Source: Bifidobacterium aquikefiri
Lineage (GTDB): Bacteria; Actinomycetota; Actinomycetes; Actinomycetales; Bifidobacteriaceae
Length of the DNA: 64,000 nucleotides
Direction: 5' to 3'
Assembly: GCF_002259795.1 (NCBI RefSeq)
Contig: NZ_MWXA01000001.1
Coordinates: forward strand, 1 to 64,000
A program made the translations under genes and the position numbers. Each line of letters starts with the position of its first letter. Position 1 is the stretch's first letter. This document shows positions 1 through 64,000 of this stretch, piece by piece. The notes beneath the pieces were generated by a model. That model did no database searches, had not been told where the DNA came from, and saw nothing but the letters and a program-made list of their open reading frames with translations.

Positions 1-648
1 GGAGGGCATGAAGGAGGATTCGGCGAGCTGGAACAGCTTCGTCTCCTCGCTCATCTCGCGTGGGCTTACCGGCGTGCGCCTGGTGACCGGCGACCGGTGC
101 GCCGGACTGGTGAACACCGTCAGTGAACTCCTGCCACAGGCCCGCTACCAGCGGTGCATGGTGCACTTCATGCGCAACGTGCTCTCGAAAGTCTCCCCTC
201 GTCACACCCGATGGGCCGGGGACGCGCTCAAGGCCGTGTTCGCGATGGAATCACGCGAATCGGCGTTGGCCAAGGCCGAGCAGGTCGCCACCGAGATGGA
301 GGAGCGGAAACTCAGGGAGGCCGCCAAGTGCCTGCGCGAGGGCATCGACGAGACCACCACGTACCTGCTCAAGGATTACCCGGTCGAGCATCGCCGGCGC
401 ATCCGAACGAACAACATGATCGAACGGTTGAACCGGGAGATCCGCAGGAGAACCCGCGTGGTGGGCGCTTTCCCGGATGGTAGATCGGCATTGATGCTCA
501 TCACTGCGAGAATCCGCTACGTCACCGGCAACCAGTGGTCGACCCGCCGCTACCTGGACATGTCCCGACTCCACGACACCATACAGGAAGCGAACTGACA
601 ACGCACACAGGAAACAAAAACCAAAGTGCGCAAGAACCCGGGCACTAC
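1..648 (+). mobile_element. IS256-family insertion sequence, right-hand part
   Basis: This is the right-hand part of an insertion sequence that continues beyond the left edge of the window. It carries the 3' end of an IS256/mutator transposase and about 50 non-coding bases after the stop codon. The right end is placed near 640-649, because there the opposite strand resumes a RarD-like reading frame (…ITFAYGVQ) that departs from the family pattern on the IS side. The terminal inverted repeat and target duplication cannot be confirmed without the left end. Base composition is visibly richer in GC than the flanking genes, which fits recent acquisition. Confidence 0.8.
2..598 (+). CDS. IS256-family (mutator) transposase, C-terminal part, cut by the window edge
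   Basis: The frame is open to the left edge and stops at TGA 596-598, so about 198 C-terminal residues are visible; the family is usually about 400 residues. The sequence GVRLVTGDRCAGL, followed by PQARYQRCMVHFMRN, is the typical middle of the DDE catalytic core of mutator-type transposases. The later TNNMIERLNREIRRRTRVVG stretch carries the third acidic residue region (the E of IERLNRE). The visible part is intact, with no frameshift. It acts on its own terminal repeats by cut-and-paste or copy-out transposition. It sits antisense to, and interrupts, a rarD-like transporter gene. Whether the full element is still active cannot be judged from this half. Confidence 0.9.
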   Translation, partial: EGMKEDSASWNSFVSSLISRGLTGVRLVTGDRCAGLVNTVSELLPQARYQRCMVHFMRNVLSKVSPRHTRWAGDALKAVFAMESRESALAKAEQVATEMEERKLREAAKCLREGIDETTTYLLKDYPVEHRRRIRTNNMIERLNREIRRRTRVVGAFPDGRSALMLITARIRYVTGNQWSTRRYLDMSRLHDTIQEAN

Positions 649-1368
649 CTGCACGCCATAGGCAAAGGTAATCAGGGGAATTGCCGTCACAATACCCGCT
701 CCCATGAGGAGAATAATGACACCAAGGTCTTGATGAACGATTCCAAACCCCGGCTGCCATAGGATCCAGAGGAACGCCAATGGTGTGACGACCGCCGTTT
801 CGAAGGTGATGGATTGCCATGAGTCGAGAGGCACGACCCGTTTGAGCAGACCATATCCGCAGAAGCTCAGTGCCATGATCAGACCCAGCCAGGGGACGCC
901 ACCACTGCCAGCGATGAAGATGCACACGCCAACTGCAGCCAACACCAAGGATGCCCAGCCATAGACATTGGTCCGCTCTCGTAGCACAATCAGGGCAATA
1001 AGCATGTTCATCACGGGCATCAGAAAGTAAGAGGCCGATGCCTCCAAGGTCTTGCCAACACTCACAAGAATGATGTAAAGCAACCAGTTCGCGCTGATGA
1101 GCAGTGCAGCGATAACGGCCAATATGAAGAGCCTCGTATTACTCCACAGTTTCGGGATGGTGGCGAAGAAGTGCCGGTGCCTGCGCAACACCACCAACAG
1201 CAGCGCCATCGTGACCACCGTGGTAATGATGCGATAGGCGAGGACCGTATTGGGCTGCACACTGTGCAGAGCATTCCAATAGATGGGGAGCAACCCCCAG
1301 GTAACGCTGGAGATGGTTATGGCAATCAGACCGCGAGGTGTCTGCGCGACAGGAGGAGCCGTAGGCAT
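649..1368 (-). pseudogene. rarD: RarD-like EamA transporter, 3' end removed by IS insertion
   Basis: This is an inner-membrane drug/metabolite-superfamily permease of the RarD type (EamA repeats). About 240 authentic residues remain of the usual 290-300. The N-terminal part has SVTWGLLPIYWNAL and VLAYRII, followed by several hydrophobic helices including EASASYFLMPVMNMLIALIVLRER, a hallmark of RarD proteins. After ITFAYGVQ, where a family member would continue into the last two helices, the frame runs into IS256 DNA and adds about 31 foreign residues, stopping at 550. ATG at 1368 is preferred; a GTG at 1410 is also open. Loss of the terminal helices very probably abolishes function. Confidence 0.8.
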
Positions 1369-1410
1369 AGCTGCAATATTACCTGCGGTGTGTGAGCAAC
1401 ACTTTTCCAC

Positions 1411-1731
1411 GGCAGGCTTTGCATCGATGATTCTTCGCTCCAGATCTGCTTCAGCATTGCTGCTTATCTTGAGTTTTCAAAGTCTTCAACGTGGAAGGTG
1501 AACAGCCGCCAGAGAATCGCAGTGAGATATATGCCCTGCTGTTTCTTGAAGATTCGTTGCGCCCCACCCGTTGCAAACTCAATTACAAGCTCAACCTGCA
1601 CAGTGCACCATCACACTGCGAGCTGAATCAATCTGCCTGCATGGAGTCTGAGTTGCATTCACAATATTCCGACTCTTCTGGCACACCCCGTTCGTATTTC
1701 TAGAGATGTGCTGGTATGCTGTTCGATTGTT
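1411..1731. other. Gene-free stretch between rarD remnant and tRNA-Thr
   Basis: No convincing reading frame was found. The only candidate signal is a TATGCT hexamer at 1714-1719, about 12 bases before the tRNA, suitable as its -10 element; the matching -35 (TTCGTA near 1691) is weak. Confidence 0.35.
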
Positions 1732-1805
1732 GCCTCCTTAGCTCAGTTGGCCAGAGCAGCCGCCTTGTAAGCGGCAGGTCGTCAGTTCGAATCTGACAGG
1801 AGGCT
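1732..1805 (+). tRNA. tRNA-Thr (anticodon TGT)
   Basis: A complete 74-base cloverleaf can be drawn. The acceptor stem is GCCTCCT/AGGAGGC with discriminator T. The D arm is GCTC…GAGC, the anticodon stem GCCGC/GCGGC with loop CTTGTAA, and the T arm GTCAG-TTCGAAT-CTGAC. Positions 34-36 of the loop read TGT, which decodes ACA threonine codons. The CCA tail is not encoded, so the cca product at 12.7-14.2 kb would be needed to mature it. It stands alone between the broken rarD gene and pabA. Confidence 0.97.
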
Positions 1806-1838
1806 CGAATATCTTGAAGAAAGAGCGTTCAGCCCCTC

Positions 1839-2483
1839 TCAGGCAACCACTTTCGGCTTCAATCCCCTTGAATTTTCTACAGCACTCGTTTGGCCACAGA
1901 TTGCAAGGAAGTTCGCCAACATTCGATATCCACCCTCAGTCATCACCGATTCAGGATGGAATTGAACCGCATACAACGGCAGTGTGCGATGCTTCAAACC
2001 TTGAATGATGTGATCGTCCTGTGTCCATGCAGTGACTTCGAGCTCGTCAGGGACGGTGTCGCTCTGCACGGCAAGCGAATGATATCGTGTAGCCACCATG
2101 GGGTTGGCTATGCCAGCAAAGACCAAGTCATCAATGTGCTCGATACGGCTGGTTTTTCCGTGCATGATCTTGGGCGCGTGCCCAACCTTGCAGCCATATA
2201 CCTCGGCAAGCGCCTGAAGCCCCAGACAGACACCGAACATGGGTGTCGAAGTGCGAGCGCACATGCGGATCGTGTCTTCGCTCATTCCTGAGTCGGCCGG
2301 AGCACCCGGTCCTGGAGAAATCAAGACACCATCAACGCCGTCAAAGGCATGTTCGCTACTGAGATCCACATCGTCGTTTCGACGCACGGTTACCGTTGCG
2401 CCAAGCGTCTTTAGATAGCCGACGATGGTATAAACAAAGGAATCATAATTATCGACTACCAGGATGCGTGCAGAATCGCTCAT
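1839..2483 (-). CDS. pabA: Glutamine amidotransferase subunit of aminodeoxychorismate/anthranilate synthase
   Basis: This class I glutamine amidotransferase hydrolyses glutamine and passes ammonia to a chorismate-using partner (PabB for folate or TrpE for tryptophan). The protein is 214 residues from an ATG at 2483 with an excellent Shine-Dalgarno sequence (GGAGGGG); an upstream extension to 2567 is open but lacks a site. Visible motifs are LVVDNYDSFVY at the N-terminus, the oxyanion region SPGPGAP, the nucleophile in FGVCLGLQALAE, and the His-Glu pair in VQFHPESV. It lies downstream of the sortase on the same strand, the actinobacterial crgA/DUF881/sortase/pabA arrangement. No chorismate-binding partner is in the window, so the choice between folate and tryptophan roles rests on synteny. 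Confidence 0.9.
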   Translation of the reverse strand: MSDSARILVVDNYDSFVYTIVGYLKTLGATVTVRRNDDVDLSSEHAFDGVDGVLISPGPGAPADSGMSEDTIRMCARTSTPMFGVCLGLQALAEVYGCKVGHAPKIMHGKTSRIEHIDDLVFAGIANPMVATRYHSLAVQSDTVPDELEVTAWTQDDHIIQGLKHRTLPLYAVQFHPESVMTEGGYRMLANFLAICGQTSAVENSRGLKPKVVA

Positions 2484-2609
2484 TTCCCCTCCAGAGATCG
2501 TACGAATATTGTGCCATAAAAGTTCATTGAATATGCAACGATCAGTTATAGGCGCTGATTGTTGCATTGTGAAAAGCCGCTTAATCGTGAATGTTGTTGA
2601 GTTATTGAG

Positions 2610-3830
2610 TTATTGAACCGAAACGTAATTTGACATCAGCTGCAGATACGGCACATTGCTTGCCATCCACGGAAACAGCCATTCAAACATGGCAGTTGCC
2701 GCCGCCACTGCGAGAATAAGCAGGAGCAGCCACCGGATTGGAGCTATGCCTGACTGATGCCGATAGAGCGATCCATAGAAGCTGAAATCGGGGCGAGGTC
2801 GAGAACCATGGTGAATTGCCCTCAACGCCGGATAGCGCCACACTGCGAGTGCTGCACAATATATGACTGCGTACGCAAGCAGCAGCACAATCACAACCGG
2901 ACGCAATGAATTGAGACGAGCCAGGACAGATCCCTGATTTTGCTCCTTGAAGGTGACTGCGCTGGTTCCGCTTGAATTGGCCAATTCCTTGGGAATGCCG
3001 TCAGAGACCTTTGCCCAGTAATCAAGTTCGCCCCAGCTGATCCAGCGGTGTGTGGCCTCCGTGTATCGAGGTTCACAGGTTGTCAACGTAATCATCCGCT
3101 TCACCGCAGCTGCAGATGGATCCACCGGGTTAGGCGCAATGACGCCAATATCGGTCGGGAGCACGATCTTCTTGGTTGTGTAATGATAGACATACCAGTA
3201 ATCCTTGGTACGCACGATGATCGCATCGCCCTCTGTGAGCGTGTCGACATGTGCCAAAGGTTCGCCATATCCTGCCCGATGCCCAGCAACTGCAAAATTA
3301 CCCACTTGGCCGGGCATCTGCGTATTCGTATAGTGGCCTACACCGTGACGCGCCAATTGTTCGTTTGTGGTTCCCTGAACCACGTTGCGTGACCATGCTG
3401 AGCCAAATCGTGGAATATACAGCTGCGCGATCAGATCTCCAACCTGTGCACTGGCTGGCTCCTCTGGTGGATTCCCCTTCTGAGCCTGGGCAATGGAAAT
3501 CCTGCCGTTGGCATTGCCTGGATCCGTCCATGACGAACTTTGTCGGGTGGCGAGCTGTGTGTGCTCCGATTCGACTCCCGTCCACCACAATTGCCACGCA
3601 ATGTACAATGCGCATACAACAGCCAGCGTGACGAGAATCTCTCCAACCAATCCCATGGCAACGAGCAGTGCATGCCTTGGTCTGCGCGGCATTGGCTCCT
3701 GTGCATCCTCAGCTTCCGACGAGTTGTCGTCAAAGTACGAGCTCGAATCCAGATCTTCAAGTGACTGGCTTATGGCATGCCGCCCAATATAAGAAGCGTT
3801 ATGTCTACTCATTGGCTTTGGCCTTTTCAT
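2610..3830 (-). CDS. Class E sortase
   Basis: This membrane-anchored cysteine transpeptidase probably attaches surface proteins to the cell wall or processes pilin-type substrates. It has about 400 residues. A hydrophilic N-terminus with acidic stretches is followed by a signal-anchor helix (LLVAMGLVGEILVTLAVVCALYIAW is the relevant region) near residues 54-80. The catalytic domain spans about 125-275, with His in VAGHRAGYG, Cys in TLTTCEPRY and Arg in RWISWGELDYW. A C-terminal extension carries two more hydrophobic segments, which many sortases lack. The start at 3830 overlaps the DUF881 gene; ATG 3812, six codons later, is an equal alternative. It is the middle gene of a DUF881-sortase-pabA set. 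Confidence 0.88.
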   Translation of the reverse strand: MKRPKPMSRHNASYIGRHAISQSLEDLDSSSYFDDNSSEAEDAQEPMPRRPRHALLVAMGLVGEILVTLAVVCALYIAWQLWWTGVESEHTQLATRQSSSWTDPGNANGRISIAQAQKGNPPEEPASAQVGDLIAQLYIPRFGSAWSRNVVQGTTNEQLARHGVGHYTNTQMPGQVGNFAVAGHRAGYGEPLAHVDTLTEGDAIIVRTKDYWYVYHYTTKKIVLPTDIGVIAPNPVDPSAAAVKRMITLTTCEPRYTEATHRWISWGELDYWAKVSDGIPKELANSSGTSAVTFKEQNQGSVLARLNSLRPVVIVLLLAYAVIYCAALAVWRYPALRAIHHGSRPRPDFSFYGSLYRHQSGIAPIRWLLLLILAVAAATAMFEWLFPWMASNVPYLQLMSNYVSVQ

Positions 3831-4560
3831 CTACTTTCGCATACTGCAGGGGTTGGAGCACAGCAGTTGCCTTCGGGAATGTCAGTGAAGCGGACGTTTC
3901 AACTTTCCATCCTAGACCAATGGAACTCACGTACTGCTGGTAAATCTGAATAGTTGGCGAATTGTCGAGTGCATCGATCATATCCTGTGTTGGCCCGATT
4001 GCAGAAACCGTATATGGAGGTGAGAATTTCTTGCCCTGAATGAGCAACACGTTGCCCACGCACCGCACGGCAGTGGTCGGCAATACACGCTGATTCTGAA
4101 TCTCCATGGATTCCGCGCCGCCCGCCCAAAGTGCATTGATCACGCCTTCGAGGTCCTGCTGATGCACGACATAGTCATTGATGGTCGCTGACGATCCTGA
4201 TTCATCGAGTTTCTGCTCCCACAATGGCGAATCATCAAGGGTCACCGTCACTCCCGGACCCTTGACAGCCGGAAGCACCGTACTTGATCCTGGATCATCG
4301 CTCTCTGCCTTGTTTGTCTCGCTCGTACTTGACTTCAGCGAATTGATCCGAGAACTCAGACGGCTCACCTGCGAACTCAGTGAATTGACCTTATCTACTC
4401 GCTCCTCAACCAAACCCGCTGTATCGGAGGTCACAGTGACGGAACGATTAACTCGGATGTTGGTAATCAACAGATAGCCTGTAAGGGCAAAAATGACCGC
4501 AACGGCAACCATTCCAGGCAACGAATGATGGATTTGATGCTTACCGGTGTGCTGTGCCAT
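3805..4560 (-). CDS. DUF881 family membrane-anchored protein
   Basis: The 251-residue protein has one N-terminal membrane helix (MVAVAVIFALTGYLLIT, about 17-35), then a predicted coiled coil (about 50-90, VDKVNSLSSQVSRLSSRINSL). The extracytoplasmic DUF881 domain follows, with PGVTVTLDDS, INDYVVHQQDLEGVINALWAGGAE and INQRV/ILPTTAV-like core motifs. The family is related to Bacillus YlxW/YlxX and is found beside crgA in actinobacteria; its biochemical role is unknown, though division or envelope associations are likely from context. It overlaps the following sortase by about 8-26 bases and is divergent from crgA. Confidence 0.88.
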   Translation of the reverse strand: MAQHTGKHQIHHSLPGMVAVAVIFALTGYLLITNIRVNRSVTVTSDTAGLVEERVDKVNSLSSQVSRLSSRINSLKSSTSETNKAESDDPGSSTVLPAVKGPGVTVTLDDSPLWEQKLDESGSSATINDYVVHQQDLEGVINALWAGGAESMEIQNQRVLPTTAVRCVGNVLLIQGKKFSPPYTVSAIGPTQDMIDALDNSPTIQIYQQYVSSIGLGWKVETSASLTFPKATAVLQPLQYAKVDEKAKANE

Positions 4561-4645
4561 ATCCGACCTTTCTTGACTGTCGAAGTGGTTACTTTAGAAT
4601 CTAACCATTATTATGACTTATAGCCTATCGAAGGAGACTACACTC

Positions 4646-5179
4646 ATGGCAGATCAAGAGCTGCACGAAACCGACGCTGACGCGTTGGATTCCGGGCAAC
4701 AAGAGCCAGTTGAAGAACAGCTGACCACGGAATCACAGGTCTCGGAACACACTGAAAGCGAACATGACACAGCTCTGGACACTGATGACAGTGAAGATTC
4801 CGAAGATACCGATGCTACTGACAACAATGATTCAACCGAAGACACCGATGAAGATGAAAACTACGGCGTTTCCATGGACAAGGTTCAGGCCGTGCTCAAC
4901 CAAACCGTTGACAAGGATGCGCTCACGCCTCAGATGAAGCGCATGATTCAGCGTCAGGAAGAGAACACGAAACGCGTTGAGGAATCGATCAAGGGAACGA
5001 AGGCGAATTCGAGCTGGTTCGTCCCAGTCATGTGCGCGTTCATGATCATCGGCGTGATCTGGTGCGTAGTGTATTACCTCAACAGCGGCTACCCGATCCC
5101 TTCGATTGGAGCATGGAATCTTGCCATCGGATTCGGCCTCATCATGATTGGATTCTTCATGACCATGGCTTGGCGCTGA
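4646..5179 (+). CDS. crgA: Cell division protein CrgA
   Basis: CrgA is a small septal membrane protein that helps recruit peptidoglycan synthesis proteins to the divisome in actinobacteria. The 177-residue protein starts at ATG 4646 behind AAGGAG; an upstream in-frame start at 4613 has no comparable site. It has a long, very acidic, low-complexity N-terminus (about 1-75, rich in Asp, Glu, Ser and Thr). The conserved CrgA domain has two membrane helices: WFVPVMCAFMIIGVIWCVVYYL and, after a short loop with YPIPSIGAWNLAIG, GLIMIGFFMTMAWR. The acidic tail makes it about twice the length of mycobacterial CrgA. A strong terminator follows. It is divergent from the DUF881-sortase-pabA set. Confidence 0.92.
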   Translation: MADQELHETDADALDSGQQEPVEEQLTTESQVSEHTESEHDTALDTDDSEDSEDTDATDNNDSTEDTDEDENYGVSMDKVQAVLNQTVDKDALTPQMKRMIQRQEENTKRVEESIKGTKANSSWFVPVMCAFMIIGVIWCVVYYLNSGYPIPSIGAWNLAIGFGLIMIGFFMTMAWR

Positions 5180-5246
5180 GCTACCGATATTGCAGCCATT
5201 GGGCAGCATTGGGCAGAGCTCCACACCATACTTGCTCAGAGAGATG

Positions 5247-5276
5247 TCCCACGCCTACTGCGGCGTGGGATTTTTT
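5247..5276 (+). terminator. Rho-independent terminator of crgA
   Basis: A perfect 9-bp stem (TCCCACGCC/GGCGTGGGA) with a 6-base loop is followed directly by six T residues, 68 bases after the crgA stop. Confidence 0.92.
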
Positions 5277-5599
5277 GTGCCATATTCGATATGCGACACA
5301 CCGATTTGTTTTATACAGTTTGTATATTAATATAAGAGTCTGTTGGAACTCATATTTTTTACTGGGTAAGTATCCAGAAGTCTTCCCCCCAACAATGACT
5401 TCTGGTCACCGATGGGTCGAGCTATCCCCCAACCTGCTCGTCCCGTTATGGGGGCGGGAGCATCCCCTTCATTCCCGCCCCTCATTCTTTTCTTGTGATC
5501 AATTCTCTTCCTTCATGGTTCTTGCATGTGCGCATGGTGTGCTCTTGGGCGGTTTGCGGAATTACAGGCACAAAAGGGGTTATAGGCAAAAAGCGTGTC

Positions 5600-5850
5600 C
5601 CGCCATCCCGAGTCCCATTGCTCCCCGTCATTTCGAGTGTCATTCCTCCCCGTCATTTCGAGTGTCATTCCTATCCCCGTCATCTCGAGCGGAGCGTAGC
5701 GGAGTCGAGAGATCTCACCTCAGCGATGCCGACAGATGAGATCCCTCGACTCCGCTCGGGATGACGAGGAGGAATGACACTCGGGATGACGGGGATAGGT
5801 CGGGATGACGGGAATAGGAATGAGGCTCGGGATGACGGGGATAAGAATGC
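5600..5850. repeat. Composite palindromic repeat with converging tandem units
   Basis: The core at about 5678-5766 is a long imperfect hairpin whose arms read CGTCATCTCGAGCGGAG… and the reverse complement of …CTCCGCTCGGGATGACG. On the left, units of about 25 bases containing CGTCATTTCGAGTGTCATTC occur twice. On the right, units containing CTCGGGATGACGGGGATAGG occur about three times in the opposite sense. The array is thus symmetrical around the centre. Such GTCATCCCGAGCGGAG-type elements resemble intergenic palindromic repeats seen widely in bacterial genomes. Their function is unknown. Confidence 0.8.
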
Positions 5851-5917
5851 CGGGTTATAGACATGAAGGGGTTTCGGATTGTTTTCTGGTTGACCTAGTG
5901 CGTTCGTGCTTGCTGAC

Positions 5918-5944
5918 GTGGTTGCACTCAATGGGTGCAACCAC
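5918..5944 (-). terminator. Hairpin downstream of the glycosyltransferase pair
   Basis: A perfect 10-bp inverted repeat (GTGGTTGCAC/GTGCAACCAC) with a 7-base loop starts 19 bases beyond the GT39 stop codon. No T-run follows on the minus strand, so termination is likely but not certain. Confidence 0.55.
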
Positions 5945-5962
5945 CACTAGAAATTGTCTTTT

Positions 5963-8314
5963 CTACGACGCTGATTGGGAAAGATCGTAGATCGTCACAC
6001 CATCCACGGTTGTTGCTTTGTAATGCGCGGCCACCCAAGATGCAATTTTCGATGCGGAGCCAGAGCCACCCATTTGCGTTCCGCCCATTGAGGAAGACGC
6101 GATGTAATAGTGAATCAACCCTTTCTTGACATACTGCTTGAACTGCTTGAGCGTTGGGGCAGGATCCGAGCCATTGAAGCCTCCGATCGCCATCACGGCC
6201 TTCTGTGAGGAGAGCTGGTAGCCTGCGGCATTTTGTGAGCCGGTAGTTGCAGCAGCCCAACGGTATGAACTTGATGACTTTTTCAACATCGACACAATCT
6301 TCGAGCTGGCAGAGCTTCCGCCCATGCCCATGCCTCCCCCCATACCTTCATTGGAAGAGCCTGCTTCCATGCCACCCATCGAGGCTGCTCCACCCTCTTG
6401 CGTGGAACCCTCATTCATGGCTTCGCCAGACCCAGAAGTACCGCCCGGCCCTGAACCTGAGCTCGGAGGCTGACCCATTGCACCATCACCCATTGCGCCA
6501 CCGCCCATGGAACCTTGCTCCATTGAACCGCTGGGCATTTCGGGAGCTTCCCCCGAATTCTGCCCCGAAGCACCTGAAGGAGCTTCGGCGTTCGAAGCGG
6601 ATTGTTGGTTGCTGTTCTCAGTTTCCATAGTTCCCGATGCTCCTGACGCACCGCCTTGACCACCGCCCTGATTACCTCCCGGGCCACCGCCCTGGCCGCC
6701 ACCCATGCCTCCCATGCCGGTGGAAGAGGTCACATTGGGTCCGGCAAGAACGATCGACCCTGTGTGACCTGTGCTGATGGTGTAAGCCGTCCATGCGAAA
6801 GGACCGGAAAACAGCGACACCGCAGAAAGCGCGAAGCCCACCAGCGCAATGCGCTTGGACGACGACAGTGCTGCAACGATCAACACCACGGCGGCAAGAA
6901 TTCCAACGCCGAGAATGCACCACTTCAACCAAGGCAGCCAGGTGCTTCTTCCGGCAAGCGTGAAAGCCCAGTATGCAGAGGCGAGCACCAACGCGGGCGA
7001 GACGATTTTCGCCCAAAGCGACTTGCGTGCAACCCACAAGCCCATGACCGCAACAGCTGCAAGCACGGCAATCGCAGGAGACAGAGCAACCGTGTAATAC
7101 TGATGGAAAATTCCTGCCATGAAGCTGAAGGTCAGCCATGTCACGACGAGCCATCCGCCAAAGACGATCACGCTTGCACGTCGAAGATCCACACGGGAGG
7201 CACGTCCCAGCACGATGAATCCGATGATGATTCCGGCAAATGCAAGTGGCGCGAGCCAGGCGATCTGCGTGCCATATTCGCCATCGAACAACCGGGCCCA
7301 GCCTGTCTGCCCCCACATGCCACCGCCGGTTCCGCCAGTGGACGAGCCACCGGGCACGACCGATCCTTCCTCACTCCCTGTCAGACGGCCGAAACCGTTG
7401 TATCCAAAGGTAAGCTCCAGGAATGAATTATTCTGCGACCCACCGATGTAGGGACGTGAACCCGATGGGACGAAAACCGTCAGCAGAACCCACCAGCCTG
7501 CAGCGACGACGATGCCGACCATGGCGACAAGGCCGTCAACGATGCGACGCATAAAACCTGTTGGTGAAGCGATGAGGAACGCGATAGCGAATCCTGGCAA
7601 CACCAGAAAAACCTGCATCTGCTTGGTGAGGAAGCCAAATCCGATCATCGCTCCAGCAGCGAGCATCCACCATGTGCGGCGGCGGTTTCCTGCCTTCGTC
7701 GCAGCGTATTCAAGCGAACGCAGAACAGCATGCGCCGCCCCCATCATCAGCAAGATAAGGAGTGCATCGGGGTTGTTGAATCGAAACATCAGAGCCGCCA
7801 CTGGTGTGAGAACAAAGACGAGTCCTGAAATCAGGCCGGCCGCATTGCCCCAATACCTGCGTACCGTGGCATAGAGCAGAAGGGTGGTGAGCACGCCCAT
7901 GATTGCCTGAGGAAGCAGTATGGAGAAGGAACTCAGACCGAACGCACGCACCGAAAGCGCCATGATCCAGATAGATGCCGGCGGCTTGTCGACGGTAATT
8001 GCATTTCCGGAATCCAAGGAGCCCCAGAGGAAGGATTCCCAGTTGACCGATCCTGCCTGAACCGCCGCCGAATAGAATTCATTGGCATAGCCGGAAGCCG
8101 TGAGATTGACGAAGAACGCCGCGCCAGCGAGAGCCAGCAGGAGCCCCAGCAGAATCCAATCCGAAAGTCGTCTCTTTGGCAGACGATACATCGTGATCCC
8201 CACGCGAGATGCATGCCGATTCCCTGACAATGCTGTTCGCTCATGCCGTCCCACCCTCGCGCTGTGAGGGGCAGCGGCTGTCGAGGCGAGAGGAGTTCTG
8301 ATTTGTTCGCTCAT
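5963..8314 (-). CDS. GT39-family (ArnT/YkcB-like) membrane glycosyltransferase with Gly/Met/Ser-rich extracellular insert
   Basis: The 783-residue polytopic protein belongs to the dolichyl-phosphate-mannose/ArnT-like family, which transfers a sugar from a polyprenyl-phosphate carrier outside the membrane. The N-terminal core (about 40-500) has the family start LSDWILLGLLLALAGAAFF, the YSAAVQAGSVNW region, ITVDKPP, and FNNPDALLILLMM. Residues about 530-670 are a low-complexity Gly-Gly-Met/Ser/Gln insert. A conserved extracytoplasmic C-terminal domain (about 671-783, with YRWAAATTG…AVMAIGGFNGSDP) follows. Its start overlaps the upstream GT2 stop (TAATG), giving translational coupling. The GT2 probably loads the polyprenyl phosphate and this enzyme probably uses it, as in YkcC-YkcB pairs. 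The acceptor is unknown. Confidence 0.87.
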   Translation of the reverse strand: MSEQIRTPLASTAAAPHSARVGRHERTALSGNRHASRVGITMYRLPKRRLSDWILLGLLLALAGAAFFVNLTASGYANEFYSAAVQAGSVNWESFLWGSLDSGNAITVDKPPASIWIMALSVRAFGLSSFSILLPQAIMGVLTTLLLYATVRRYWGNAAGLISGLVFVLTPVAALMFRFNNPDALLILLMMGAAHAVLRSLEYAATKAGNRRRTWWMLAAGAMIGFGFLTKQMQVFLVLPGFAIAFLIASPTGFMRRIVDGLVAMVGIVVAAGWWVLLTVFVPSGSRPYIGGSQNNSFLELTFGYNGFGRLTGSEEGSVVPGGSSTGGTGGGMWGQTGWARLFDGEYGTQIAWLAPLAFAGIIIGFIVLGRASRVDLRRASVIVFGGWLVVTWLTFSFMAGIFHQYYTVALSPAIAVLAAVAVMGLWVARKSLWAKIVSPALVLASAYWAFTLAGRSTWLPWLKWCILGVGILAAVVLIVAALSSSKRIALVGFALSAVSLFSGPFAWTAYTISTGHTGSIVLAGPNVTSSTGMGGMGGGQGGGPGGNQGGGQGGASGASGTMETENSNQQSASNAEAPSGASGQNSGEAPEMPSGSMEQGSMGGGAMGDGAMGQPPSSGSGPGGTSGSGEAMNEGSTQEGGAASMGGMEAGSSNEGMGGGMGMGGSSASSKIVSMLKKSSSSYRWAAATTGSQNAAGYQLSSQKAVMAIGGFNGSDPAPTLKQFKQYVKKGLIHYYIASSSMGGTQMGGSGSASKIASWVAAHYKATTVDGVTIYDLSQSAS

Positions 8315-9243
8315 TATGCGCTCACTTTCACATTGGCGAGTTCAATCAACGACCCGCGTAATTCATGCTGGCTTTGGGCCCCCCAACCAAGGGATGCGTA
8401 TGGGTTCGAAATGCGGCAACCGATTTCCTTGCGTATGTCTTGCCGCATTCTTCGCATGCCTGATATGTCCTTGCTCACCGTGTCGGGAATGTTGACCCTG
8501 CTGTCGCTGTCTTCCACCCAGGTCACGGGAATCTCATAGATGTGCATGTTGCGTCGTTCTGCCAGCACCAGCATCTCGGTGTCGAAAAACCATTCGTCAT
8601 CCTTGATTCGAGGCAGCAAGATGGAGGCAGATCGGGCAGTCAGCGCCTTGAAACCGCATTGAGCATCATGGAACTTGACGCCAAGATACGTTCTGAGCAT
8701 GAGGTTGTATGTTCGTGAGATGAATTCACGTTTCGTCGACCGTTTCACGTCTGATTGTGCGAGAAGTCGTGAACCTATCGCCACATCCGCTCCTCCTGCG
8801 AGCAGTGAACCGACGAGAGTCCCCGTGAAACTGATATCCGTCGACAAATCGACATCCATGTAGGCAACGACGCGAGCGTGGGATTCGGACCAGGCGTTCT
8901 TCAATGCGGCTCCGCGTCCCTTGCGGCCAATGCGCACCGCTCTGACCATGCCGGCATATCGTTCGCAGAGTCTGCTGGCTACCTGCCATGTGTTATCCGT
9001 GCTGGCATTGTCTGCAATGACGATATTCCAGGTGAAGGCACTCACCGGACCTGTCTGGCCTGAAAGATATGCGCCAAGTTTCTCGATACACGCTTCCAGC
9101 GTGTGTTCCTCGTTGTATACGGGGATGACGATATCCGCATCGACATAATGTGGATATCCTCGACGCTCGACGATTTGCGAATGTTGCGATGTCTGCCCGT
9201 CTTGCGTCGGGCCGCTGTTGATAATCTCATGTTCTGTGCTCAT
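8314..9243 (-). CDS. GT2-family polyprenyl-phosphate glycosyltransferase (YkcC/DPM1-like)
   Basis: This cytoplasmic family 2 glycosyltransferase probably transfers a hexose from a nucleotide sugar to undecaprenyl phosphate. The GT-A domain is visible: DADIVIPVYNEEHTLEACIEKL at the N-terminus, IVIADNASTDNTW, GRKGRGAALKNAW, and the DxD-type metal site in YMDVDLSTD. DAQCGFKALT and WFFDTEMLVLAERRNMHIYEIPVTWVEDSDSRV are characteristic of dolichyl-phosphate glucosyl/mannosyl transferases. There is no C-terminal membrane pair, so the neighbouring GT39 protein is the natural partner. ATG 9243 is preceded by AGAGG at short spacing and gives 309 residues; an extension to 9321 is possible but looks unlike the family. 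Confidence 0.88.
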   Translation of the reverse strand: MSTEHEIINSGPTQDGQTSQHSQIVERRGYPHYVDADIVIPVYNEEHTLEACIEKLGAYLSGQTGPVSAFTWNIVIADNASTDNTWQVASRLCERYAGMVRAVRIGRKGRGAALKNAWSESHARVVAYMDVDLSTDISFTGTLVGSLLAGGADVAIGSRLLAQSDVKRSTKREFISRTYNLMLRTYLGVKFHDAQCGFKALTARSASILLPRIKDDEWFFDTEMLVLAERRNMHIYEIPVTWVEDSDSRVNIPDTVSKDISGMRRMRQDIRKEIGCRISNPYASLGWGAQSQHELRGSLIELANVKVSA

Positions 9244-9364
9244 GCCTCTATGAAAGCGCTGCAGTCTTGTCGTTTTCTTCGCGCAACGTAACAGTTCCAT
9301 ACAATGCAAGGGATGATTCACTTAACGTTTTCTGAACGTTTTCTGCACACAGTCGACCTCATTG

Positions 9365-9385
9365 TTTGATGCATGCAACATCAAA
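9365..9385. promoter_or_regulatory. Inverted repeat in the promoter region of the Rpf-like gene
   Basis: Seven-base arms TTTGATG/CATCAAA lie 7 bases apart, about 110 bases before the start codon. A direct repeat of AACGTTTTCTG lies just upstream (about 9324-9346). Both could be protein-binding sites; no regulator is indicated. Confidence 0.35.
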
Positions 9386-9493
9386 TGTAGACATTTCCCG
9401 CTAACTTCCACGCATGGACTAACCTTCTTCAGCTTCTGCCGTTACAATCGCACCATAGATAGGGAGCTATGCGGAAGATGAGGGAGCGCTGAT

Positions 9494-10975
9494 ATGGCTA
9501 GACGTTGGACACCTCGACAGTTCCTCATCCGTAGACGCATACGCGTTGCAGTCTGTGTTGTTGCAGTCATGGCAGCATCGTTCACCGCTTTTGGCATTGG
9601 AGCAAGAAAAACCGTTGCCCTCGAGATTAACGGCAATACGAAAATCGTTCAGACCTATGCAATGAGCATCAGCCGTCTATTGCAGGAGCAGAAGATCGAT
9701 GTGAAGACGCACGATCTTGTTGACAGCACATCAGGCAACGATCTGACCAATCATGATGTGGTTCGCGTACAAAGCGCATACCAGACGACAATCAACATCG
9801 ACGGCCAGCAGGTCCCCTTCTGGACAACCGCTACGAGCATGCAGCAGTTGCTTGCATTCTTCCACGAGAACCAGCAGAACGCCGTGAAGGTTACCGTAGA
9901 CATTCCCAATGTATACAACCAGCTCACCGGCGGGTTGGTCATCAATAAAAAGGGTCCCGTCACCGTTATCGCCGATGGGAAAAGTTCCGTCGCTCCCAAC
10001 GGCGAGCTTCCCGCTGCCTCGATTCTCGATTCCAAGGGAATTGTCCTTGGCAAGAATGATCGCGTCAGCGTCGAAACGGACAATGGAACGACGATCCTGC
10101 GCGTTCGGCGTGTGAAATACACGCAATCCACAAAAACCGTAACCGTGCCCCATGGCACACAGACCATCGTGGATAATTCCCTCGCAGCAGGTGAAACCAA
10201 GGTCGAGCAACAGGGTAAGGACGGCGAAAAGCGGGAAACCTTTGACAATACTGTCGTGGACGGCGTTGTTGAGTCCTCGAAGCTGGTGAAGAACGAGACA
10301 CTGAGTGTGGCGATCGATACGATCATCGCCGTGGGACCGCAGAAAACCGAAACTCAGGATTCCAACGGCAGTGGCTCTGGGTCGGGTTCTGGATCTTCCT
10401 CAGACGGCTCATCTTCAAGCAGCAGCGCTTCCAGCTCTGACAAGTTATCATCGTCAAGCAGCTCGTCGAGCGCTTCCGAATCGTCGAAGCAATCTTCCAG
10501 CAAACCCAGTGCAAGCAGTTCATCGTCAAGTACCGGCACATCAACGACCAGCGCTGCGCCGAAGCCGACTCCCACTTCCAAGCCCACGACGAGCACTCCG
10601 ACACCCAAGCCAACCACCACAACTCCTACACCGACGCCTTCGACAGGCAGCGGCTCAAGTTCTGGCAGACTGTGGCACCCGACAGTTGCCCAGGCTCAGA
10701 CGTATGCCGCTGGCGCAGCGGCACAGCGCGGATGGACTGGGGCACAATGGGATGCCATAGTGTGGATTTGGAATCATGAATCAGGCTGGAGTTGGTCAGC
10801 AGCAAATTCAAGTGGTGCCTACGGAATCCCGCAGGCACTCCCAGGAAAGAAAATGGGAACAGGCTGGCAAGATGATGGTGCCGTCCAGATTGACTGGGGA
10901 CTGAGCTATTTCGCGCAACGTTACGGAACACCGCTCAAGGCGAAGGCATATTGGCTCGCAAACGGCAATTACTGA
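9494..10975 (+). CDS. Secreted cell-wall hydrolase with DUF348, G5 and transglycosylase-like domains (RpfB-like)
   Basis: The 493-residue exported protein probably cleaves peptidoglycan glycan strands. In order it has a basic N-terminus with a hydrophobic segment (RVAVCVVAVMAASFTAFGIG, about 17-36), two DUF348 repeats (about 38-140), and a G5 domain (about 205-285). A Ser-rich then Thr/Pro-rich linker (about 293-392) leads to a C-terminal catalytic domain with the likely acid residue in WNHESGWSW and the motif SGAYGIPQALPGKKM. The arrangement matches actinobacterial RpfB, which also precedes rsmA, although the last domain is nearer to Apf-type transglycosylases than to classic Rpf. Its stop overlaps the rsmA start (TGATG). 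Confidence 0.88.
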   Translation: MARRWTPRQFLIRRRIRVAVCVVAVMAASFTAFGIGARKTVALEINGNTKIVQTYAMSISRLLQEQKIDVKTHDLVDSTSGNDLTNHDVVRVQSAYQTTINIDGQQVPFWTTATSMQQLLAFFHENQQNAVKVTVDIPNVYNQLTGGLVINKKGPVTVIADGKSSVAPNGELPAASILDSKGIVLGKNDRVSVETDNGTTILRVRRVKYTQSTKTVTVPHGTQTIVDNSLAAGETKVEQQGKDGEKRETFDNTVVDGVVESSKLVKNETLSVAIDTIIAVGPQKTETQDSNGSGSGSGSGSSSDGSSSSSSASSSDKLSSSSSSSSASESSKQSSSKPSASSSSSSTGTSTTSAAPKPTPTSKPTTSTPTPKPTTTTPTPTPSTGSGSSSGRLWHPTVAQAQTYAAGAAAQRGWTGAQWDAIVWIWNHESGWSWSAANSSGAYGIPQALPGKKMGTGWQDDGAVQIDWGLSYFAQRYGTPLKAKAYWLANGNY

Positions 10976-11970
10976 TGAGCCACAACACAACTCACCCGAT
11001 AGGGTGCCATACACGCTCTCGAAACATGACTGGGGAAACTTTGCACGACACACACCACCACGATTCTCGCTTGCTCGGAGCCTCTGACATCCGAATGCTC
11101 GCCGAACGGGCAGGTATCACCCCGACGAAGAAACTCGGCCAAAACTTTGTCATAGATCCAGGTACGGTCAGACGCATTGTGCATGAGGCTGGTATTCAGG
11201 CCACTGATTCGGTTCTAGAAGTGGGACCAGGACTTGGTTCTCTGACTTTAGGGATTCTTGAAACCGGTGCAATGGTGAACGCAATCGAAATTGACCGCTC
11301 CCTGGCGCGACAATTGCCATCAACCATCCAGGAATTCATGCCCGAGGCTGCCGGACGGTTGCATGTGCTCAACAAAGATGCATTGCAGGTCACTCCATCC
11401 GACTTGCCCACGCTGGACAATGAACGTCCATTCACTCTGGTTGCAAACCTGCCCTACAATGTTGCGACCCCTGTAATTCTCACGTTGTTGGAGCGTTTCA
11501 GCTCGCTGAATTCATTGCTTGTCATGGTGCAGAAAGAGGTTGCAGATCGTCTGGTCGCACAACCAGGAACCAAGATCTATGGCGTGCCCAGTGTGAAGCT
11601 TGCCTGGTATGGCGAAGCTCATCGCGCGGGGCTGGTGGGACGAAACGTATTCTGGCCAGCACCCAATGTCGATTCAGCGTTGGTCAGATTCCAGCGAACT
11701 CGAAACATGCAGAGCAGCAACAATGCAACCGGCATGTTTGCAATCATTGATGCGGCTTTCCGCCAACGCCGCAAGACACTCCACGCTGCATTGAAAGGCA
11801 TGGTTCACGATTCGGCATATATTGTGAGCGGAATCGATCCAAAACGACGTGGGGAAACATTGACCGTCGATGAGTTTGATGCACTTGCGCAGGCTGAATC
11901 AGACCGACCTTTTCAAGAACAGCACAATACAGGGGCGTCTGGGTCAGACTATGACGCTAAGCTGAGTTAA
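10975..11970 (+). CDS. rsmA: 16S rRNA dimethyladenosine transferase RsmA/KsgA
   Basis: The enzyme dimethylates the two adjacent adenines (A1518/A1519) in the 3' hairpin of 16S rRNA using S-adenosylmethionine and acts as a late 30S assembly checkpoint. Motifs: KKLGQNFVIDP at the N-terminal anchor, SAM-binding EVGPGLGSLTLGIL, acidic VNAIEIDRSLA, and catalytic NLPYNVATPV. The C-terminal AFRQRRKTLHAALKG also fits. From ATG 10975 the protein is 331 residues with a His/Thr-rich leader; ATG 11026 is an alternative start. It is coupled to the Rpf-like gene by a one-base overlap. In many actinobacteria ispE follows rsmA; here it does not. Confidence 0.95.
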   Translation: MSHNTTHPIGCHTRSRNMTGETLHDTHHHDSRLLGASDIRMLAERAGITPTKKLGQNFVIDPGTVRRIVHEAGIQATDSVLEVGPGLGSLTLGILETGAMVNAIEIDRSLARQLPSTIQEFMPEAAGRLHVLNKDALQVTPSDLPTLDNERPFTLVANLPYNVATPVILTLLERFSSLNSLLVMVQKEVADRLVAQPGTKIYGVPSVKLAWYGEAHRAGLVGRNVFWPAPNVDSALVRFQRTRNMQSSNNATGMFAIIDAAFRQRRKTLHAALKGMVHDSAYIVSGIDPKRRGETLTVDEFDALAQAESDRPFQEQHNTGASGSDYDAKLS

Positions 11971-11995
11971 GTCAATTTTGCGGAAGGGTTGGAAT

Positions 11996-12619
11996 ATGAC
12001 GGTTCCCAAGCCATTCGATGAACGCCAGGCGCGTAAGCAGTTTGTACGCAGGCGCCAAAAGCTGGTTTTCACCATAACGGTTGTAGTTCTTGTTGTAGCC
12101 ATGGTGTTTTCCCTGCTTTTTGCACTTGGTGATCTCGGAAAAACGGTTAAGCAATCGGTTGCCAACAAACCTAACTATGGTGTTGCCGTACCCTGTGCAC
12201 CCTCCAATTCCACCTATGTCAACCATCCCAACGTAACGATTCGTGTTCTCAATGGCACTGATAAGTCCGGTCTGGGCACGGCGGTCATGGAAGCTCTGAA
12301 CAACGACGGCTTCAGCACACAGGGAGCGGCAGATTTCCCAAGCTCTCATGAATTCACGCGCACCGAGATTCGTTTCGGCAAGAATGGCATCGCCAATGCC
12401 TATACCGTTTCCACGGAATTCAGCGATGCCATTCTTCGCATGGACGATCGTTCCGACAAGCTTGTCGATGTGATCGTCGGTTCAACCTTCAACAATCTGA
12501 AGAAGACCACCACAAAGACCGCTTCCGGGCAGAAGATTACTTCGATCGAAGGCTGCGTCACTGATCCTTCCACGATGAAGAATCTGCCAAAGGCCAGCAG
12601 CCACACAGCCGTCAACTAG
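11996..12619 (+). CDS. LytR C-terminal domain membrane protein
   Basis: The 207-residue protein has a short basic N-terminus, one membrane helix (LVFTITVVVLVVAMVFSLLFAL, about 24-45) and an extracytoplasmic LytR_C domain. The domain core HPNVTIRVLNGTDKSGLGTAVMEALNNDGFSTQG, in the region about 80-115, is typical, with the V-x-V-L-N-G-T signature. There is no LytR-Cps2A-Psr catalytic domain, so it is not itself a wall-teichoic-acid-type ligase. Its function is unknown; surface or wall association is the reasonable inference. ATG 11996 is preferred over a TTG at 11978. It follows rsmA after 25 bases and is probably cotranscribed with it. Confidence 0.85.
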   Translation: MTVPKPFDERQARKQFVRRRQKLVFTITVVVLVVAMVFSLLFALGDLGKTVKQSVANKPNYGVAVPCAPSNSTYVNHPNVTIRVLNGTDKSGLGTAVMEALNNDGFSTQGAADFPSSHEFTRTEIRFGKNGIANAYTVSTEFSDAILRMDDRSDKLVDVIVGSTFNNLKKTTTKTASGQKITSIEGCVTDPSTMKNLPKASSHTAVN

Positions 12620-12634
12620 CACATACCGTCATGA

Positions 12635-12683
12635 TTGTAAGGCCGCACAGCGTTGTCTTGATGACTGCTAAGCGGCCTTACAA
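12635..12683. terminator. Long inverted repeat between convergent genes
   Basis: Perfect 12-bp arms (TTGTAAGGCCGC/GCGGCCTTACAA) enclose a 25-base loop between the ends of the LytR_C gene and cca. The position suits a bidirectional terminator, though neither side has a good T-run. Confidence 0.55.
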
Positions 12684-12734
12684 CCGTGGGAACCGTAGCG
12701 AGATGGGAATCATAGCGGGCACAACTACGCCAGC

Positions 12735-14150
12735 TCACCCCTCCTGCTCATGCCACCAGCGCGTGAGCTCTGCAGTTGCCGTCACTGTGTCAGACGGCCC
12801 ATTGTCAAGACGGAACGCAAGCATGTGCTTGTATGCCCTGCCAACCTCGGGACCTGGCTTCAGATCCAGAATCCGCATGATCTGACTTCCATCAAGGTCT
12901 GGACGCAAGGCATCGAAGTCTTCCCTCTTCTTCAGTTCCTTGACACGGGCTTCCATCTCGTCCATGGCTCGCTCGAACAAATGAGCCTTGCGTTGATTCT
13001 GCGTCGTGGCATCGGCACGCGTCAGACGGTTCAGGCGCTCATAGAGGTGTCCAGCGTCCTTTACATAGCGTCTCACTGCAGAATCGGTCCATGGCTCGTC
13101 AACATAGCCGTGGAAGCGCAGGTGAAGTCCGACGAGCTCGCTGACGTCCTGAATCATATGGCGGTCGAATCGCAATGCCCGCATGCGCTTTCGTGTCAGC
13201 TTTGCACCCACGATGTCGTGATGATGGAAGCTTACCTTGCCTCCGGGTTCAAATTTTCGTGTCGCCGGCTTGCCAATATCATGCATGATTGCCGCAAGTC
13301 GCAAGGTCAGGTCTGGTGCCGGTACCGGTCCATCATCGTCGGTTTCCAAGGCGATGGCCCGTTCCAAGACCATCATCGTGTGCTCGAAGACGTCCTTATG
13401 GCGATGATGCTCATCCATCTCCAGCTGCAGAGCGGGAATCTCAGGGAACACCACATCGGCAAGACCGGATTCGACAAATGCTTCAATGCCGAGGCGTGGT
13501 CTATCCGAGAGCAGCAGTTTCACAAGTTCATCACGCACACGTTCGGCAGAGACAATGCTCAGACGCTGCGCCATATCAGCAATGGCCACAGCAGTGTCCG
13601 GAGTGATCGAAAATCCAAGCTGCGCCACAAATCTGACTGCACGCATCATGCGCAATGGATCATCATCGAAGGACTGCTCAGGGTCCACAGGGGTTCTCAA
13701 CACCTTTTTGCCCAAATCCGAAGCACCACCGAATGGGTCGATAAACTCCAACGATGGCACGCGAAGAGCCATTGCGTTGATCGTGAAATCGCGGCGAGAA
13801 AGATCCCCGAGCAGATCGTGGCCGTATGCAACCTCAGGCTTACGTGAATCGGGATCGTATGTGTCACTGCGGTATGTGGTTACCTCGACACGCACTTCAG
13901 TGCCGTCTTTTCTATGTTGGACGGCTCCCAGCGTTCCGAACTTGCGGCCCATGTCCCAGAAGCCATCTCCCCAGCTTCTCAAAATGGGTTCAAATTCCTC
14001 AGGTCTAGCGGATGAACAGAAATCCAAATCATGCGAACGCCTATGTAGGAGTAAGTCTCTCACTGGTCCGCCAACAAGCGATAGTTCATAGCCATGCGTC
14101 GCAAATAATTGACCTAATTCGATCGCTTCCGGCCAAACTTCAAAATCCAC
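12735..14150 (-). CDS. cca: CCA-adding tRNA nucleotidyltransferase with HD domain
   Basis: It adds or repairs the 3' CCA end of tRNAs, needed here because the visible tRNA gene does not encode CCA. The 471-residue protein starts at GTG 14150 behind GGAAGGG. Class II nucleotidyltransferase motifs are LVGGPVRDLLLHR, the catalytic DLDFCSSARP, RRDFTINAMAL, and the RNA/ATP-binding DDPLRMMRAVRFVAQLGF. A C-terminal HD phosphohydrolase-type domain follows, with HRHKDVFEHTMMVLER and MHDIGKPATR. This is the actinobacterial PcnA/Cca arrangement next to the NUDIX-DUF6049-murJ set, which is divergent from it. Confidence 0.95.
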   Translation of the reverse strand: MDFEVWPEAIELGQLFATHGYELSLVGGPVRDLLLHRRSHDLDFCSSARPEEFEPILRSWGDGFWDMGRKFGTLGAVQHRKDGTEVRVEVTTYRSDTYDPDSRKPEVAYGHDLLGDLSRRDFTINAMALRVPSLEFIDPFGGASDLGKKVLRTPVDPEQSFDDDPLRMMRAVRFVAQLGFSITPDTAVAIADMAQRLSIVSAERVRDELVKLLLSDRPRLGIEAFVESGLADVVFPEIPALQLEMDEHHRHKDVFEHTMMVLERAIALETDDDGPVPAPDLTLRLAAIMHDIGKPATRKFEPGGKVSFHHHDIVGAKLTRKRMRALRFDRHMIQDVSELVGLHLRFHGYVDEPWTDSAVRRYVKDAGHLYERLNRLTRADATTQNQRKAHLFERAMDEMEARVKELKKREDFDALRPDLDGSQIMRILDLKPGPEVGRAYKHMLAFRLDNGPSDTVTATAELTRWWHEQEG

Positions 14151-14233
14151 GAGTACCCTTCCAAGTAACCCTTACGTATGCATACCAGCATACCGTTACC
14201 CCACCTGCACAATAACTTACGTAAAGTGGAACT

Positions 14234-14923
14234 ATGATTACGCCCGCAGACTTCGCACGCATGCTTGCGCATGAGGCCGATGTTGCGGAGAACTCTGCCC
14301 AAAATATCATCGAGGCAGACACACTGCTATACACCTCTCAGAGCATGCAGCAGCACACCGACTACCCTTCAGGCAACACACCGGAAGGGGAACGCGACGA
14401 TGCCTCTGGAGTCCCTACGCCAGCAATCATGGCGCGGCGAAGAATCGTCGGAAGCCTGGCCAGCTTTGCCTCTTTGGACAATCAGGACCTGCCAGTCGTG
14501 CGAGAATATTCTGCTGGCGGCTTGATATTCAATGAAATGCAGCAGGTTGCCATTATCGCCCGTCATTCACGATCAGGTCATCTTGAATGGTGCCTGCCGA
14601 AAGGCCATATCGAGAAAGGCGAGACTCCGGAACAGACAGCAGTTCGAGAAGTGCATGAAGAGACGGGCATTCTCGGCGAGGTCCTGGAATCGATTGCAAC
14701 CATAGATTATTGGTTCACCGGAACCAACCAGCGCATTCACAAGCTTGTCCATCATTTTGTGTTGAGGCAGACCGGAGGCTATCTAACCGTCGAAGGTGAC
14801 CCCGATCATGAAGCCGAACAAGCGGCATGGGTCAGCTTCAATGATTTGGAGAGCGTTCTGAGCTATCCTAATGAACGCAAGATCGTTTGGCTGTACGCAA
14901 AGAAACTGAAGAAACAAGGATGA
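14234..14923 (+). CDS. NUDIX hydrolase (MutT-like)
   Basis: The 229-residue protein hydrolyses nucleoside diphosphates linked to another moiety; the substrate is unknown. The NUDIX box is complete around residues 124-146, with GHIEKGETPEQ then AVREVHEETGI, matching GX5EX7REUXEEXGU. It is preceded by the substrate-side motif YSAGGLIFNEMQQVAII and WCLPKG. The first about 95 residues are variable and probably disordered. It corresponds in position to mycobacterial MutT4 upstream of the DUF6049 and MurJ genes. Its stop overlaps the next start by 4 bases (ATGA), showing translational coupling. Confidence 0.9.
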   Translation: MITPADFARMLAHEADVAENSAQNIIEADTLLYTSQSMQQHTDYPSGNTPEGERDDASGVPTPAIMARRRIVGSLASFASLDNQDLPVVREYSAGGLIFNEMQQVAIIARHSRSGHLEWCLPKGHIEKGETPEQTAVREVHEETGILGEVLESIATIDYWFTGTNQRIHKLVHHFVLRQTGGYLTVEGDPDHEAEQAAWVSFNDLESVLSYPNERKIVWLYAKKLKKQG

Positions 14924-17331
14924 TGGACTGGCAGCACACAGGGCGTTATCACGTCACATCGTCGGCACGCATGTCGCATATCGCAAGCGCGCTGATTGCG
15001 TGTATCACGGCAGTATTCATGGTTGCGGTAACGACCATGACCGCCATGCCAGCGCACGCTGCCGCCACTGACGCAGCAAAAACCACCGTTTCTCAATCCA
15101 CGGATGCAACAGATTCCTCATGCTCCGATGCTGAGGTTGGAATCTGCATCAAATCCGCTACAGCAGTGCTGACGAGCACATCAGGGTATACCACTGCTGT
15201 AACCATCTTCAATTCAGGCGATACGGCATTGAAGGCAGGAACACTCACAGTTGCCATGAATGCCAAGTATTCATTCACCTCTCGTGTTGACATGCAGGAC
15301 TGGGCAAATGGCGATGCGCATATTCCTACACCAGATATTTTGGGAACGGTTCAGGTTCCTCAGATTCAGGCTGGCCACAATGCCAGTGTCAACATCAAGG
15401 TTCCGGCTGACGACAGTCAGCTCACATCTATATTCAGCTGGGGCCCGAAGCCACTTCAGTTTGACTTTTCCAATGGCGTTGACAAGGACCATGCAAGCGT
15501 GAATTCCTTCGTCACACGTTCGACAGATGGCTTGAAGAATGCCGATACACCTCCACTTTCCGTAACGGTCGTTCTTCCCCTGACAGCGTCGAGTTGGAGC
15601 GGCAATACCGATGCAGTCAAGGAATTGCAGGTTGGTGCAGATTCAAAGCCCTCGACTTCGAGTTCGGGATCTGCAAGCACCTCGAAGCAGCCAGAACCAA
15701 GCCAGACCAATTCAGAGACGAATGATACGAATTCATCCTCAGCATCCTCATCTACGTCATCATCGTCATCATCTCCTGAAAACGACAAAGAGACCTCGCA
15801 ATCCGATGACGAACATTATCCAAGCATCGTTTCCATCGGCGAGAAGGCCGCAAATATCCAGCGCAGGCAACTCGAGCTGCTCAAGAAATATCCAATGATG
15901 CAATCCATCGCGGACCCACTCTACCTACAGGACTTCGCCATTCCGCCGCAAACGACAGGCATCATGCAACCGGCGGATTTCGACATCACTGCCTATGCTG
16001 CAAAAGGTTCTTCGGCATATACGCAGGCGGGAATCAGTGATTCCATGTGGAGCGAATCATTGGCGCAGAAAGCCCTGCAGACCGCCACAGGCAACCTCAA
16101 GTCCACGTCGCAGGCCTACGCTTGGCAAGGTCGTGGGAACTGGACTCAAAACGCCTTGGACATTGCCAAGAAACAAGGATATTCCACAGCGATCTCACTG
16201 ACCGACTTTGCGTCCGACGACGATTCGGCTTCCGCCCATACGAGCAAATACATCGTAGAGACTGCAAGCGGGAATATAAATGTGCTCGTTGCTCAAAAGC
16301 AGCTGAGCCTTCTCGCACAGAATGCAGCGACGACAAAATCTGCGGACGCTGAAACGACATCGGCAGGTCGTCTTTCGCGTCTCATGGCACAGAGCGCGCT
16401 CTATCAGATGGAACAACCCTATGCCGAACGAGTGTTGCTCATAGCCATGAAAACTGCCGAAGACTTGTCATATGCCGACCAGGTGATGTCCAATCTGAGC
16501 CAGGCTTCATGGCTCACCATCAGCGACTTGGCAACTCTGCAGAAAGCTGCGGCGTATAAAAGCGGGCAGGCGGCAGCACATTCGATTCCAACAAATGCCG
16601 GTTTGAGTAATGCGGAACTGGCAGCTCTAAATTCATCGCTGAGCGCTCTGGCAGCGAGCAAAAATGATATTTCGCGCTTTTCTACCTCTATTCTCTCTTC
16701 CAAGGAGCAATCAGGATCTTCGTCAACCACATCGGGGACTTCCGACGCACAGGCGCTGGCACGAGGAGATGCGGCGCAGACCGGTCAGCAGAGTGATGAC
16801 GCTTCGGGTTGGATCAGCCAACTCAGTCTTGCACAGAGTACCGTTGCAATTCATTCGCTCGATGGCACAGGTCGTAATGACACACTCCCTGCCATAGCTG
16901 CACAACTTACCCAGGCATTGCTATCAGGCGTCCATATCACGCCATCGGAATCAGTCACGGTGGTTACTGAAACGGCTAGCCTGCCAGTCACCGTAAGTAA
17001 TGACCACCCATATGCGGTACACGTGATTGTGAGTTCAAAAACGGATTCGGCGGAAATCGTGACTGCTCGCGAGGCCCAGGTTGAGATTCCGGCGCATGCC
17101 GAGGTCCAGGTCACCTTGCCAATTCGCGTGGCAGCCGCCGGTCGGGCCAACGCCTCTTTGGTGCTGCTGGATCGTAAGGGGCAGGCTTTTGGGATCACCC
17201 ACAATACGCGTATAACCAGTAGCCTGCGTTTAAGCGATATGAGTGGGCTTGCAATTCTCGTCGTCGCGGGTATCTTTGGAATGCTTGGCCTTTGGCGCCA
17301 ATTTAATCGTAAGAAGGATCCAGACGAATGA
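14920..17331 (+). CDS. DUF6049 family secreted membrane-anchored protein
   Basis: The 803-residue envelope protein has an N-terminal signal peptide (IASALIACITAVFMVAVTTMTAMPAHAAA, cleavage likely after AHA). A Ser/Glu-rich low-complexity stretch lies near residues 250-300 and a C-terminal membrane helix (LAILVVAGIFGMLGLW) is followed by a short basic tail RQFNRKKDPDE. The large extracytoplasmic part has no recognised catalytic motif. In actinobacteria this family (equivalent to Mtb Rv3909) always lies between a NUDIX gene and murJ, suggesting a role with lipid II export or wall assembly. It overlaps both neighbours by 4 bases. The start is ATG 14920 or the adjacent ATG 14923. Confidence 0.87.
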   Translation: MMDWQHTGRYHVTSSARMSHIASALIACITAVFMVAVTTMTAMPAHAAATDAAKTTVSQSTDATDSSCSDAEVGICIKSATAVLTSTSGYTTAVTIFNSGDTALKAGTLTVAMNAKYSFTSRVDMQDWANGDAHIPTPDILGTVQVPQIQAGHNASVNIKVPADDSQLTSIFSWGPKPLQFDFSNGVDKDHASVNSFVTRSTDGLKNADTPPLSVTVVLPLTASSWSGNTDAVKELQVGADSKPSTSSSGSASTSKQPEPSQTNSETNDTNSSSASSSTSSSSSSPENDKETSQSDDEHYPSIVSIGEKAANIQRRQLELLKKYPMMQSIADPLYLQDFAIPPQTTGIMQPADFDITAYAAKGSSAYTQAGISDSMWSESLAQKALQTATGNLKSTSQAYAWQGRGNWTQNALDIAKKQGYSTAISLTDFASDDDSASAHTSKYIVETASGNINVLVAQKQLSLLAQNAATTKSADAETTSAGRLSRLMAQSALYQMEQPYAERVLLIAMKTAEDLSYADQVMSNLSQASWLTISDLATLQKAAAYKSGQAAAHSIPTNAGLSNAELAALNSSLSALAASKNDISRFSTSILSSKEQSGSSSTTSGTSDAQALARGDAAQTGQQSDDASGWISQLSLAQSTVAIHSLDGTGRNDTLPAIAAQLTQALLSGVHITPSESVTVVTETASLPVTVSNDHPYAVHVIVSSKTDSAEIVTAREAQVEIPAHAEVQVTLPIRVAAAGRANASLVLLDRKGQAFGITHNTRITSSLRLSDMSGLAILVVAGIFGMLGLWRQFNRKKDPDE

Positions 17332-20300
17332 ACTCTGTCGGGCGTAACTCTCTCATTATGGCGTCTGGCACAGCAGCTTCCCGAATAACGGGGCAGATAC
17401 GAACGATTCTGCTTGCTGCCGCGCTGGGCACAACGGGAACCGCCATCAATGCGTACCAGACCGGTGCAATGATTCCACAGGTCATGTTCACGCTGATTTC
17501 AGGGGGTATCTTCAACGCCGTTCTCGTGCCGCAAATTGTGCGCACGCTCAAGTCGGAACATGCGCAGGAGCGGCTCAACAAGCTCATCACAACTGCAATT
17601 GTGCTCCTGCTTGGGTTGACGGTGCTTCTGATGTTTGGCACCTCTCTCTTGACTTCAATCTATCTCGATTCGCGATGGAATGGCCCACAGCGAGCTCTTG
17701 TAAACTCATTCACGCTCTGGTGCATGCCTCAGATATTCTTTTACGGTCTGTATACGGTTCTTGGCCAGTTGCTCGCAGCAAAAGGCAGATTCACGGCATA
17801 TGCGTGGAGTTCGGTAGGTGCAAACATCATCAGTTGCGCCGGATTCATCGTTTTCATCGTCATTTTCGGTAATGCTCAGTATCGGGACCTGGAGTTCTGG
17901 ACACCGATGAAAACCGCCCTGACGGCAGGAACCTGGACCATAGGTGTCGGCTTTCAGGCGTTGGTGTTGTTCTGGCCTTTGCTTCGCAGCGGTTTCAAGT
18001 TCAGATTCACATGGGGCATACGTGGCATCGGCTTACGGTCGATGGGCCCAATCGCGGCCTGGAGTCTGGGTGTCGTAGCTGTGAATCAGCTTGCGAATGT
18101 CATCAATGCGAGAATCACCAACGGCGCGCCGCTGGCGGGTCATGATCCATTCGGCATTGCGGGCAATGGCTCATACCAGAACGCCTATGCCCTCTATATT
18201 TTGCCGTATTCTCTGATAGCCGTTTCAGTGACCACTGCAATGTTCCCCAAGCTTTCGAAGGCCATCGCGGAGCATCGTATCGGCGATGCCCGAAGCGACC
18301 TCAGCCAGGCTCTGCGCAATGTTGGCCTGCTGATGATGTATTTTACCGTGGCGCTCATTGCCATGCCTGTACCCATCACCCGTGCCCTGCTGCCATCCGT
18401 TGACGTGCGAGAGGCAATTCTGATAGCACAGCCACTTGTGGGACTTTCCTGGGGACTCGTGGCGGTGAGTGCATTCCTGCTCATTCAGCGCACATTCTAT
18501 GCCTTTGAAGACGGAAGGAATCCGTTCATCTTCGCGCTCTTGTTCAACGCGTTGCAAGTCGTCATCGTGCTGGTTGCCACCACCCTCATCCCACCGACCG
18601 AGTGGACAAGCTGGGTTGGAATTTCGCTCTCACTGGGAGTCGTGATTGCATTCCCGTTCCTTGCCATCATGCTCAGAAAACGTTTCGGCGGCCACATGGA
18701 CGGCAAACGCATCTCGTTGACCTATATCAAATCGATTGCGGCTGGCGCAGTGGCGCTGATTGTCTGCAAAGTGCTCTATACCCCCGTCCTTCATCTCGTG
18801 GGTTCCGATGTCACGCGTTTCGACGGCCATATGAGCTGGTTGCAATCCATAATCATCTGCATCATCCTTGTCGCGATGCTTACGCTGGTATACGGCGGAT
18901 TGCTGGTAATGCTCAAAACCGAGGAGTTCACGAGCATGGTGGTGGGTGCGAAGAGCCGAATCTCATCGATGCTTGGCTCGGCATCCGCCTCGAAAGGCGT
19001 TGTTTCGACTGATGATGTGGGCGCGGAAGTTATCAACACCATTCCAGCACCCGATGTCATGCCTTCTTCAATACCAGTTTCGAGAGCTCGGGCACAAAAC
19101 ACGTGGGAAACATACACAATTCCTACGGAAAATTCTCAACCTTCGGGTAGTCACAACGTTAGAATGGCGAGAGAACCGGTTGGCAAAAAATCGGTGGGGC
19201 ATTCAGAAAGAACAGGGAGCATGAAACCAAAAGTTGGTGATACGTTCATTCACCGGTATACCTTGGTGGCTTCCTTGCGTGATGAACCGGGTCTGCAGGC
19301 ATGGAAGGCGACCGACAGAGTTCTTGCACGCGACTGCCAGCTCTTTATCGTCACCGACGAGACTCTGGTGTCTCAAATCAATACTTTTGCTTCAGGTCTG
19401 GCACTTCGTCACAATCGCCATTTCACGCCCGTCTATCACTTCAGCACACAGCAAGGTGTCGGGCTGCTCGTCACCGCACTCGATCCAGGAATATCCGTGT
19501 CCGATTATCTCGCTGGACCGGAAATGGCGACGCTGAGCTTCGAGGCCATGCGCACCATCATTGGTGAAGCCTGCGATGCTCTGATCAGTCTCAAGCAGGC
19601 TCATCTGATTGATGCGGCGGTTTCCGCAGATACCATTCGTCTCTCTGAATCAGGTATCTCTCTGGCTGCAGCTCCCATCAATACGATGCTTGAACATCCA
19701 CTGGCGCGCGTCTCAACACGTGAATCCTTCGAAGAGCTTGCAACCCGCCAATTATCAGGCGTTCTCTATGCGTTGCTCACACGAACTCCTGAAATTCGTG
19801 GCATGAAGTTCACCGAAGATTCGTTGCCATCAACCATGCCTGACGAATTCGACATCATTTGTAGACGCGGATTGCACATTACCGGTTCCGATGGTCGCGA
19901 GCCGATTCCCCTGATTACGCTCGCCGAGCTCTCGGCTCTTCTGGGAACATGGAGCCCTACAGCAGAGCTTTCAGACGAAGATATCGTCTGGCCCAAGGCC
20001 ATAGGCCGTCAATCGATCGAGCAGGTCGGCATCGTTCCAAGCCCCGATCTTCAGATTCTTGAGATTCCTGATTCCTTTGCACCTAAGGACGAAGCAAACA
20101 AAGAGTCAGTGGAGCCGAAATGGGCCGCAAACCAGCTGCTCTTCCCTGAAAGCAGCGAGGTGCAGCTGGTGCAGCCAAAACCCAGCGACGGGGATTTATT
20201 CTCTGCCTTTGATGACGGCGTCGGTACCCATCCACGAGCTTCCCATAGAACCAACCCATATGATGTCTCTCAGATCCGCGGTGACTCGCTCTCCAACACA

Positions 20301-21248
20301 GGCGATATTCCTGCAGACACTGGCAGCCTCGATCTTGGCGACCTTGATGACGGTTATGAAAGCGCGGACCGCCAGCGTCAAGTCGAACGGGTGCTTGACG
20401 AGCAAATGACTGCCACCATGCAGCCGCTTCCGCCAAGCTTTACACCAAAACCACGCGATTACACTCCTCGGGAGAAGTCTGAGACCCAATTCCGAGCTGA
20501 GCCAGAAGCACCAACAAGCGATGATTCATCCAGCGGTAAGATCATGGGCTTCCTCACCATGCGATCCATGGCGATCATCGTCGGCATCATTGCCATTCTT
20601 GTAGCTCTGTTCTTCGCGGTCAATGCACTGTTTGGCAATGTTGGCAGCGTTGGTGGATCGACTTCAGACACCAATAAATGGCCGGACATGTCGAATGTCA
20701 CCTTACCGGGTGTATCAAGTCCGACCGCCTCGACCAGTGGCTCCGGAAAATCGTCTGCAAGTCAATCATCAAGTGCTTCCTCAAGTGCAACAACTTCGAG
20801 CAAGGCTTCCAGCACCGCATCGAAGTCGAGCTCTGCTTCCAGCTCGGCAACTGTCGAGGCTGTGACTCATGCCGACAAGAATGCCAAGAAGGTTCCAGAC
20901 CCCGCGGTTCAAAACACCACTGCATATGCAACAGGAACCGAGACCTACATCAATCAGCCAGGCGGATTGCAAGGGCGAGGATGGTATATTCACCTCACCC
21001 AGGCCGAGAAGGTGTCTCGTCTGGTAATTTCGATTCGCCAATCAGGTGGCCAAGGCCAGATTTATGCGAATTCCACGTCGACGGCTCCAAATCAGGGAAG
21101 CCCTGTTGCACAATTCACCTTCGATGCGAGCGGAACAACCGAAGTCAAACTGGCCACGCCGGTCACCACTCAGGATCTGGTCGTATGGGTACCGCTGACC
21201 TCAACTCCTTCCGGCGGGCTCTTCTTCAACTCCGTCAAAGTGTACTGA
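17328..21248 (+). CDS. murJ: Lipid II flippase MurJ fused to a pseudokinase and an extracellular sensor-like domain
   Basis: The 1306-residue protein flips lipid-linked peptidoglycan precursor across the membrane. Residues about 1-540 form the MviN/MurJ core of 14 helices, beginning with SLIMASGTAASRITGQIRTILLAAALG. From about 631 (MKPKVGDTFIHRYTLVASL) to 885 a protein-kinase fold is recognisable, but the catalytic HRD is replaced by DAAVSADTI and there is no DFG, so it should be catalytically dead. A disordered acidic linker leads to a helix at about 1078-1103 (MAIIVGIIAILVALFFAVNALFG). A Ser-rich spacer and a C-terminal discoidin-like domain (about 1185-1306) follow. This matches the actinobacterial MviN architecture, in which the phosphorylated pseudokinase recruits FhaA. 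It overlaps DUF6049 by 4 bases. Confidence 0.95.
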   Translation: MNSVGRNSLIMASGTAASRITGQIRTILLAAALGTTGTAINAYQTGAMIPQVMFTLISGGIFNAVLVPQIVRTLKSEHAQERLNKLITTAIVLLLGLTVLLMFGTSLLTSIYLDSRWNGPQRALVNSFTLWCMPQIFFYGLYTVLGQLLAAKGRFTAYAWSSVGANIISCAGFIVFIVIFGNAQYRDLEFWTPMKTALTAGTWTIGVGFQALVLFWPLLRSGFKFRFTWGIRGIGLRSMGPIAAWSLGVVAVNQLANVINARITNGAPLAGHDPFGIAGNGSYQNAYALYILPYSLIAVSVTTAMFPKLSKAIAEHRIGDARSDLSQALRNVGLLMMYFTVALIAMPVPITRALLPSVDVREAILIAQPLVGLSWGLVAVSAFLLIQRTFYAFEDGRNPFIFALLFNALQVVIVLVATTLIPPTEWTSWVGISLSLGVVIAFPFLAIMLRKRFGGHMDGKRISLTYIKSIAAGAVALIVCKVLYTPVLHLVGSDVTRFDGHMSWLQSIIICIILVAMLTLVYGGLLVMLKTEEFTSMVVGAKSRISSMLGSASASKGVVSTDDVGAEVINTIPAPDVMPSSIPVSRARAQNTWETYTIPTENSQPSGSHNVRMAREPVGKKSVGHSERTGSMKPKVGDTFIHRYTLVASLRDEPGLQAWKATDRVLARDCQLFIVTDETLVSQINTFASGLALRHNRHFTPVYHFSTQQGVGLLVTALDPGISVSDYLAGPEMATLSFEAMRTIIGEACDALISLKQAHLIDAAVSADTIRLSESGISLAAAPINTMLEHPLARVSTRESFEELATRQLSGVLYALLTRTPEIRGMKFTEDSLPSTMPDEFDIICRRGLHITGSDGREPIPLITLAELSALLGTWSPTAELSDEDIVWPKAIGRQSIEQVGIVPSPDLQILEIPDSFAPKDEANKESVEPKWAANQLLFPESSEVQLVQPKPSDGDLFSAFDDGVGTHPRASHRTNPYDVSQIRGDSLSNTGDIPADTGSLDLGDLDDGYESADRQRQVERVLDEQMTATMQPLPPSFTPKPRDYTPREKSETQFRAEPEAPTSDDSSSGKIMGFLTMRSMAIIVGIIAILVALFFAVNALFGNVGSVGGSTSDTNKWPDMSNVTLPGVSSPTASTSGSGKSSASQSSSASSSATTSSKASSTASKSSSASSSATVEAVTHADKNAKKVPDPAVQNTTAYATGTETYINQPGGLQGRGWYIHLTQAEKVSRLVISIRQSGGQGQIYANSTSTAPNQGSPVAQFTFDASGTTEVKLATPVTTQDLVVWVPLTSTPSGGLFFNSVKVY

Positions 21249-21322
21249 AGTCGTAATAGCTTCCTTGCAGAGTCCCTGCGACCTGCAGTTTGTAATACAG
21301 TATGAAATCAACGTGTGGCATC

Positions 21323-21336
21323 ATGCTTGCAAGCAT
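21323..21336. promoter_or_regulatory. Perfect palindrome upstream of the aminotransferase gene
   Basis: ATGCTTGCAAGCAT is a perfect 14-bp palindrome 74 bases before the aminotransferase start, in a 160-base gap after murJ. It lies just downstream of TACAGT (21296-21301), a possible -10 element, so it could be an operator. Confidence 0.45.
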
Positions 21337-21409
21337 CGGGGTCCTGTATTTCGCAGTCTCGTTGCGATGCCAGCAATGTGCCAAGTCTTAAGTGGGAAGG
21401 CCAGCAATC

Positions 21410-22729
21410 ATGTCGGATAATCGAGATATCCCATCGAAGGTCATCAAGAACGACCCTTGGTTCGGTAGTTACGCCGATCGAGCAGAAGCGATGCGAGCAT
21501 CCGAAATCCGAGCCCTGTTTGCGGTGGCCAGCCGCCCTGAGGTGGTCTCTCTGGCTGGTGGCATGCCCTATCTTGACCGTATGCCTTTCGATGAATTGGC
21601 CCCTCTCTTGGCAAAAATGCTCAAGGACAAGGGAGACGTAGCATGGCAATACGGCTCCGCACAAGGTGATCCGCATCTGCGTGAAGACGTGTTGCAGATC
21701 ATGGAACTTGAGAATATCACCGACGCGCAGCCTGATGATGTGGTCATCGTCAATGGTTCGCAATCTGGACTTGATCTGATAACAAGAATCATGTGCAATC
21801 CTGGCGATTCCATTTTGGCCGAAGCGCCAAACTATGTTGGCGCTCTAGGTGTCTTCCAATCGTTCCAGGTTCAAGTGGTCAATGTGCTGCTCGATGAGAA
21901 TGGTCTGATTCCTGAAGCCTTTGAACAGGCAATCATCGAACAGCGAGCACTTGGGCACCCCGTTAAATTCCTCTATACGGTACCGAACTTTCATAACCCC
22001 GCCGGTGCCACCATGAGCATCGAACGCCGTCCAAAGGTGCTTGAGATCGCTCGCAAATATCACGTGCTGATCGTTGAGGACAACCCCTATGGTCTGCTGA
22101 GCTTCGAAGGCAAGACCTATCCTGCACTTCGTTCGATGGATTCCGAGAATGTCGTCTACCTGAGCAGCTTCTCCAAGATCATAGCTCCGGGAATGCGCGT
22201 CGCCTGGATGGTGGCTCCTCCGGGAATCCGCCATAAATTGGTGCTTGCGAATGAATCTGCAATTCTCTGCCCGTCGAACATGAGCCAGATGACCATCACT
22301 ACCTATCTTGATAACTTTGATTGGAAGGCTCAGATCAATGACTATCGTGGCATGTATAAGGAACGCTGCGATACCATGGATGCTGCGCTGAAGAAATATC
22401 TGCCGTATTGCTCCTGGCACAAACCCAAGGGTGGCTTCTACATCTGGCTCAAGATTCCAGAAGGACTTGATTCGCGGGCGATGCTGCCTCGTGCCATCAC
22501 CGCGAAGGTCGCCTACGTTGCCGGCACGGCATTCTATGACAATGGCGAAGGCACGGATCATATGCGCCTCTCATTCTGCTATCCAACTCCAACCCGCATC
22601 ACCGAAGGGATTCGCAGACTTTCCACCGTCATCGATGCAGACAGGGAGACGGCGGAACTCTTTGGAACCACTGGCAAGCCAGATCCCGATCCACGCGATG
22701 TGGAATATCCAGGTCCTGCAGCCCACTGA
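21410..22729 (+). CDS. PLP-dependent aminotransferase, class I/II
   Basis: The 439-residue fold type I aminotransferase is related to 2-aminoadipate/aromatic aminotransferases (LysN/MocR catalytic-domain group). Visible are VVSLAGGMPYLDRMP (N-terminal substrate gate), WQYGSAQGDPHLRE, IVNGSQSGLDLI (PLP phosphate), EAPNYVGALGVFQ, and PNFHNPAGATMS. EDNPYGLLSFEG and the Schiff-base lysine in LSSFSKIIAPGMRVAW also fit, as does the C-terminal RLSFCYPTP carboxylate-binding Arg. ATG 21410 follows GGGAAGG closely. There is no helix-turn-helix domain, so it is an enzyme rather than a MocR regulator. The substrate cannot be read from sequence. It lies between murJ and ddl, in the place where many actinobacteria carry sigM. 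Confidence 0.87.
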   Translation: MSDNRDIPSKVIKNDPWFGSYADRAEAMRASEIRALFAVASRPEVVSLAGGMPYLDRMPFDELAPLLAKMLKDKGDVAWQYGSAQGDPHLREDVLQIMELENITDAQPDDVVIVNGSQSGLDLITRIMCNPGDSILAEAPNYVGALGVFQSFQVQVVNVLLDENGLIPEAFEQAIIEQRALGHPVKFLYTVPNFHNPAGATMSIERRPKVLEIARKYHVLIVEDNPYGLLSFEGKTYPALRSMDSENVVYLSSFSKIIAPGMRVAWMVAPPGIRHKLVLANESAILCPSNMSQMTITTYLDNFDWKAQINDYRGMYKERCDTMDAALKKYLPYCSWHKPKGGFYIWLKIPEGLDSRAMLPRAITAKVAYVAGTAFYDNGEGTDHMRLSFCYPTPTRITEGIRRLSTVIDADRETAELFGTTGKPDPDPRDVEYPGPAAH

Positions 22730-22799
22730 TCGCTTGAGTCATAGTCATTAACAATTTCGAATAGTTTTTGTGAGGAAACAGCCTAGAAAGGCAAAGGTC

Positions 22800-23897
22800 A
22801 TGGTCAACAGGGTAAGCAAGCCGGATGCCGCACACACCGATGCAGTGCATGCTGTAACTGATGGGGACTCAGAGAAAGTCGTGGCTTCCGCCGCGAAGCC
22901 ATCACATCATGTACTTTCCGCGGAAGAACGGAAAAATAGCTCTATTCTCGTTATTTGCGGCGGTTTGAGTCACGAACGCGATGTGTCATTAAGTTCAGGT
23001 CACCGAGTTGCGGGCTTTTTGGAAGACGCTGGCTGGACAGTTCAGCTTCACGATATGGACAGCGAGCTACTCGATTATCTCAGCAACCCAGAAACACACC
23101 CCGATGTTGTCTGGCCACTCCTGCATGGTGCGAATGGTGAGGACGGGTCTATACGCGACATTCTCGAAATGGAGGATGTCCCCTACGTAGGTTCGCGAGC
23201 CAAGGCTTCGAGAACTGCCTGGAGCAAGCCAATTGCCAAGAATGTTGTGCGTAAGGCCGGCTTGCACACACCTCATTCGGTTACCTTGCCAGAATCCATG
23301 TTTCGTGAGCTTGGTGCCACGAAAGTCATTGACCTGCTTGTCAATTCCGTTGGGCTTCCGCTCTTCATCAAGCCCACGATGGGTGGTTCCGCTATGGGAT
23401 GCACACTGGTCACGGATGCTGAGCAGCTTCCCCAGGCCATGGTGAGTTGCTTTGCCTATGGGAATGTGGCACTCGTCGAAAAGGCTGTCGTAGGTACTGA
23501 GGTTTCCGTTTCTGTGCTCGAAGTCGATGGGGATGCCGTCGCTCTTCCACCTCTCGAGATTGACACGCCCAACGGCACCTATGACTATGATGCTCGCTAT
23601 ACGCCTGGTCCCACTGAATTCTTCATTCCAGCGCGCGTCGAACGTTCGATACTGGATGAATTGCGAGCTGAAGCATTGACAGCTCACAAGGCATTGGGGC
23701 TTCGTGACATTTCAAGAACGGACTTCATTGTCGACAAGGATGGCGTGCCACAATTCCTTGAGTCGAACGTGACGCCTGGCATGACGGATACCTCACTACT
23801 GCCGGAATCGGCGCTTGCGGCGGGCTACCATTTGGCAGATCTATATTCGAGCATGGTTGAATCCGTTCTCTCTCAAAATCGCCACAGGGGGGCATAG
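22800..23897 (+). CDS. ddl: D-alanine--D-alanine ligase
   Basis: This ATP-grasp ligase makes the D-Ala-D-Ala dipeptide that ends the peptidoglycan stem, in the cytoplasm. The 365-residue protein starts at ATG 22800, with an extended hydrophilic leader of about 50 residues before ILVICGGLSHERDVSLSSG, which carries the conserved Glu-His pair of the family. Other motifs are WPLLHGANGEDGSIRD, YVGSRAKASRTAWSKPIAK, PLFIKPTMGGSAMGCTLV (ATP-binding), and the metal site FLESNVTPGMTDTSLLPES. The usual second metal residue pattern is E-x-N, which is present. Its location beside murJ places precursor synthesis and export together. Confidence 0.9.
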   Translation: MVNRVSKPDAAHTDAVHAVTDGDSEKVVASAAKPSHHVLSAEERKNSSILVICGGLSHERDVSLSSGHRVAGFLEDAGWTVQLHDMDSELLDYLSNPETHPDVVWPLLHGANGEDGSIRDILEMEDVPYVGSRAKASRTAWSKPIAKNVVRKAGLHTPHSVTLPESMFRELGATKVIDLLVNSVGLPLFIKPTMGGSAMGCTLVTDAEQLPQAMVSCFAYGNVALVEKAVVGTEVSVSVLEVDGDAVALPPLEIDTPNGTYDYDARYTPGPTEFFIPARVERSILDELRAEALTAHKALGLRDISRTDFIVDKDGVPQFLESNVTPGMTDTSLLPESALAAGYHLADLYSSMVESVLSQNRHRGA

Positions 23898-24040
23898 AAG
23901 GTCTTACGGGCTGTCTTCGTGTCGATCCCAAGCATCCATACCTTATTCGTCGAGTAGACAACATTGATATACTTCATATGAGCGTTATGGCTTTCACGCT
24001 GAGCACATCACTGTCGACGTAGAGAAATGCGGTTATTGTT

Positions 24041-25078
24041 ATGGTCATGACTGAAGAATCACGCGACGTAATTATAATTGGATCCGGGCCTGCCGGGTAC
24101 ACCGCTGCACTCTATCTCGCCAGAGCAGGCCACCGTCCCTTGGTTCTTGCGGGAGCTCTGACTCCAGGGGGCCAATTGGTGAATACCACCTCGGTGGAAA
24201 ACTTCCCGGGGTTCCCCGATGGCATTCTTGGGCCGGATCTTATGGACAGGATGCACGATCAGGCAGAGAAGTTTGGGGCGCAGATCGAGTATGAGGATGT
24301 CGTTTCAGTCGATTTTGCTGCAGCTGACGGTTTGAAACACATCACAACCGACTCGGGGACGAGCTATGCGGCACGCGCTGTTGTGGTGGCGACCGGTGCC
24401 CAATACAAAAAACTCGGGATTCCCGGAGAGATCGAATATTCTGGCCGTGGTGTCTCATACTGTGCCACCTGCGACGGATTCTTTTTCAAGGACAAGCCCA
24501 TCGTCGTCGTCGGAGGCGGCGACTCTGCGATGGAAGAGGCGGACTTCCTGGCCGGCTATGGTTCTTCAGTGACGCTTATCCATCGCCGGAACACGTTCCG
24601 CGCATCGACAATCATGGCGGATCGGGTGATGAACAACCCCAAGATCACCGTCGTCTATGACAGCATCGTGAGCGCAGTGCACGGCGATGAGAGCGGCGCA
24701 CACAGTGTCGAAATCACCAATGTTGTCAGTGGAGAGACCAGCACCATTGAGGCGAATGGCGTATTTGTGGCCATTGGAAGCACTCCAGAGACGGCATTCC
24801 TCACAGGCGCGCTCCACACGGATGCCGATGGATATATCACCGTCGAACCTGATCGCACTCGTACATCCGTACCTGGCGTTTTCGCAGCGGGAGATGCCGT
24901 CGATCGCGTGTATCGCCAGGCTGTATCTGCGGCAGGGATGGGTTGCAGAGCCGCCCTTGACGCACAGAACTATCTCAATGGCCTTCCCCAGACCGGCAGC
25001 GCCAAGAACGCCAAGGCTGGCGTTGGAGGCAACGCTGAAGTGGCTGCAGAAGCCAGTGCAAATGCGACTGCTGCATGA
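24041..25078 (+). CDS. trxB: Thioredoxin reductase
   Basis: This NADPH- and FAD-dependent enzyme reduces thioredoxin in the cytoplasm. The 345-residue protein has FAD-binding IIIGSGPAGYTAALYLARAG, GGQLVNTTSVENFPGFPDG, and the redox-active CATC pair in YCATCDGFFF. NADPH-binding VVVGGGDSAMEEADFLAGYG with HRRNTFRAS and the C-terminal FAD motif GVFAAGDAVDRVYRQAVSAAGMG are also present. The last about 35 residues are Ala-rich and not part of the fold. ATG 24041 or 24047 may be used. trxB near parAB and murJ is standard in actinobacteria, but no thioredoxin gene follows here. Confidence 0.96.
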   Translation: MVMTEESRDVIIIGSGPAGYTAALYLARAGHRPLVLAGALTPGGQLVNTTSVENFPGFPDGILGPDLMDRMHDQAEKFGAQIEYEDVVSVDFAAADGLKHITTDSGTSYAARAVVVATGAQYKKLGIPGEIEYSGRGVSYCATCDGFFFKDKPIVVVGGGDSAMEEADFLAGYGSSVTLIHRRNTFRASTIMADRVMNNPKITVVYDSIVSAVHGDESGAHSVEITNVVSGETSTIEANGVFVAIGSTPETAFLTGALHTDADGYITVEPDRTRTSVPGVFAAGDAVDRVYRQAVSAAGMGCRAALDAQNYLNGLPQTGSAKNAKAGVGGNAEVAAEASANATAA

Positions 25079-25109
25079 CTACTGCTGCATGTTGAGGGTT
25101 GACGTGCGG

Positions 25110-25745
25110 TCACGCGTATGCTGAGGCAATGCCAAGCCAGGTGTGGCGGTTGCGCCACCAACACCATCCGAGTTTGGGTGCACCCCGGCGTTCGCGCCCA
25201 TCGCGCCCCGTTCCTGAGCTGATCCACAGTGCCGGTGTACGCGAGTCGTAGACAACCTCGCCTGAGCGCTGGATCCGTTTGACCTTGCGCGAACCGATCG
25301 TCATGAAGCATGAGTTCGCTTCAATGATTGCGGGAGTGCTCAGCGCCCAACTCAGTCCCTCCTGAAGCGTGAGAGGGCGCCGGTGTGAAGCTTCAAACTG
25401 AACAAGTGCCTCTTGGGGAGAGACATTGTGTAGGTCGTCACCACGTCTCACTCCACGAACCAGATACAGCGGAGCATCTGGTAGGTTGATTCCAGCCGGA
25501 GTGAACTCGTCCACGTCAGTCATGTCTCCAACGACGAAACCCTTCTTCCCGTTGAGTGTCAGCAAGGGAGCAAGCTCAGACGCCGCGAACCACCGCTGGT
25601 GCAACGCAACCAGTCCCTCGGATCCCTCGGCCCGCAATGCTGCGACGGCAGTGCGCACGTCGGCTTTATTGTTGTGGGCGAACGCAAGAACCCCCGCATT
25701 TTCGAGAACATCCAACTGCTCAGCAATCGTACGCATAGGTATCAT
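25110..25745 (-). CDS. DUF5701 family protein
   Basis: The 211-residue protein starts at ATG 25745 behind a strong AAGGAG. Recognisable DUF5701 features are the N-terminal EQLDVLENAGVLAF region, GKKGFVVGDMTDVDEFTPAGI, PLYLVRGVRRGDDLHNVSP, PLTLQEGLSWALSTPAI, and the near-terminal ALWISSGTGRDGRERRGAPKLGWCWWRNRHTWLG. There is no signal peptide or membrane helix, so it is presumably cytoplasmic. The family is common in actinobacteria and its biochemical role is not established. It converges on trxB with 31 bases between the stops and no clear terminator. Confidence 0.82.
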   Translation of the reverse strand: MIPMRTIAEQLDVLENAGVLAFAHNNKADVRTAVAALRAEGSEGLVALHQRWFAASELAPLLTLNGKKGFVVGDMTDVDEFTPAGINLPDAPLYLVRGVRRGDDLHNVSPQEALVQFEASHRRPLTLQEGLSWALSTPAIIEANSCFMTIGSRKVKRIQRSGEVVYDSRTPALWISSGTGRDGRERRGAPKLGWCWWRNRHTWLGIASAYA

Positions 25746-26135
25746 CGCATTCTCCTTCCTTCTCTTCGCTTGCCACCATCACGGTTAGGCAAAATCGTGC
25801 AAGCCTGCGATACGAACGACCCTCAAGAGGCGCGAAGACTATAACTGTGGCTTGAATCAGTTACCAACGGCCGGACCAGAACCAGAGAGCAGCACCAGTT
25901 ACTGAGCCAGTTACTCGACCTCGGCCCCAGGAGCACCGCATGGTATGCGGCACATGTCGGCCCGACGGTTTCAGTTCCTGACGGCAATTCGCGAGCAAAC
26001 GTTGCTCACGCAATACCGTTTGGTCACGCAATACCGCTGGTTGCGCAATTTTCGCCGCCACAAGTTTCATAGTGGCTATCTCACTTGACGACCCATATTT
26101 CTTCAGAGCTGTGCCGTGCCATATTTCGTTTTACA
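25746..26135. other. Gene-free stretch with short direct repeats
   Basis: No gene is supported. TCACGCAATACCG occurs twice (26006-26018 and 26024-26036) and CCAGTTACT twice (near 25894 and 25907). GAGCAAACGTTGCTC at 25993-26007 is an interrupted palindrome. A 69-codon minus-strand frame at 25861-26070 has no ribosome site and no recognisable product. The stretch may be decayed DNA. Confidence 0.4.
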
Positions 26136-26203
26136 GTGCTATACAGTGTTAGGTTATAGAGTGCCATTCATTGCTATACTACGTAATATACATTGTATAG
26201 CAC
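26136..26203. promoter_or_regulatory. Clustered operator of the TetR gene
   Basis: Two 14-base sequences, GTGCTATACAGTGT (26136-26149) and, inverted, ACATTGTATAGCAC (26190-26203), match at 13 of 14 positions. A third partial copy, GCTATAC (26173-26179), pairs with GTATAGC (26195-26201). The cluster ends 11 bases before the TetR start codon and overlaps its ribosome site region, as expected for autorepression. A TATACT at 26175-26180 could be the -10 element. Confidence 0.65.
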
Positions 26204-26214
26204 AAAGGAGCAAG

Positions 26215-26973
26215 ATGGTCAAGCGTTCGGAAATAGACGAGCTGAAACTGGTCAGTCTGCTATGGCGCAATGCCCCTACCAGTCCACGTAGCGGCCTGAG
26301 CACCAGTGGCATCACCGAACTCGCGGTTAATCTTGCCGATCGGGAGGGTCTGGAAGCGGTCACTATCCGGCGGCTCGCCTCTGAAGCCGGTGTTACGGCA
26401 ATGGCTCTCTACCCCCACATCGGCGGTCACGCGGAACTGGTTGAACTTATGCTCGACCACGTGGCCGGAACGACTTACGCCAATACCGAGATTTCCAGTG
26501 AAACAGATTGGCGAAACCGTGTCATCGCGGTTGCCGAAGCGAACTGGAACAGTTGCCAAACGCACCCGTGGATCACCGACATCACACCGGGTCGCCCCGT
26601 ACCAGGCCCTGGCATCACAACGAAGTACGAGATCGAACTGCGTGCCCTCGATGGCATCGGCATGACCGACATCGTGTTGGAGCACACACTGACCGCACTT
26701 CTAGCGCTTGTCCAGGGAACGGCTCGAAGCGCGATCGCAGCCCAACGCGAACGCGCGTCCGGCGAACATGACGATATGGGTTGGTGGTCGGGCATCGAGC
26801 CCACGCTCACCGCTGCGATCAGCGACCCCAGCCGGTTCCCCACCGCCGCGTGTGTATCCTCGGCACTTGGCGAGGCAACCGGACTGGCAAACGACCCTGA
26901 AGGTGCGTACCACCGCGGGGTAGCTCTGTTCCTCGACGGCCTCAAACAGCAATACCCCACCAAGACAAGCTGA
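26215..26973 (+). CDS. TetR/AcrR family transcriptional regulator
   Basis: The 252-residue protein starts at ATG 26215 behind AAAGGAG; the longer frame to 26116 would run through the operator cluster. The helix-turn-helix is at about residues 28-72, with TSGITELAVNLADREGLEAV and TIRRLASEAGVTAMALYPHIGGHAELVELMLDHV. The C-terminal part resembles TetR_C domains of tetracycline-repressor-type proteins (WRNRVIAVAEANWNSCQTHPWI, EHTLTALLALVQGTARSA). Its codon use and GC content are richer than the neighbouring core genes, suggesting transfer. The controlled gene is not evident: only a short membrane-protein-like tail follows. Confidence 0.88.
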   Translation: MVKRSEIDELKLVSLLWRNAPTSPRSGLSTSGITELAVNLADREGLEAVTIRRLASEAGVTAMALYPHIGGHAELVELMLDHVAGTTYANTEISSETDWRNRVIAVAEANWNSCQTHPWITDITPGRPVPGPGITTKYEIELRALDGIGMTDIVLEHTLTALLALVQGTARSAIAAQRERASGEHDDMGWWSGIEPTLTAAISDPSRFPTAACVSSALGEATGLANDPEGAYHRGVALFLDGLKQQYPTKTS

Positions 26974-26985
26974 CCAGATTTCGGC

Positions 26986-27075
26986 TGAGAGGACAGTACC
27001 CTGGCGGGCGCGGCAATCGCCATCATCATAGCCACATCGGCAGCCGCACTACTACACACCCGTGGAACTACATGA
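26986..27075 (+). pseudogene. Possible remnant of a membrane protein gene after tetR
   Basis: An open frame with no start reads EDSTLAGAAIAIIIATSAAA, then LLHTRGTT and stop at 27075. It looks like the last membrane helix and tail of a transporter or other membrane protein. A TetR regulator is often followed by an exporter, so this may be what is left after a deletion. The evidence is only compositional. Confidence 0.3.
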
Positions 27076-27233
27076 AGTGAGAACACCTTTCAGACAAAAC
27101 CTGAAGCTCAATGATTGTCATCACACGTCAAGGAAACAATCTTGAGCATACCCATTGCAAAAAAAGGATGGTGCCGGAGCCAAACACTCTTATCACGCCG
27201 GCAGCGCAGATACAACGGGCATTCCTTCGACTG

Positions 27234-27689
27234 TCATTTTGTGGTGGTGAGGTGCTGGTTGAGTTGGTTGACTGTATGGCGTGCATGCATCATGCGGATG
27301 CTCCAGACAACAGCGTACACAACGAGGAAACCGGGAATGAATCCCAGTATTGGTGCCGGTTCCAGGGGGAACCATCCTGATAGGCATGCCAGCAGGGTAA
27401 ACCCGAGCATCGTAACGACGAAGTGAATGACGGTTCTCTTGGTTATGCTCCACTCTTCGGCGCTGAAGATGAAGTCGCTGCCAAGCGAAAAAAGCATTCC
27501 CATGGCCCACCATAAGAGAGAAGCCACGATTGTCGCTGCCGTGAGCGAGGGGAACTGGGCAACCCATCGTGGAGTGCTGGGCAACCAGGAAGATGCGCCG
27601 TTCACTGCGGAAAAAATGGTTGCCATCCAAAAACCGATGAACTGGCCGAATACTATACCTGACACACTGTCTTTAATGACTCGTCTCAT
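27234..27689 (-). CDS. DUF3021 family membrane protein
   Basis: The 151-residue protein has four predicted membrane helices: GIVFGQFIGFWMATIFSAV, AATIVASLLWWAMGMLFSLG, TVIHFVVTMLGFTLLACLSGW and LGFIPGFLVVYAVVWSIRMM. This spacing and the FSAEEWSITKRTVIHF segment between helices 2 and 3 fit DUF3021. The family typically accompanies an orphan LytTR regulator and is thought to act as its membrane partner, possibly as an inhibitor. ATG 27689 overlaps the LytTR stop by 4 bases, so the two are translationally coupled. Confidence 0.85.
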   Translation of the reverse strand: MRRVIKDSVSGIVFGQFIGFWMATIFSAVNGASSWLPSTPRWVAQFPSLTAATIVASLLWWAMGMLFSLGSDFIFSAEEWSITKRTVIHFVVTMLGFTLLACLSGWFPLEPAPILGFIPGFLVVYAVVWSIRMMHARHTVNQLNQHLTTTK

Positions 27690-28138
27690 GATCCTATGAT
27701 CCTTCTCTTGATGGCGTCTATATATGAGTCAGTAACTTTATGAATGCTCCCATCGCGCAATATGGCCTGAACAGTTCCCTGCCTGGTTAGATCGAAGCGC
27801 ACGACGTACGAGAAATTGAGAATCTGCGATTTCGATACTCGTTGAAAGACTTTTCCTGGCAGTGATGCAGTCAGATCCCTCAACGTCCGCCGTACCTTCC
27901 AGTCACCCTTTCCACAACGTGCGTACACCTTGCCTGCCTGCGCATACAGGAAAGCCACATCACGCAACGGCACAAGGGAAGTGCCGGATGCGGTATCCAC
28001 CTCCAGCAAATCAGAGCTGTTTCCATCATCGCGTCGCAACAGCGCCATAATGTGACGGGTGGCATCATCCATTGAGGGTGATCGAACGATGACTACCGGT
28101 TCAACCGCCCCGGGGTCATACTCGTACGTAATGTGCAT
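27686..28138 (-). CDS. LytTR-domain transcriptional regulator
   Basis: The 150-residue DNA-binding regulator has no receiver domain. ATG 28138 follows GAGAGGAAAC; an extension to 28249 has no site. The C-terminal LytTR domain occupies about residues 45-145: VDTASGTSLVPLRDVAFLYAQAG, KVYARCGKG, RTLRDLTASLPGKVFQRVSKSQILNFSYV and RQGTVQAILRDGSIHKVTDSYIDAIKRRI. The pattern of a short N-terminal region plus LytTR, coupled to DUF3021, matches the self-regulating LytTR regulatory systems in which the membrane protein holds the activator in check. Target genes are not identified here; autoregulation is likely from known members. Confidence 0.87.
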   Translation of the reverse strand: MHITYEYDPGAVEPVVIVRSPSMDDATRHIMALLRRDDGNSSDLLEVDTASGTSLVPLRDVAFLYAQAGKVYARCGKGDWKVRRTLRDLTASLPGKVFQRVSKSQILNFSYVVRFDLTRQGTVQAILRDGSIHKVTDSYIDAIKRRIIGS

Positions 28139-29032
28139 GTGTTTCCTCTCTATGACTAAGAACAGGCTATGCGTTTCACCAGCAAAGCAACAATCACGCG
28201 AAATGAAACCACTTAAAACGGCAATCAAACCCACACAGGGTACATACAAGCTAAACTGCGCCTGTTTTCAGTCACCAGCATCCCCGCACGAAACCACTCC
28301 CTTCAGCGCCATCGATATTGCCAAGGCACATGCCAACAACGCAGCCCCATCCAAATATGCAGGCTCACAATTGCGTCACACAATGTCATCACACACAGCC
28401 GTCACAGCCAGCACACAGCGAACGACTGATATAGGCCGGGACTTGTCAATATGCTGGGATTGTCGTGGTTAATGTACGTCTCACGCTGTTCGTCTGTGAT
28501 AGAAGTGAGCGTTATCATATAAGGCAGGGCAATTCACTGATTCCATTGGCTGTGATGTAGAGAAACATCCCACAATCTCTGGAGATCAAGTTCATGGCAC
28601 AAGCCGTTTCCATGCTATGTCACAGACTGTATCGTGAAGGCATGAGACATGTTCCGTTGTGCCTTCATGATGTTGTGAACAAGCATTGTCCTCGTTGCCT
28701 GGTGATCTTTGATTCTATTCCGTGATTATTTTCTCAGTGCAGTTGCCAATGATTTGCTTCAATGTCGCCTTATCACGGTGAGACCCAGTCTCATGTCACG
28801 GGCTGATTCACAGCCCGTCAGCTTCACGCCACAGCCAGTCTCACCGTTCTCTTCCGGTGGTTGAATCCAGTGTCAGATTCTCCGACAATCACCCTCACTG
28901 TTGTCCACATTGACCGTCGTATCGAAACACTGCATCTTCGATCGGCTTTTTTCTGTCGTGCACCAATGCTGTTATCAAGTCAAGCAGCTCTTGATAGCAA
29001 TTGCCGATCCTTGCTGACAGCAAACCCAAGAA
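28139..29032. other. Gene-poor stretch between LytTR gene and parB
   Basis: Nearly 900 bases contain no supported gene. A 43-codon frame from ATG 28594 lacks a ribosome site and similarity. The only structure seen is the nested hairpin group at 28775-28847. Confidence 0.45.
28775..28847 (-). terminator. Nested hairpins downstream of parB
   Basis: Outer 10-bp arms ACGGTGAGAC/GTCTCACCGT (28775-28784 and 28838-28847) enclose a perfect 8-bp hairpin ACGGGCTG-ATTCA-CAGCCCGT (28798-28818). The left outer arm can alternatively fold locally as GAGAC-CCA-GTCTC. The group is 186 bases beyond the parB stop and lacks a T-run, so it may be a processed 3' end, a small structured RNA or a protein site. Confidence 0.4.
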
Positions 29033-30640
29033 TCAGACCCAACCGTCTTGTTTCGATGTGCTGTCTTGCGTCGCGGGCAGCAACATAGCAATGATGCGCT
29101 GCATGTCTTCAGGCGAAGAAAACACTATCTCAATTTTCCCCTTCTTTTCCGAACCCTTGATGCTGACCTTGGTTTCAAAATGATTTTCCAGATTATTTCT
29201 GACTTCGGAATCAACCCAGACGTTGGATCTACCGTGCCGTGCATTCTTTTGCGAGTCTGTTCTATGAATTGCCAAGGCAACGATCTCTTCGGTCGAACGG
29301 ACCGAAAGACCCTCAGCAATTATTCGGTTGGCAAGGGATACCATCTCATCAGCAGACGATAATGCAAGCAGAGCCCGAGCATGACCTGCTGAGAGCACAC
29401 CCGAAGCAACTTTCTTTTGCACAACCCCAGGTAACTGCAATAGACGAAGCATATTGGCAATCTGCGGCCGGGATTTGGAGATTGATTGAGACAACTGCTC
29501 CTGTGTCAATCCAAATTCCTCAATCATTTGTTGATAGGCTGCTGCCTCTTCAAGAGGATTGAGAGCAACTCTATGTAGGTTTTCCAATAACGCATCGCGT
29601 AACATCTCATCATCTGGGGTGGTCTTCACGATTGCAGGAATCTCTTCGACTCCTGCAAGATTCGAAGCGCGCCATCTCCGTTCACCCATAATCAACTCAT
29701 AGGGCTGCTGGTGTGCTTCGTTGATTTCCTCGAGATCGCGCTTTCTTACGACAATTGGCTGCAATACGCCAACTTCTTGAATTGAATGAGACAACTCAAC
29801 AAGCTCATCCTCATCGAAAATAGTACGAGGCTGATGAGCATTCGGAGAGATCTCGCTGACCTTCAGAGATGTGAGATATGCACCCTCTACTGGTTTCAGT
29901 GCACTATTGTCGTTCGAAGTTTCTTCTGGTATGCTCTCTGCCCGCTCAACACCCTCACTTGGCAGAGATTTCGCATTGATGCGACCGTCTTGCTCGGTAT
30001 AAGTCCCTTGTTCTACACGCGATGTTTCACGTGAAACATTAGTTGCGTCTGACGCTGAGACCGAACTACTGTTGTTTTGAGATGTCCGCGTGCTATCAGA
30101 CTTCGAGCTATCAGCGTCCCCTGTTTCCGTTGTTCGATGAACATTCTGCAATCCGGCATCGTGAAGATCCACACCGTCATTGTTCGTCACAGCACCGTCG
30201 TCCGTCACAGCACCGTGCTGATTACTACGTGGTCTAGTGTTTGATGAATCAGACCGAACAGGTGACAACGGTTCACCGAAGAACAGGTCGCTTGGATGTG
30301 CCAAGGCATCAAGATGCGGGACGCTGGTTCTTCTGCTCTTGGAAGACGACCGCTCCTTTTTCGTGGAACTATGCGAAGTCAATTTCGAATTCTTGCTTTT
30401 ATCTTCCGACTTGGTGCGTTTCGATGAATCAGCAGGTTCAGAACTTACGTTTGATGGTTGTACGGCGAGGTTTGTCGATGTTTCACGTGAAACATTCCCC
30501 GAGCCATTCGGGCTATTGGGGATATCTTGTCCGGTGGGTTTTGAACTGGGAGCCGAGGACCTCTTGTGAGATTCATGCACCTGTGGGAGATCTGGGAACA
30601 ATGCTCCAAGGCCCTTACCTAAACGAGATCTTGTTGCCAT
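29033..30640 (-). CDS. parB: Chromosome partitioning protein ParB
   Basis: ParB binds parS sites near the origin, spreads on DNA as a CTP-dependent clamp and loads condensin. At 535 residues it is much longer than the usual 300-330. After the N-terminal ParA-stimulating motif RLGKGLGALFPD, about 230 residues of Ser/Thr/Asp-rich disordered sequence precede the core. The core (about 260-535) has LKVSEISPNAHQPR, YELIMGERRWRAS (CTP-binding GERRWRA box), ALLENLHRVALNPLEEA, and the helix-turn-helix region LTQEQLSQSISKSRPQIANMLRLLQLP. Two perfect parS sites lie within the disordered-region codons, each encoding NVSRET. It starts 3 bases after the parA stop. Confidence 0.96.
   Translation of the reverse strand: MATRSRLGKGLGALFPDLPQVHESHKRSSAPSSKPTGQDIPNSPNGSGNVSRETSTNLAVQPSNVSSEPADSSKRTKSEDKSKNSKLTSHSSTKKERSSSKSRRTSVPHLDALAHPSDLFFGEPLSPVRSDSSNTRPRSNQHGAVTDDGAVTNNDGVDLHDAGLQNVHRTTETGDADSSKSDSTRTSQNNSSSVSASDATNVSRETSRVEQGTYTEQDGRINAKSLPSEGVERAESIPEETSNDNSALKPVEGAYLTSLKVSEISPNAHQPRTIFDEDELVELSHSIQEVGVLQPIVVRKRDLEEINEAHQQPYELIMGERRWRASNLAGVEEIPAIVKTTPDDEMLRDALLENLHRVALNPLEEAAAYQQMIEEFGLTQEQLSQSISKSRPQIANMLRLLQLPGVVQKKVASGVLSAGHARALLALSSADEMVSLANRIIAEGLSVRSTEEIVALAIHRTDSQKNARHGRSNVWVDSEVRNNLENHFETKVSIKGSEKKGKIEIVFSSPEDMQRIIAMLLPATQDSTSKQDGWV
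30023..30038. promoter_or_regulatory. parS: parS site inside parB
   Basis: Perfect 16-bp TGTTTCACGTGAAACA, the consensus ParB-binding palindrome, within the parB coding region and translated as NVSRET around residues 201-206. Confidence 0.95.
30479..30494. promoter_or_regulatory. parS: parS site inside parB, 5' part
   Basis: Perfect TGTTTCACGTGAAACA in the parB coding region, translated as NVSRET at residues 49-54. It is 456 bases from the other internal site. Confidence 0.95.
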
Positions 30641-30643
30641 TCC

Positions 30644-31645
30644 TCACTCCTCATTTCCTGCTTGTTCGTTGAGCTGCCTCAACACATCCTCAGACCGCGA
30701 ATTCATTTCATACGCCGCTTCCCCATAAGCAACGGAACCAGCACCACGCGGGTCATACGTGATGATGCTTTGCCCGAAACTTGGTGCTTCAGATATCTTA
30801 ACCGACCGTGGGATGGTCGTGTTCAAGACAATCCCCTTATAGTGGCGTTGAATTTCATCAAAAACTTCCTTACTTAGCAAGGTTCGTTTGTCATACATGG
30901 TTATCAACATGGTCGAAACCAAGAGCTGCGGATTGAAATTTCGTTGTACCAGACCAATCGTATGCAAGAGCTGCCCCAGCCCTTCGAGTGCATAATATTC
31001 AGCTTGAATGGGTATGAGCACCTCGCGAACAGCACAGAGTACGTTGAGAACGAGAAGTCCTAGACTTGGAGCGCAATCGACGATCACATAGTCATATGCA
31101 TGTGGTGAATCAGTCAAGAGTCGATGCATTGCAGCATGAAGCAGAGCGTTTCTATTCGCCAGGGTTGCGAGCTCCATTTCTGCGCCTGATAAATCAATTG
31201 ACGCAGGTACCACATCGAGATGTGAAAAATGTTCGGACTTGGATTTCACTTCAGTCAATGAAAGCCGTCCCTCAAGAACGTCATACACGGATGGAATGCC
31301 TTCAGCATGATTGACACCCATGGCTGTTGATGCATTACCTTGAGGATCCATGTCAATCAATAAGACTGACAGACCATGAGACGCAAGCGCACTGGCAATA
31401 TTCACGGCTGTCGTCGTCTTGCCAACCCCGCCCTTCTGATTAGCCACAGCCATCAATCGTGTCTGAGAAGGCTTTAAAAATTCCATAGCATCAAGCTGTT
31501 GCGCTTTCTCAGAAAGATTGACCATTTCCAAGCCCATTGAACTGCCCTGTTCCTGGGTGCCAAAAATGCGCTGAAGTACCTCAGAGGCTTTCTCGATATG
31601 GTCGTCTTCGGCAGCAGCGGATAAGTGATTGTTTGAAACCGTCAC
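30644..31645 (-). CDS. parA: Chromosome partitioning ATPase ParA (Soj)
   Basis: This Walker-type ATPase binds nucleoid DNA and is stimulated by ParB to move origins apart. The 333-residue protein starts at GTG 31645. An N-terminal extension of about 60 residues precedes the core, which begins LMAVANQKGGVGKTTTAVNIASALA with the deviant Walker A lysine. LLIDMDPQGNASTAMG follows, then VIVDCAPSLGLLVLNVLCA (Walker B region), IQAEYYALEGLGQLLHTI, and VLNTTIPRSVKISEAPSFGQSI near the C-terminus. parA and parB form one transcription unit, upstream of which lie two parS sites and several DnaA boxes. Confidence 0.97.
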   Translation of the reverse strand: MTVSNNHLSAAAEDDHIEKASEVLQRIFGTQEQGSSMGLEMVNLSEKAQQLDAMEFLKPSQTRLMAVANQKGGVGKTTTAVNIASALASHGLSVLLIDMDPQGNASTAMGVNHAEGIPSVYDVLEGRLSLTEVKSKSEHFSHLDVVPASIDLSGAEMELATLANRNALLHAAMHRLLTDSPHAYDYVIVDCAPSLGLLVLNVLCAVREVLIPIQAEYYALEGLGQLLHTIGLVQRNFNPQLLVSTMLITMYDKRTLLSKEVFDEIQRHYKGIVLNTTIPRSVKISEAPSFGQSIITYDPRGAGSVAYGEAAYEMNSRSEDVLRQLNEQAGNEE

Positions 31646-31820
31646 TCTATACTCACTTTCCTAAATTGTTGAATACGCCACATCAGAGTCATATCCACTG
31701 AAAATGTCCCCAAACAAAGAACCAATCAACTGCCATATGAAACCGACAACATATTCCAGTTTCATCATCATGCTGGACATAATCACTTTGTCGTAAGGTA
31801 CACCGCTCAGGTGTGTAAAA

Positions 31821-31974
31821 GTGGATAACTGTGCATAACTTATGTGGACAAATAACATATACGTAATTTTTATCCACCGGGTTTACATTGAAATAGCAAC
31901 GAAAATTGAAAGCAATTTACTTTTCATCACTTGCATGTAATACATGTGCATAACTCGCGTTCATATGTGGATAA
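31821..31974. promoter_or_regulatory. Cluster of DnaA-box-like sequences upstream of parA
   Basis: TGTGGATAA at 31966-31974 is a perfect DnaA box on the minus strand, and TGTGCATAA at 31945-31953 differs at one position. Further near-matches are GTGGATAA (31821-31828), GTGCATAA (31831-31838), TGTGGACAA (31843-31851) and TTATCCACC (31870-31878). Density is far above chance. The site may titrate DnaA, couple parAB transcription to initiation, or form a secondary part of the origin. Confidence 0.7.
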
Positions 31975-32005
31975 CTCGTTTACCGAAGTCGTGGAACGTC
32001 TTGAA

Positions 32006-32021
32006 TGTTTCACGTGAAACA
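32006..32021. promoter_or_regulatory. parS: parS site between parA and rsmG
   Basis: Perfect TGTTTCACGTGAAACA, 32 bases from the last DnaA box of the adjacent cluster. Confidence 0.95.
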
Positions 32022-32271
32022 CTGCTGCTACTTGAAGCATTCTTTGCTGTCTATCAATCGTTGAGCGTCTCAGATTCGTTCTTTCTAACTTTGAGAATCG
32101 ACGTAGCTCTCGTAAGGTCAGGAGCATAAGGTGCCGCTTACAGAAAAATCCTTTTTGAATATTCACTTTCAACGGCCTTCATCCCACTCCCCTTGTTTAC
32201 AAGTCAAACAGGGCCAAGAGACTAGATGCCAAATCATACCTCGTCACAGGTGAAGAATTACAAGAATCGAA

Positions 32272-32287
32272 TGTTTCACGTGAAACA
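32272..32287. promoter_or_regulatory. parS: parS site between parA and rsmG
   Basis: Perfect TGTTTCACGTGAAACA, 266 bases from the previous site and 200 bases beyond the rsmG stop. Confidence 0.95.
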
Positions 32288-32486
32288 TCAGAGCACAGAT
32301 TGGGATATCTTCATAGCTTGCAAATGTATTGAACAGATGGGCACTGAAAATAGATATTGAGAAAGCAACCTCATTGTTGTTAACTCAGCTGTTCAGCACG
32401 CCAAGTGAAATACGATGTAGATATTGAAATCAGCTGTGACACCAAATAACGAAAGAAAGAAAGGTGAGCAGAACAGCAGAATCCAA

Positions 32487-33296
32487 TCACTGCTTATCTA
32501 CGATAACCACATGTGTACTTTCAAGGCCTTCGCCGACGGGTGCTTCCACAACACGTGCATGGTGTCCATGCATTCGTTGAATATTCTTAGCAGCCTTCTC
32601 AATTTCGGTCTGTGCCGACTTACCTTTTAATGCAACGAGCTGTCCTGAATGCTCTAAGAACGGAAGTGTCCAACCAACAAGCTTATGAAGAGGTGCCACT
32701 GCCCTACAGGTAACGAGAGAACATGGTTCTATGGACTTTGTAACCACATTCATCGAGGATTGGCCGTCTTTGTGATGATTCTTAGACTTATGCGAATGAC
32801 CTGGGTGAGATGCACGTGCTAGAGCAACGGGAAAAGCTTCTTCGGCACGAGCTCTCAAGACAGTAGCGTTGTCTAAGTGCAGCTCAGACTTTACCAATTC
32901 AAGCCATTCGACTCTACGTTCCATTGGCTCAATGAGCGTGATAGGGGTATCAGGCAGCATCGCCGCAATCACGATTCCCGGGAATCCACCGCCAGAACCT
33001 ATATCCGCAATACGCCCTGATCCATGGTGAGTGTTGAGATGTTGCTTGATAAAAGGCACTACCGCTGCTGAATTCAGTATGTGCCTTTCCCAAATGATGG
33101 AAACGTCACGTGGTCCAATCAGACCTCTGACGAGACCCTCACGCTGAATCATCTCATGGAAACGAAGCATCTGAGGATAGGCGTTGCCAAGAACAGCTTG
33201 CACAACATCAGCTCCGTTCAAAAGATCGATTGCCGATGTTTCGTTGTCCGAAGCTACAGTTTCAGATTTCTGCAGTGAAGGGTTGTCTTGCGTCAC
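32487..33296 (-). CDS. rsmG: 16S rRNA (guanine527-N7)-methyltransferase RsmG
   Basis: It methylates G527 of 16S rRNA with S-adenosylmethionine; loss of the enzyme is known to give low-level streptomycin resistance in other bacteria. The 269-residue protein has IWERHILNSAAVVPF, SAM-binding RIADIGSGGGFPGIVIAAMLPD, ITLIEPMERRVEWLE, and TCRAVAPLHKLVGW. An insert of about 30 residues rich in His/Lys/Ser (near 165-195) separates the AEEAFPVALARAS region from the TCRAVAPL motif. GTG 33296 overlaps the jag stop by 4 bases (GTGA), so translation is coupled. Confidence 0.94.
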   Translation of the reverse strand: MTQDNPSLQKSETVASDNETSAIDLLNGADVVQAVLGNAYPQMLRFHEMIQREGLVRGLIGPRDVSIIWERHILNSAAVVPFIKQHLNTHHGSGRIADIGSGGGFPGIVIAAMLPDTPITLIEPMERRVEWLELVKSELHLDNATVLRARAEEAFPVALARASHPGHSHKSKNHHKDGQSSMNVVTKSIEPCSLVTCRAVAPLHKLVGWTLPFLEHSGQLVALKGKSAQTEIEKAAKNIQRMHGHHARVVEAPVGEGLESTHVVIVDKQ

Positions 33297-34033
33297 TCCG
33301 GATCACTATCTTCGGCATCATCGTAACCGGCATCATCAACGGTGTCATCAGCATCTTCTTCAAGACTGCTCAAATCAGTGTCGGAACCGGTATCGTCCGT
33401 TTCATCATCATCGATATCTTCATCCTCATATTCAGAAGCCACAATGGAGGAGCTTGCCGAACTGACTCCTCTTGAATCTGCTTCGTCGACATCTTCGTGG
33501 ATTTCATCGCTCTCTGTATCTTCGATCTCGTCGATCTCGTCATTCTTGCGCATATAGACAGTCACATATCGGTGTGGCTCTTCGCCGTGTGAGCGAGATT
33601 TCAAACCTTCTTCACGCACAATGTCGTGGATCACCTTACGTTCGAAGGAGTTCATCGGGTCAAGATCAACTGCCTCACCGGACTCTCTTGCATCGTCAAT
33701 GGCATCAAGTGCGAGGTCGCGAAGGTGCTGGCGCTTACGCTTCAGATAGCCGTCAACATCGACTATGAGTCTGGACCGCTCACCCGTCTTTTGTTGCACT
33801 GCCAAGCGCGTCAGTTGTTGAAGCGCATCAACGACACTGCCATTCTTGCCGATGAGATTCTTGATATCAGCATTATCATCAGCAACAATTTGGACAAGAG
33901 GTCTATCATTGCGAATTCCCATTTCGATATCGCCATCGTAATCGGCGATATCCAGCAACCCTTCAAGATAATCCGCTGCAATATCAGCTTCTTCATTGAG
34001 CTGATCGATGGTCTTGTCTCCAGTTTGCGACAT
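33293..34033 (-). CDS. jag: KH/R3H RNA-binding protein Jag (KhpB)
   Basis: The 246-residue cytoplasmic RNA-binding protein is linked to cell division and sRNA/mRNA stability in other Gram-positives. A KH domain (about 40-100) has NLIGKNGSVVDALQQLTRLAV. The R3H domain (about 105-165) has LRDLALDAIDDARESGEAVDLDPMNSFERKVIHDIV and SHGEEPHRYVTVYM. The N-terminal Jag_N domain is absent, as in other actinobacteria. The last 80 residues are an extremely acidic tail. ATG 34033 follows AAGGAG. It lies in the canonical yidC-jag-rsmG order. Confidence 0.93.
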   Translation of the reverse strand: MSQTGDKTIDQLNEEADIAADYLEGLLDIADYDGDIEMGIRNDRPLVQIVADDNADIKNLIGKNGSVVDALQQLTRLAVQQKTGERSRLIVDVDGYLKRKRQHLRDLALDAIDDARESGEAVDLDPMNSFERKVIHDIVREEGLKSRSHGEEPHRYVTVYMRKNDEIDEIEDTESDEIHEDVDEADSRGVSSASSSIVASEYEDEDIDDDETDDTGSDTDLSSLEEDADDTVDDAGYDDAEDSDPE

Positions 34034-34227
34034 ATTCGCTCCTTACACGTGCACTTGGTACTTTAGTCTAAGCCAATACCGGAGAACTTGCATACTCGCC
34101 ACGCACTGCAACTTGCTGCAATGCATATGACTGTTCTTGAGCATCGCACAGTGCAATTCAAGATGCCAGGCATGATCCTCGCAGCAGGCGATGGCATCGG
34201 GATGCATGTTCTCTACCTATATAAAAC

Positions 34228-35247
34228 CTATCGCCTTTTCTTGTTCTTCCCTCGCTTTGGCTGCTGACGCTGATGAGAGAGACCGGATTCCAGTTGCTGC
34301 ACCTGCTCCTCCTTCGCCTTGGTCAGAGCCTCTTCTTCGAGAGATGGCTCGCCCGCCTTGTCTCTACGACGATTTTCACGATCGCGGTCGCGTGCTTCCT
34401 TCTCTTCGGCAGCCGGTGAACCAGGTGTTGGCATGCGGCGTACCTGCCATAATGTCTGACCGAGATTCCATGTATTGTTGGTCAACCAGTAAATCAGCAC
34501 GGCGAAGGGGAATGCCACACCAGAGAAGATGTACATGACAGGGAAGATGTACGCCATCATTTTCTGCATGCGATATTGAGAACCCTCCATGGAAGCGCGT
34601 GGCATGTTCTTTCTCGTGTTATGGAACTGGGAGTAGAACATCGTCAGGCACATCAATGCAATGAAGATAATGATGACGATTTTACTTGCACCCTGAGCGG
34701 TCGTCAGGTTGTCGGAAATGTGAATGCCAAAGATCTGCGTTTCCTCGAATTCCTTGGCGACCTTAACGGTGAAGGCTCCCAAAGGTGCACGTTTGCCATT
34801 GGCAATGTACGGCACTGCTGAAAGCACATAGAACATTGTCATGAATATAGGGCTCTGCACCAGAGCCGGCAAACATGATCCCGCTGGATTAGCATGATTG
34901 TCCTGGTAGAGCTTCATCATCTCTCGACTTGAAGCCTCTTTGCTGGCCTTGTCGGTCTTTCCCTTGTACTTGTTCTGTATCTTGCGCATCTGCGGCTGAA
35001 TAGCTTGCAATCTTCTCATCGACATCATCTGTTTGATGAACAACGGAAGAATCAGCAATCGAACCAAAACAACGAGAAGAACCACCGATAGAGCCCAGGC
35101 AACACCAGAGCCACTTGAGAAACCGATGAACGTCAAGAATTTATGGCAATAGACCATGACATAGGTCATGACCCATTCGATTGGCCGAAGAATTCGGTAG
35201 AAAAATCCGAACAGGCCGGAATCAAAAGTAAAGTTTTGCGAAATCAT
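34228..35247 (-). CDS. yidC: Membrane protein insertase YidC/Oxa1
   Basis: It inserts and folds inner-membrane proteins, alone or with SecYEG. The 339-residue protein starts at ATG 35247; a TTG at 35259 would abut the AAGGAG. The Oxa1 core spans about 20-270: helices at GVAWALSVVLLVVLVRLLILPLF (with the conserved Arg of the hydrophilic groove in VRLLILPL), CLPALVQSPIFMTMFYVLSAVP, KIVIIIFIALMCLTMFYSQ, and the last helix pair at YIFPVMYIFSGVAFPFAVLIYWLTNNTW. A long basic, charged C-terminal tail (about 275-339, ending RGKNKKRR) probably contacts ribosomes. It overlaps the end of yidD. Confidence 0.95.
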   Translation of the reverse strand: MISQNFTFDSGLFGFFYRILRPIEWVMTYVMVYCHKFLTFIGFSSGSGVAWALSVVLLVVLVRLLILPLFIKQMMSMRRLQAIQPQMRKIQNKYKGKTDKASKEASSREMMKLYQDNHANPAGSCLPALVQSPIFMTMFYVLSAVPYIANGKRAPLGAFTVKVAKEFEETQIFGIHISDNLTTAQGASKIVIIIFIALMCLTMFYSQFHNTRKNMPRASMEGSQYRMQKMMAYIFPVMYIFSGVAFPFAVLIYWLTNNTWNLGQTLWQVRRMPTPGSPAAEEKEARDRDRENRRRDKAGEPSLEEEALTKAKEEQVQQLESGLSHQRQQPKRGKNKKRR

Positions 35248-35251
35248 TGTC

Positions 35252-35590
35252 TCAGGCAATCTCCTTATCTGAGGCAGTTGCGGTCAGACGAGGCTCCTCA
35301 TGTGCCTTCGACCATGAACAACGATAAAACAACGAAAAATGCTGTGGAACATCATCAATGCCGCCATTGCTCCACGGGCGGCAGCGCAACAGCCGAAATG
35401 CTGCAAGGACTACACCACGAAATGCGCCAAAACGGTTGATTGCCTCAACTGCATATCGTGAGCACGTTGGATAATACTTGCAACGTGGAGTGGTCTGGGG
35501 TGAGATTTGTTTCTGATACCAACGAATCGCGCTCAACATCCATATGGACGGAGCACTTGGATGATGAGCATGCACATGCTCTGAATTCAT
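35252..35590 (-). CDS. yidD: Membrane protein insertion efficiency factor YidD
   Basis: This small membrane-associated protein assists YidC-dependent insertion. It has 112 residues from ATG 35590, which has a GGGGGAG ribosome site and overlaps the rnpA stop by 4 bases. The family core is clear: [31 protein letters not shown] and [30 protein letters not shown], including the conserved Cys residues. It sits between rnpA and yidC as in most bacteria. Confidence 0.95.
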
Positions 35591-36102
35591 GCGGCTCCCC
35601 CTTGTGTGGCGTTGCATACGTGGTGCTGATCATACTTCTGTGCAACTTCTGAAAACAGTTCAGCAACTTGTTCGTCCAATGAAGCATATGACTGTAGCGC
35701 TGCATGCGGTTTGGCTCTCATGACCACATCGCAGACAGTTGGAAGCAGGTGTTCGCTTGAGGAAGCCAGTTGGCGGAAACGCCTTTTGACACGGTTGCGA
35801 GTCACGGCATTCCCCACACTTTTTGCAACGGCCAGACCCAGTCTGCGACGATGCATAGGTTGTTCACCACCAGTAGGAACGTCACCACATGATTCCGATG
35901 AATTCTGGCACTCACCAACTCCGGCATGTGCCGGGGATGCAGAATGGACAGTCGCTTCCGGTTTGGACACAGCGGTAGCTGAGATACTCGCACTATCGGC
36001 AAAAAAGCGATAATGCAGAACGATATCTCTACTGGTGACCCTGCTTCTTTGTTTCAGCACGGCCACAAAATCGCGATGGCTCTTAAGCCGTTCCACCTTC
36101 AA
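35587..36102 (-). CDS. rnpA: Ribonuclease P protein component, with a central insertion
   Basis: This is the protein cofactor of RNase P, which removes 5' leaders from tRNA precursors. At 171 residues it is longer than the usual 110-130. The N-terminus [18 protein letters not shown] and the diagnostic RNR region [23 protein letters not shown] are intact. Between IVLHYRFFA (about residue 35) and RRRLGLAV (about 85) lies an insert of about 45 residues of low complexity, where most members have fewer than ten. This position is a loop before the RNR strand-helix and may tolerate extra sequence. The start is TTG 36102 or GTG 36096. The downstream yidD start overlaps its stop. Confidence 0.93.
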
Positions 36103-36137
36103 ATGAATTTCGAAATCAGATGTTGAGCTGAAAACTT

Positions 36138-36272
36138 TCAGGCTGAAAGTGTCTTGCGACCCTTTGCACGGCGACGGTTGATGAGCGCGCGGCCTGAACG
36201 TGTGCGCATGCGCAGACGGAAACCGTGCTTCATGTGACGGCGACGGTTATTCGGTTGGAATGTCCTCTTCAT
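36138..36272 (-). CDS. rpmH: 50S ribosomal protein L34
   Basis: This 44-residue, highly basic ribosomal protein reads [20 protein letters not shown], then [20 protein letters not shown], then TLSA. It is full length and conforms to the family throughout. ATG 36272 is preceded by AGGAG at about 10 bases. The gene is divergent from dnaA and heads the rnpA-yidD-yidC-jag-rsmG series. It is short enough to be missed by simple frame searches. Confidence 0.98.
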
Positions 36273-36598
36273 AATTTATAACGCTCCTGAATTTTCAGCC
36301 ATGCAAAAGCACGGCTCATGGTGAGTCAAGCTATACCAAACTACACAGCTTAACGCAATCAGTCAAAGTAGAAGAAAATTTTTCGTGTTTTTCCGACATA
36401 ATCATGAGTCGAAAAACAAGGAAAATGCTGGAATTACAATGCTTCATCACGGGGGAGTTATCCACAAATTACATGCTTGTTATTCACAAATGAGTCATTT
36501 CAACACGCAATACTGTGGATAACTCAACAAATACGGTGTAAACATGACCTATTGCCTGTTAATAATGATGTGCATGGTGAAATGGGGAAGAGGGAAAG
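36273..36598. promoter_or_regulatory. dnaA-rpmH divergent promoter region with DnaA boxes
   Basis: DnaA boxes are TTATCCACA at 36458-36466, TTATTCACA at 36480-36488 (one mismatch) and TGTGGATAA at 36514-36522, the last 76 bases before the dnaA start. They are placed to autoregulate dnaA and may contribute to the origin. The left part holds the rpmH promoter. Confidence 0.85.
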
Positions 36599-38320
36599 AT
36601 GGTACAGAGTCCAGAAGCTGCATCGCTGGAGGCGAAGCATATTTGGGATTCTGTTTTGCAGCTTCTGCGCAAAAGTAACACATTAACGGCCCGTGACAAG
36701 GGTTGGTTGGAGGATATTTCACCAGAAGCTGTTTTCGGCAGTACGATTGTTCTTTGCGTCTCCAATAAGGCAGCGCAGGAGGCCGTCCAAGACACCTTGA
36801 ACGGCTCGCTTCTCGATGCATTGCAAGCCGTGAGCGGAGTTGCAATGTTTCCGGCCATTAAAATCGTCAAGCAGCTGCAGCCCACTTCCAAGGTTGAGCA
36901 AACAACATCGATGCCGTCAGCTCAACCATCTGCGCTTGCGCAGGCTGACGGGCAATCAGACTCGAATATCGATACTTCGGATGTCACTGCTTCCAAGGAT
37001 TCGGACACAGACCAGCATCATGACATATCGGGCCAGAAATCCGAAGATACTGAATTTACCTTGGCTGACCCCATCATCGTTCCCGAACACATCAAGCTTG
37101 CACCTGCAGACGACCGCATGTCCACGTCGGCAAGTGTGCACACTGCAGCTCAGTCCACTTCACTTCAGCATCCTGACATCTCTGAAGAACCTGCCCATAC
37201 CTTCGATGGACGCACTCCACTGCCTTTTTCAATGCCTAGCTTTCCGGTCGGTCAGCAAAAGGTGGAGCGCGACCCCGAGACACATCTCAATACCAACGCC
37301 ACCTTCGATACCTTCGTTCCTGGCGATTCCAACAGATTTGCTCGAACCGTCGCCTTGGCCGTTGCCGAAGGCTCAGGACGCGATTTCAATCCTTTATGCA
37401 TCTACGGCAGTTCTGGGTTGGGCAAAACGCACCTGCTGAATGCCATAGGAAACTATGCCTTGGTCAAGGATCCATCATTGAAGGTTCGGTATGTGAATTC
37501 AGAGGAGTTCACCAACGAATTCATTGATGCACTGCAGAATTCCGCGCATGGCAGTGGCCAGATTGCAGAATTCAATCATCGGTATCGTCAGGTCGATGTA
37601 TTGCTCATTGATGACATTCAGTTCCTCGGTGGCAAGGAAGCCACTCTGGATCAGTTCTTCCACACCTTCAACGCCTTGCATGATGCCAACAAGCGCATCG
37701 TCATCGCTTCGGATGTGCAACCAAAGAATCTCAAAGGTTTCGAGCAACGGCTGATCTCTCGTTTCGATTCAGGTCTCACCGTGGATGTGAAGCCGCCGGA
37801 TCGTGAAACTCGCGTGGCCATTCTTCGTATGATGTCTTCAAACAGCGGGGCAAGGATTCCCAACGAGGTTCTTGATCTGATTGCCGAGCGCTTCACTGAA
37901 AATATCAGAGAGCTCGAGGGAGCGCTGACACGAGTCACGGCAGTGGCCAGCCTGAATGGTCAGAATGTGACCAAGACCTTGGCAGAGCAGACATTGCAGG
38001 ACTTTTTTACGACAGATGTGGAAATCAAACCGACTGACATCATCACGCAGGTTGCCCAATATTTCCATCTCACCTTTGACGATCTTGTGGGCAGGACACG
38101 CACAAAGAACATCGCGCTGGCGCGTCAGATCGCCATGTATCTCGGGCGAGAAATGACCAGTATGTCCTTGGTTGACATTGGCGAGGTATTCGGTGGGCGC
38201 GATCACACCACAGTCATGCATGCCTATACACGTATTTCCGGCGAAATGCAGGAAAAGCGTGAAATCTATAACTATGTGATGGAACTCACCGTCAGATTGA
38301 AGCAGCATCCAATCGAATAG
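36599..38320 (+). CDS. dnaA: Chromosomal replication initiator protein DnaA
   Basis: It binds DnaA boxes at the origin, melts DNA and loads the helicase. The 573-residue protein has domain I (about 10-90, IWDSVLQLLRKS…), a long variable domain II (about 95-220), and the AAA+ domain III. Domain III has Walker A in CIYGSSGLGKTHLLNAIGNY, Walker B in VLLIDDIQFLGGKEAT, and sensor and arginine-finger regions through FEQRLISRFDSGL. Domain IV carries the DNA-binding signature VGRTRTKNIALARQIAMYL and GGRDHTTVMHAYTRI. ATG 36599 follows AGGGAAAG closely. It is rightward, divergent from rpmH. Confidence 0.98.
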   Translation: MVQSPEAASLEAKHIWDSVLQLLRKSNTLTARDKGWLEDISPEAVFGSTIVLCVSNKAAQEAVQDTLNGSLLDALQAVSGVAMFPAIKIVKQLQPTSKVEQTTSMPSAQPSALAQADGQSDSNIDTSDVTASKDSDTDQHHDISGQKSEDTEFTLADPIIVPEHIKLAPADDRMSTSASVHTAAQSTSLQHPDISEEPAHTFDGRTPLPFSMPSFPVGQQKVERDPETHLNTNATFDTFVPGDSNRFARTVALAVAEGSGRDFNPLCIYGSSGLGKTHLLNAIGNYALVKDPSLKVRYVNSEEFTNEFIDALQNSAHGSGQIAEFNHRYRQVDVLLIDDIQFLGGKEATLDQFFHTFNALHDANKRIVIASDVQPKNLKGFEQRLISRFDSGLTVDVKPPDRETRVAILRMMSSNSGARIPNEVLDLIAERFTENIRELEGALTRVTAVASLNGQNVTKTLAEQTLQDFFTTDVEIKPTDIITQVAQYFHLTFDDLVGRTRTKNIALARQIAMYLGREMTSMSLVDIGEVFGGRDHTTVMHAYTRISGEMQEKREIYNYVMELTVRLKQHPIE

Positions 38321-38814
38321 TTGCTGCACTGCCGCGAATATTGTAACGATGCAGTCGTCACTACAGGCATGCATTATCTCTATGCATTTTCGAAATTTAT
38401 AACCAAACACGCCCAAAAGGAAAATTATGGTGAATAAAGTTATCCACATGTTTATGCACAGATGTGGGATAAGGTTGGGAATAACTGCCAACTTTAGGTG
38501 CATAACTTGTGTATCACTTATTGATATACGCAAAGAAAATGTTGATAACTTTTATCGTACTTTTCGATTGTGGATAACCACCCATGTTATACACATTTTC
38601 CCACTGCCTTATCCACAATCCATCAATGCTTCAACGATGTGGAAAACCAAGGAATGCGGCACTTATCCACATTATCCACAACCCTTATGAAGATGATTAC
38701 AGACACACATACATACTTCATCACCACTGCAATAACGAAACTGCACATGAAATGAAGAAAAATCACGAGACCTTGGCTAGAATGAATCCAGCAATCTTAC
38801 TATGAAGGCACATT
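38321..38814. other. oriC: Putative replication origin (oriC) between dnaA and dnaN
   Basis: This AT-rich region carries perfect DnaA boxes TTATCCACA at 38440-38448, 38609-38617, 38663-38671 and 38672-38680, plus TGTGGATAA at 38569-38577. Single-mismatch copies are TTATGCACA (38452-38460), TTATACACA (38587-38595) and TGTTGATAA (38540-38548). The two boxes at 38663-38680 are tandem and abutting. Location between dnaA and dnaN and box density make this the best origin candidate. Confidence 0.9.
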
Positions 38815-39939
38815 ATGAAAGTTGAAATCAATTCATCGGCACTTGCCGACGCCGTTGCATGGACGACTCGCGTCATCCCTGCTCGCCCCGCATCACCAAT
38901 CCTTGCCGGGATCAAACTCGAGGCAATCGATGGAACATTGCAATTGAGCGCATTCGATTATGAAGTATCAGCCCGTCATCATATCGAAGCAGGCATCGAT
39001 GAACCTGGAACGGCTCTCGTGCTGGGAAAACTGCTGGCCGACATCACCAAGTCGCTTCCTTCCGAAACGACGTACCTGACCACAGACGACTCCAAGATGA
39101 CGATAAAGTCTGGAAAGTCGACCTTTACCTTGCAGTTGATGCCCGATTCAGAATATCCTGATCTACCATCTGTACCTGCAAACCTTGGGCAAGTTGATTC
39201 GCAGACCTTTATGCAGGCCATTACCCAGGCTACGGTTGCCGTTTCTCGCGAAGAAAATCGTCCAGTTCTTACCGGCGTAAAAATCAGTATCGAGGGCGAC
39301 AAGGTTGTCATGACGGCAACAGATCGTTTCAGACTCTCAAGGTCGTCATTCACATGGACTCCGAAACAGAATGATATCGAGACCGTTACCTTGGTTCGTG
39401 GCTCGTTGCTTCGCGACATCGCTCGTTCGCTCGATGAGCATGAAAACGTTGTCATTGATTTCGATCCACAAAACCCATCGTTGCTTGGTTTTGAAAATGC
39501 CGGACGCATATCAACCTCTCAGCTGATTGACGGAGAATTCCCTGCGGTTGATCGTCTGTTTGCTGCGGAATATCCAATTCAGGCAGTCCTTGACAGGCAA
39601 TCACTGATCAACGCCATCAAGCGCGTTGCCCTGGTTGCAGAGCGCAATGCGCCGATTCGTATGGTCTTCTCGAAGCAGGAGCTCATATTGTCAGCCGGCG
39701 CAAGTGACGAGGCACAGGCATCAGAAACGCTCGACATTGATATGGACGGTGAAGATATCACCGTCGCGTTCAATCCGTCATATCTGATTGAGGGTCTGAC
39801 TGCGATAACCGAACCATTTGTGAGGATGAAGATGACGACTGCCGTAAAGGCAGTTGAGTTCAATGGGCAGCAAGAGGCTGATTCCGATGAATCGCTCGAT
39901 TATAGATACCTGCTCGTTCCCATGCGCTTCACCAACTGA
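38815..39939 (+). CDS. dnaN: DNA polymerase III beta subunit (sliding clamp)
   Basis: This is the ring-shaped processivity factor that tethers polymerase and repair proteins to DNA. It is 374 residues, normal for the family, with three clamp domains: MKVEINSSALADAVAWTTRVIPARPASPILAGI, then VSREENRPVLTGVKISI with ATDRFRLSRSSF in domain 2, and the C-terminal DYRYLLVPMRFTN that ends typical clamps and closes the protein-binding pocket. ATG 38815 follows AAGG. Together with dnaA and recF it forms the conserved initiation block. Confidence 0.98.
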   Translation: MKVEINSSALADAVAWTTRVIPARPASPILAGIKLEAIDGTLQLSAFDYEVSARHHIEAGIDEPGTALVLGKLLADITKSLPSETTYLTTDDSKMTIKSGKSTFTLQLMPDSEYPDLPSVPANLGQVDSQTFMQAITQATVAVSREENRPVLTGVKISIEGDKVVMTATDRFRLSRSSFTWTPKQNDIETVTLVRGSLLRDIARSLDEHENVVIDFDPQNPSLLGFENAGRISTSQLIDGEFPAVDRLFAAEYPIQAVLDRQSLINAIKRVALVAERNAPIRMVFSKQELILSAGASDEAQASETLDIDMDGEDITVAFNPSYLIEGLTAITEPFVRMKMTTAVKAVEFNGQQEADSDESLDYRYLLVPMRFTN

Positions 39940-40054
39940 TTTCACGAGTAACGTTGCCGAATTCCAGTTCATCGATGCCACAGGAGCACTGCAAGGTTCA
40001 GACTGAGCAGAGGAAACAAGCAGGGTGAGGTGAGATTCGGCTCAGGGGATTGGC

Positions 40055-41410
40055 ATGTATATTTCGAGACTGGCGCTGGATCATTTTAGATCCTGGGACG
40101 CGTGCGTACTTGACTTCGATCAGGGCATCAACATCCTTCAGGGAAGAAATGGCCTTGGGAAGACCAATATCGTTGAATCCATCGAGGTGCTGGCGACCGG
40201 GTCAAGTCAGCGAACCACGTCGATGCTGCCACTCATTCAGCGTGGCAGCAGCACGGCGGTCGTTCGTGCGAATGTGGTCGAAAACGCGTCTGAAAAGCTT
40301 CGGGGAGTTACAGGCAACGACAAAACCGTGAATGGGGCTTCACCGACGACATTGGAGATGAGTATTCACGCTCGCGGTGCCAATAGAATGCGTGTAAATG
40401 CAGGACATGCTCTCATGATGAAAGATGTTCAGGGGCTGGTATCGTGCGTGAGCTTCTCTCCTCAGGATCAGCATCTGGTGACGGATGATCCGGCTGCGAG
40501 AAGGGTTTTTCTGAATCAGGCTGGCATGCAGCTTGACAGGCAGTATGGCGAGATACTACAGAGAACGAGACATATTGCTCAGCAACGGGTCGCATTGCTG
40601 AAGCAACTGAGTCGCAATGATCAGTTTCGTAGAGGTGAATCCGGCCAGATGAGTTCCATCTCGAATGGTGCCGATACTTTCAGCCAACCATCGAGTGCAG
40701 TAGCCCTGAGCGGATTGGAAGTCTGGACCGGCCAATTCATTGAAGCGGGAGTTGAACTGACGAATCGTCGAAAGGCGATCATCGAGGAGCTGAACAAAAC
40801 ATTTCCTGAGATATATCGACAATTGTCTGGAAGTCCAACCATCCCAGGTCAGGGAGAAGCCCAGTTGGCGTATAAGCCATCATTCTCGGAAGTGCTCGAT
40901 CAAGAACATCCCTTTGACGACATCAGTGCCCATTTTGAGCGCATCTTCAGGGGAGAGCTGGCTCGCGGATTCAATCTGATTGGGCCTCAGCGAGATGATG
41001 TCGAATTCATGCTCAATGGTTTTCCAGCTCGAGAATATGCTTCCAATGGGGAGCAGTGGACCCTAGCGATAGCCTTGAAAATGAGTCTGTATCAGGCATT
41101 GGTCGGTGAAAGTGGCAATGAGCCTATCATTGTGCTCGATGATGTGTTTGCACAGCTGGACGAACACCGCAGGGCGCAGATCATCCACTTCGCGAGTCAG
41201 CAGCATCAGGTTTTGATCACCGTTGCCGCTGCCAGCGATATTCCAGAATTTGCGGATGCGCATATCATTGATATTCAGCAGGTTTATGACAGGAACCAGT
41301 ATGACGGCACCATGTTCGAGTCAATGATTCAGACTCCGATAATTCATCGGTCTACGGAAAAGACTTCTGATGAAGGACAGATCGGAGGGGAAGCAGAGGT
41401 ATCGAGATGA
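40055..41410 (+). CDS. recF: DNA replication and repair protein RecF
   Basis: This ABC-type ATPase loads RecA at gaps and helps stalled forks. The 451-residue protein, somewhat longer than most RecF, has MYISRLALDHFRSW, Walker A in LQGRNGLGKTNIVESIEVLA, and the DPAARRVFLNQ region. FNLIGPQRDDVEFMLNG, the signature SNGEQWTLAIALKMSLYQAL and Walker B in PIIVLDDVFAQLDEHRRAQI follow. Two short inserts (about 90-110 and 185-215) account for the extra length. Its stop overlaps the DUF721 start by 4 bases. Confidence 0.96.
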   Translation: MYISRLALDHFRSWDACVLDFDQGINILQGRNGLGKTNIVESIEVLATGSSQRTTSMLPLIQRGSSTAVVRANVVENASEKLRGVTGNDKTVNGASPTTLEMSIHARGANRMRVNAGHALMMKDVQGLVSCVSFSPQDQHLVTDDPAARRVFLNQAGMQLDRQYGEILQRTRHIAQQRVALLKQLSRNDQFRRGESGQMSSISNGADTFSQPSSAVALSGLEVWTGQFIEAGVELTNRRKAIIEELNKTFPEIYRQLSGSPTIPGQGEAQLAYKPSFSEVLDQEHPFDDISAHFERIFRGELARGFNLIGPQRDDVEFMLNGFPAREYASNGEQWTLAIALKMSLYQALVGESGNEPIIVLDDVFAQLDEHRRAQIIHFASQQHQVLITVAAASDIPEFADAHIIDIQQVYDRNQYDGTMFESMIQTPIIHRSTEKTSDEGQIGGEAEVSR

Positions 41411-41910
41411 AAGACATTCCCGTGGACATCCTGCTTCATCTCAATGTGAGCAAATTGCCCGAACAAGCTTTCAAACCCTTTGAAATCAAAGGTATGACTG
41501 TAAGACGTTTGCGCGAGAGGTCGAAAGAGGCATGGTGGAACTTTGGAAAACCTGGAAGAGATCCCAATAAGCTCGGGGGAGTTCTCGAACAATTTGCACA
41601 GCAGTCACACTGGGTTCCGTATTTGAAGATTGCACAATTGGAACGTCATTGGAGCGAAGTGGTGGGAACCGCCATCGCGTCGCATTCCCATGTCGTTGCA
41701 TACGATCATGGAGTGTTGACCATTCAGGCATCATCTACAGTATGGGCCACGCAGCTGAATTATCTGATTCCACAATTGCAGGGAACGATTGAGAAAAAAC
41801 TCGAAGGACTGCCCATTGAACGCATCAAGGTAACCGGACCACATTCATATTCCTTCAGAAGGGGAAAATTCGACATCCCAGGTCGTGGAGTCCGAGATAC
41901 GTACTTCTAA
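41407..41910 (+). CDS. DUF721 (DciA-like) protein
   Basis: The 167-residue protein is related to DciA, the probable DnaB helicase loader/operator in bacteria without DnaC or DnaI. The C-terminal DUF721 domain (about 60-150) is recognisable from HWSEVVGTAIASHSHVVAYDHGVLTIQASSTVWATQLNYLIPQL. The N-terminal part contains MTVRRLRERSKEAWWNFG, typical of the actinobacterial form between recF and gyrB. ATG 41407 overlaps recF by 4 bases. The helicase-loading role is inferred from DciA family work rather than shown here. Confidence 0.9.
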   Translation: MKDIPVDILLHLNVSKLPEQAFKPFEIKGMTVRRLRERSKEAWWNFGKPGRDPNKLGGVLEQFAQQSHWVPYLKIAQLERHWSEVVGTAIASHSHVVAYDHGVLTIQASSTVWATQLNYLIPQLQGTIEKKLEGLPIERIKVTGPHSYSFRRGKFDIPGRGVRDTYF

Positions 41911-41990
41911 GGGCGTATAGTCCCGCTTTACTAGTATCCTACCTATAGAAGGTTTAAGGCCTTGAAGGGTCGTTTTTTCGCTTTTTAGAC

Positions 41991-41996
41991 TATAAT
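41991..41996 (+). promoter_or_regulatory. Probable -10 element of gyrB
   Basis: A perfect TATAAT lies about 100 bases before gyrB in the 185-base gap after DUF721. No well-spaced -35 hexamer is seen; TTGAAG at 41962 is too far. Confidence 0.4.
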
Positions 41997-42095
41997 GGCG
42001 ATGTTGCAGACACCCGATGACGCTGACATTGCTGAAAGGCCAAATAAGCATCAATGTGAGTCGGTTGATTGCAATCGACTGAGAAAGGAATGGTC

Positions 42096-44273
42096 GTGGC
42101 GGTACATGACACGAATTCAGATTCGTTGGATGCGACTTCTTCTGAGGACGATACCAACCCCATCAACGAAGGCAGTGAATTGAACGACGGTAATGAAATA
42201 AACGCAGGCAATGCTGAGCATGCTGAAGCTGCATCGGACGCAGATAGCCTCGAGGATGCACAACTGGATGATTCCTTGGCACCAAAGCATTATGATGCAA
42301 GTGATCTGCGAGTTCTTGAGGGTCTTGAGGCCGTGCGTATTCGCCCGGGCATGTATATCGGTTCAACAGGTCCGAGGGGCCTGCATCATTTGGTCTACGA
42401 GATTGTCGATAACTCCGTTGACGAAGCGCTTGCAGGATATGCAGACCATATCGAAGTGACCATACTGCCAGACAATGGTGTCAGTGTCGTAGACAATGGT
42501 CGTGGCATTCCAACCGATGAGGTTCCCGGAGAGGGAGCAAGCGGTGTTGAGGTGGTCATGACCAAGCTTCATGCAGGTGGGAAGTTCGGTGGCGGCGGAT
42601 ATGCCGTTTCCGGCGGGCTTCATGGTGTTGGCATTTCAGTAGTGAACGCGCTTTCAACTCATGTTGACATCGAAGTGCGTCAGAAGGGTTATCACTGGGT
42701 TCAGCACTATGTCGATCAGAAGCCAACGGCACCGCTGCAACGTACCGTACCCATGACCGGTAATGAACAGACTGGTACGACCGTTACCTTTTGGGCAGAT
42801 CCGGCAATCTTTGAATCGACAGTCTACGATTTTGAAACACTGCGCAGCCGCTTCCAGCAGATGGCATTCCTGAACAAAGGATTGCGCCTTTCGCTTACAG
42901 ATCTGCGCCATGTTGACGAGGCAGGCGATGAAGTCACCGGCGATGGAGAAAATGTGGCTGAAGAGCTGCATCGAACGGTTTCATATCTCTATCACAATGG
43001 AATCAAGGATTACGTCGCTTACATGGTCAAAGCCAAGAAGGCCAATCCTGTCGAAGAGGATGTCATCGATATCGAGGCAGAGGATGTCAAGCTTGGTATT
43101 TCGGCTGAAATAGCGATGCAGTGGACTTCAGCCTATTCTGAATCGGTACATACCTTTGCCAATACGATTTCTACGACCGAAGGCGGCACTCACGAAGAGG
43201 GATTCCGTGCAGCGCTCACCTCGATGGTCAATCGTTACGCCCGCGACAAGAACATTCTGAGGGACAAGGACGATAATCTCTCGGGTGACGATGTTCGCGA
43301 AGGCTTGACGGCAGTCATATCCGTAAAGCTCACCAACCCTCAGTTCGAGGGTCAGACCAAGACCAAGCTCGGCAATTCAGAGGCGAAGACCTTCGTCCAG
43401 CGAGTCATGACAGAGAAGTTGGGGGATTGGTTCGACGCACATCCGGGCGAAGCCAAGATGATCATTCAAAAGTCCCTTGAGGCGTCCCGCGCTCGCATAG
43501 CGGCGAAGAAGGCTCGTGAGAATACTCGCAGAAAGTCCATCTTCGAGACTGCCGGCATGCCCGATAAACTCAAGGATTGCCAGTCCAACGATCCCAGTGA
43601 GTGCGAGCTCTTCATCGTTGAGGGTGATTCTGCGGGCGGTTCTGCCATTCAAGGTCGAAATCCTTTGACTCAGGCTATTTTGCCGCTTCGTGGAAAGATT
43701 CTGAACACCGAGCGTGCAAGCATCGACCGCATGATGAAGTCCGACACCATCGAATCGTTGATTACGGCAGTAGGTGGCGGTTATGGCGAGGAATTTGACC
43801 TGAACAAGGTTCGCTACCACAAGGTCATCATCATGGCAGATGCCGATGTTGATGGTGCCCATATCGCAACGTTGAATCTCACGCTGTTCTTCCGCTACAT
43901 GCGCCCGATGATCACTGCGGGTTATGTATATGTGGCCATGCCACCGCTCTATCGACTCAAGTGGACCAAGGGTTCGCACGACTTCGTATACACCGATGCG
44001 GAGCGTGACCGTGTGCTTGCCGAGGGCAAGGCATCCGGCAGGCAGTTGCCCAAAGGCGAAGGCATCCAGCGATACAAGGGTCTGGGAGAGATGAGCTATC
44101 AGGAACTGTGGGAGACAACCATGGACCCTGAGCATCGAGTCTTGAAGAAGATTCATATCGAAGACGCAGCGCAGGCAGATGAAACCTTCTCCATGCTGAT
44201 GGGTGACGATGTTGAGCCGCGTCGTCTGTTCATCCAGCGAAATGCCCATGATGCCCGATTCATCGATGCCTGA
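42096..44273 (+). CDS. gyrB: DNA gyrase subunit B
   Basis: This is the ATPase subunit of gyrase, which introduces negative supercoils. About 725 residues start at GTG 42096, which has AAAGGA at ideal spacing; ATG 42090 is possible. A variable acidic leader of about 65 residues precedes the GHKL ATPase domain: [43 protein letters not shown], and [26 protein letters not shown]. The Toprim metal sites are [17 protein letters not shown] and [12 protein letters not shown]. The C-terminal motif [21 protein letters not shown] is present. An AT-rich terminator-like hairpin follows. Confidence 0.98.
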
Positions 44274-44297
44274 TACAGGCAGGCAATCGCAGTATAA

Positions 44298-44324
44298 AAA
44301 TCTCAAAATATGAGATTTGTTTTT
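44298..44324 (+). terminator. AT-rich hairpin between gyrB and gyrA
   Basis: An 8-bp perfect stem (AAATCTCA/TGAGATTT) with a 5-base loop is followed by G then five T residues, 24 bases after the gyrB stop. It probably reduces readthrough. A TATAAT at 44331-44336 just beyond it could serve a separate gyrA promoter. Confidence 0.65.
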
Positions 44325-44368
44325 AATATTTATAATGTGTGAACAGTCCGAGACACTAAGGAATAACA

Positions 44369-47095
44369 GTGGCAGACGATAACAATACCAATGGATCCGA
44401 CGAGTTTGGCCAGGATTCTTCTGAGCATTCACAGGAGCCGCTCAGCCCTCAGGAAAGTGACACCACTGACTACGGTCTGCTCAATGGTGAACGGGTGCAG
44501 CGCATGGATCTGCAGCAGGAGATGCGTGAATCCTACCTGGCATACGCGCTTTCCGTCATAGTCGAGCGAGCTTTGCCCGATGTGCGCGATGGCATGAAGC
44601 CAGTGCATCGCCGCGTCATCTATGCCATGTACGACGGCGGATATCGGCCGGATCGTGGTTATAACAAGTGCTCACGCGTGGTTGGTGACGTGATGGGTAA
44701 ATACCATCCGCATGGTGACAGCGCTATCTACGACACCTTGGTCCGTATGGCTCAGCCTTGGTCAATGCGTTATCTGCTCGTCGACGGTCAGGGCAACTTC
44801 GGCTCGCCTGGCGACGATCCTGCGGCCGCCATGCGTTATACCGAATGCCGTATGGCACCTCTGGCGATGGAAATGGTACGCGACATCGACAAGGACACCG
44901 TCGATTTTGCACCAAACTATGATGGCAAGACCCAGGAGCCGACTGTGCTGCCTGCCCGCTTCCCGAACCTTCTTGTCAATGGTTCATCGGGTATCGCCGT
45001 GGGCATGGCAACCAACATTCCGCCACACAATATGGGCGAGGTTGCAGAAGGGGTGCATTGGGCGCTGGATCACCCAGAAGCGACCCGAGAGGAGCTGCTT
45101 GAGGCTCTGATCAGCATCATCAAAGGACCTGATTTCCCAACAGGTGCAACAATTCTTGGGCATAAGGGCATCGATCAGGCATATCGTACCGGTCGCGGAC
45201 TCATCACCATGCGTGCAGTCGTCAACACCGAGGAGATTCGCGGTCGCATGTGTCTTGTGGTGACTGAATTGCCGTATCAGGTCAATCCTGACCGTCTGGC
45301 TTCCTCGATCAAGGATGCCGTGCGTGATGGCAAGATTCAGGGCATCGCCGACATGCGTGATGAAACCTCGGGTCGAACCGGTCAACGACTGGTGCTCGTC
45401 CTGAAGCGTGATGCCGTGCCGAAGGTTGTGCTGAACAACCTTTACAAGCACTCACAGCTGCAGCAGACCTTCGGTGCCAATATGCTCGCGCTGGTCGATG
45501 GCGTTCCGCGAACCTTAAGCATTGACGCGTTCATCCGTCATTGGGTAAACCATCAGCTTGAGGTCATTGAGCGCCGTACCAAGTATTTGAAGCGCGAGGC
45601 CGAGGAACGCGACCACATCCTTCAGGGCTACCTAAAGGCTCTCGACATGATCGACGAAGTCATTGCTTTGATTCGTCGATCTCCCGATGTCGATGCAGCT
45701 CGAACCGGGTTGATGGAACTGCTGGATGTCGATCAGGTACAGGCGGACGCCATTCTTGCCATGCAGCTACGCAGGCTGGCAGCTTTGGAACGTCAGAAGA
45801 TTCTTGACGAGCATGAGGAACTGATGCGCCGCATTGCCGATTACGACGACATTCTTGCCAAACCGGAACGTCAGCGTGCAATCGTTGGTGATGAGCTTGA
45901 CGAAATCGTCCATAAGTATGGCGATGAGCGCAGAACCAAGATTCTGCCGTATTCGGGCGAAATGAATGTCGAAGACTTGATTGCCGAAGAGAACGTGGTG
46001 GTAACCGTCACTCACTCTGGCTACATCAAGCGGACGAAGGCCGACGAGTATCGTGCCCAGCATCGCGGTGGCAAGGGCATTCGTGGTGCCAAGCTGCGCG
46101 AGGATGACGTGGTCGACCACTTCTTCCTCACCAGCACCCATAATTGGCTGTTGTTCTTCACCAACAAGGGACGTGTGTATCGAATCAAGGCATTTGAACT
46201 GCCGGAGGGTTCACGCGATTCGAAGGGTCAGCATGTAGCCAATCTGTTGCAGTTTGCCCCTGACGAGAAGATTCAGCAGGTGCTGTCCATCAGTGATTAT
46301 GATGCGGCGCAATATCTGGTTCTCGCTACCAAGAGTGGCAAGGTAAAGAAGACCAAGCTCACCGAATATGACTCGACGCGTCAGGGGGGACTCATCGCCG
46401 TGCGTCTCATGGAGTTCGCAGACGATGGCCAGATTGATGAGGCCAATGCCCAAAGTTCAGACGAGTTGGTTGGTGCCTCGCTGTGCAATGCCGGAGACGA
46501 CATCATTCTAGTATCCCGCAAGGGGATGAGCGTCAAGTTCTCTGCCGATGATTCGACGCTTCGTCCGATGGGTCGTCAGACCGCCGGCGTTCAGGGCATG
46601 CGATTCCGTGAAGGCGATGAGCTGCTCAGCATGGATGTTGTTCCCGAGGAGTCCAATGATGACTTGCTTGTGGTCACCAATGAAGGGTTTGCCAAGCGTA
46701 CGGCCCTGAGTGAGTATCGCCTGCAGGGACGCAATGGATACGGGGTGAAGGCCATCCAATTGGCCGAAGGTCGAGGATCGCTTGTCGGAGCCGTTGTAGT
46801 GAACGAGGATGACGAGATCCTTGCCATCATGAAGTCCGGCAAGGTCATTCGTTCGAATGTCGCCGAGGTCAAGCGCACAGGACGTACCACGCAAGGTGTC
46901 ACGCTCGCCAAGCCGGATAAGGATGATGAGATCCTTTCGATCGCTCGCAATATGGAAGATGCCGAGGATGACAGCACGGCAGCGGAAATGGTCGAAACCG
47001 GTGAAGTCGCTGAAAATGCCCTCGCTTCCGTGCAGAATGCCGATGTGACTGCAGATGGCAATTCTGCTGAGAATGTGGACGATTCAACGAAATGA
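44369..47095 (+). CDS. gyrA: DNA gyrase subunit A
   Basis: This is the DNA cleavage and rejoining subunit of gyrase. The 908-residue protein starts at GTG 44369 behind AAGGA. The N-terminal domain has [27 protein letters not shown] and the quinolone region [19 protein letters not shown] with Ser and Asp at the resistance positions. The active-site Tyr is in [13 protein letters not shown]. The C-terminal beta-pinwheel begins around [18 protein letters not shown]. The GyrA box reads QHRGGKG, with His where most have Arg or Lys. A long acidic tail follows the last blade. A second promoter may exist in the gyrB-gyrA gap. Confidence 0.98.
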
Positions 47096-47162
47096 AACAA
47101 AAGACCATAAAAGCTGGTAGCGTCACAACAGAGTTGCGAGGCATATCGATCAAGGAGAAACG

Positions 47163-47855
47163 ATGAGCCAGAATAACGATGAACCGCGTAAGCCTATCGA
47201 TTTGAACCATGATGAGCTTTTGGGAGGAATGGACGAGAATTCGAATTCCCAAGGCCACAATAGTGAGGCTGAGAGGGTTGATGTGCTGCATGAGGAAATT
47301 CAGCATGAGGAGCATGAGCCACGGTCAGCGCGATCCGCACGTTCATTGTCTTCGAATCCAGCGGTGACAGAGACTCAGATTCGTGAGGCACAGTCAGTTC
47401 ATCCAATGGAGCAGACCCGGGTTTCTTCATCTCATGAAGATGCGAAGGTACGTTCGGCTCAGAGAACACCAGGAAAGAAGCCTTCTGTGCCGAGGGCTCG
47501 CAGAATGAAGCTCTCGGTGACACGTGTCGACCCATGGTCGGTAACCAAGGTTTCTTTCCTGCTCGCAATCGCTGGCGGCATTGTTCAGATTGTGGCGGTT
47601 GGATTCATCTGGTTCCTGCTCAATTCCATAGGTCTGTTTGACAGTGTGACGCAGTTGGTGTCGAAGACTGGCCTGGATGCCGGAAGTTTCGATCTGGCCA
47701 GTGTACTCAGCCTCGGAACCGTGCTGAGCGCAACCACCATATTCTCCATATTTGAAGTGGTTCTGGTCATGGTACTTGCAACAATCGGAGCGTTCCTGTA
47801 CAACCTGGTCAGCGCCCTGGTTGGCGGGGTGCATGTCATTCTTGGGGATGACTGA
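47163..47855 (+). CDS. DUF3566 family membrane protein
   Basis: The 230-residue protein has a long hydrophilic N-terminus (about 1-115) and a C-terminal DUF3566 domain. The domain begins RMKLSVTRVDPWSVTKVSFLLAIAGGIVQIVAV, with a first helix, and ends with FSIFEVVLVMVLATIGAFLYNLVSALVGGVHVIL, a second helix. The family almost always follows gyrA in actinobacteria; the mycobacterial relative CwsA region suggests envelope or division links, but the function is unknown. ATG 47163 follows AAGGAG. Its last 20 bases overlap the convergent DMT transporter gene. Confidence 0.93.
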   Translation: MSQNNDEPRKPIDLNHDELLGGMDENSNSQGHNSEAERVDVLHEEIQHEEHEPRSARSARSLSSNPAVTETQIREAQSVHPMEQTRVSSSHEDAKVRSAQRTPGKKPSVPRARRMKLSVTRVDPWSVTKVSFLLAIAGGIVQIVAVGFIWFLLNSIGLFDSVTQLVSKTGLDAGSFDLASVLSLGTVLSATTIFSIFEVVLVMVLATIGAFLYNLVSALVGGVHVILGDD

Positions 47856-48816
47856 TTCTGAGATGATGGCGGACAACGCCATTTTCGACTGCAATTGATT
47901 CTGCCTTGGGTCTGTGGTGCGGTTGGGTGCGTAATTCTGAAAGCAGTATTGCGCAAAAGATCAGCACGAAGCCCAGGGCAGTTTGCATATTGATGTGTTC
48001 GTGGACGAGCACAACGGCAAAGAGTATGCCAAACAGACTTTCAGTGCATAGAATTATTGATCCCTGTGTTGCTGGAATCTTGGAGAATGCGGCATTCTGA
48101 AAGGTCTGAGCAACGAGTGTCGACCCCACGATGAGATAGAGCATTGACCAAGAAACCGTTGGCGTAGAGCTCGCGGCAGTGGGGAGTGGCTCGAAGATGA
48201 CGGCCCCCACGAGAAAAAGTATGCCAGCGATGAAAAATTCATAGAGAGTCAGAATCAGCGGGTCGAATTTTTTTGCAAAGAGACCTTCAAGGACCAGATT
48301 CAGCGCGAACAGCAATGCTCCAACCATGGTCAATGCATCACCTGTGCTGAAAGCAAGCCCAAAGCCTGAACCGGGCAGCGAAATGAATCCAATGCCAATC
48401 AAACACACGACCGCTGCAATGACATTGCGCATCGTTGGAGGACGGCGTGCAATCACCCAGACGAGGAACGGAACAAGAACGCAGTATGTGGCAGTCAGGA
48501 ATGCGTTTCGGCCCGGATCTATGGTGGTAAGCCCTTCCATCTGGAATATAAAGGCTGCCCAATAGCTCACTCCAAGCAACAATCCGGCGATCATCATATG
48601 CAAGATTTTCGTAGCTCGAATGCGGTGCCAAAGCATGATCGCTAGAATCAGCGATCCCAGCGTGAGACGGATGGCCATCATCCATTGAACAGGTATCGCA
48701 TCCAAGGCGATTTTAGAAAAAGTGTAGCCACCGCCCCATACGGCAGCTGCTATGAGCAACATAACGCGCGCCATCCAGGGAGAAAGCCGCGTGCGTTCCG
48801 GTTCCGCAATATTCAC
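47836..48816 (-). CDS. EamA/DMT-superfamily transporter
   Basis: The 326-residue inner-membrane permease has ten predicted helices in two EamA repeats. These include VMLLIAAAVWGGGYTFSKIAL with the characteristic WGG, SYWAAFIFQMEGLTTIDPGRNAFLTATYCVLVPF and, in the second repeat, SILC-like residues in ATQGSIILCTESLFGILFAVVLVHEHINMQTALGFVLIFCAILLSEL. Substrates may be metabolites or drugs; none can be assigned. The listed start is GTG 48816; ATG 48774 is possible. The 3' end overlaps DUF3566 on the opposite strand by 20 bases, so the two transcripts are antisense there. Confidence 0.9.
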   Translation of the reverse strand: MNIAEPERTRLSPWMARVMLLIAAAVWGGGYTFSKIALDAIPVQWMMAIRLTLGSLILAIMLWHRIRATKILHMMIAGLLLGVSYWAAFIFQMEGLTTIDPGRNAFLTATYCVLVPFLVWVIARRPPTMRNVIAAVVCLIGIGFISLPGSGFGLAFSTGDALTMVGALLFALNLVLEGLFAKKFDPLILTLYEFFIAGILFLVGAVIFEPLPTAASSTPTVSWSMLYLIVGSTLVAQTFQNAAFSKIPATQGSIILCTESLFGILFAVVLVHEHINMQTALGFVLIFCAILLSELRTQPHHRPKAESIAVENGVVRHHLRISHPQE

Positions 48817-49011
48817 GACTGCCGAGTCTAGTCATCAAGGGCGAAGAACGGTCAAAGTGTGGTCGGAGGGCATCAATCTCAACGCATCATTGCACGCTGC
48901 CTCCTCTGTCAGCAATGGTGCTTGGAACTTTGATCAAGCAATCCTAAAGTAGGGTGTGTAACAGAGGTTGGGTAAATATTGAGCGCAACGCCCATATGGG
49001 GAGGCAACGTT

Positions 49012-49869
49012 ATGAGATATTTGGTTACTGGGGCATCAGGCGGATTCGGCGGTTACGCATTGGACTGGCTTCTCAAGCTTGCCCCCAAGGAAGATGTTGT
49101 CGGTTTGATTCGTGATCCCGGCAAAGCTGGTGATATTGAAGCCAAGGGGGCCGAGGCAAGAATCGGCGACTATGGTGACATCGATTCACTCAAGCGAGCC
49201 TTTGAAAGCGTAGATCGTCTGCTTTTCATTTCAGGGGTTCCTGGCAATCGTCAGCAGGAACATGCGAATGTTATAGACGCCGCAGAGGAGTGTGGCATCT
49301 CTTTCATTGCCTATACAAGTTTTGCTCATGCGGACTTGGTGCACAACATGCTCTCTGAGGATCATGTATTCACTGAGGCCAGGATTGTGCAGTCCGGGAT
49401 TGCGCATACCTTTCTGCGCAATAACTGGTATCTGGAGAATGAAACGACATTATTCAAACATGCCTTGAAAACCGGGCAGCTGGTGTATATGGCAGGTGAG
49501 GCAACAGTTGGATGGGCGTTGAAACGCGAATATGCCGAGGCGGCGGCACGAGTGATACTGGCAGGGAACCAGCCTGAGGTTATGGAACTTTCTGCAGATC
49601 CCACGCGCTATAGCGAGTTGGCACAGGCATTGGAAGCCGCAACTGGCAAGGCAATCGATGCCGTTGACATGGATGAGGCGCAATTTATTGAGGCGCTTCG
49701 AGATGAAGTACCAGAACAGGCGATTCAGGGCATGATAGGGATTCAGCAATTGATTGCTCATGGTGATCTGGAAGTGAAGTCTGATGATTTTGTGCTCGCC
49801 CTGGGACATTCCCTTGTTGGATTGGAAGATGCAGTGAAAGAAACTCTCGGCTCCCAGCATCTTCTGTGA
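49012..49869 (+). CDS. NmrA/QorB-like NAD(P)-binding oxidoreductase
   Basis: The 285-residue atypical short-chain dehydrogenase belongs to the NmrA group, most like quinone oxidoreductase QorB (YtfG). ATG 49012 follows GGGGAGG at 7 bases. The Rossmann motif is YLVTGASGGFGGYALDWLL, with VVGLIRDPGKAGDIEAKGAEARIGDY for cofactor discrimination. RLLFISGVPGNRQQEHANVIDAAEECGISFIAYTS and TFLRNNWYLENE are strongly QorB-like. No Tyr-x-x-x-Lys catalytic pair is seen, as expected for the group. Both enzyme and redox-sensing roles exist in the family. Confidence 0.87.
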   Translation: MRYLVTGASGGFGGYALDWLLKLAPKEDVVGLIRDPGKAGDIEAKGAEARIGDYGDIDSLKRAFESVDRLLFISGVPGNRQQEHANVIDAAEECGISFIAYTSFAHADLVHNMLSEDHVFTEARIVQSGIAHTFLRNNWYLENETTLFKHALKTGQLVYMAGEATVGWALKREYAEAAARVILAGNQPEVMELSADPTRYSELAQALEAATGKAIDAVDMDEAQFIEALRDEVPEQAIQGMIGIQQLIAHGDLEVKSDDFVLALGHSLVGLEDAVKETLGSQHLL

Positions 49870-49989
49870 AGGGCTGAATTACGGCGATTTGCTGATCAAG
49901 GTGTTAGAATTTGCTAGTCCGGGCTACGGTTCATAGGGCTTGTTGAGACTTTGAATTTACGGCAATTGATATGAGAGGGGTGGTTTACG

Positions 49990-50154
49990 ATGTTGGGATT
50001 GGTTCTTGTACTTCTGATTCTCTGGATTATTGGTGGTATCGCTGGAATCATGCTCAAGGGATTGCTATGGCTGTTCTGGGTTTCTCTTGTGCTGTTCGTC
50101 ATCACTGCGGTATTTGGATTCGTAAGAGGATTGTTCAGCGGAAAACGTTCGTGA
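49990..50154 (+). CDS. Small hydrophobic membrane protein
   Basis: A 54-residue open frame begins MLGLVLVLLILWIIGGIAGI and continues through MLKGLLWLFWVSLVLFVITAV to a basic end FVRGLFSGKRS. It would form two membrane helices with a short loop. ATG 49990 is preceded by GAGAGGGG. Small proteins of this kind (LMO0937-like or similar) are common in Gram-positive genomes and have no assigned role. The strong hairpin just beyond the stop supports a real transcription unit. It is too short to be caught by length filters. Confidence 0.65.
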   Translation: MLGLVLVLLILWIIGGIAGIMLKGLLWLFWVSLVLFVITAVFGFVRGLFSGKRS

Positions 50155-50177
50155 TTAAACATTAACGATATCAATCG

Positions 50178-50221
50178 AACAAGTGGGGGCCACATTGCAT
50201 GCGATGCGGCCCCCACTTGTT
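50178..50221 (+). terminator. Strong hairpin after the small membrane protein gene
   Basis: Perfect 14-bp arms AACAAGTGGGGGCC/GGCCCCCACTTGTT with a 16-base loop begin 24 bases after the stop. There is no long T-run, but the stem is very stable and may end transcription. Confidence 0.7.
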
Positions 50222-50341
50222 GAGATTTCGAGTTTTGCGACAATTCGAAGGTATCGATGCCGAAAATGGTTGGAGTATTGGTGTCTTTTGTGAGATATTG
50301 CCCTGAGATACTCAGGAATTGCCGCAAAACTCGAAATCTCA
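50221..50341. repeat. Long inverted repeat, MITE-like or bidirectional terminator
   Basis: The outer 19 bases (50221-50239, TGAGATTTCGAGTTTTGCG) are perfectly repeated in inverse at 50323-50341. Allowing one mismatch the arms extend to 26 bases (50221-50246 and 50316-50341). The 69-base interior has no reading frame of note. It abuts the preceding hairpin and lies between convergent genes. It may be a small non-autonomous mobile element or a structured RNA end. Confidence 0.7.
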
Positions 50342-50361
50342 ATATAATCTTCCTGCGTTCG

Positions 50362-50946
50362 TTACTCCTCGCCGCTGTAGATTGCCTTTTCAATGCGAAT
50401 ATCTGGAATGATCCACAGCAAGGCGACCAGAACGTATATTACATACGACGCAATTGGTTGTATGAATGCAACACCTGCCGCAATGGCATACCCCACCATG
50501 GAAACTTTGCCCTTATAATCCTTGCCGAGGGTCTTACCAAGCTGTGATTCCTTGCCCTGCAGATGGATGATCAGGTTTTGCAGAATGAAATAGGCAACGG
50601 AACACATCAGCAGGATTATGCCATACACGCATGCAGGAGCAGTGGTCAGAGGATGTTCGTCTGACCAGGCGGTCGAGGCGGGAATCAGGGAAAGCCAGAA
50701 TAGTAGGTGAAGGTTCGACCATAGGATCTGCCCATTTACTGCATCCACCATCATGATGAGATGGTGGTGATTCGTCCAATAGATGCCGATGTATATGAAG
50801 CTCAGCACATATCCGAGAAAAACGGGCAAATCAGTTTCCAAAGCAGTGAAGGATGCGCCTCGAGGAACTTTCAGTTCCAGAACCATAATCGTGATGATGA
50901 TGGCAAGCACTCCATCGCTGAAGGCTTCCATGCGATTTTTTCCCAT
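50362..50946 (-). CDS. TMEM175-family (DUF1211) potassium channel-like protein
   Basis: The 194-residue membrane protein carries the family signature MEAFSDGVLAIIITIMVLELKVP in helix 1. Bacterial members form tetrameric K+-permeable channels with hydrophobic layers rather than a TVGYG filter. Five further helices follow, including FLGYVLSFIYIGIYWTNHHHLI, where the double and triple His region is typical, and YGIILLMCSVAYFILQNLIIHL. ATG 50946 follows AAGGAG. The channel function is inferred from the family. It is leftward and convergent with the small membrane protein gene. Confidence 0.87.
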   Translation of the reverse strand: MGKNRMEAFSDGVLAIIITIMVLELKVPRGASFTALETDLPVFLGYVLSFIYIGIYWTNHHHLIMMVDAVNGQILWSNLHLLFWLSLIPASTAWSDEHPLTTAPACVYGIILLMCSVAYFILQNLIIHLQGKESQLGKTLGKDYKGKVSMVGYAIAAGVAFIQPIASYVIYVLVALLWIIPDIRIEKAIYSGEE

Positions 50947-51063
50947 AAGAGCTCCTTATCGTTGCAGCTTATTGTCGCACGCATTGAAAACAAGAGATGC
51001 AGTGTCAATTGATTTTTGTCTGAAAGTTGTTGTGCGTTCACCCTGCAGTTGTAAGTTGGAATC

Positions 51064-52113
51064 ATGCAGGTTAATCTTCTGGACGAGCGTCACTATGCGC
51101 AAACAATGCGAGAGACAGTGCTGCCGGCGTTGGATGCATGTCGATCGCAGGGCTGGCTCACAGCTTCCGCGGGTTCACATACCTTGCGGCAGAACAATGC
51201 GGGGAAGATACATTACGTATGTTTCGATGCCCACGCTTTCGACGAATTACATATCAGCGGCGCAACGGCAAGATTTCGCGGTGCGGTGGTCATATCCCAT
51301 GGCATCACGGAGTTTGCGGAGAAATTCAATGAGGTTGCCTGGTATTTCCTTCTCTCAGGGTATTCCGTGTGTATTATCGAGCATCGAGGTCACGGTCAAT
51401 CGGCACGAGATGTGACTGATCCCAATCTTGTTTGGATCGATGACTGGAATAGATATATCGAAGATATGTCCCATTTCTGCTCCCAAATCGCACAGGAATA
51501 TGCAGATGGTCTGCCGCTCTGCCTTTTTGGACATTCGATGGGTGGCGGCATTGGTGCCGCTGTTCTGGAACAGCATCCGACCATTTTTGACAAGGCGGTG
51601 CTGTCTTCGCCAATGATTGCTCCTCGAACCGGCCTGCCCAACTGGCTTGCTACGGCGTTCATCAGTTCGGCATGCGCCATAGGGTTCTCCAGGCGCATGG
51701 CTCCAGGACAGCTGCCTTTCGTTGCCGCAGTGCGTGCGCAGGACTATGCGAATGCCAGTGTCTCACGCGTGAATTGGTTTCACGCGTTGCGCATGAACGA
51801 TATGCGACGTCATACCAGTGCACCCACATATTCATGGGTGCGGGAGGCGTTGAAACTCTCCCATAGTGTGCTTCAACCCCGTATGTGTGAGCGCATTGAA
51901 ACGCCTTTACTGCTCTTTCAATCTGGTAACGATGACTATGTGCTCAATCCGCCGCAGAATCGATTCGTTCAGCAGGTGCGCGATGGCGGTTGCCCAGCAG
52001 AATTGATTCGAATTGATAACGGTCGTCATGAGCTCTTCGGCATGCCCAATCCGGCGATGGGTCCTTACATCGACAGAATAATATCGTTCTTCAACGATCC
52101 AATCCGACTGTAG
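51064..52113 (+). CDS. Alpha/beta hydrolase (S33 / monoglyceride lipase-like)
   Basis: The 349-residue serine hydrolase probably acts on lysophospholipids, monoglycerides or short esters. Motifs: GAVVISHGITEFAEKFNEVAWYFLLSGYSVCIIEHRGHGQSA at the N-terminal oxyanion and strand region, the nucleophile elbow LFGHSMGGGIGA, and the acid in LLLFQSGNDDYVLNP. The catalytic His is in RIDNGRHELFGMPNPA. There is no signal peptide, so it is cytoplasmic. The start ATG 51064 has only a weak ribosome site. Exact substrate is unknown. Confidence 0.88.
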   Translation: MQVNLLDERHYAQTMRETVLPALDACRSQGWLTASAGSHTLRQNNAGKIHYVCFDAHAFDELHISGATARFRGAVVISHGITEFAEKFNEVAWYFLLSGYSVCIIEHRGHGQSARDVTDPNLVWIDDWNRYIEDMSHFCSQIAQEYADGLPLCLFGHSMGGGIGAAVLEQHPTIFDKAVLSSPMIAPRTGLPNWLATAFISSACAIGFSRRMAPGQLPFVAAVRAQDYANASVSRVNWFHALRMNDMRRHTSAPTYSWVREALKLSHSVLQPRMCERIETPLLLFQSGNDDYVLNPPQNRFVQQVRDGGCPAELIRIDNGRHELFGMPNPAMGPYIDRIISFFNDPIRL

Positions 52114-52224
52114 TCTTTCACGCTTGGGGTGCAACGTGCCTTGAGCAAGGTTCTGATATTTTTCCTGGAATTCCATGCATATTGACTCATGCAAAGAATG
52201 TGTGCGGGAACATGCATGCCATGG

Positions 52225-52818
52225 CTATGCATCCACGGTGTTTGCCATGGCACCGAGTTCCCTGATGGACGAAATAAGGGAATGCTGGAGCGTTTGTGTG
52301 CTGCGTACCTCTTCGTTGCTATCGATATGCGCTACCACCTTCAATGCTGCGATAAGCAGGGAAATCGCGAGACGGGCCTTGTGCGGATCGGCGGTGCGCT
52401 GTTCTGCAAGAATATGCAGACTCTTGAACAGCTCCTTGAAATGGGACCCTAGCTCGGTAAATGCCACGGTGTCGCAGTGAGAAAACTGTTCATGCAGCAT
52501 GATCGTGTCGTTCGATAGTATGATGCACGAAGCGACCAGGGCACATAGATCAGAGAGCAGGTCACCCTTGCTATGGAGGAACTGCTCTCGTTGCACCTGC
52601 GTCAAGGGATGCAACGAGATACCGAAAATCGCATCTGCCTTGGATGGATAGTAGTTGAAGAAAGTTCGAGCCGAGATGTTGGCTCCTGTACAAATTTCTT
52701 CGACGGTGACCTCTGCAAAACCACGCTCACGCGCCAGCTTCACGGAAACATCATGAATGGTGTCGCGTGTGAGTTGTTTCTTGCGCTCGCGTAAGCCGAG
52801 AGTCTCCATGTCGTTCAT
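52225..52818 (-). CDS. TetR/AcrR family transcriptional regulator
   Basis: The 197-residue regulator has a clear N-terminal helix-turn-helix: LTRDTIHDVSVKLARERGFAEVTVEEICTGANISARTFFNYYPSKADAIF. The remainder is all-alpha ligand-binding type, with LLSDLCALVASCIIL and ARLAISLLIAALKVVA. ATG 52818 is preferred; GTG 52824 and ATG 52809 are possible. It follows the DHA2 exporter on the same strand after about 190 bases, so it is the likely repressor of that gene, and the inverted repeat at 55198-55219 upstream of the exporter is a candidate binding site. Confidence 0.88.
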   Translation of the reverse strand: MNDMETLGLRERKKQLTRDTIHDVSVKLARERGFAEVTVEEICTGANISARTFFNYYPSKADAIFGISLHPLTQVQREQFLHSKGDLLSDLCALVASCIILSNDTIMLHEQFSHCDTVAFTELGSHFKELFKSLHILAEQRTADPHKARLAISLLIAALKVVAHIDSNEEVRSTQTLQHSLISSIRELGAMANTVDA

Positions 52819-53009
52819 AACCACTTTCTATTCCTATATGCTCTTCCTTGCAGTCTGTTTTCGCATGCTTGTGAGTATTCAATCACCGTATCACGGTGTT
52901 CCGTGCGTGTGCCATTCAAGTGCCGGAAAGTCGTGTTTTCAACGCATCGCTCGGCGATGAAAGCAATCGAGTTGAGGAATACGCTGTGCCTGTGCTGAGT
53001 TTGTGCGTT

Positions 53010-55088
53010 CTATCTCGCTTCATCCTTAAGCCGTTGTGCCGCAGCCTGATCTGCCGCCTGCTCTTCCAATGCCGAGCGTTCCCTGAGTGGCGGCACGCGG
53101 AACATGCTGGTCAGGAGCAGTGCGAAGGTGAGCACGCTTCCGCCTATCCAATACACCGTGCGTGCCGATGCGTCAAAACCGTTGATGAACGGTTGAGTCA
53201 GTCTGCCATCAGCACCATTCAAGAATGACGTGTCGCTGGTGGATGACGATGATGATGTGAGGGAACCGCTCGTGCCGCTGTTCTTCTTCATGGAGTCGGA
53301 GAGCTTGGGAACAACCTCTTTCACCACAGCCTTTCGTTGTGATGCATTGGCATAGTCAATGCTTAGCTTTCCATTGACGATGCTGAGATTGCGCTTGGAG
53401 GCAACCTCCTTCAATGCCTGAGTCTGGGCTGCTGGTGTTGCCGCTGCCACTTGCTTGTCGATCATGGATTGCACCACGGTGGTGTCGGTGATCCCCATTG
53501 CTGCAGCTTGCTGCTTGACGACGGCACTTACCTTACTTTGAACGGCAGCGCTTGCCGCGGCATTGACCTTGGTCGTTGCCGCATCGAGCGATTGCTGTGA
53601 CTGCTTCTTGATCTGCGAGACGATTGGATTCCAGATCTGCTTCATGACTGCCTTGTTTCCCGAAGCGTTGGCAACGCTTGGCGTCAATGCGGCATTCAAT
53701 CCGGTGCTCAAGGATGTCTGATCGGACATGGCATTGAGGATATTGGTCGGCATGACTGAGAACAGTACGGACAGCAATACTGCCGTGCCCATCGTTCCGC
53801 CAATCTGGCGGAAGAAGGTAGCTGAGCTCGTTGCAACGCCCATATCCTTGCTTAAAACGGCATTCTGACTTGCCTGGATCAGTGCCTGCATCAGGAAACC
53901 GATGCCAAGACCAAGCACAAACATGCCCAGCATCATGGCCTGAAGCGGCCTTCCGATGGCCCATATCAGGAATCCGAATCCGATCACAGCAATGGCAGTG
54001 CCAACGGGCGGGAACCATTGGTATTTTCCGGTGCGTGAAATGATAAGTCCTGCGGTGATTGAGGAGATCATCAGACCAATCACCATAGGAATCGTTGCGA
54101 ATCCGGATTGGGTTGGAGAAAGGCCTTCTGCAATCTGCAAATAGAGTGGAATGGTCAGCATTGCTCCGAACATGCCGAAGCCGAGCAGCGCGCCCAGAAT
54201 CGATGCCATGGAGAATGACTTGGAAATGAAGAGGCGCAGCGGCAGAATAGCGTCGTCACCCATGTGCTGTTCGATGACGATAAAGGCAATCAGACCGATG
54301 GCTGAGATGATGTAGCAGACAGTGGAGCCTGTGGATCCCCATCCCCATTCACGACCTTGCTCGGCAACCAGGAGCAGCGGAACGAGCGCGACTACGACTG
54401 TTGCTGCACCCCACCAATCGACGCGATTTCGGCGCCTGTCACCAAAGCGGGGAAGGTGCAGGAATGCGAAGACCATGCCAAAAGCCAGCAACCCAACGGG
54501 AACATTGATCAGGAAAACCCAACGCCATCCTGTGATGCCAAGGATGTTGCTTGCGTTAGCAAAGATGCCGCCAATGAGGGGGCCAATTACGGTCGAGACA
54601 CCGAACACGGCAAGGAAATAGCCCTGATATTTCGCTCGATCGCGAGGAGCCACGATGTCACCGATAATGGCAAGTGGCAGTGACATGAGGCCGCCTGCTC
54701 CAAGACCCTGGAAGGCTCGGAAAGCCGCCAGCATGATCATGGATGTCGAGAAGCTCGACATGAGCGAGCCTGCGATAAAGAGCCCAATCGAGATGATGAA
54801 AAGCGGTCGGCGGCCGTAGATATCCGAGAGCTTTCCATAGAGTGGCGTGGTGATCGTTGATGTGATCAGGTAGGCAGTGGTAACCCATGCCTGTTCGTTG
54901 AGGCCATGGAGATCATCGCCTATGGTTCTGATTGCAGTGCCTACCACAGTCTGGTCCAGAGAGCTCAAGAACATCGCCGTCATCAGGGCATAGATCACCA
55001 GCATGATCTGACGCTGATCCATAAGGCTGTGTCCGCCGGATGCATGCCCGCTTTGCCGACGGGACGTTGCTGCTATTTCAGATGCCAT
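53010..55088 (-). CDS. DHA2-family MFS drug exporter (EmrB/QacA-like) with large extracellular loop
   Basis: The 692-residue 14-helix proton antiporter probably expels cationic drugs or similar compounds. DHA2 signatures include LSSLDQTVVGTAIRTIGDDL in helix 1, motif A GKLSDIYGRRPLF, and motif C in FGVSTVIGPLIGGIF, followed by TGWRWVFLINVPVGL. Helices 13 and 14 are separated by about 170 residues (about 465-635), Ala/Gln/Lys-rich and helical, then Ser-rich, lying outside the cell. The final helix is TVYWIGGSVLTFALLLTSMF. The gene is leftward, with a likely partner TetR gene downstream. Confidence 0.93.
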   Translation of the reverse strand: MASEIAATSRRQSGHASGGHSLMDQRQIMLVIYALMTAMFLSSLDQTVVGTAIRTIGDDLHGLNEQAWVTTAYLITSTITTPLYGKLSDIYGRRPLFIISIGLFIAGSLMSSFSTSMIMLAAFRAFQGLGAGGLMSLPLAIIGDIVAPRDRAKYQGYFLAVFGVSTVIGPLIGGIFANASNILGITGWRWVFLINVPVGLLAFGMVFAFLHLPRFGDRRRNRVDWWGAATVVVALVPLLLVAEQGREWGWGSTGSTVCYIISAIGLIAFIVIEQHMGDDAILPLRLFISKSFSMASILGALLGFGMFGAMLTIPLYLQIAEGLSPTQSGFATIPMVIGLMISSITAGLIISRTGKYQWFPPVGTAIAVIGFGFLIWAIGRPLQAMMLGMFVLGLGIGFLMQALIQASQNAVLSKDMGVATSSATFFRQIGGTMGTAVLLSVLFSVMPTNILNAMSDQTSLSTGLNAALTPSVANASGNKAVMKQIWNPIVSQIKKQSQQSLDAATTKVNAAASAAVQSKVSAVVKQQAAAMGITDTTVVQSMIDKQVAAATPAAQTQALKEVASKRNLSIVNGKLSIDYANASQRKAVVKEVVPKLSDSMKKNSGTSGSLTSSSSSTSDTSFLNGADGRLTQPFINGFDASARTVYWIGGSVLTFALLLTSMFRVPPLRERSALEEQAADQAAAQRLKDEAR

Positions 55089-55197
55089 GGGATTCCAAGT
55101 TCCTTCCGCCAGGAAATGTGTAACGTACGCGAATTCCCCAATGATGCAGGTTCATCGTGTATGTGCCGGGCGAATTCAAGAGAAGCGCTCGAAACAA

Positions 55198-55219
55198 AAA
55201 GTTACACTACTATAACTTT
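55198..55219 (-). promoter_or_regulatory. Candidate operator upstream of the DHA2 exporter
   Basis: Seven-base arms AAAGTTA/TAACTTT are separated by 8 bases, 110 bases before the exporter start. TATAGT on the minus strand (55214-55209), which would serve as its -10 element, lies inside. This is where a TetR repressor would act. Confidence 0.45.
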
Positions 55220-55259
55220 GCAGAGATGCAAAATTATGCTGTCGGTAAGTGAAATTCAT

Positions 55260-55324
55260 TTGACATGCGAGTGTGATTACCGTTTAAGCGAATCTCATGA
55301 GTATGATAATATCAAAATTGATAT
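55260..55324 (+). promoter_or_regulatory. Promoter and palindromic operator of higBA
   Basis: TTGACA (55260-55265) and TTTAAG (55283-55288) are spaced by 17 bases, a good -35/-10 pair. A perfect 16-bp palindrome ATATCAAAATTGATAT (55309-55324) lies at the expected transcript start, 22 bases before the toxin start. Antitoxins of this type bind such sites to repress their own operon. Confidence 0.65.
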
Positions 55325-55345
55325 ATTACTTTCGATGGGGTGGTG

Positions 55346-55699
55346 ATGAAACGGTTTTCACTCAACTTTTATTCTTCGGAGGACGGGCTCAAGCCCATCG
55401 AGATATTTCTCGACAATATTTCAGACAGAAAATTATTAGCAAAGATATTACGAGATTTCAGTTTGCTTGAAGATTTTGGTAATAAATTGCGATCTTCGCA
55501 TTCGAAATATCTGAGAGGAGGAATATTTGAGCTTCGCAGTAAGCAATCGACCAATATAGTCCGTTGCTTTTATTTCTTTCAACATGATAATCAGATAATT
55601 CTTACTCATGGAATCGTCAAGAAACAAAACGCTGTACCAGCCGAAGAAATCGTAAAAGCCATGAATTATAAGACAGATTGGGAAAAGAGGAATCGATGA
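55346..55699 (+). CDS. higB: RelE/HigB-type toxin (phage Gp49-like)
   Basis: The 117-residue protein of the RelE/ParE superfamily, most like the Gp49/HigB group, probably cleaves mRNA on ribosomes. The core includes MKRFSLNFYSSEDGLKPIEIFLDNI, LRGGIFELRSKQSTNIVRCFYFFQHDNQIILTHGIVKKQ, with the ELR and R-C-F-Y-F pattern typical of the fold, and VPAEEIVKAMNYKTDW at the C-terminus. ATG 55346 is chosen; two GTG codons lie just before it. The antitoxin start overlaps its stop by 4 bases. Toxin-first order is characteristic of higBA. Confidence 0.88.
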   Translation: MKRFSLNFYSSEDGLKPIEIFLDNISDRKLLAKILRDFSLLEDFGNKLRSSHSKYLRGGIFELRSKQSTNIVRCFYFFQHDNQIILTHGIVKKQNAVPAEEIVKAMNYKTDWEKRNR

Positions 55700-55968
55700 G
55701 CGATTTTCATAAGTATCTCTCTAAGAAGCTCAAGGACCCTGAATTTGCGCAGGAATATGATGCGTTGGAACCAGAGTATCAGGCTGCAAGAGTGGTTATG
55801 CAGGCTCGCATAGATGCTGGTCTGACACAGCAGCAGCTAGCGGATGTAACTGGCATTCGAGCGTCAAACATCAGTCGCTTGGAAACCGGCGGTTCGATGC
55901 CGAGTCTGCGAACACTGCAACAACTGGCGAAGGGGCTGCATAAGACGTTGAGCATCCAATTCGTCTGA
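55696..55968 (+). CDS. higA: HigA-type antitoxin, XRE helix-turn-helix
   Basis: The 90-residue protein has a C-terminal helix-turn-helix: VVMQARIDAGLTQQQLADVTGIRASNISRLETGGSMPSLRTLQQLAKGL. The N-terminal DPEFAQEYDALEPEYQAARV segment is typical of HigA and probably wraps the toxin. ATG 55696 follows AGAGGAATCG and overlaps the toxin stop (ATGA). It should neutralise HigB and repress the operon via the palindrome at 55309-55324. Confidence 0.92.
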   Translation: MSDFHKYLSKKLKDPEFAQEYDALEPEYQAARVVMQARIDAGLTQQQLADVTGIRASNISRLETGGSMPSLRTLQQLAKGLHKTLSIQFV

Positions 55969-56182
55969 GAAGCACGACATGGGTCACCGCATCGTTCTCA
56001 TAAGAGCCTCAGTCTGTAACACGTTGTGTGGGTTGCGGTAATGTTGCATGTCTAGCATGACGTTCATTCAGAGAGAAGAAACCGGTGTGAAGCCGTGTTG
56101 TTTCGAACTTTTTCACGATGCATGTGCTTAAGTGAAATAACCGCTCAGTTGCTCACCGTTCGACTAGGGAATGGAGCAGAAT

Positions 56183-58363
56183 ATGTTAGAATCCAATGCA
56201 CGTGAACTTGCAGGCGAATTAGTTGGTCGGCGAGAATCCATCAATCGTGAGCTCAGTCGCAACGGGGTCCGCTTCGGAATCTACTCCAAGGGTCATTACG
56301 AGGATCGGCTCTTTCCCTACGATCCAATTCCACGAATCATTGAATCGGCTGAATATGACAACCTTGAACGAGGACTCAAACAACGAGTCAAGGCGCTCAA
56401 TGCATGTCTGCGTGATATCTATTCTGATAAACGGATCATCAAGGATGGTGTGATTCCCGAAGAATATGTCTACACATCCGTCGGGTACTATCCACAGGTC
56501 AATGGAGTCACACCCCCAGGGGGTGTCTTTGCACATATCGCCGGCGAGGATCTGGTCCAGGGAGAGGACGGGCAATGGTGGGTTTTGGAAGACAATCTGC
56601 GCATTCCGTCTGGTGCGAGCTACCCTCTCTTTGTCCGTGACATTGAACGACGCATCTATCCAACACTCTTCCGAGATGTGCATATACGAGATAACCGTGC
56701 ATATCCTCGTCTGTTGCGCAAATCAATGGACTTTGTCTCTACCGAGGGAATAGCCGTCCTGCTTACGCCGGGCAGTCAGAATTCAGCCTTCTTTGAACAT
56801 GCGTATCTGGCAGAAAAGACCGGGGCGACACTTGCCTTTCCGGAAGATTTGGAAGTCGTGCAGAATCGCGTGTACTTCGTTGACTATGCGGGCAAACGCC
56901 AACGAGTCGGCGTAATCTACAGACGTTTGGCTGACGAGTACCTTGATCCTTTCAGTTTCAATCCTGATTCAGTCATAGGCGTTCCTGGACTGCTCGCAGC
57001 ATATAGTGCCGGGAATGTGGCCATCATGAATGCGCCAGGCAATGGCGTGGTTGATGACAAGGCCATGTATTACTTCGTGCCTGACATGATCCACTATTAC
57101 CTGCATGAGGAACCGATTCTCCAGAATGCGCCGACCTATATGCCGATGTTCGAAAAGGACAGAAAGATCGTGCTTGATCGTCTTGGCGAGCTTGTCATCA
57201 AGGACGTGGCCGAAGCCGGTGGGTACGGCGTGGTCTTTGGCTCAAGTCTCAATGCCAAGGAACGCGATGATATGGTGGATAGAATTCGCGAAGATCCGCG
57301 CCGATTCATTGCCCAAGAGGTCATTCAGTTCAAGGACATCGACATCGTCAATCCAAAGACGGGCGAAAGAATGCCGCGAAAGGCTGATTTGCGAGCATTT
57401 GTGATATCCGGCCAGCATACGCACGTCTGGTATTCGGGATTGACGCGATATTCGTCGTTCAAAGGCGAGATGATTGTCAATTCGTCCCAGGGCGGTGGAT
57501 TCAAGGATACGTGGATTCTCTCGCCGGAACATTCCGAGGAATTGGATGAGAAAACTCAACTCGATGCCGTGAATCTGGTTGGCAATTATTCGAAGCATGC
57601 AGCGACGTTGGTTACCGCAGCCAAGGCTGACAATCTCTATTGGCTTGGCCGCTATACCGAACGCGTGTTCACCACCATCGGACAGTTCTTCCCCTTCTAT
57701 GATTTGGTCATGGATACGCAGGTCGATGCGTTCAAGCCATTTGCCAAGGCATTGGATCTCTCTGAAGAGTTTGATGACTTCGACAGTTTCATCCACTCCT
57801 TCCTCTATGACCCGGACAATGCCAATTCGGTTCGGAGCGCCATGCAGGCAGCCTTCAACAATGCGGTTGTATTGCGCCCTGAACTCGGATCGAATCTTGT
57901 GCAGTACATTGAGATGTCGGTGAATACGATTGCCGGCGCTGCTCACGGCGGTCTCAAATCCGAAAACATTTATAGGCAGCGTGACATCACCGATTACATG
58001 CTGGCTCTGTGGGGAGGCGTTGAGGATTCCGCTCTGGCACCCGTGCTCAAGGCGTTCCTGTTCATCGGCAAATATCTTGAGCGCGTGGATCTGTATACGC
58101 GATTCAGGCTTCCTGAGACAGACTTGCAGGCGCCGCTGAGCAAGCTCGCCACCTATGGTTCGATGCTGAACGGTATGCCGTTGCCGCAGTGCTTTGCCTC
58201 GGGTGCAAGGCAGTTGCTGAAACAGCTGCCAGAGCGAGGGTATGAGCAACTTTCGCAGCGCATTACCGAATTCCTCAATGGATTTGAAGGGCGGGTACTT
58301 GATATTGATAGTGGAAAGCCACGCGTGATGAACTCGATGAACATGGATTTTCGGCTTGAATGA
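56183..58363 (+). CDS. Circularly permuted ATP-grasp protein fused to an alpha-E domain
   Basis: This 726-residue fusion is of the DUF404/DUF407 (CP_ATPgrasp) type plus alpha-E. ATG 56183 has GGAG at 7 bases; ATG 56171 is less likely. Residues about 1-475 form the ATP-grasp: GVRFGIYSKGHYEDRLFPYDPIPRII, YYPQVNGVTPPGGVFAHIAGEDL, WWVLEDNLRIPSGASYPLF, IKDVAEAGGYGVVFGSSL and KADLRAFVISG. Residues about 480-725 are the alpha-E domain, starting NLYWLGRYTERVF. Elsewhere these are usually two genes. Comparative genomics has suggested a peptide-ligating or peptide-tagging system with transglutaminase-like proteases; no biochemistry is established. A transglutaminase gene follows. Confidence 0.93.
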   Translation: MLESNARELAGELVGRRESINRELSRNGVRFGIYSKGHYEDRLFPYDPIPRIIESAEYDNLERGLKQRVKALNACLRDIYSDKRIIKDGVIPEEYVYTSVGYYPQVNGVTPPGGVFAHIAGEDLVQGEDGQWWVLEDNLRIPSGASYPLFVRDIERRIYPTLFRDVHIRDNRAYPRLLRKSMDFVSTEGIAVLLTPGSQNSAFFEHAYLAEKTGATLAFPEDLEVVQNRVYFVDYAGKRQRVGVIYRRLADEYLDPFSFNPDSVIGVPGLLAAYSAGNVAIMNAPGNGVVDDKAMYYFVPDMIHYYLHEEPILQNAPTYMPMFEKDRKIVLDRLGELVIKDVAEAGGYGVVFGSSLNAKERDDMVDRIREDPRRFIAQEVIQFKDIDIVNPKTGERMPRKADLRAFVISGQHTHVWYSGLTRYSSFKGEMIVNSSQGGGFKDTWILSPEHSEELDEKTQLDAVNLVGNYSKHAATLVTAAKADNLYWLGRYTERVFTTIGQFFPFYDLVMDTQVDAFKPFAKALDLSEEFDDFDSFIHSFLYDPDNANSVRSAMQAAFNNAVVLRPELGSNLVQYIEMSVNTIAGAAHGGLKSENIYRQRDITDYMLALWGGVEDSALAPVLKAFLFIGKYLERVDLYTRFRLPETDLQAPLSKLATYGSMLNGMPLPQCFASGARQLLKQLPERGYEQLSQRITEFLNGFEGRVLDIDSGKPRVMNSMNMDFRLE

Positions 58364-58531
58364 GTGTTTGTGGACCTGAATGGATATGTTTGGCCGAAGC
58401 ATGTACACAGTTTCTTCGATGCTGAACTGACCGAATTCGTGGTGCGTGTGTGTATGCTAACAACGTAAGAATGCGTGAAATGCTGGTTTGGGACATGCTG
58501 TTTCACACATGTATTGAGGAGCAGAGTGCTT

Positions 58532-59332
58532 GTGAAGAAACTTGTATTCGACTATGTGATGAAGCTGAGCTTCAGTGATGCCGTGACGGATCACCGCTTT
58601 CAGTTGCGCTGCGTACCGGCTTCAGGCCCACGTCAACAGGTTGTCGACGTCAAGGTAAAGGTGCTTCCAGAAACCGATCTGGAAACCGAGCATGACGGGT
58701 TCGGTTCTGTTGTGATGACCGGCTTCATCCCCAAGCCGCATACATCCTTTGAGTATTCTGTCACAGGCATTGCCTTTGTTGACAACGACCACACACAGTC
58801 AGAAGAATTCAAACCACTGTATAACTATGATTCGGTGCTGACTGTGCCGGGTCCGACGATTGAGGCGCTCTGTAAGAACTGCAGGGAGAAGCTGGCTGAA
58901 GAACACAAAACCGGTGATTCAATGGCAACGGCCAGTGAAATCATGAGCCAAGTATTCAATGCCTTTACCTATACACCAGGGTCAACGACGATTCGTACCA
59001 CCGCTGAGGAGGCGTTGGAGCAGGGGACTGGTGTGTGTCAGGATTATGCGCATGCGATGCTGGCTGCATGCCGTGATTTGGGCATTGCATCACGCTATAT
59101 CGCAGGTCTGCTGATCGGTGAGGGAGCTACGCATGCCTGGGTCGAAATCTACGACAACGGCCGTTGGGTCGGTTTCGATCCCACGCATAATCGACTTGTC
59201 AACGATGATTACATCACGATTTCCCACGGTCGTGATTATCGTGACTGCGTCATTGATATTGGAACATTTTCGGGGGCAAACGTAGAACAGCGTCAGTGGG
59301 TGAATGCATCGGTTCATGAGCAGGTCGCATAG
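58532..59332 (+). CDS. Transglutaminase-like cysteine protease
   Basis: The 266-residue protein starts at GTG 58532, which has GAGGAG at 10 bases; GTG 58526 is too close to that site. An N-terminal beta-sandwich domain (about 1-125) of the Bact_transglu_N type is followed by the catalytic domain. The triad is visible: Cys in GVCQDYAHAMLAACRDLGIASRYIAGLL, His in THAWVEIY, and Asp in WVGFDPTHN. It corresponds to the partner of ATP-grasp/alpha-E proteins. Together they may make and cleave a peptide bond on an unknown target. The gap from the fusion gene is 168 bases. Confidence 0.93.
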   Translation: MKKLVFDYVMKLSFSDAVTDHRFQLRCVPASGPRQQVVDVKVKVLPETDLETEHDGFGSVVMTGFIPKPHTSFEYSVTGIAFVDNDHTQSEEFKPLYNYDSVLTVPGPTIEALCKNCREKLAEEHKTGDSMATASEIMSQVFNAFTYTPGSTTIRTTAEEALEQGTGVCQDYAHAMLAACRDLGIASRYIAGLLIGEGATHAWVEIYDNGRWVGFDPTHNRLVNDDYITISHGRDYRDCVIDIGTFSGANVEQRQWVNASVHEQVA

Positions 59333-60121
59333 CGTGGCATAGCATAGTCTGAGGGGGCAAGTCTGGTCTGCACAGGCTGAGAAGGACTAAACCAGTGATT
59401 GCGAATATTTGACAATATGTTCGTATATGCGCTTAATTACCGATGCAGGTATCGGCCGATCGCGGAATCATGGTCGGATTACCTGAATGCCTGTCAATCA
59501 TCTGGTGGTTTTCGGGTCTGATTCGGTGGGGAAGTCCAGCGGCGAGTTTGTACCGAAGTTCGCAACATTCTTGTCATCTGGAGAACAGTGACATGGCATG
59601 AGTGGCTTTTGCAGCGGAAGAAAATCCCGACGAACAGCTGCCAACTTTGTTCGCTGCATGTTGTGCATGACTTGCGGGAACTGGGCTGGAACCCTCGAGT
59701 TTCGAAACAATTGAGGAGGAAGAGCTCCTGCAGAGCCTTGCCGACGTATCATCAACAACCCAAAACAGTGCCTGACTCCCTTTTCTTGGCCTTGCATGAG
59801 CATTACACCGATGCCCGCACGGTCGTGTTGGTTGGTTTTGCCGGTCAGATGATAGCCACCAACAACTTCAACTCGGTGATGTCATACCTTGGTAAATTTG
59901 ATTACTGTTTATAACCATAGCTTATGACTTTTTTGGAAAACCATTGAAATTGTAGGGTTTTCAGAGTTGCGGAGGCTCGTTGCTTCTGGCTTGGAATCTG
60001 GCGGGCGGCATTGGTGACTTGTAGCAAATTTATACATCATATACAGTCTTGCTCACGATGCATCAAGATTTTATACGCAAGCTTCAGCAGGCATGTGCAT
60101 GCCGTGAGATGGGACAGAACA
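59333..60121. other. Gene-poor stretch with a decayed gene
   Basis: Apart from the carboxymuconolactone-decarboxylase-like remnant at about 59588-59914 nothing is supported. The bases 59920-60121 should hold the promoter of the dehydrogenase-metN operon; no convincing elements were found. Confidence 0.5.
59588..59914 (+). pseudogene. Decayed carboxymuconolactone decarboxylase/AhpD-like gene
   Basis: The last 35 codons read DARTVVLVGFAGQMIATNNF then NSVMSYLGKFDYCL, which resembles the end of carboxymuconolactone decarboxylase/alkylhydroperoxidase-like proteins. Upstream, natural-looking sequence appears in other frames, for example ETIEEEELLQSLADVSSTTQ near 59697-59760, so frameshifts are needed to join the pieces. 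Interpretation as a broken gene is an inference; the family assignment is tentative. Confidence 0.45.
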
Positions 60122-61292
60122 ATGCAAGACTTTGAATTCCACGAACCGACACGAACTATTTTTGGCCGAGATGCACTTGACCAGCTATCCAAGGTGCTAT
60201 TGCAACTCCGTGTGCACAGCATACTGGCAGTTAGCGGTGTCACATATCCAGAAGAGCTGGGAATTCAGGCAAAAGTCACAGCTGTATGTGACGAGCAAGG
60301 CATTGACCTGATTTGGAGCGACGAAGTGAGACCAAATCCTCGCTTGGAGCTTGTACATCAACTTGTTGACACAGCGCGAGAGCACAATGTCGACCTGGTC
60401 ATTGCGGTTGGTGGTGGTAGCTCCATTGACACGGCGAAGACGATTGCTCTCGGAGTGCCTTATGAGCATGATGTGTGGGATTTCTTTCAACGGAAAGCTG
60501 TTCCAGTCACAGCATTGCCGATCGGGGTGATTTCAACGATTCCTGGAAGTGGGTCAGAGCAATCGGATTGTGCGGTGATCCAAGAAGGCAGGAATAAGGT
60601 CTTCTTTGAAAATCCGCTTATTCTCCCGAATTTTACGATCATCAATCCAGAATTCAGTCGAAGCGTTCCAACGGTGTATCAGAGCAGCGCCATTGCAGAC
60701 ATGACAGCCCATCTGCTTGAAGTCTATGCGACCGATGAAGCGCCGGTCGATGTCACCGACAGGTTGATTGAGGCTAGTTTCACCAGCGTGCTCCATATAT
60801 GGTCGCAAGGTGATCCGCGACCCACAGGACGTCGCTGTTCGCTCAGAACTGCATATGCTCTCGGCAGTAACGCATAACGATGGCATTCTGGGCAAGGGGC
60901 GCATTCCGGACTGGGTTGGACACAAGATCGAGCATGAGATATCTGGACTCTTCGGGCTGATTCATGGTGAAGGCATGTCTGTCGTGACTCCGGCATGGAT
61001 GCGCTTTGTTGCAGCGCGAAAGCCAGACAAGCTGGTACAGTTTGCCACGCGTGTCTTCCATATTGATGCCGTGAGCTGGACAGATGCCGAGATCGTTGAG
61101 ATCGCTGCCGCTGAACTCGAGGCATTCTATAGGGAATTGGGATTGCATACCCGTTTGAGCGAGCATGGTATATCGCGGACCGATCTTGAAGACATCGCTT
61201 TTCGTGCCACTCAGGATGGAAGTATTCTGCTTGGCAATTACCTGCAACTGAACACAGCTGATGTGGTCGAACTTCTGGAATATGCATTATGA
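60122..61292 (+). pseudogene. Iron-containing alcohol dehydrogenase (YqhD/Bdh-like), frameshifted
   Basis: The 5' part (ATG 60122 to about 60810) encodes the cofactor domain: DFEFHEPTRTIFGRDALDQL, VIAVGGGSSIDTAKTIALG, ISTIPGSGSEQSDCAVI and, with a metal-site His, ADMTAHLLEVY. From about 60800 the homologous sequence shifts to the next frame, giving KVIRDPQDVAVRSELHMLSA, GKIEHE-like DWVGHKIEHEISGLFGLIHG and GEGMSVVTPAWMRFVA to the stop at 61292. Translated in one frame the protein would stop at 60877. A one- or two-base change near 60795-60815 would restore about 390 residues. Its end overlaps metN by 4 bases (ATGA). Confidence 0.85.
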
Positions 61293-62386
61293 CACATCTT
61301 TTTTCTCCCTCTCTTGATAGCGAGAGAAAGCATGATGAACCTAGGGAAGCCATCATCAGATTTGACAAGGTTTCAAAGACCTTCCGCAGCGGCGATGGTG
61401 AACATGCCGCATTGCATGACATCAGTGCCGACATATTTCCAGGAAGCATCTTCGGCATCATCGGCCTGAGTGGTGCCGGGAAGAGCACGCTTGTACGGCT
61501 GATTAACGGCATTGAGCAGGCAACGTTGGGAGAGGTGATAGTCGAAGGACAGAAGCTCTCTCAGTTGAATGCGCGTCAGGGGAGAAAACTGAGAACGACC
61601 ATCGGGATGATCTTCCAATCATGCAATCTGATGCCATCGCGAACCGTCCGAGACAATATTCTGCTTCCCCTGCAAGATAAGGATCTTTCACGTGAGGAGC
61701 GTGAGCAAAGAGTCGACAGCCTCTTGGAACTCGTTGGACTTTCGGGCAGAGAGCGAGCCTATCCAAATGAACTCTCCGGCGGGCAGCAGCAAAGGGTCGC
61801 GATTGCCCGAGCGCTCGCAAACAATCCCAGGATTCTACTGTGCGATGAGGCAACCAGTGCTCTCGACCCGGCTACGACGACGTCCATTCTGGATTTGATT
61901 CGAACGATCAACCGCAATACTGGCGTCACCGTTGTCATGGTGACGCACCAGATGTCTGTGATCAAGCATGTCTGCGACGAGGTGATGGTCCTCGATCATG
62001 GAACCGTCGTGGAACAGGGATCCGTGTATTCGATTTTCGTGAATCCACATGACGCCCTCACCAGAACATTCATCGAAACCACTTCGAATCTCGGAAGAAT
62101 TAATGATCTGATACACGCAGACAATCCGGCGATCACCATCGGAAAGAGGCAGAGACTTATACGTCTGCAATATTCAAAGGAAGATGTTTCCGAACCCTTG
62201 GTTTCTCTGATGACTGCCCGCTTTGGCGTGCTTGTCAACATTCTTCTCAGCGATATTGAAAGCATCGGTGGAAGGCCTATCGGCGGTCTTGTGGCAACTA
62301 TTGAAGGATCTGCGGAAAATATAGAATCCGCACTTGATTTCTTGAGGAAGAAAGACGTTCGAGTGGAGGTTATCGAACATGTTTGA
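61289..62386 (+). CDS. metN: Methionine ABC transporter ATP-binding protein
   Basis: This ATPase powers D/L-methionine uptake. The 365-residue protein has Walker A in GLSGAGKSTLVRLINGIEQ, Q-loop MIFQSCNLMPSRTVRDNI, and signature ELSGGQQQRVAIARAL. Walker B is LLCDEATSALDP and the switch His is in VMVTHQMSVIKHV. A C-terminal NIL domain (about 275-365) binds methionine for transinhibition in E. coli MetN; here it includes VSLMTARFGVLVNILLSDIESIGGRPIGGLV. The start overlaps the dehydrogenase stop and the end overlaps metI by 8 bases. Confidence 0.95.
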   Translation: MTHLFSPSLDSERKHDEPREAIIRFDKVSKTFRSGDGEHAALHDISADIFPGSIFGIIGLSGAGKSTLVRLINGIEQATLGEVIVEGQKLSQLNARQGRKLRTTIGMIFQSCNLMPSRTVRDNILLPLQDKDLSREEREQRVDSLLELVGLSGRERAYPNELSGGQQQRVAIARALANNPRILLCDEATSALDPATTTSILDLIRTINRNTGVTVVMVTHQMSVIKHVCDEVMVLDHGTVVEQGSVYSIFVNPHDALTRTFIETTSNLGRINDLIHADNPAITIGKRQRLIRLQYSKEDVSEPLVSLMTARFGVLVNILLSDIESIGGRPIGGLVATIEGSAENIESALDFLRKKDVRVEVIEHV

Positions 62387-63062
62387 TATCGTTGCTCGAT
62401 GGTTTCCCCATGTAGTTGAATATCGCGGAGAATTCATATCGTCAATCTGGGAAACGGCCGTCATGGTGGGTGTCTCTGGTGCGATTTCGCTGGTATCAAG
62501 TCTCATTCTCGGTGTGCTTCTGGTGACTACGCCCAAAGGGGGTCTGCTTGCCGCGCCGCTATGCAATCGGGTGCTTTCCTATGCCATCAATGTCCTGCGC
62601 TCGGTTCCCTTCATCATTCTCGCTGCAGCTCTAGTACCGTTGACACGGGCCTTGACCGGAGCAGCGCTCGGTCTCAGAGGTGCCATCTTTCCGCTGGTTG
62701 TCGGCATAACGCCATTCTTTGCGCGTCAAGTCGAAGCTGCGTTGATGACCATACCGTCAAATCTGATTGAAACCGCATACTCCATGGGATTCACGCCCTG
62801 GAAGATAATCCGTCGGGTGTATCTCAGAGAAGGCATACCTGCCCTTGCCAAGGGAACAACTATCACCATGGTCAGTCTCATAGGGTTGTCAGCTATATCC
62901 GGCTCGCTTGGTAGCGGCGGACTTGGCGACTTTGCCATCCGATACGGCTATCAGCGATTCATGTTTGATGCCACGCTCGCGTCGGTTATCGTGCTGCTCT
63001 GCATGGTAGGTTTTGTCGAATTCGTCGGCAAGATCGTAGTCGATGCAACAACACGCCAGTAG
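62379..63062 (+). CDS. metI: Methionine ABC transporter permease
   Basis: The 227-residue membrane permease has five or six helices, including TAVMVGVSGAISLVSSLILGVLLVTT and VLRSVPFIILAAALVPLTRAL. The coupling loop contains ARQVEAALMTIPSNLIETAYSMGFTPWKIIRRVYLREGIPAL (EAA-type motif for contact with MetN). IRYGYQRFMFDATLASVIVLLCMVGFVEFVG ends the protein as in MetI. It overlaps metN by 8 bases and is followed by metQ after 115 bases. Confidence 0.95.
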   Translation: MFDIVARWFPHVVEYRGEFISSIWETAVMVGVSGAISLVSSLILGVLLVTTPKGGLLAAPLCNRVLSYAINVLRSVPFIILAAALVPLTRALTGAALGLRGAIFPLVVGITPFFARQVEAALMTIPSNLIETAYSMGFTPWKIIRRVYLREGIPALAKGTTITMVSLIGLSAISGSLGSGGLGDFAIRYGYQRFMFDATLASVIVLLCMVGFVEFVGKIVVDATTRQ

Positions 63063-63177
63063 CGCGGCCACCTTCACTTCATGATGTCGAGTGAGCAGTG
63101 TGCCTACTTTCGGCTGCATGTTCACAGAAATATCTATTTGTTTATCAACGACCAAAGGAGCAATCAATTGAAATCAA

Positions 63178-64000
63178 TAAAAACTCGTCTGATCATACTT
63201 GCGGCCATTCTTGCCACGGTGGCTGTGGTTGCAGTGGCAGTCTTCGCCTATAATCGCTTCCGCAGCGACGAATCCAGTCAGATAACCACGGTCAAGGTAG
63301 GGGTTGACAGCGACTCATACAACGATATCTGGGATGCTGTGAATGCAGAGCTCACGAAGAATAAGTCCGGCATACAGGTTGAATTGGTGCATATGGATGG
63401 AAGCCAGATCAATGCTGCCACGGCCAATGGCGAACTGGACCTGAACGCTTTCCAACATCACGCATTCCTCGACGACCAGAATGAGAGCGAGGGATACGAC
63501 CTTACTACGTACGCCAACACCTTCATACAGCCGATGAATGTCTATTCCGATAGCATCGAGAGTCTTGACGATCTGAAGGATGGAGACAGTGTCGTGCTTC
63601 CCAACAACCCCACGAACATGGGTCGGGCGTTGAAGGTTCTGGAGCGGGCGGGAGTGCTGAAAACGAATCCAGACAAGGGATATCTGCCGACTGAGGAAGA
63701 TGTCACCGACAATCCCAAGCATCTGGTTTTCAACCCGGTTGAATATCCGCAGGTTCCACGTCTGCTGCCTGATAACGCGGTTGGAATCATCAACACGAAC
63801 GTTGCGATAGATGCCGGTCTGGATCCCATTGAGGATTCCATATATAGCGTGCCTGTCAATCCCGACGATGAATACAACCTGCCATGGATCAACATCATCG
63901 CCGGACGGGCGACAGATGCCAAGAATCCTGCCTATGTGAAAGTCGTTGAGGCATATGGTACTGAATCGGTCAAGAAGGTCATCGAAGAGAAACATGCCGG
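63178..64000 (+). CDS. metQ: Methionine-binding lipoprotein-like protein MetQ, truncated by window end
   Basis: The NlpA/MetQ substrate-binding protein starts at TTG 63178 with AAAGGAG at 7 bases. The N-terminus KSIKTRLIILAAILATVAVV is a membrane anchor without a lipobox Cys in the first 35 residues, unlike most MetQ. The binding fold follows: VKVGVDSDSYNDIWDAVNAEL, VHMDGSQINAATANGELDLNAFQHHAFLDD, VYSDSIESLDDLKDGDSVVLPNNPTNMGRALKVLERAGVL and VGIINTNVAIDAGLDP. About 274 residues are visible; only a short C-terminal part is missing. It completes a metNIQ importer. Confidence 0.94.

Follow-up and report, generated by a model that had tools for sequence, protein, structure and literature searches.

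A two-gene CP-ATP-grasp/Alpha-E fusion and transglutaminase-like pair in Bifidobacterium aquikefiri, a distinct variant of a predicted peptide system

We analyzed a window of 64,000 nucleotides from Bifidobacterium aquikefiri (contig NZ_MWXA01000001.1, positions 1 to 64,000), in which two adjacent genes encode a circularly permuted (CP) ATP-grasp protein fused to Alpha-E and a transglutaminase-like protein (TG). The features of this pair are the following:

56183..58363, + strand: CP-ATP-grasp/Alpha-E fusion, 726 aa (Pfam, 3n6x match, purifying selection, tree clade)
56183..57523, + strand: circularly permuted ATP-grasp domain, about residues 1-447 (Pfam at residues 50-423; 3n6x aligned over 14-447)
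57524..57616, + strand: sequence-variable stretch joining the ligase parts, about residues 448-478 (alignment, spacing, pLDDT below 50)
57626..58300, + strand: short Alpha-E domain, about residues 482-706 (Pfam; helical in the model)
58334..58360, + strand: conserved C-terminal tail SMNMDFRLE, residues 718-726
58532..59332, + strand: TG, 266 aa, triad C169-H201-D216 (Pfam, fold model)

The fusion starts at ATG 56183, with GGAG located 7-10 bases upstream, and its stop codon occupies 58361-58363; a second in-frame ATG, at 56171, lacks a GGAG-type site at suitable spacing. For TG, the listed open reading frame runs from 58475 to a last base at 59332, with GTG 58532, preceded by GAGGAG, as the likely start. 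Both genes are under purifying selection, with dN/dS of 0.03-0.08. More specifically, dN/dS against three relatives is 0.029-0.049 for the fusion and 0.054-0.077 for TG, with synonymous sites close to saturation in two of the three; because these values are low, the two genes are not chance open reading frames.

The initial annotation had read a circularly permuted ATP-grasp fused to Alpha-E from motifs, and Pfam searches bear this out, with full-length matches to CP_ATPgrasp_1 (1.6e-138) and CP_ATPgrasp_2 (4.3e-137). Loss of ATP-binding residues, which it had named as a ground for doubt, is not observed: D123, E136, N138, R140, K293, K340, Q378, D402, R404, N433, Q436 and K441 are invariant in all 40 aligned rows, even in those of 59, 46 and 32% identity. 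Judged by their motifs, these 12 would be active-site residues, and D123, E136 and N138 are presumably similar to the residues that bind metal in glutathionylspermidine synthetase. The nearest solved chain is 3n6x (E 3e-113, residues 14-447), which is also matched by the fold of the fusion model; glutathione synthetases and the amino-acid ligase Cp1B match more weakly.

The Alpha-E assignment stands (6.5e-17, 62.6 bits against a cut-off of 20.8) with one correction, namely that the domain is a shortened form covering only profile positions 6-164 of 294; the full profile (1-294) is matched by all four scanned unfused proteins from other lineages. The domain carries two ER motifs, GRYTER and GKYLER, and is modelled as helical (block-mean pLDDT 62-89). 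A fold search brought up nothing significant for the domain itself; low-ranking entries such as nicotine oxidoreductase, geranyltranstransferase and 14-3-3 were rejected as fold relatives (E above 0.3). Between the two ligase parts, the spacing from KDTW to WLGRY is 39-56 aa across 53 fusions and 42 aa in 30 of them, and pLDDT falls below 50 over residues 399-476. An ATP-grasp/Alpha-E interface was sought in the structure model, which was too weak to show one (mean pLDDT 65.6, pTM 0.50). It is plausible that fusion of both ligase parts reflects an obligate complex, as had been suggested.

The fusion ends in a conserved motif, mostly [STA]MNMDA, preceded by a sequence-variable stretch of nearly constant length. 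Within the final 45 aa, the pattern [STA]M[NSD][MLQ] occurs in 48 of the 53 fusions, compared to 1.14 expected when those 45 aa are shuffled, and the stricter [STA]MN[ML] fits 41. In 16 pair-positive genomes the other matches to the pattern, taken without alignment, lay at scattered places, and a further conserved copy was not evident; the motif was accordingly rejected as a tag common to another protein.

TG matches Transglut_core (1.5e-21) and Bact_transglu_N (6.9e-12). The intact Cys-His-Asp triad proposed for it is confirmed by alignment, C169, H201 and D216 being invariant in 30 of 30 rows. Its model (pLDDT 89) has 3isr, a putative cysteine protease, as best fold match and a weaker likeness to animal transglutaminases.

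No gene for a substrate is evident near the pair, in agreement with the initial annotation. Rfam gave no RNA element at gathering score over 55900-60200, and a promoter and terminator scan yielded fewer sites than shuffled sequence and no regulatory site. Two papers were set aside as having no bearing on the pair: one on Klebsiella colonisation (DUF403, single insertion site) and a Bifidobacterium longum paper (DUF4037) that came up through a false word match. Separately, a table row for Bradyrhizobium lists a promoter-like sequence ahead of a CP_ATPgrasp_1 gene.

That the families travel together was well founded. Both genes occur in 53 of 151 Bifidobacteriaceae genomes, adjacent and co-directional in all 53, and scattered independent occurrence, the other named ground for doubt, was not found, none of the 151 containing only one gene of the pair. 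In two further genomes, remnants of both genes share a common deletion that joins ATP-grasp to TG at an identical junction, between truA and nusA; in another (G066) the pair is interrupted by a contig end, and one of the 53 has a stop inside the fusion. The remaining 95 genomes have no match to either gene, therefore any benefit of the pair must be conditional. The pair lies near truA in 46 of the 53. The proteasome-fold family PF00227, which would reveal Anbu, was found in none of the 151 genomes (10 of 14 control genomes were positive), and neither was the AstE/AspA family PF24827 (2 of 14 controls positive).

In the ATP-grasp tree, the sister group of the fusion consists of 12 unfused operons (L231-L242) from Coriobacteriia and the class of a Eubacteriaceae MAG. 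Gene order is identical in all 12, and those scanned have the same short Alpha-E, whereas the ligase genes are separate, overlapping by 19 bases in seven of eight readable pairs (13 in L234). The fusion has a single origin, common to Bifidobacteriaceae and Coriobacteriia. Downstream of TG, nine of the 12 loci carry an AstE/AspA-like gene, eight of those nine carry two, and three show no match, the identity having been tested on five proteins. Enzymes of this family cut the amide bonds of N-acyl amino acids and are known for small substrates. Other Actinomycetota have longer apparent ATP-grasp/Alpha-E fusions (five rows, frames of 860-1169 aa), in which, as here, the match to the fusion profile extends past ATP-grasp within one open frame. 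These form a separate branch, and the longer fusion appears to have arisen independently.

Taken together, we consider it somewhat probable (about 0.55) that the fusion and TG form a two-protein module that makes and breaks bonds in small peptides or amines. Going by the chemistry of the families, the fusion would spend ATP on turning a carboxylate into an acyl phosphate and would then join this activated group to an amine of a small peptide, an amino acid or a polyamine-like acceptor, giving an amide or isopeptide bond. The short helical Alpha-E domain may hold or select one substrate, and TG, as a cysteine hydrolase, would re-cut the product or a related peptide. What Bifidobacteriaceae retain would be the core of the system at its smallest, with neither the Anbu protease nor the AstE/AspA-like genes found in relatives. 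ATPase activity and nitrogen control enter this make-and-break model by analogy, both being borrowed from relatives. A further proposal, to which we give little credence, assigns to the fused clade a two-protein cycle that needs no other component, with the tail of the fusion serving as a docking arm or as the acceptor peptide itself. The tail would present a substrate either to its TG partner or at the ATP-grasp site, and the ligase would bring its own handle in place of a separate substrate gene.

The fusion might instead label proteins with an amino acid or a peptide, with TG removing or preparing the tag. Protein tagging is one published proposal for the Anbu operon (introduction of PMC6376114), and the conserved motif at the C-terminus would suit it; we nevertheless judge it unlikely, given the lack of a proteasome-fold protein in 151 genomes and of an evident second conserved tail copy in the 16 searched, where other matches were taken without alignment. 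The AstE/AspA-like genes of the sister operons, from a small-substrate family, also count against it. The short Alpha-E and the extra hydrolase genes of the unfused relatives favour small-molecule or peptide make-and-break over tagging, without proving it. Slightly less doubtful, yet still rather unlikely, is a glutathione-like gamma-glutamyl peptide, for which a GCS2-type ligase would make a dipeptide that the fusion extends and TG degrades. Glutathione synthetases are among the closest folds after 3n6x, and a GCS2 gene occurs in 52 of 53 pair-positive genomes compared to 62 of 98 others (Fisher p 2.4e-7). However, kinship and genome reduction confound this association, which is not seen within the genus of the window (6/6 vs 16/21, p 0.56); GCS2 is also common without the pair and missing from one pair-positive genome (G110), and we do not retain it as a partner.

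TG could cross-link rather than hydrolyse. A genuine transglutaminase acting on proteins by cross-linking or deamidation, with the ligase supplying or recycling the amine donor, would be consistent with Transglut_core, the triad and the weaker likeness to animal transglutaminases, but we regard it as improbable: the nearest fold is a putative cysteine protease, and the family name by itself is little guide to reaction direction. A toxin-antitoxin or defence island can be almost wholly discounted. The adjacency to a HigBA pair given in the initial annotation is correct (HigB-like Gp49 and HTH_3 proteins at 55340-55968 by Pfam), but the association does not hold: the sequence flanking the pair in five relatives of the same genus gave no HigBA match, PADLOC models gave none up to E 0.1, and across the family the pair mostly sits near truA. 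HigBA is thus an incidental neighbour.

Under the make-and-break reading, small N-acyl or isopeptide compounds are the substrate class suggested by the sister operon. With two proteins and neither Anbu nor AstE/AspA, the pair is the smallest form among those examined. It has left paired loss scars, and its presence varies between species of a single genus. Together these features put its core biochemistry within reach of assays on the two purified proteins and of a double deletion.

The Bifidobacterium pair is a distinct variant of an already predicted CP-ATP-grasp/Alpha-E/transglutaminase peptide system, a prediction of Iyer et al. 2009 described in PMC5666114 and PMC6376114. The pair has the full ATP-grasp, Alpha-E with ER motif, TG with Cys-His-Asp and gene linkage of that system, and the identical three domain families stand in one cluster with conserved catalytic motifs. 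It departs from the predicted system in its fused ligase, its two genes only, the lack of Anbu and an Alpha-E that matches roughly the first half of the Pfam profile only. 3n6x, a putative glutathionylspermidine synthase from Methylobacillus flagellatus, has the ATP-grasp domain in common over fusion residues 14-447 but, as a 474-aa chain ending where the ATP-grasp match ends, lacks the Alpha-E part. The Anbu operon of Yersinia bercovieri and Pseudomonas putida shares ATP-grasp, Alpha-E and transglutaminase with the pair, and differs in its proteasome-fold protein (0/151 in Bifidobacteriaceae). According to PMC6376114, the Y. bercovieri ATP-grasp from this operon releases phosphate from ATP, and Anbu as bait showed no specific interaction of the Yersinia operon proteins. 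Nitrogen control is reported for Proteobacteria with the unfused form only: relatives are lowered in a Burkholderia cenocepacia ntrC mutant (PMC5491218) and raised about 16- to 22-fold on nitrate vs ammonium in P. putida (PMC8050072).

The two adjacent genes, encoding a ligase-like fusion and a transglutaminase-like protein, form a pair that is genuine, selected and jointly occurring in the genomes examined. They are located as follows:

56183-58363, + strand: the fusion (726 aa); by Pfam, a complete circularly permuted ATP-grasp plus about half of an Alpha-E domain.
58532-59332, + strand: the transglutaminase-like protein (266 aa); by Pfam, Bact_transglu_N plus Transglut_core.

Pfam thus agrees with the identities that the initial annotation had assigned to both genes (ATP-grasp, Alpha-E and transglutaminase-like). 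In the NCBIfam scan the fusion had no match and its partner had weak matches only. The putative ATP-binding residues, whose loss would have counted against the initial annotation and whose roles are read from motifs, are retained: no substitution at D123, E136, N138, R140, K293, K340, Q378, D402, R404, N433, Q436 or K441 occurs in any of the 40 rows of an ATP-grasp alignment that takes in rows at 59, 46 and 32% identity. The proposed Cys-His-Asp triad of the transglutaminase-like protein (C169, H201, D216) is likewise invariant in 30/30 aligned rows. Both are real genes under selection, with dN/dS against three relatives of 0.029, 0.037 and 0.049 for the fusion and 0.072, 0.077 and 0.054 for the transglutaminase, synonymous sites being near saturation against the two more distant of the three. 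The host genome (2.41 Mb, 18 contigs) contains one Alpha-E match. Among its named relatives in the tree, Bifidobacterium psychraerophilum comes nearest (89% identity across the ATP-grasp part), and a genome of the same genus, G098, is closer still (96% identity in the fusion).

Joint occurrence was assessed in 151 Bifidobacteriaceae genomes, a sample of a larger group. Alpha-E was found in 53 genomes and a transglutaminase match in 56, the 53 being common to both, and neither gene was matched in 95. In all 53 pair-positive genomes the two genes are adjacent and co-directional, separated by 6 to 311 bases (transglutaminase start estimated by motif). As anticipated, the genes travel together with no scattered independent occurrence in the sampled genomes: the three further transglutaminase matches are one contig end (G066), which still shows the final residues of the fusion, and two remnants (G083 and G105), in which the final third of the transglutaminase directly follows an internal ATP-grasp fragment:

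L116:8150-8900 and L117:8150-8900: deletion scar joining ATP-grasp and transglutaminase remnants, between truA and nusA.

Because the junction is identical in both genomes, parts of both genes were removed by one shared deletion; the remainder of the ATP-grasp has decayed differently in each. One of the 53, G126, carries a single in-frame stop early in the ATP-grasp of its fusion (L078:6122-8377) with the transglutaminase frame open; either the gene is decaying or the sequence contains an error. Outside this sample, the transglutaminase of B. minimum is split across two frames, and two loci of the Collinsella class (L193 and L199) retain just the initial portion of the ATP-grasp, with no transglutaminase seen at either. 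Bifidobacterium pongonis apparently has two copies of the pair tail to tail on one contig (L160 and L174), which may be a duplication or an assembly artefact.

In a 52-row tree of the ATP-grasp part, all 37 fused rows (34 from Bifidobacteriaceae, three from Collinsella/Olsenella) form one clade (bootstrap 99, SH-aLRT 99). Twelve unfused rows form its sister group, with support of 99/99 as one side of the branch and 95/82 as drawn; they come from Coriobacteriia and from the class to which a Eubacteriaceae MAG belongs, Clostridia to judge by the MAG's name. Matches occur in 9/197 Coriobacteriia genomes: two full fused frames, two truncated and five unfused. Since fused forms are rare in Coriobacteriia, transfer between them and Bifidobacteriaceae is likely. 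Elsewhere in Actinomycetota, eight loci match the ATP-grasp at 41-44% identity, with frames mostly too short for a fusion. Five rows have longer frames (860-1169 aa) that look like fusions and fall on a starred branch of their own, and therefore fusion probably occurred more than once. Some plasmids also align across both domains; in 7 of 117 records a single place covers 80% or more of the query.

The unfused sister loci (five from one search and seven, including the MAG, from another) all have the gene order ATP-grasp, Alpha-E, transglutaminase. In seven of eight readable pairs the first two genes overlap by exactly 19 bases, and in L234 by 13, an arrangement suggestive of coupled translation. 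An AstE/AspA-like gene follows the transglutaminase in 9/12 loci (2/5 and 7/7 by search), with a second one in eight of these nine; L234 and L242 end within the first and second such gene, respectively, and L241 ends 1.6 kb past the transglutaminase. All five of these proteins checked as AstE_AspA_cat scored above the cut-off. Neither AstE/AspA nor a proteasome-fold protein was found in any of the 151 Bifidobacteriaceae genomes. Our literature search returned no paper joining ATP-grasp, transglutaminase and succinylglutamate desuccinylase; Iyer et al. 2009 lay outside that search, and we do not claim the operon as new.

In none of the 53 Bifidobacteriaceae matches does coverage of the Alpha-E profile extend beyond position 163-190, and it stops at 163-164 in the Collinsella and Olsenella fusions; in four unfused proteins of other lineages the match spans 1-294. 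Shortening seems to predate fusion, because unfused sister proteins are also short (163-164 in L231 and L239, 188 in L232).

Genomic surroundings were compared using gene names (truA, rplQ, nusA, infB, MFS, TetR) assigned by reading the sequence rather than by family scan. In 46/53 genomes truA lies within 3 kb of the pair (31 same strand, 15 opposite), and nusA was seen in 33/53 stretches. The pair instead adjoins an MFS transporter and a TetR regulator in the window, L052 and L075, and we infer that it moved as a unit. Two further features bear on the context:

55340-55968: HigB-like (Gp49) plus HTH_3 pair, directly upstream of the fusion.
G000:C17:213334-214158: GCS2-type ligase gene, elsewhere in the same genome.

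The reported HigBA adjacency holds in the window but not in the stretches around the pair in five of five same-genus relatives, and HigBA is probably a local insertion. GCS2 is enriched among pair-positive genomes overall, with no such enrichment within the genus. Downstream, iron-containing alcohol dehydrogenase pieces (60011-61292) occupy two overlapping ORFs (60011-60877 and 60768-61292), likely a frameshift; L052 has one 398-aa ORF there.

The fusions share a C-terminal tail, separated from the last helix by a stretch of variable sequence. The pattern [STA]M[NSD][MLQ] occurs within the last 45 residues of 48/53 fusions, against 1.14 expected after shuffling, which does not remove kinship, and the stricter [STA]MN[ML] in 41/53; the distance from an RGY motif to the protein end is 42 aa in 38/53. 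The motif is written in 35 different codings, so it is conserved as protein and not as DNA. The Collinsella row L114 also carries it. By this pattern it is missing in L032, L034, L067, L081 and L082, and the sister Alpha-E ends inspected did not show it. A search of 16 genomes, chosen among those with the pair, brought up no evident second conserved copy of the tail DNA pattern. The tail looks like a docking motif.

The transglutaminase model (pLDDT 89, pTM 0.87) best matches 3isr, a putative cysteine protease. The fusion model is weaker (whole-chain mean pLDDT 65.6, pTM 0.50), being poor in the ATP-grasp, with linker and tail unresolved and the Alpha-E part better (block means 62-89). Its best match is 3n6x (E 2.7e-25), followed by human and soybean glutathione or homoglutathione synthetase and the fungal ligase Cp1B (E 1.8e-6 to 2e-5). 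For the E-64 pathway, condensation of an epoxy acid and an amino acid by an ATP-grasp enzyme is reported, and Cp1B is named as a pseudodipeptide-forming enzyme of that kind (PMC12568646). The best-supported reading is that the predicted ligase and hydrolase make and break small amides.

Related operons have been described around the proteasome-fold protein Anbu, whose co-occurrence with this gene set was noted by authors who prefer protein degradation to peptide synthesis for it (PMC5666114). In a second study, no specific binding partner among the other operon proteins was seen when Anbu served as bait, Anbu was without peptidase activity, the operon's ATP-grasp released phosphate from ATP, and hypotheses on the operon were described as unconfirmed (PMC6376114). 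Several reports touch on nitrogen: an ntrC mutant showed cluster I35_5080-83 lowered by 6.0 to 9.4 fold (PMC5491218); PP_2688 (ATP-grasp) and PP_2685 (proteasome-like) were up by log2 3.99 and 4.44 on nitrate versus ammonium (PMC8050072); and in marine metagenomes a correlation of these domains with urea metabolism has been reported (PMC3597751). The portions of the literature searched gave no defined substrate for an ATP-grasp/Alpha-E/transglutaminase system, and the search returned no paper combining Bifidobacterium, ATP-grasp and transglutaminase. The system is of a kind already known, though uncharacterised, and the pair found here is a variant of it not described before.
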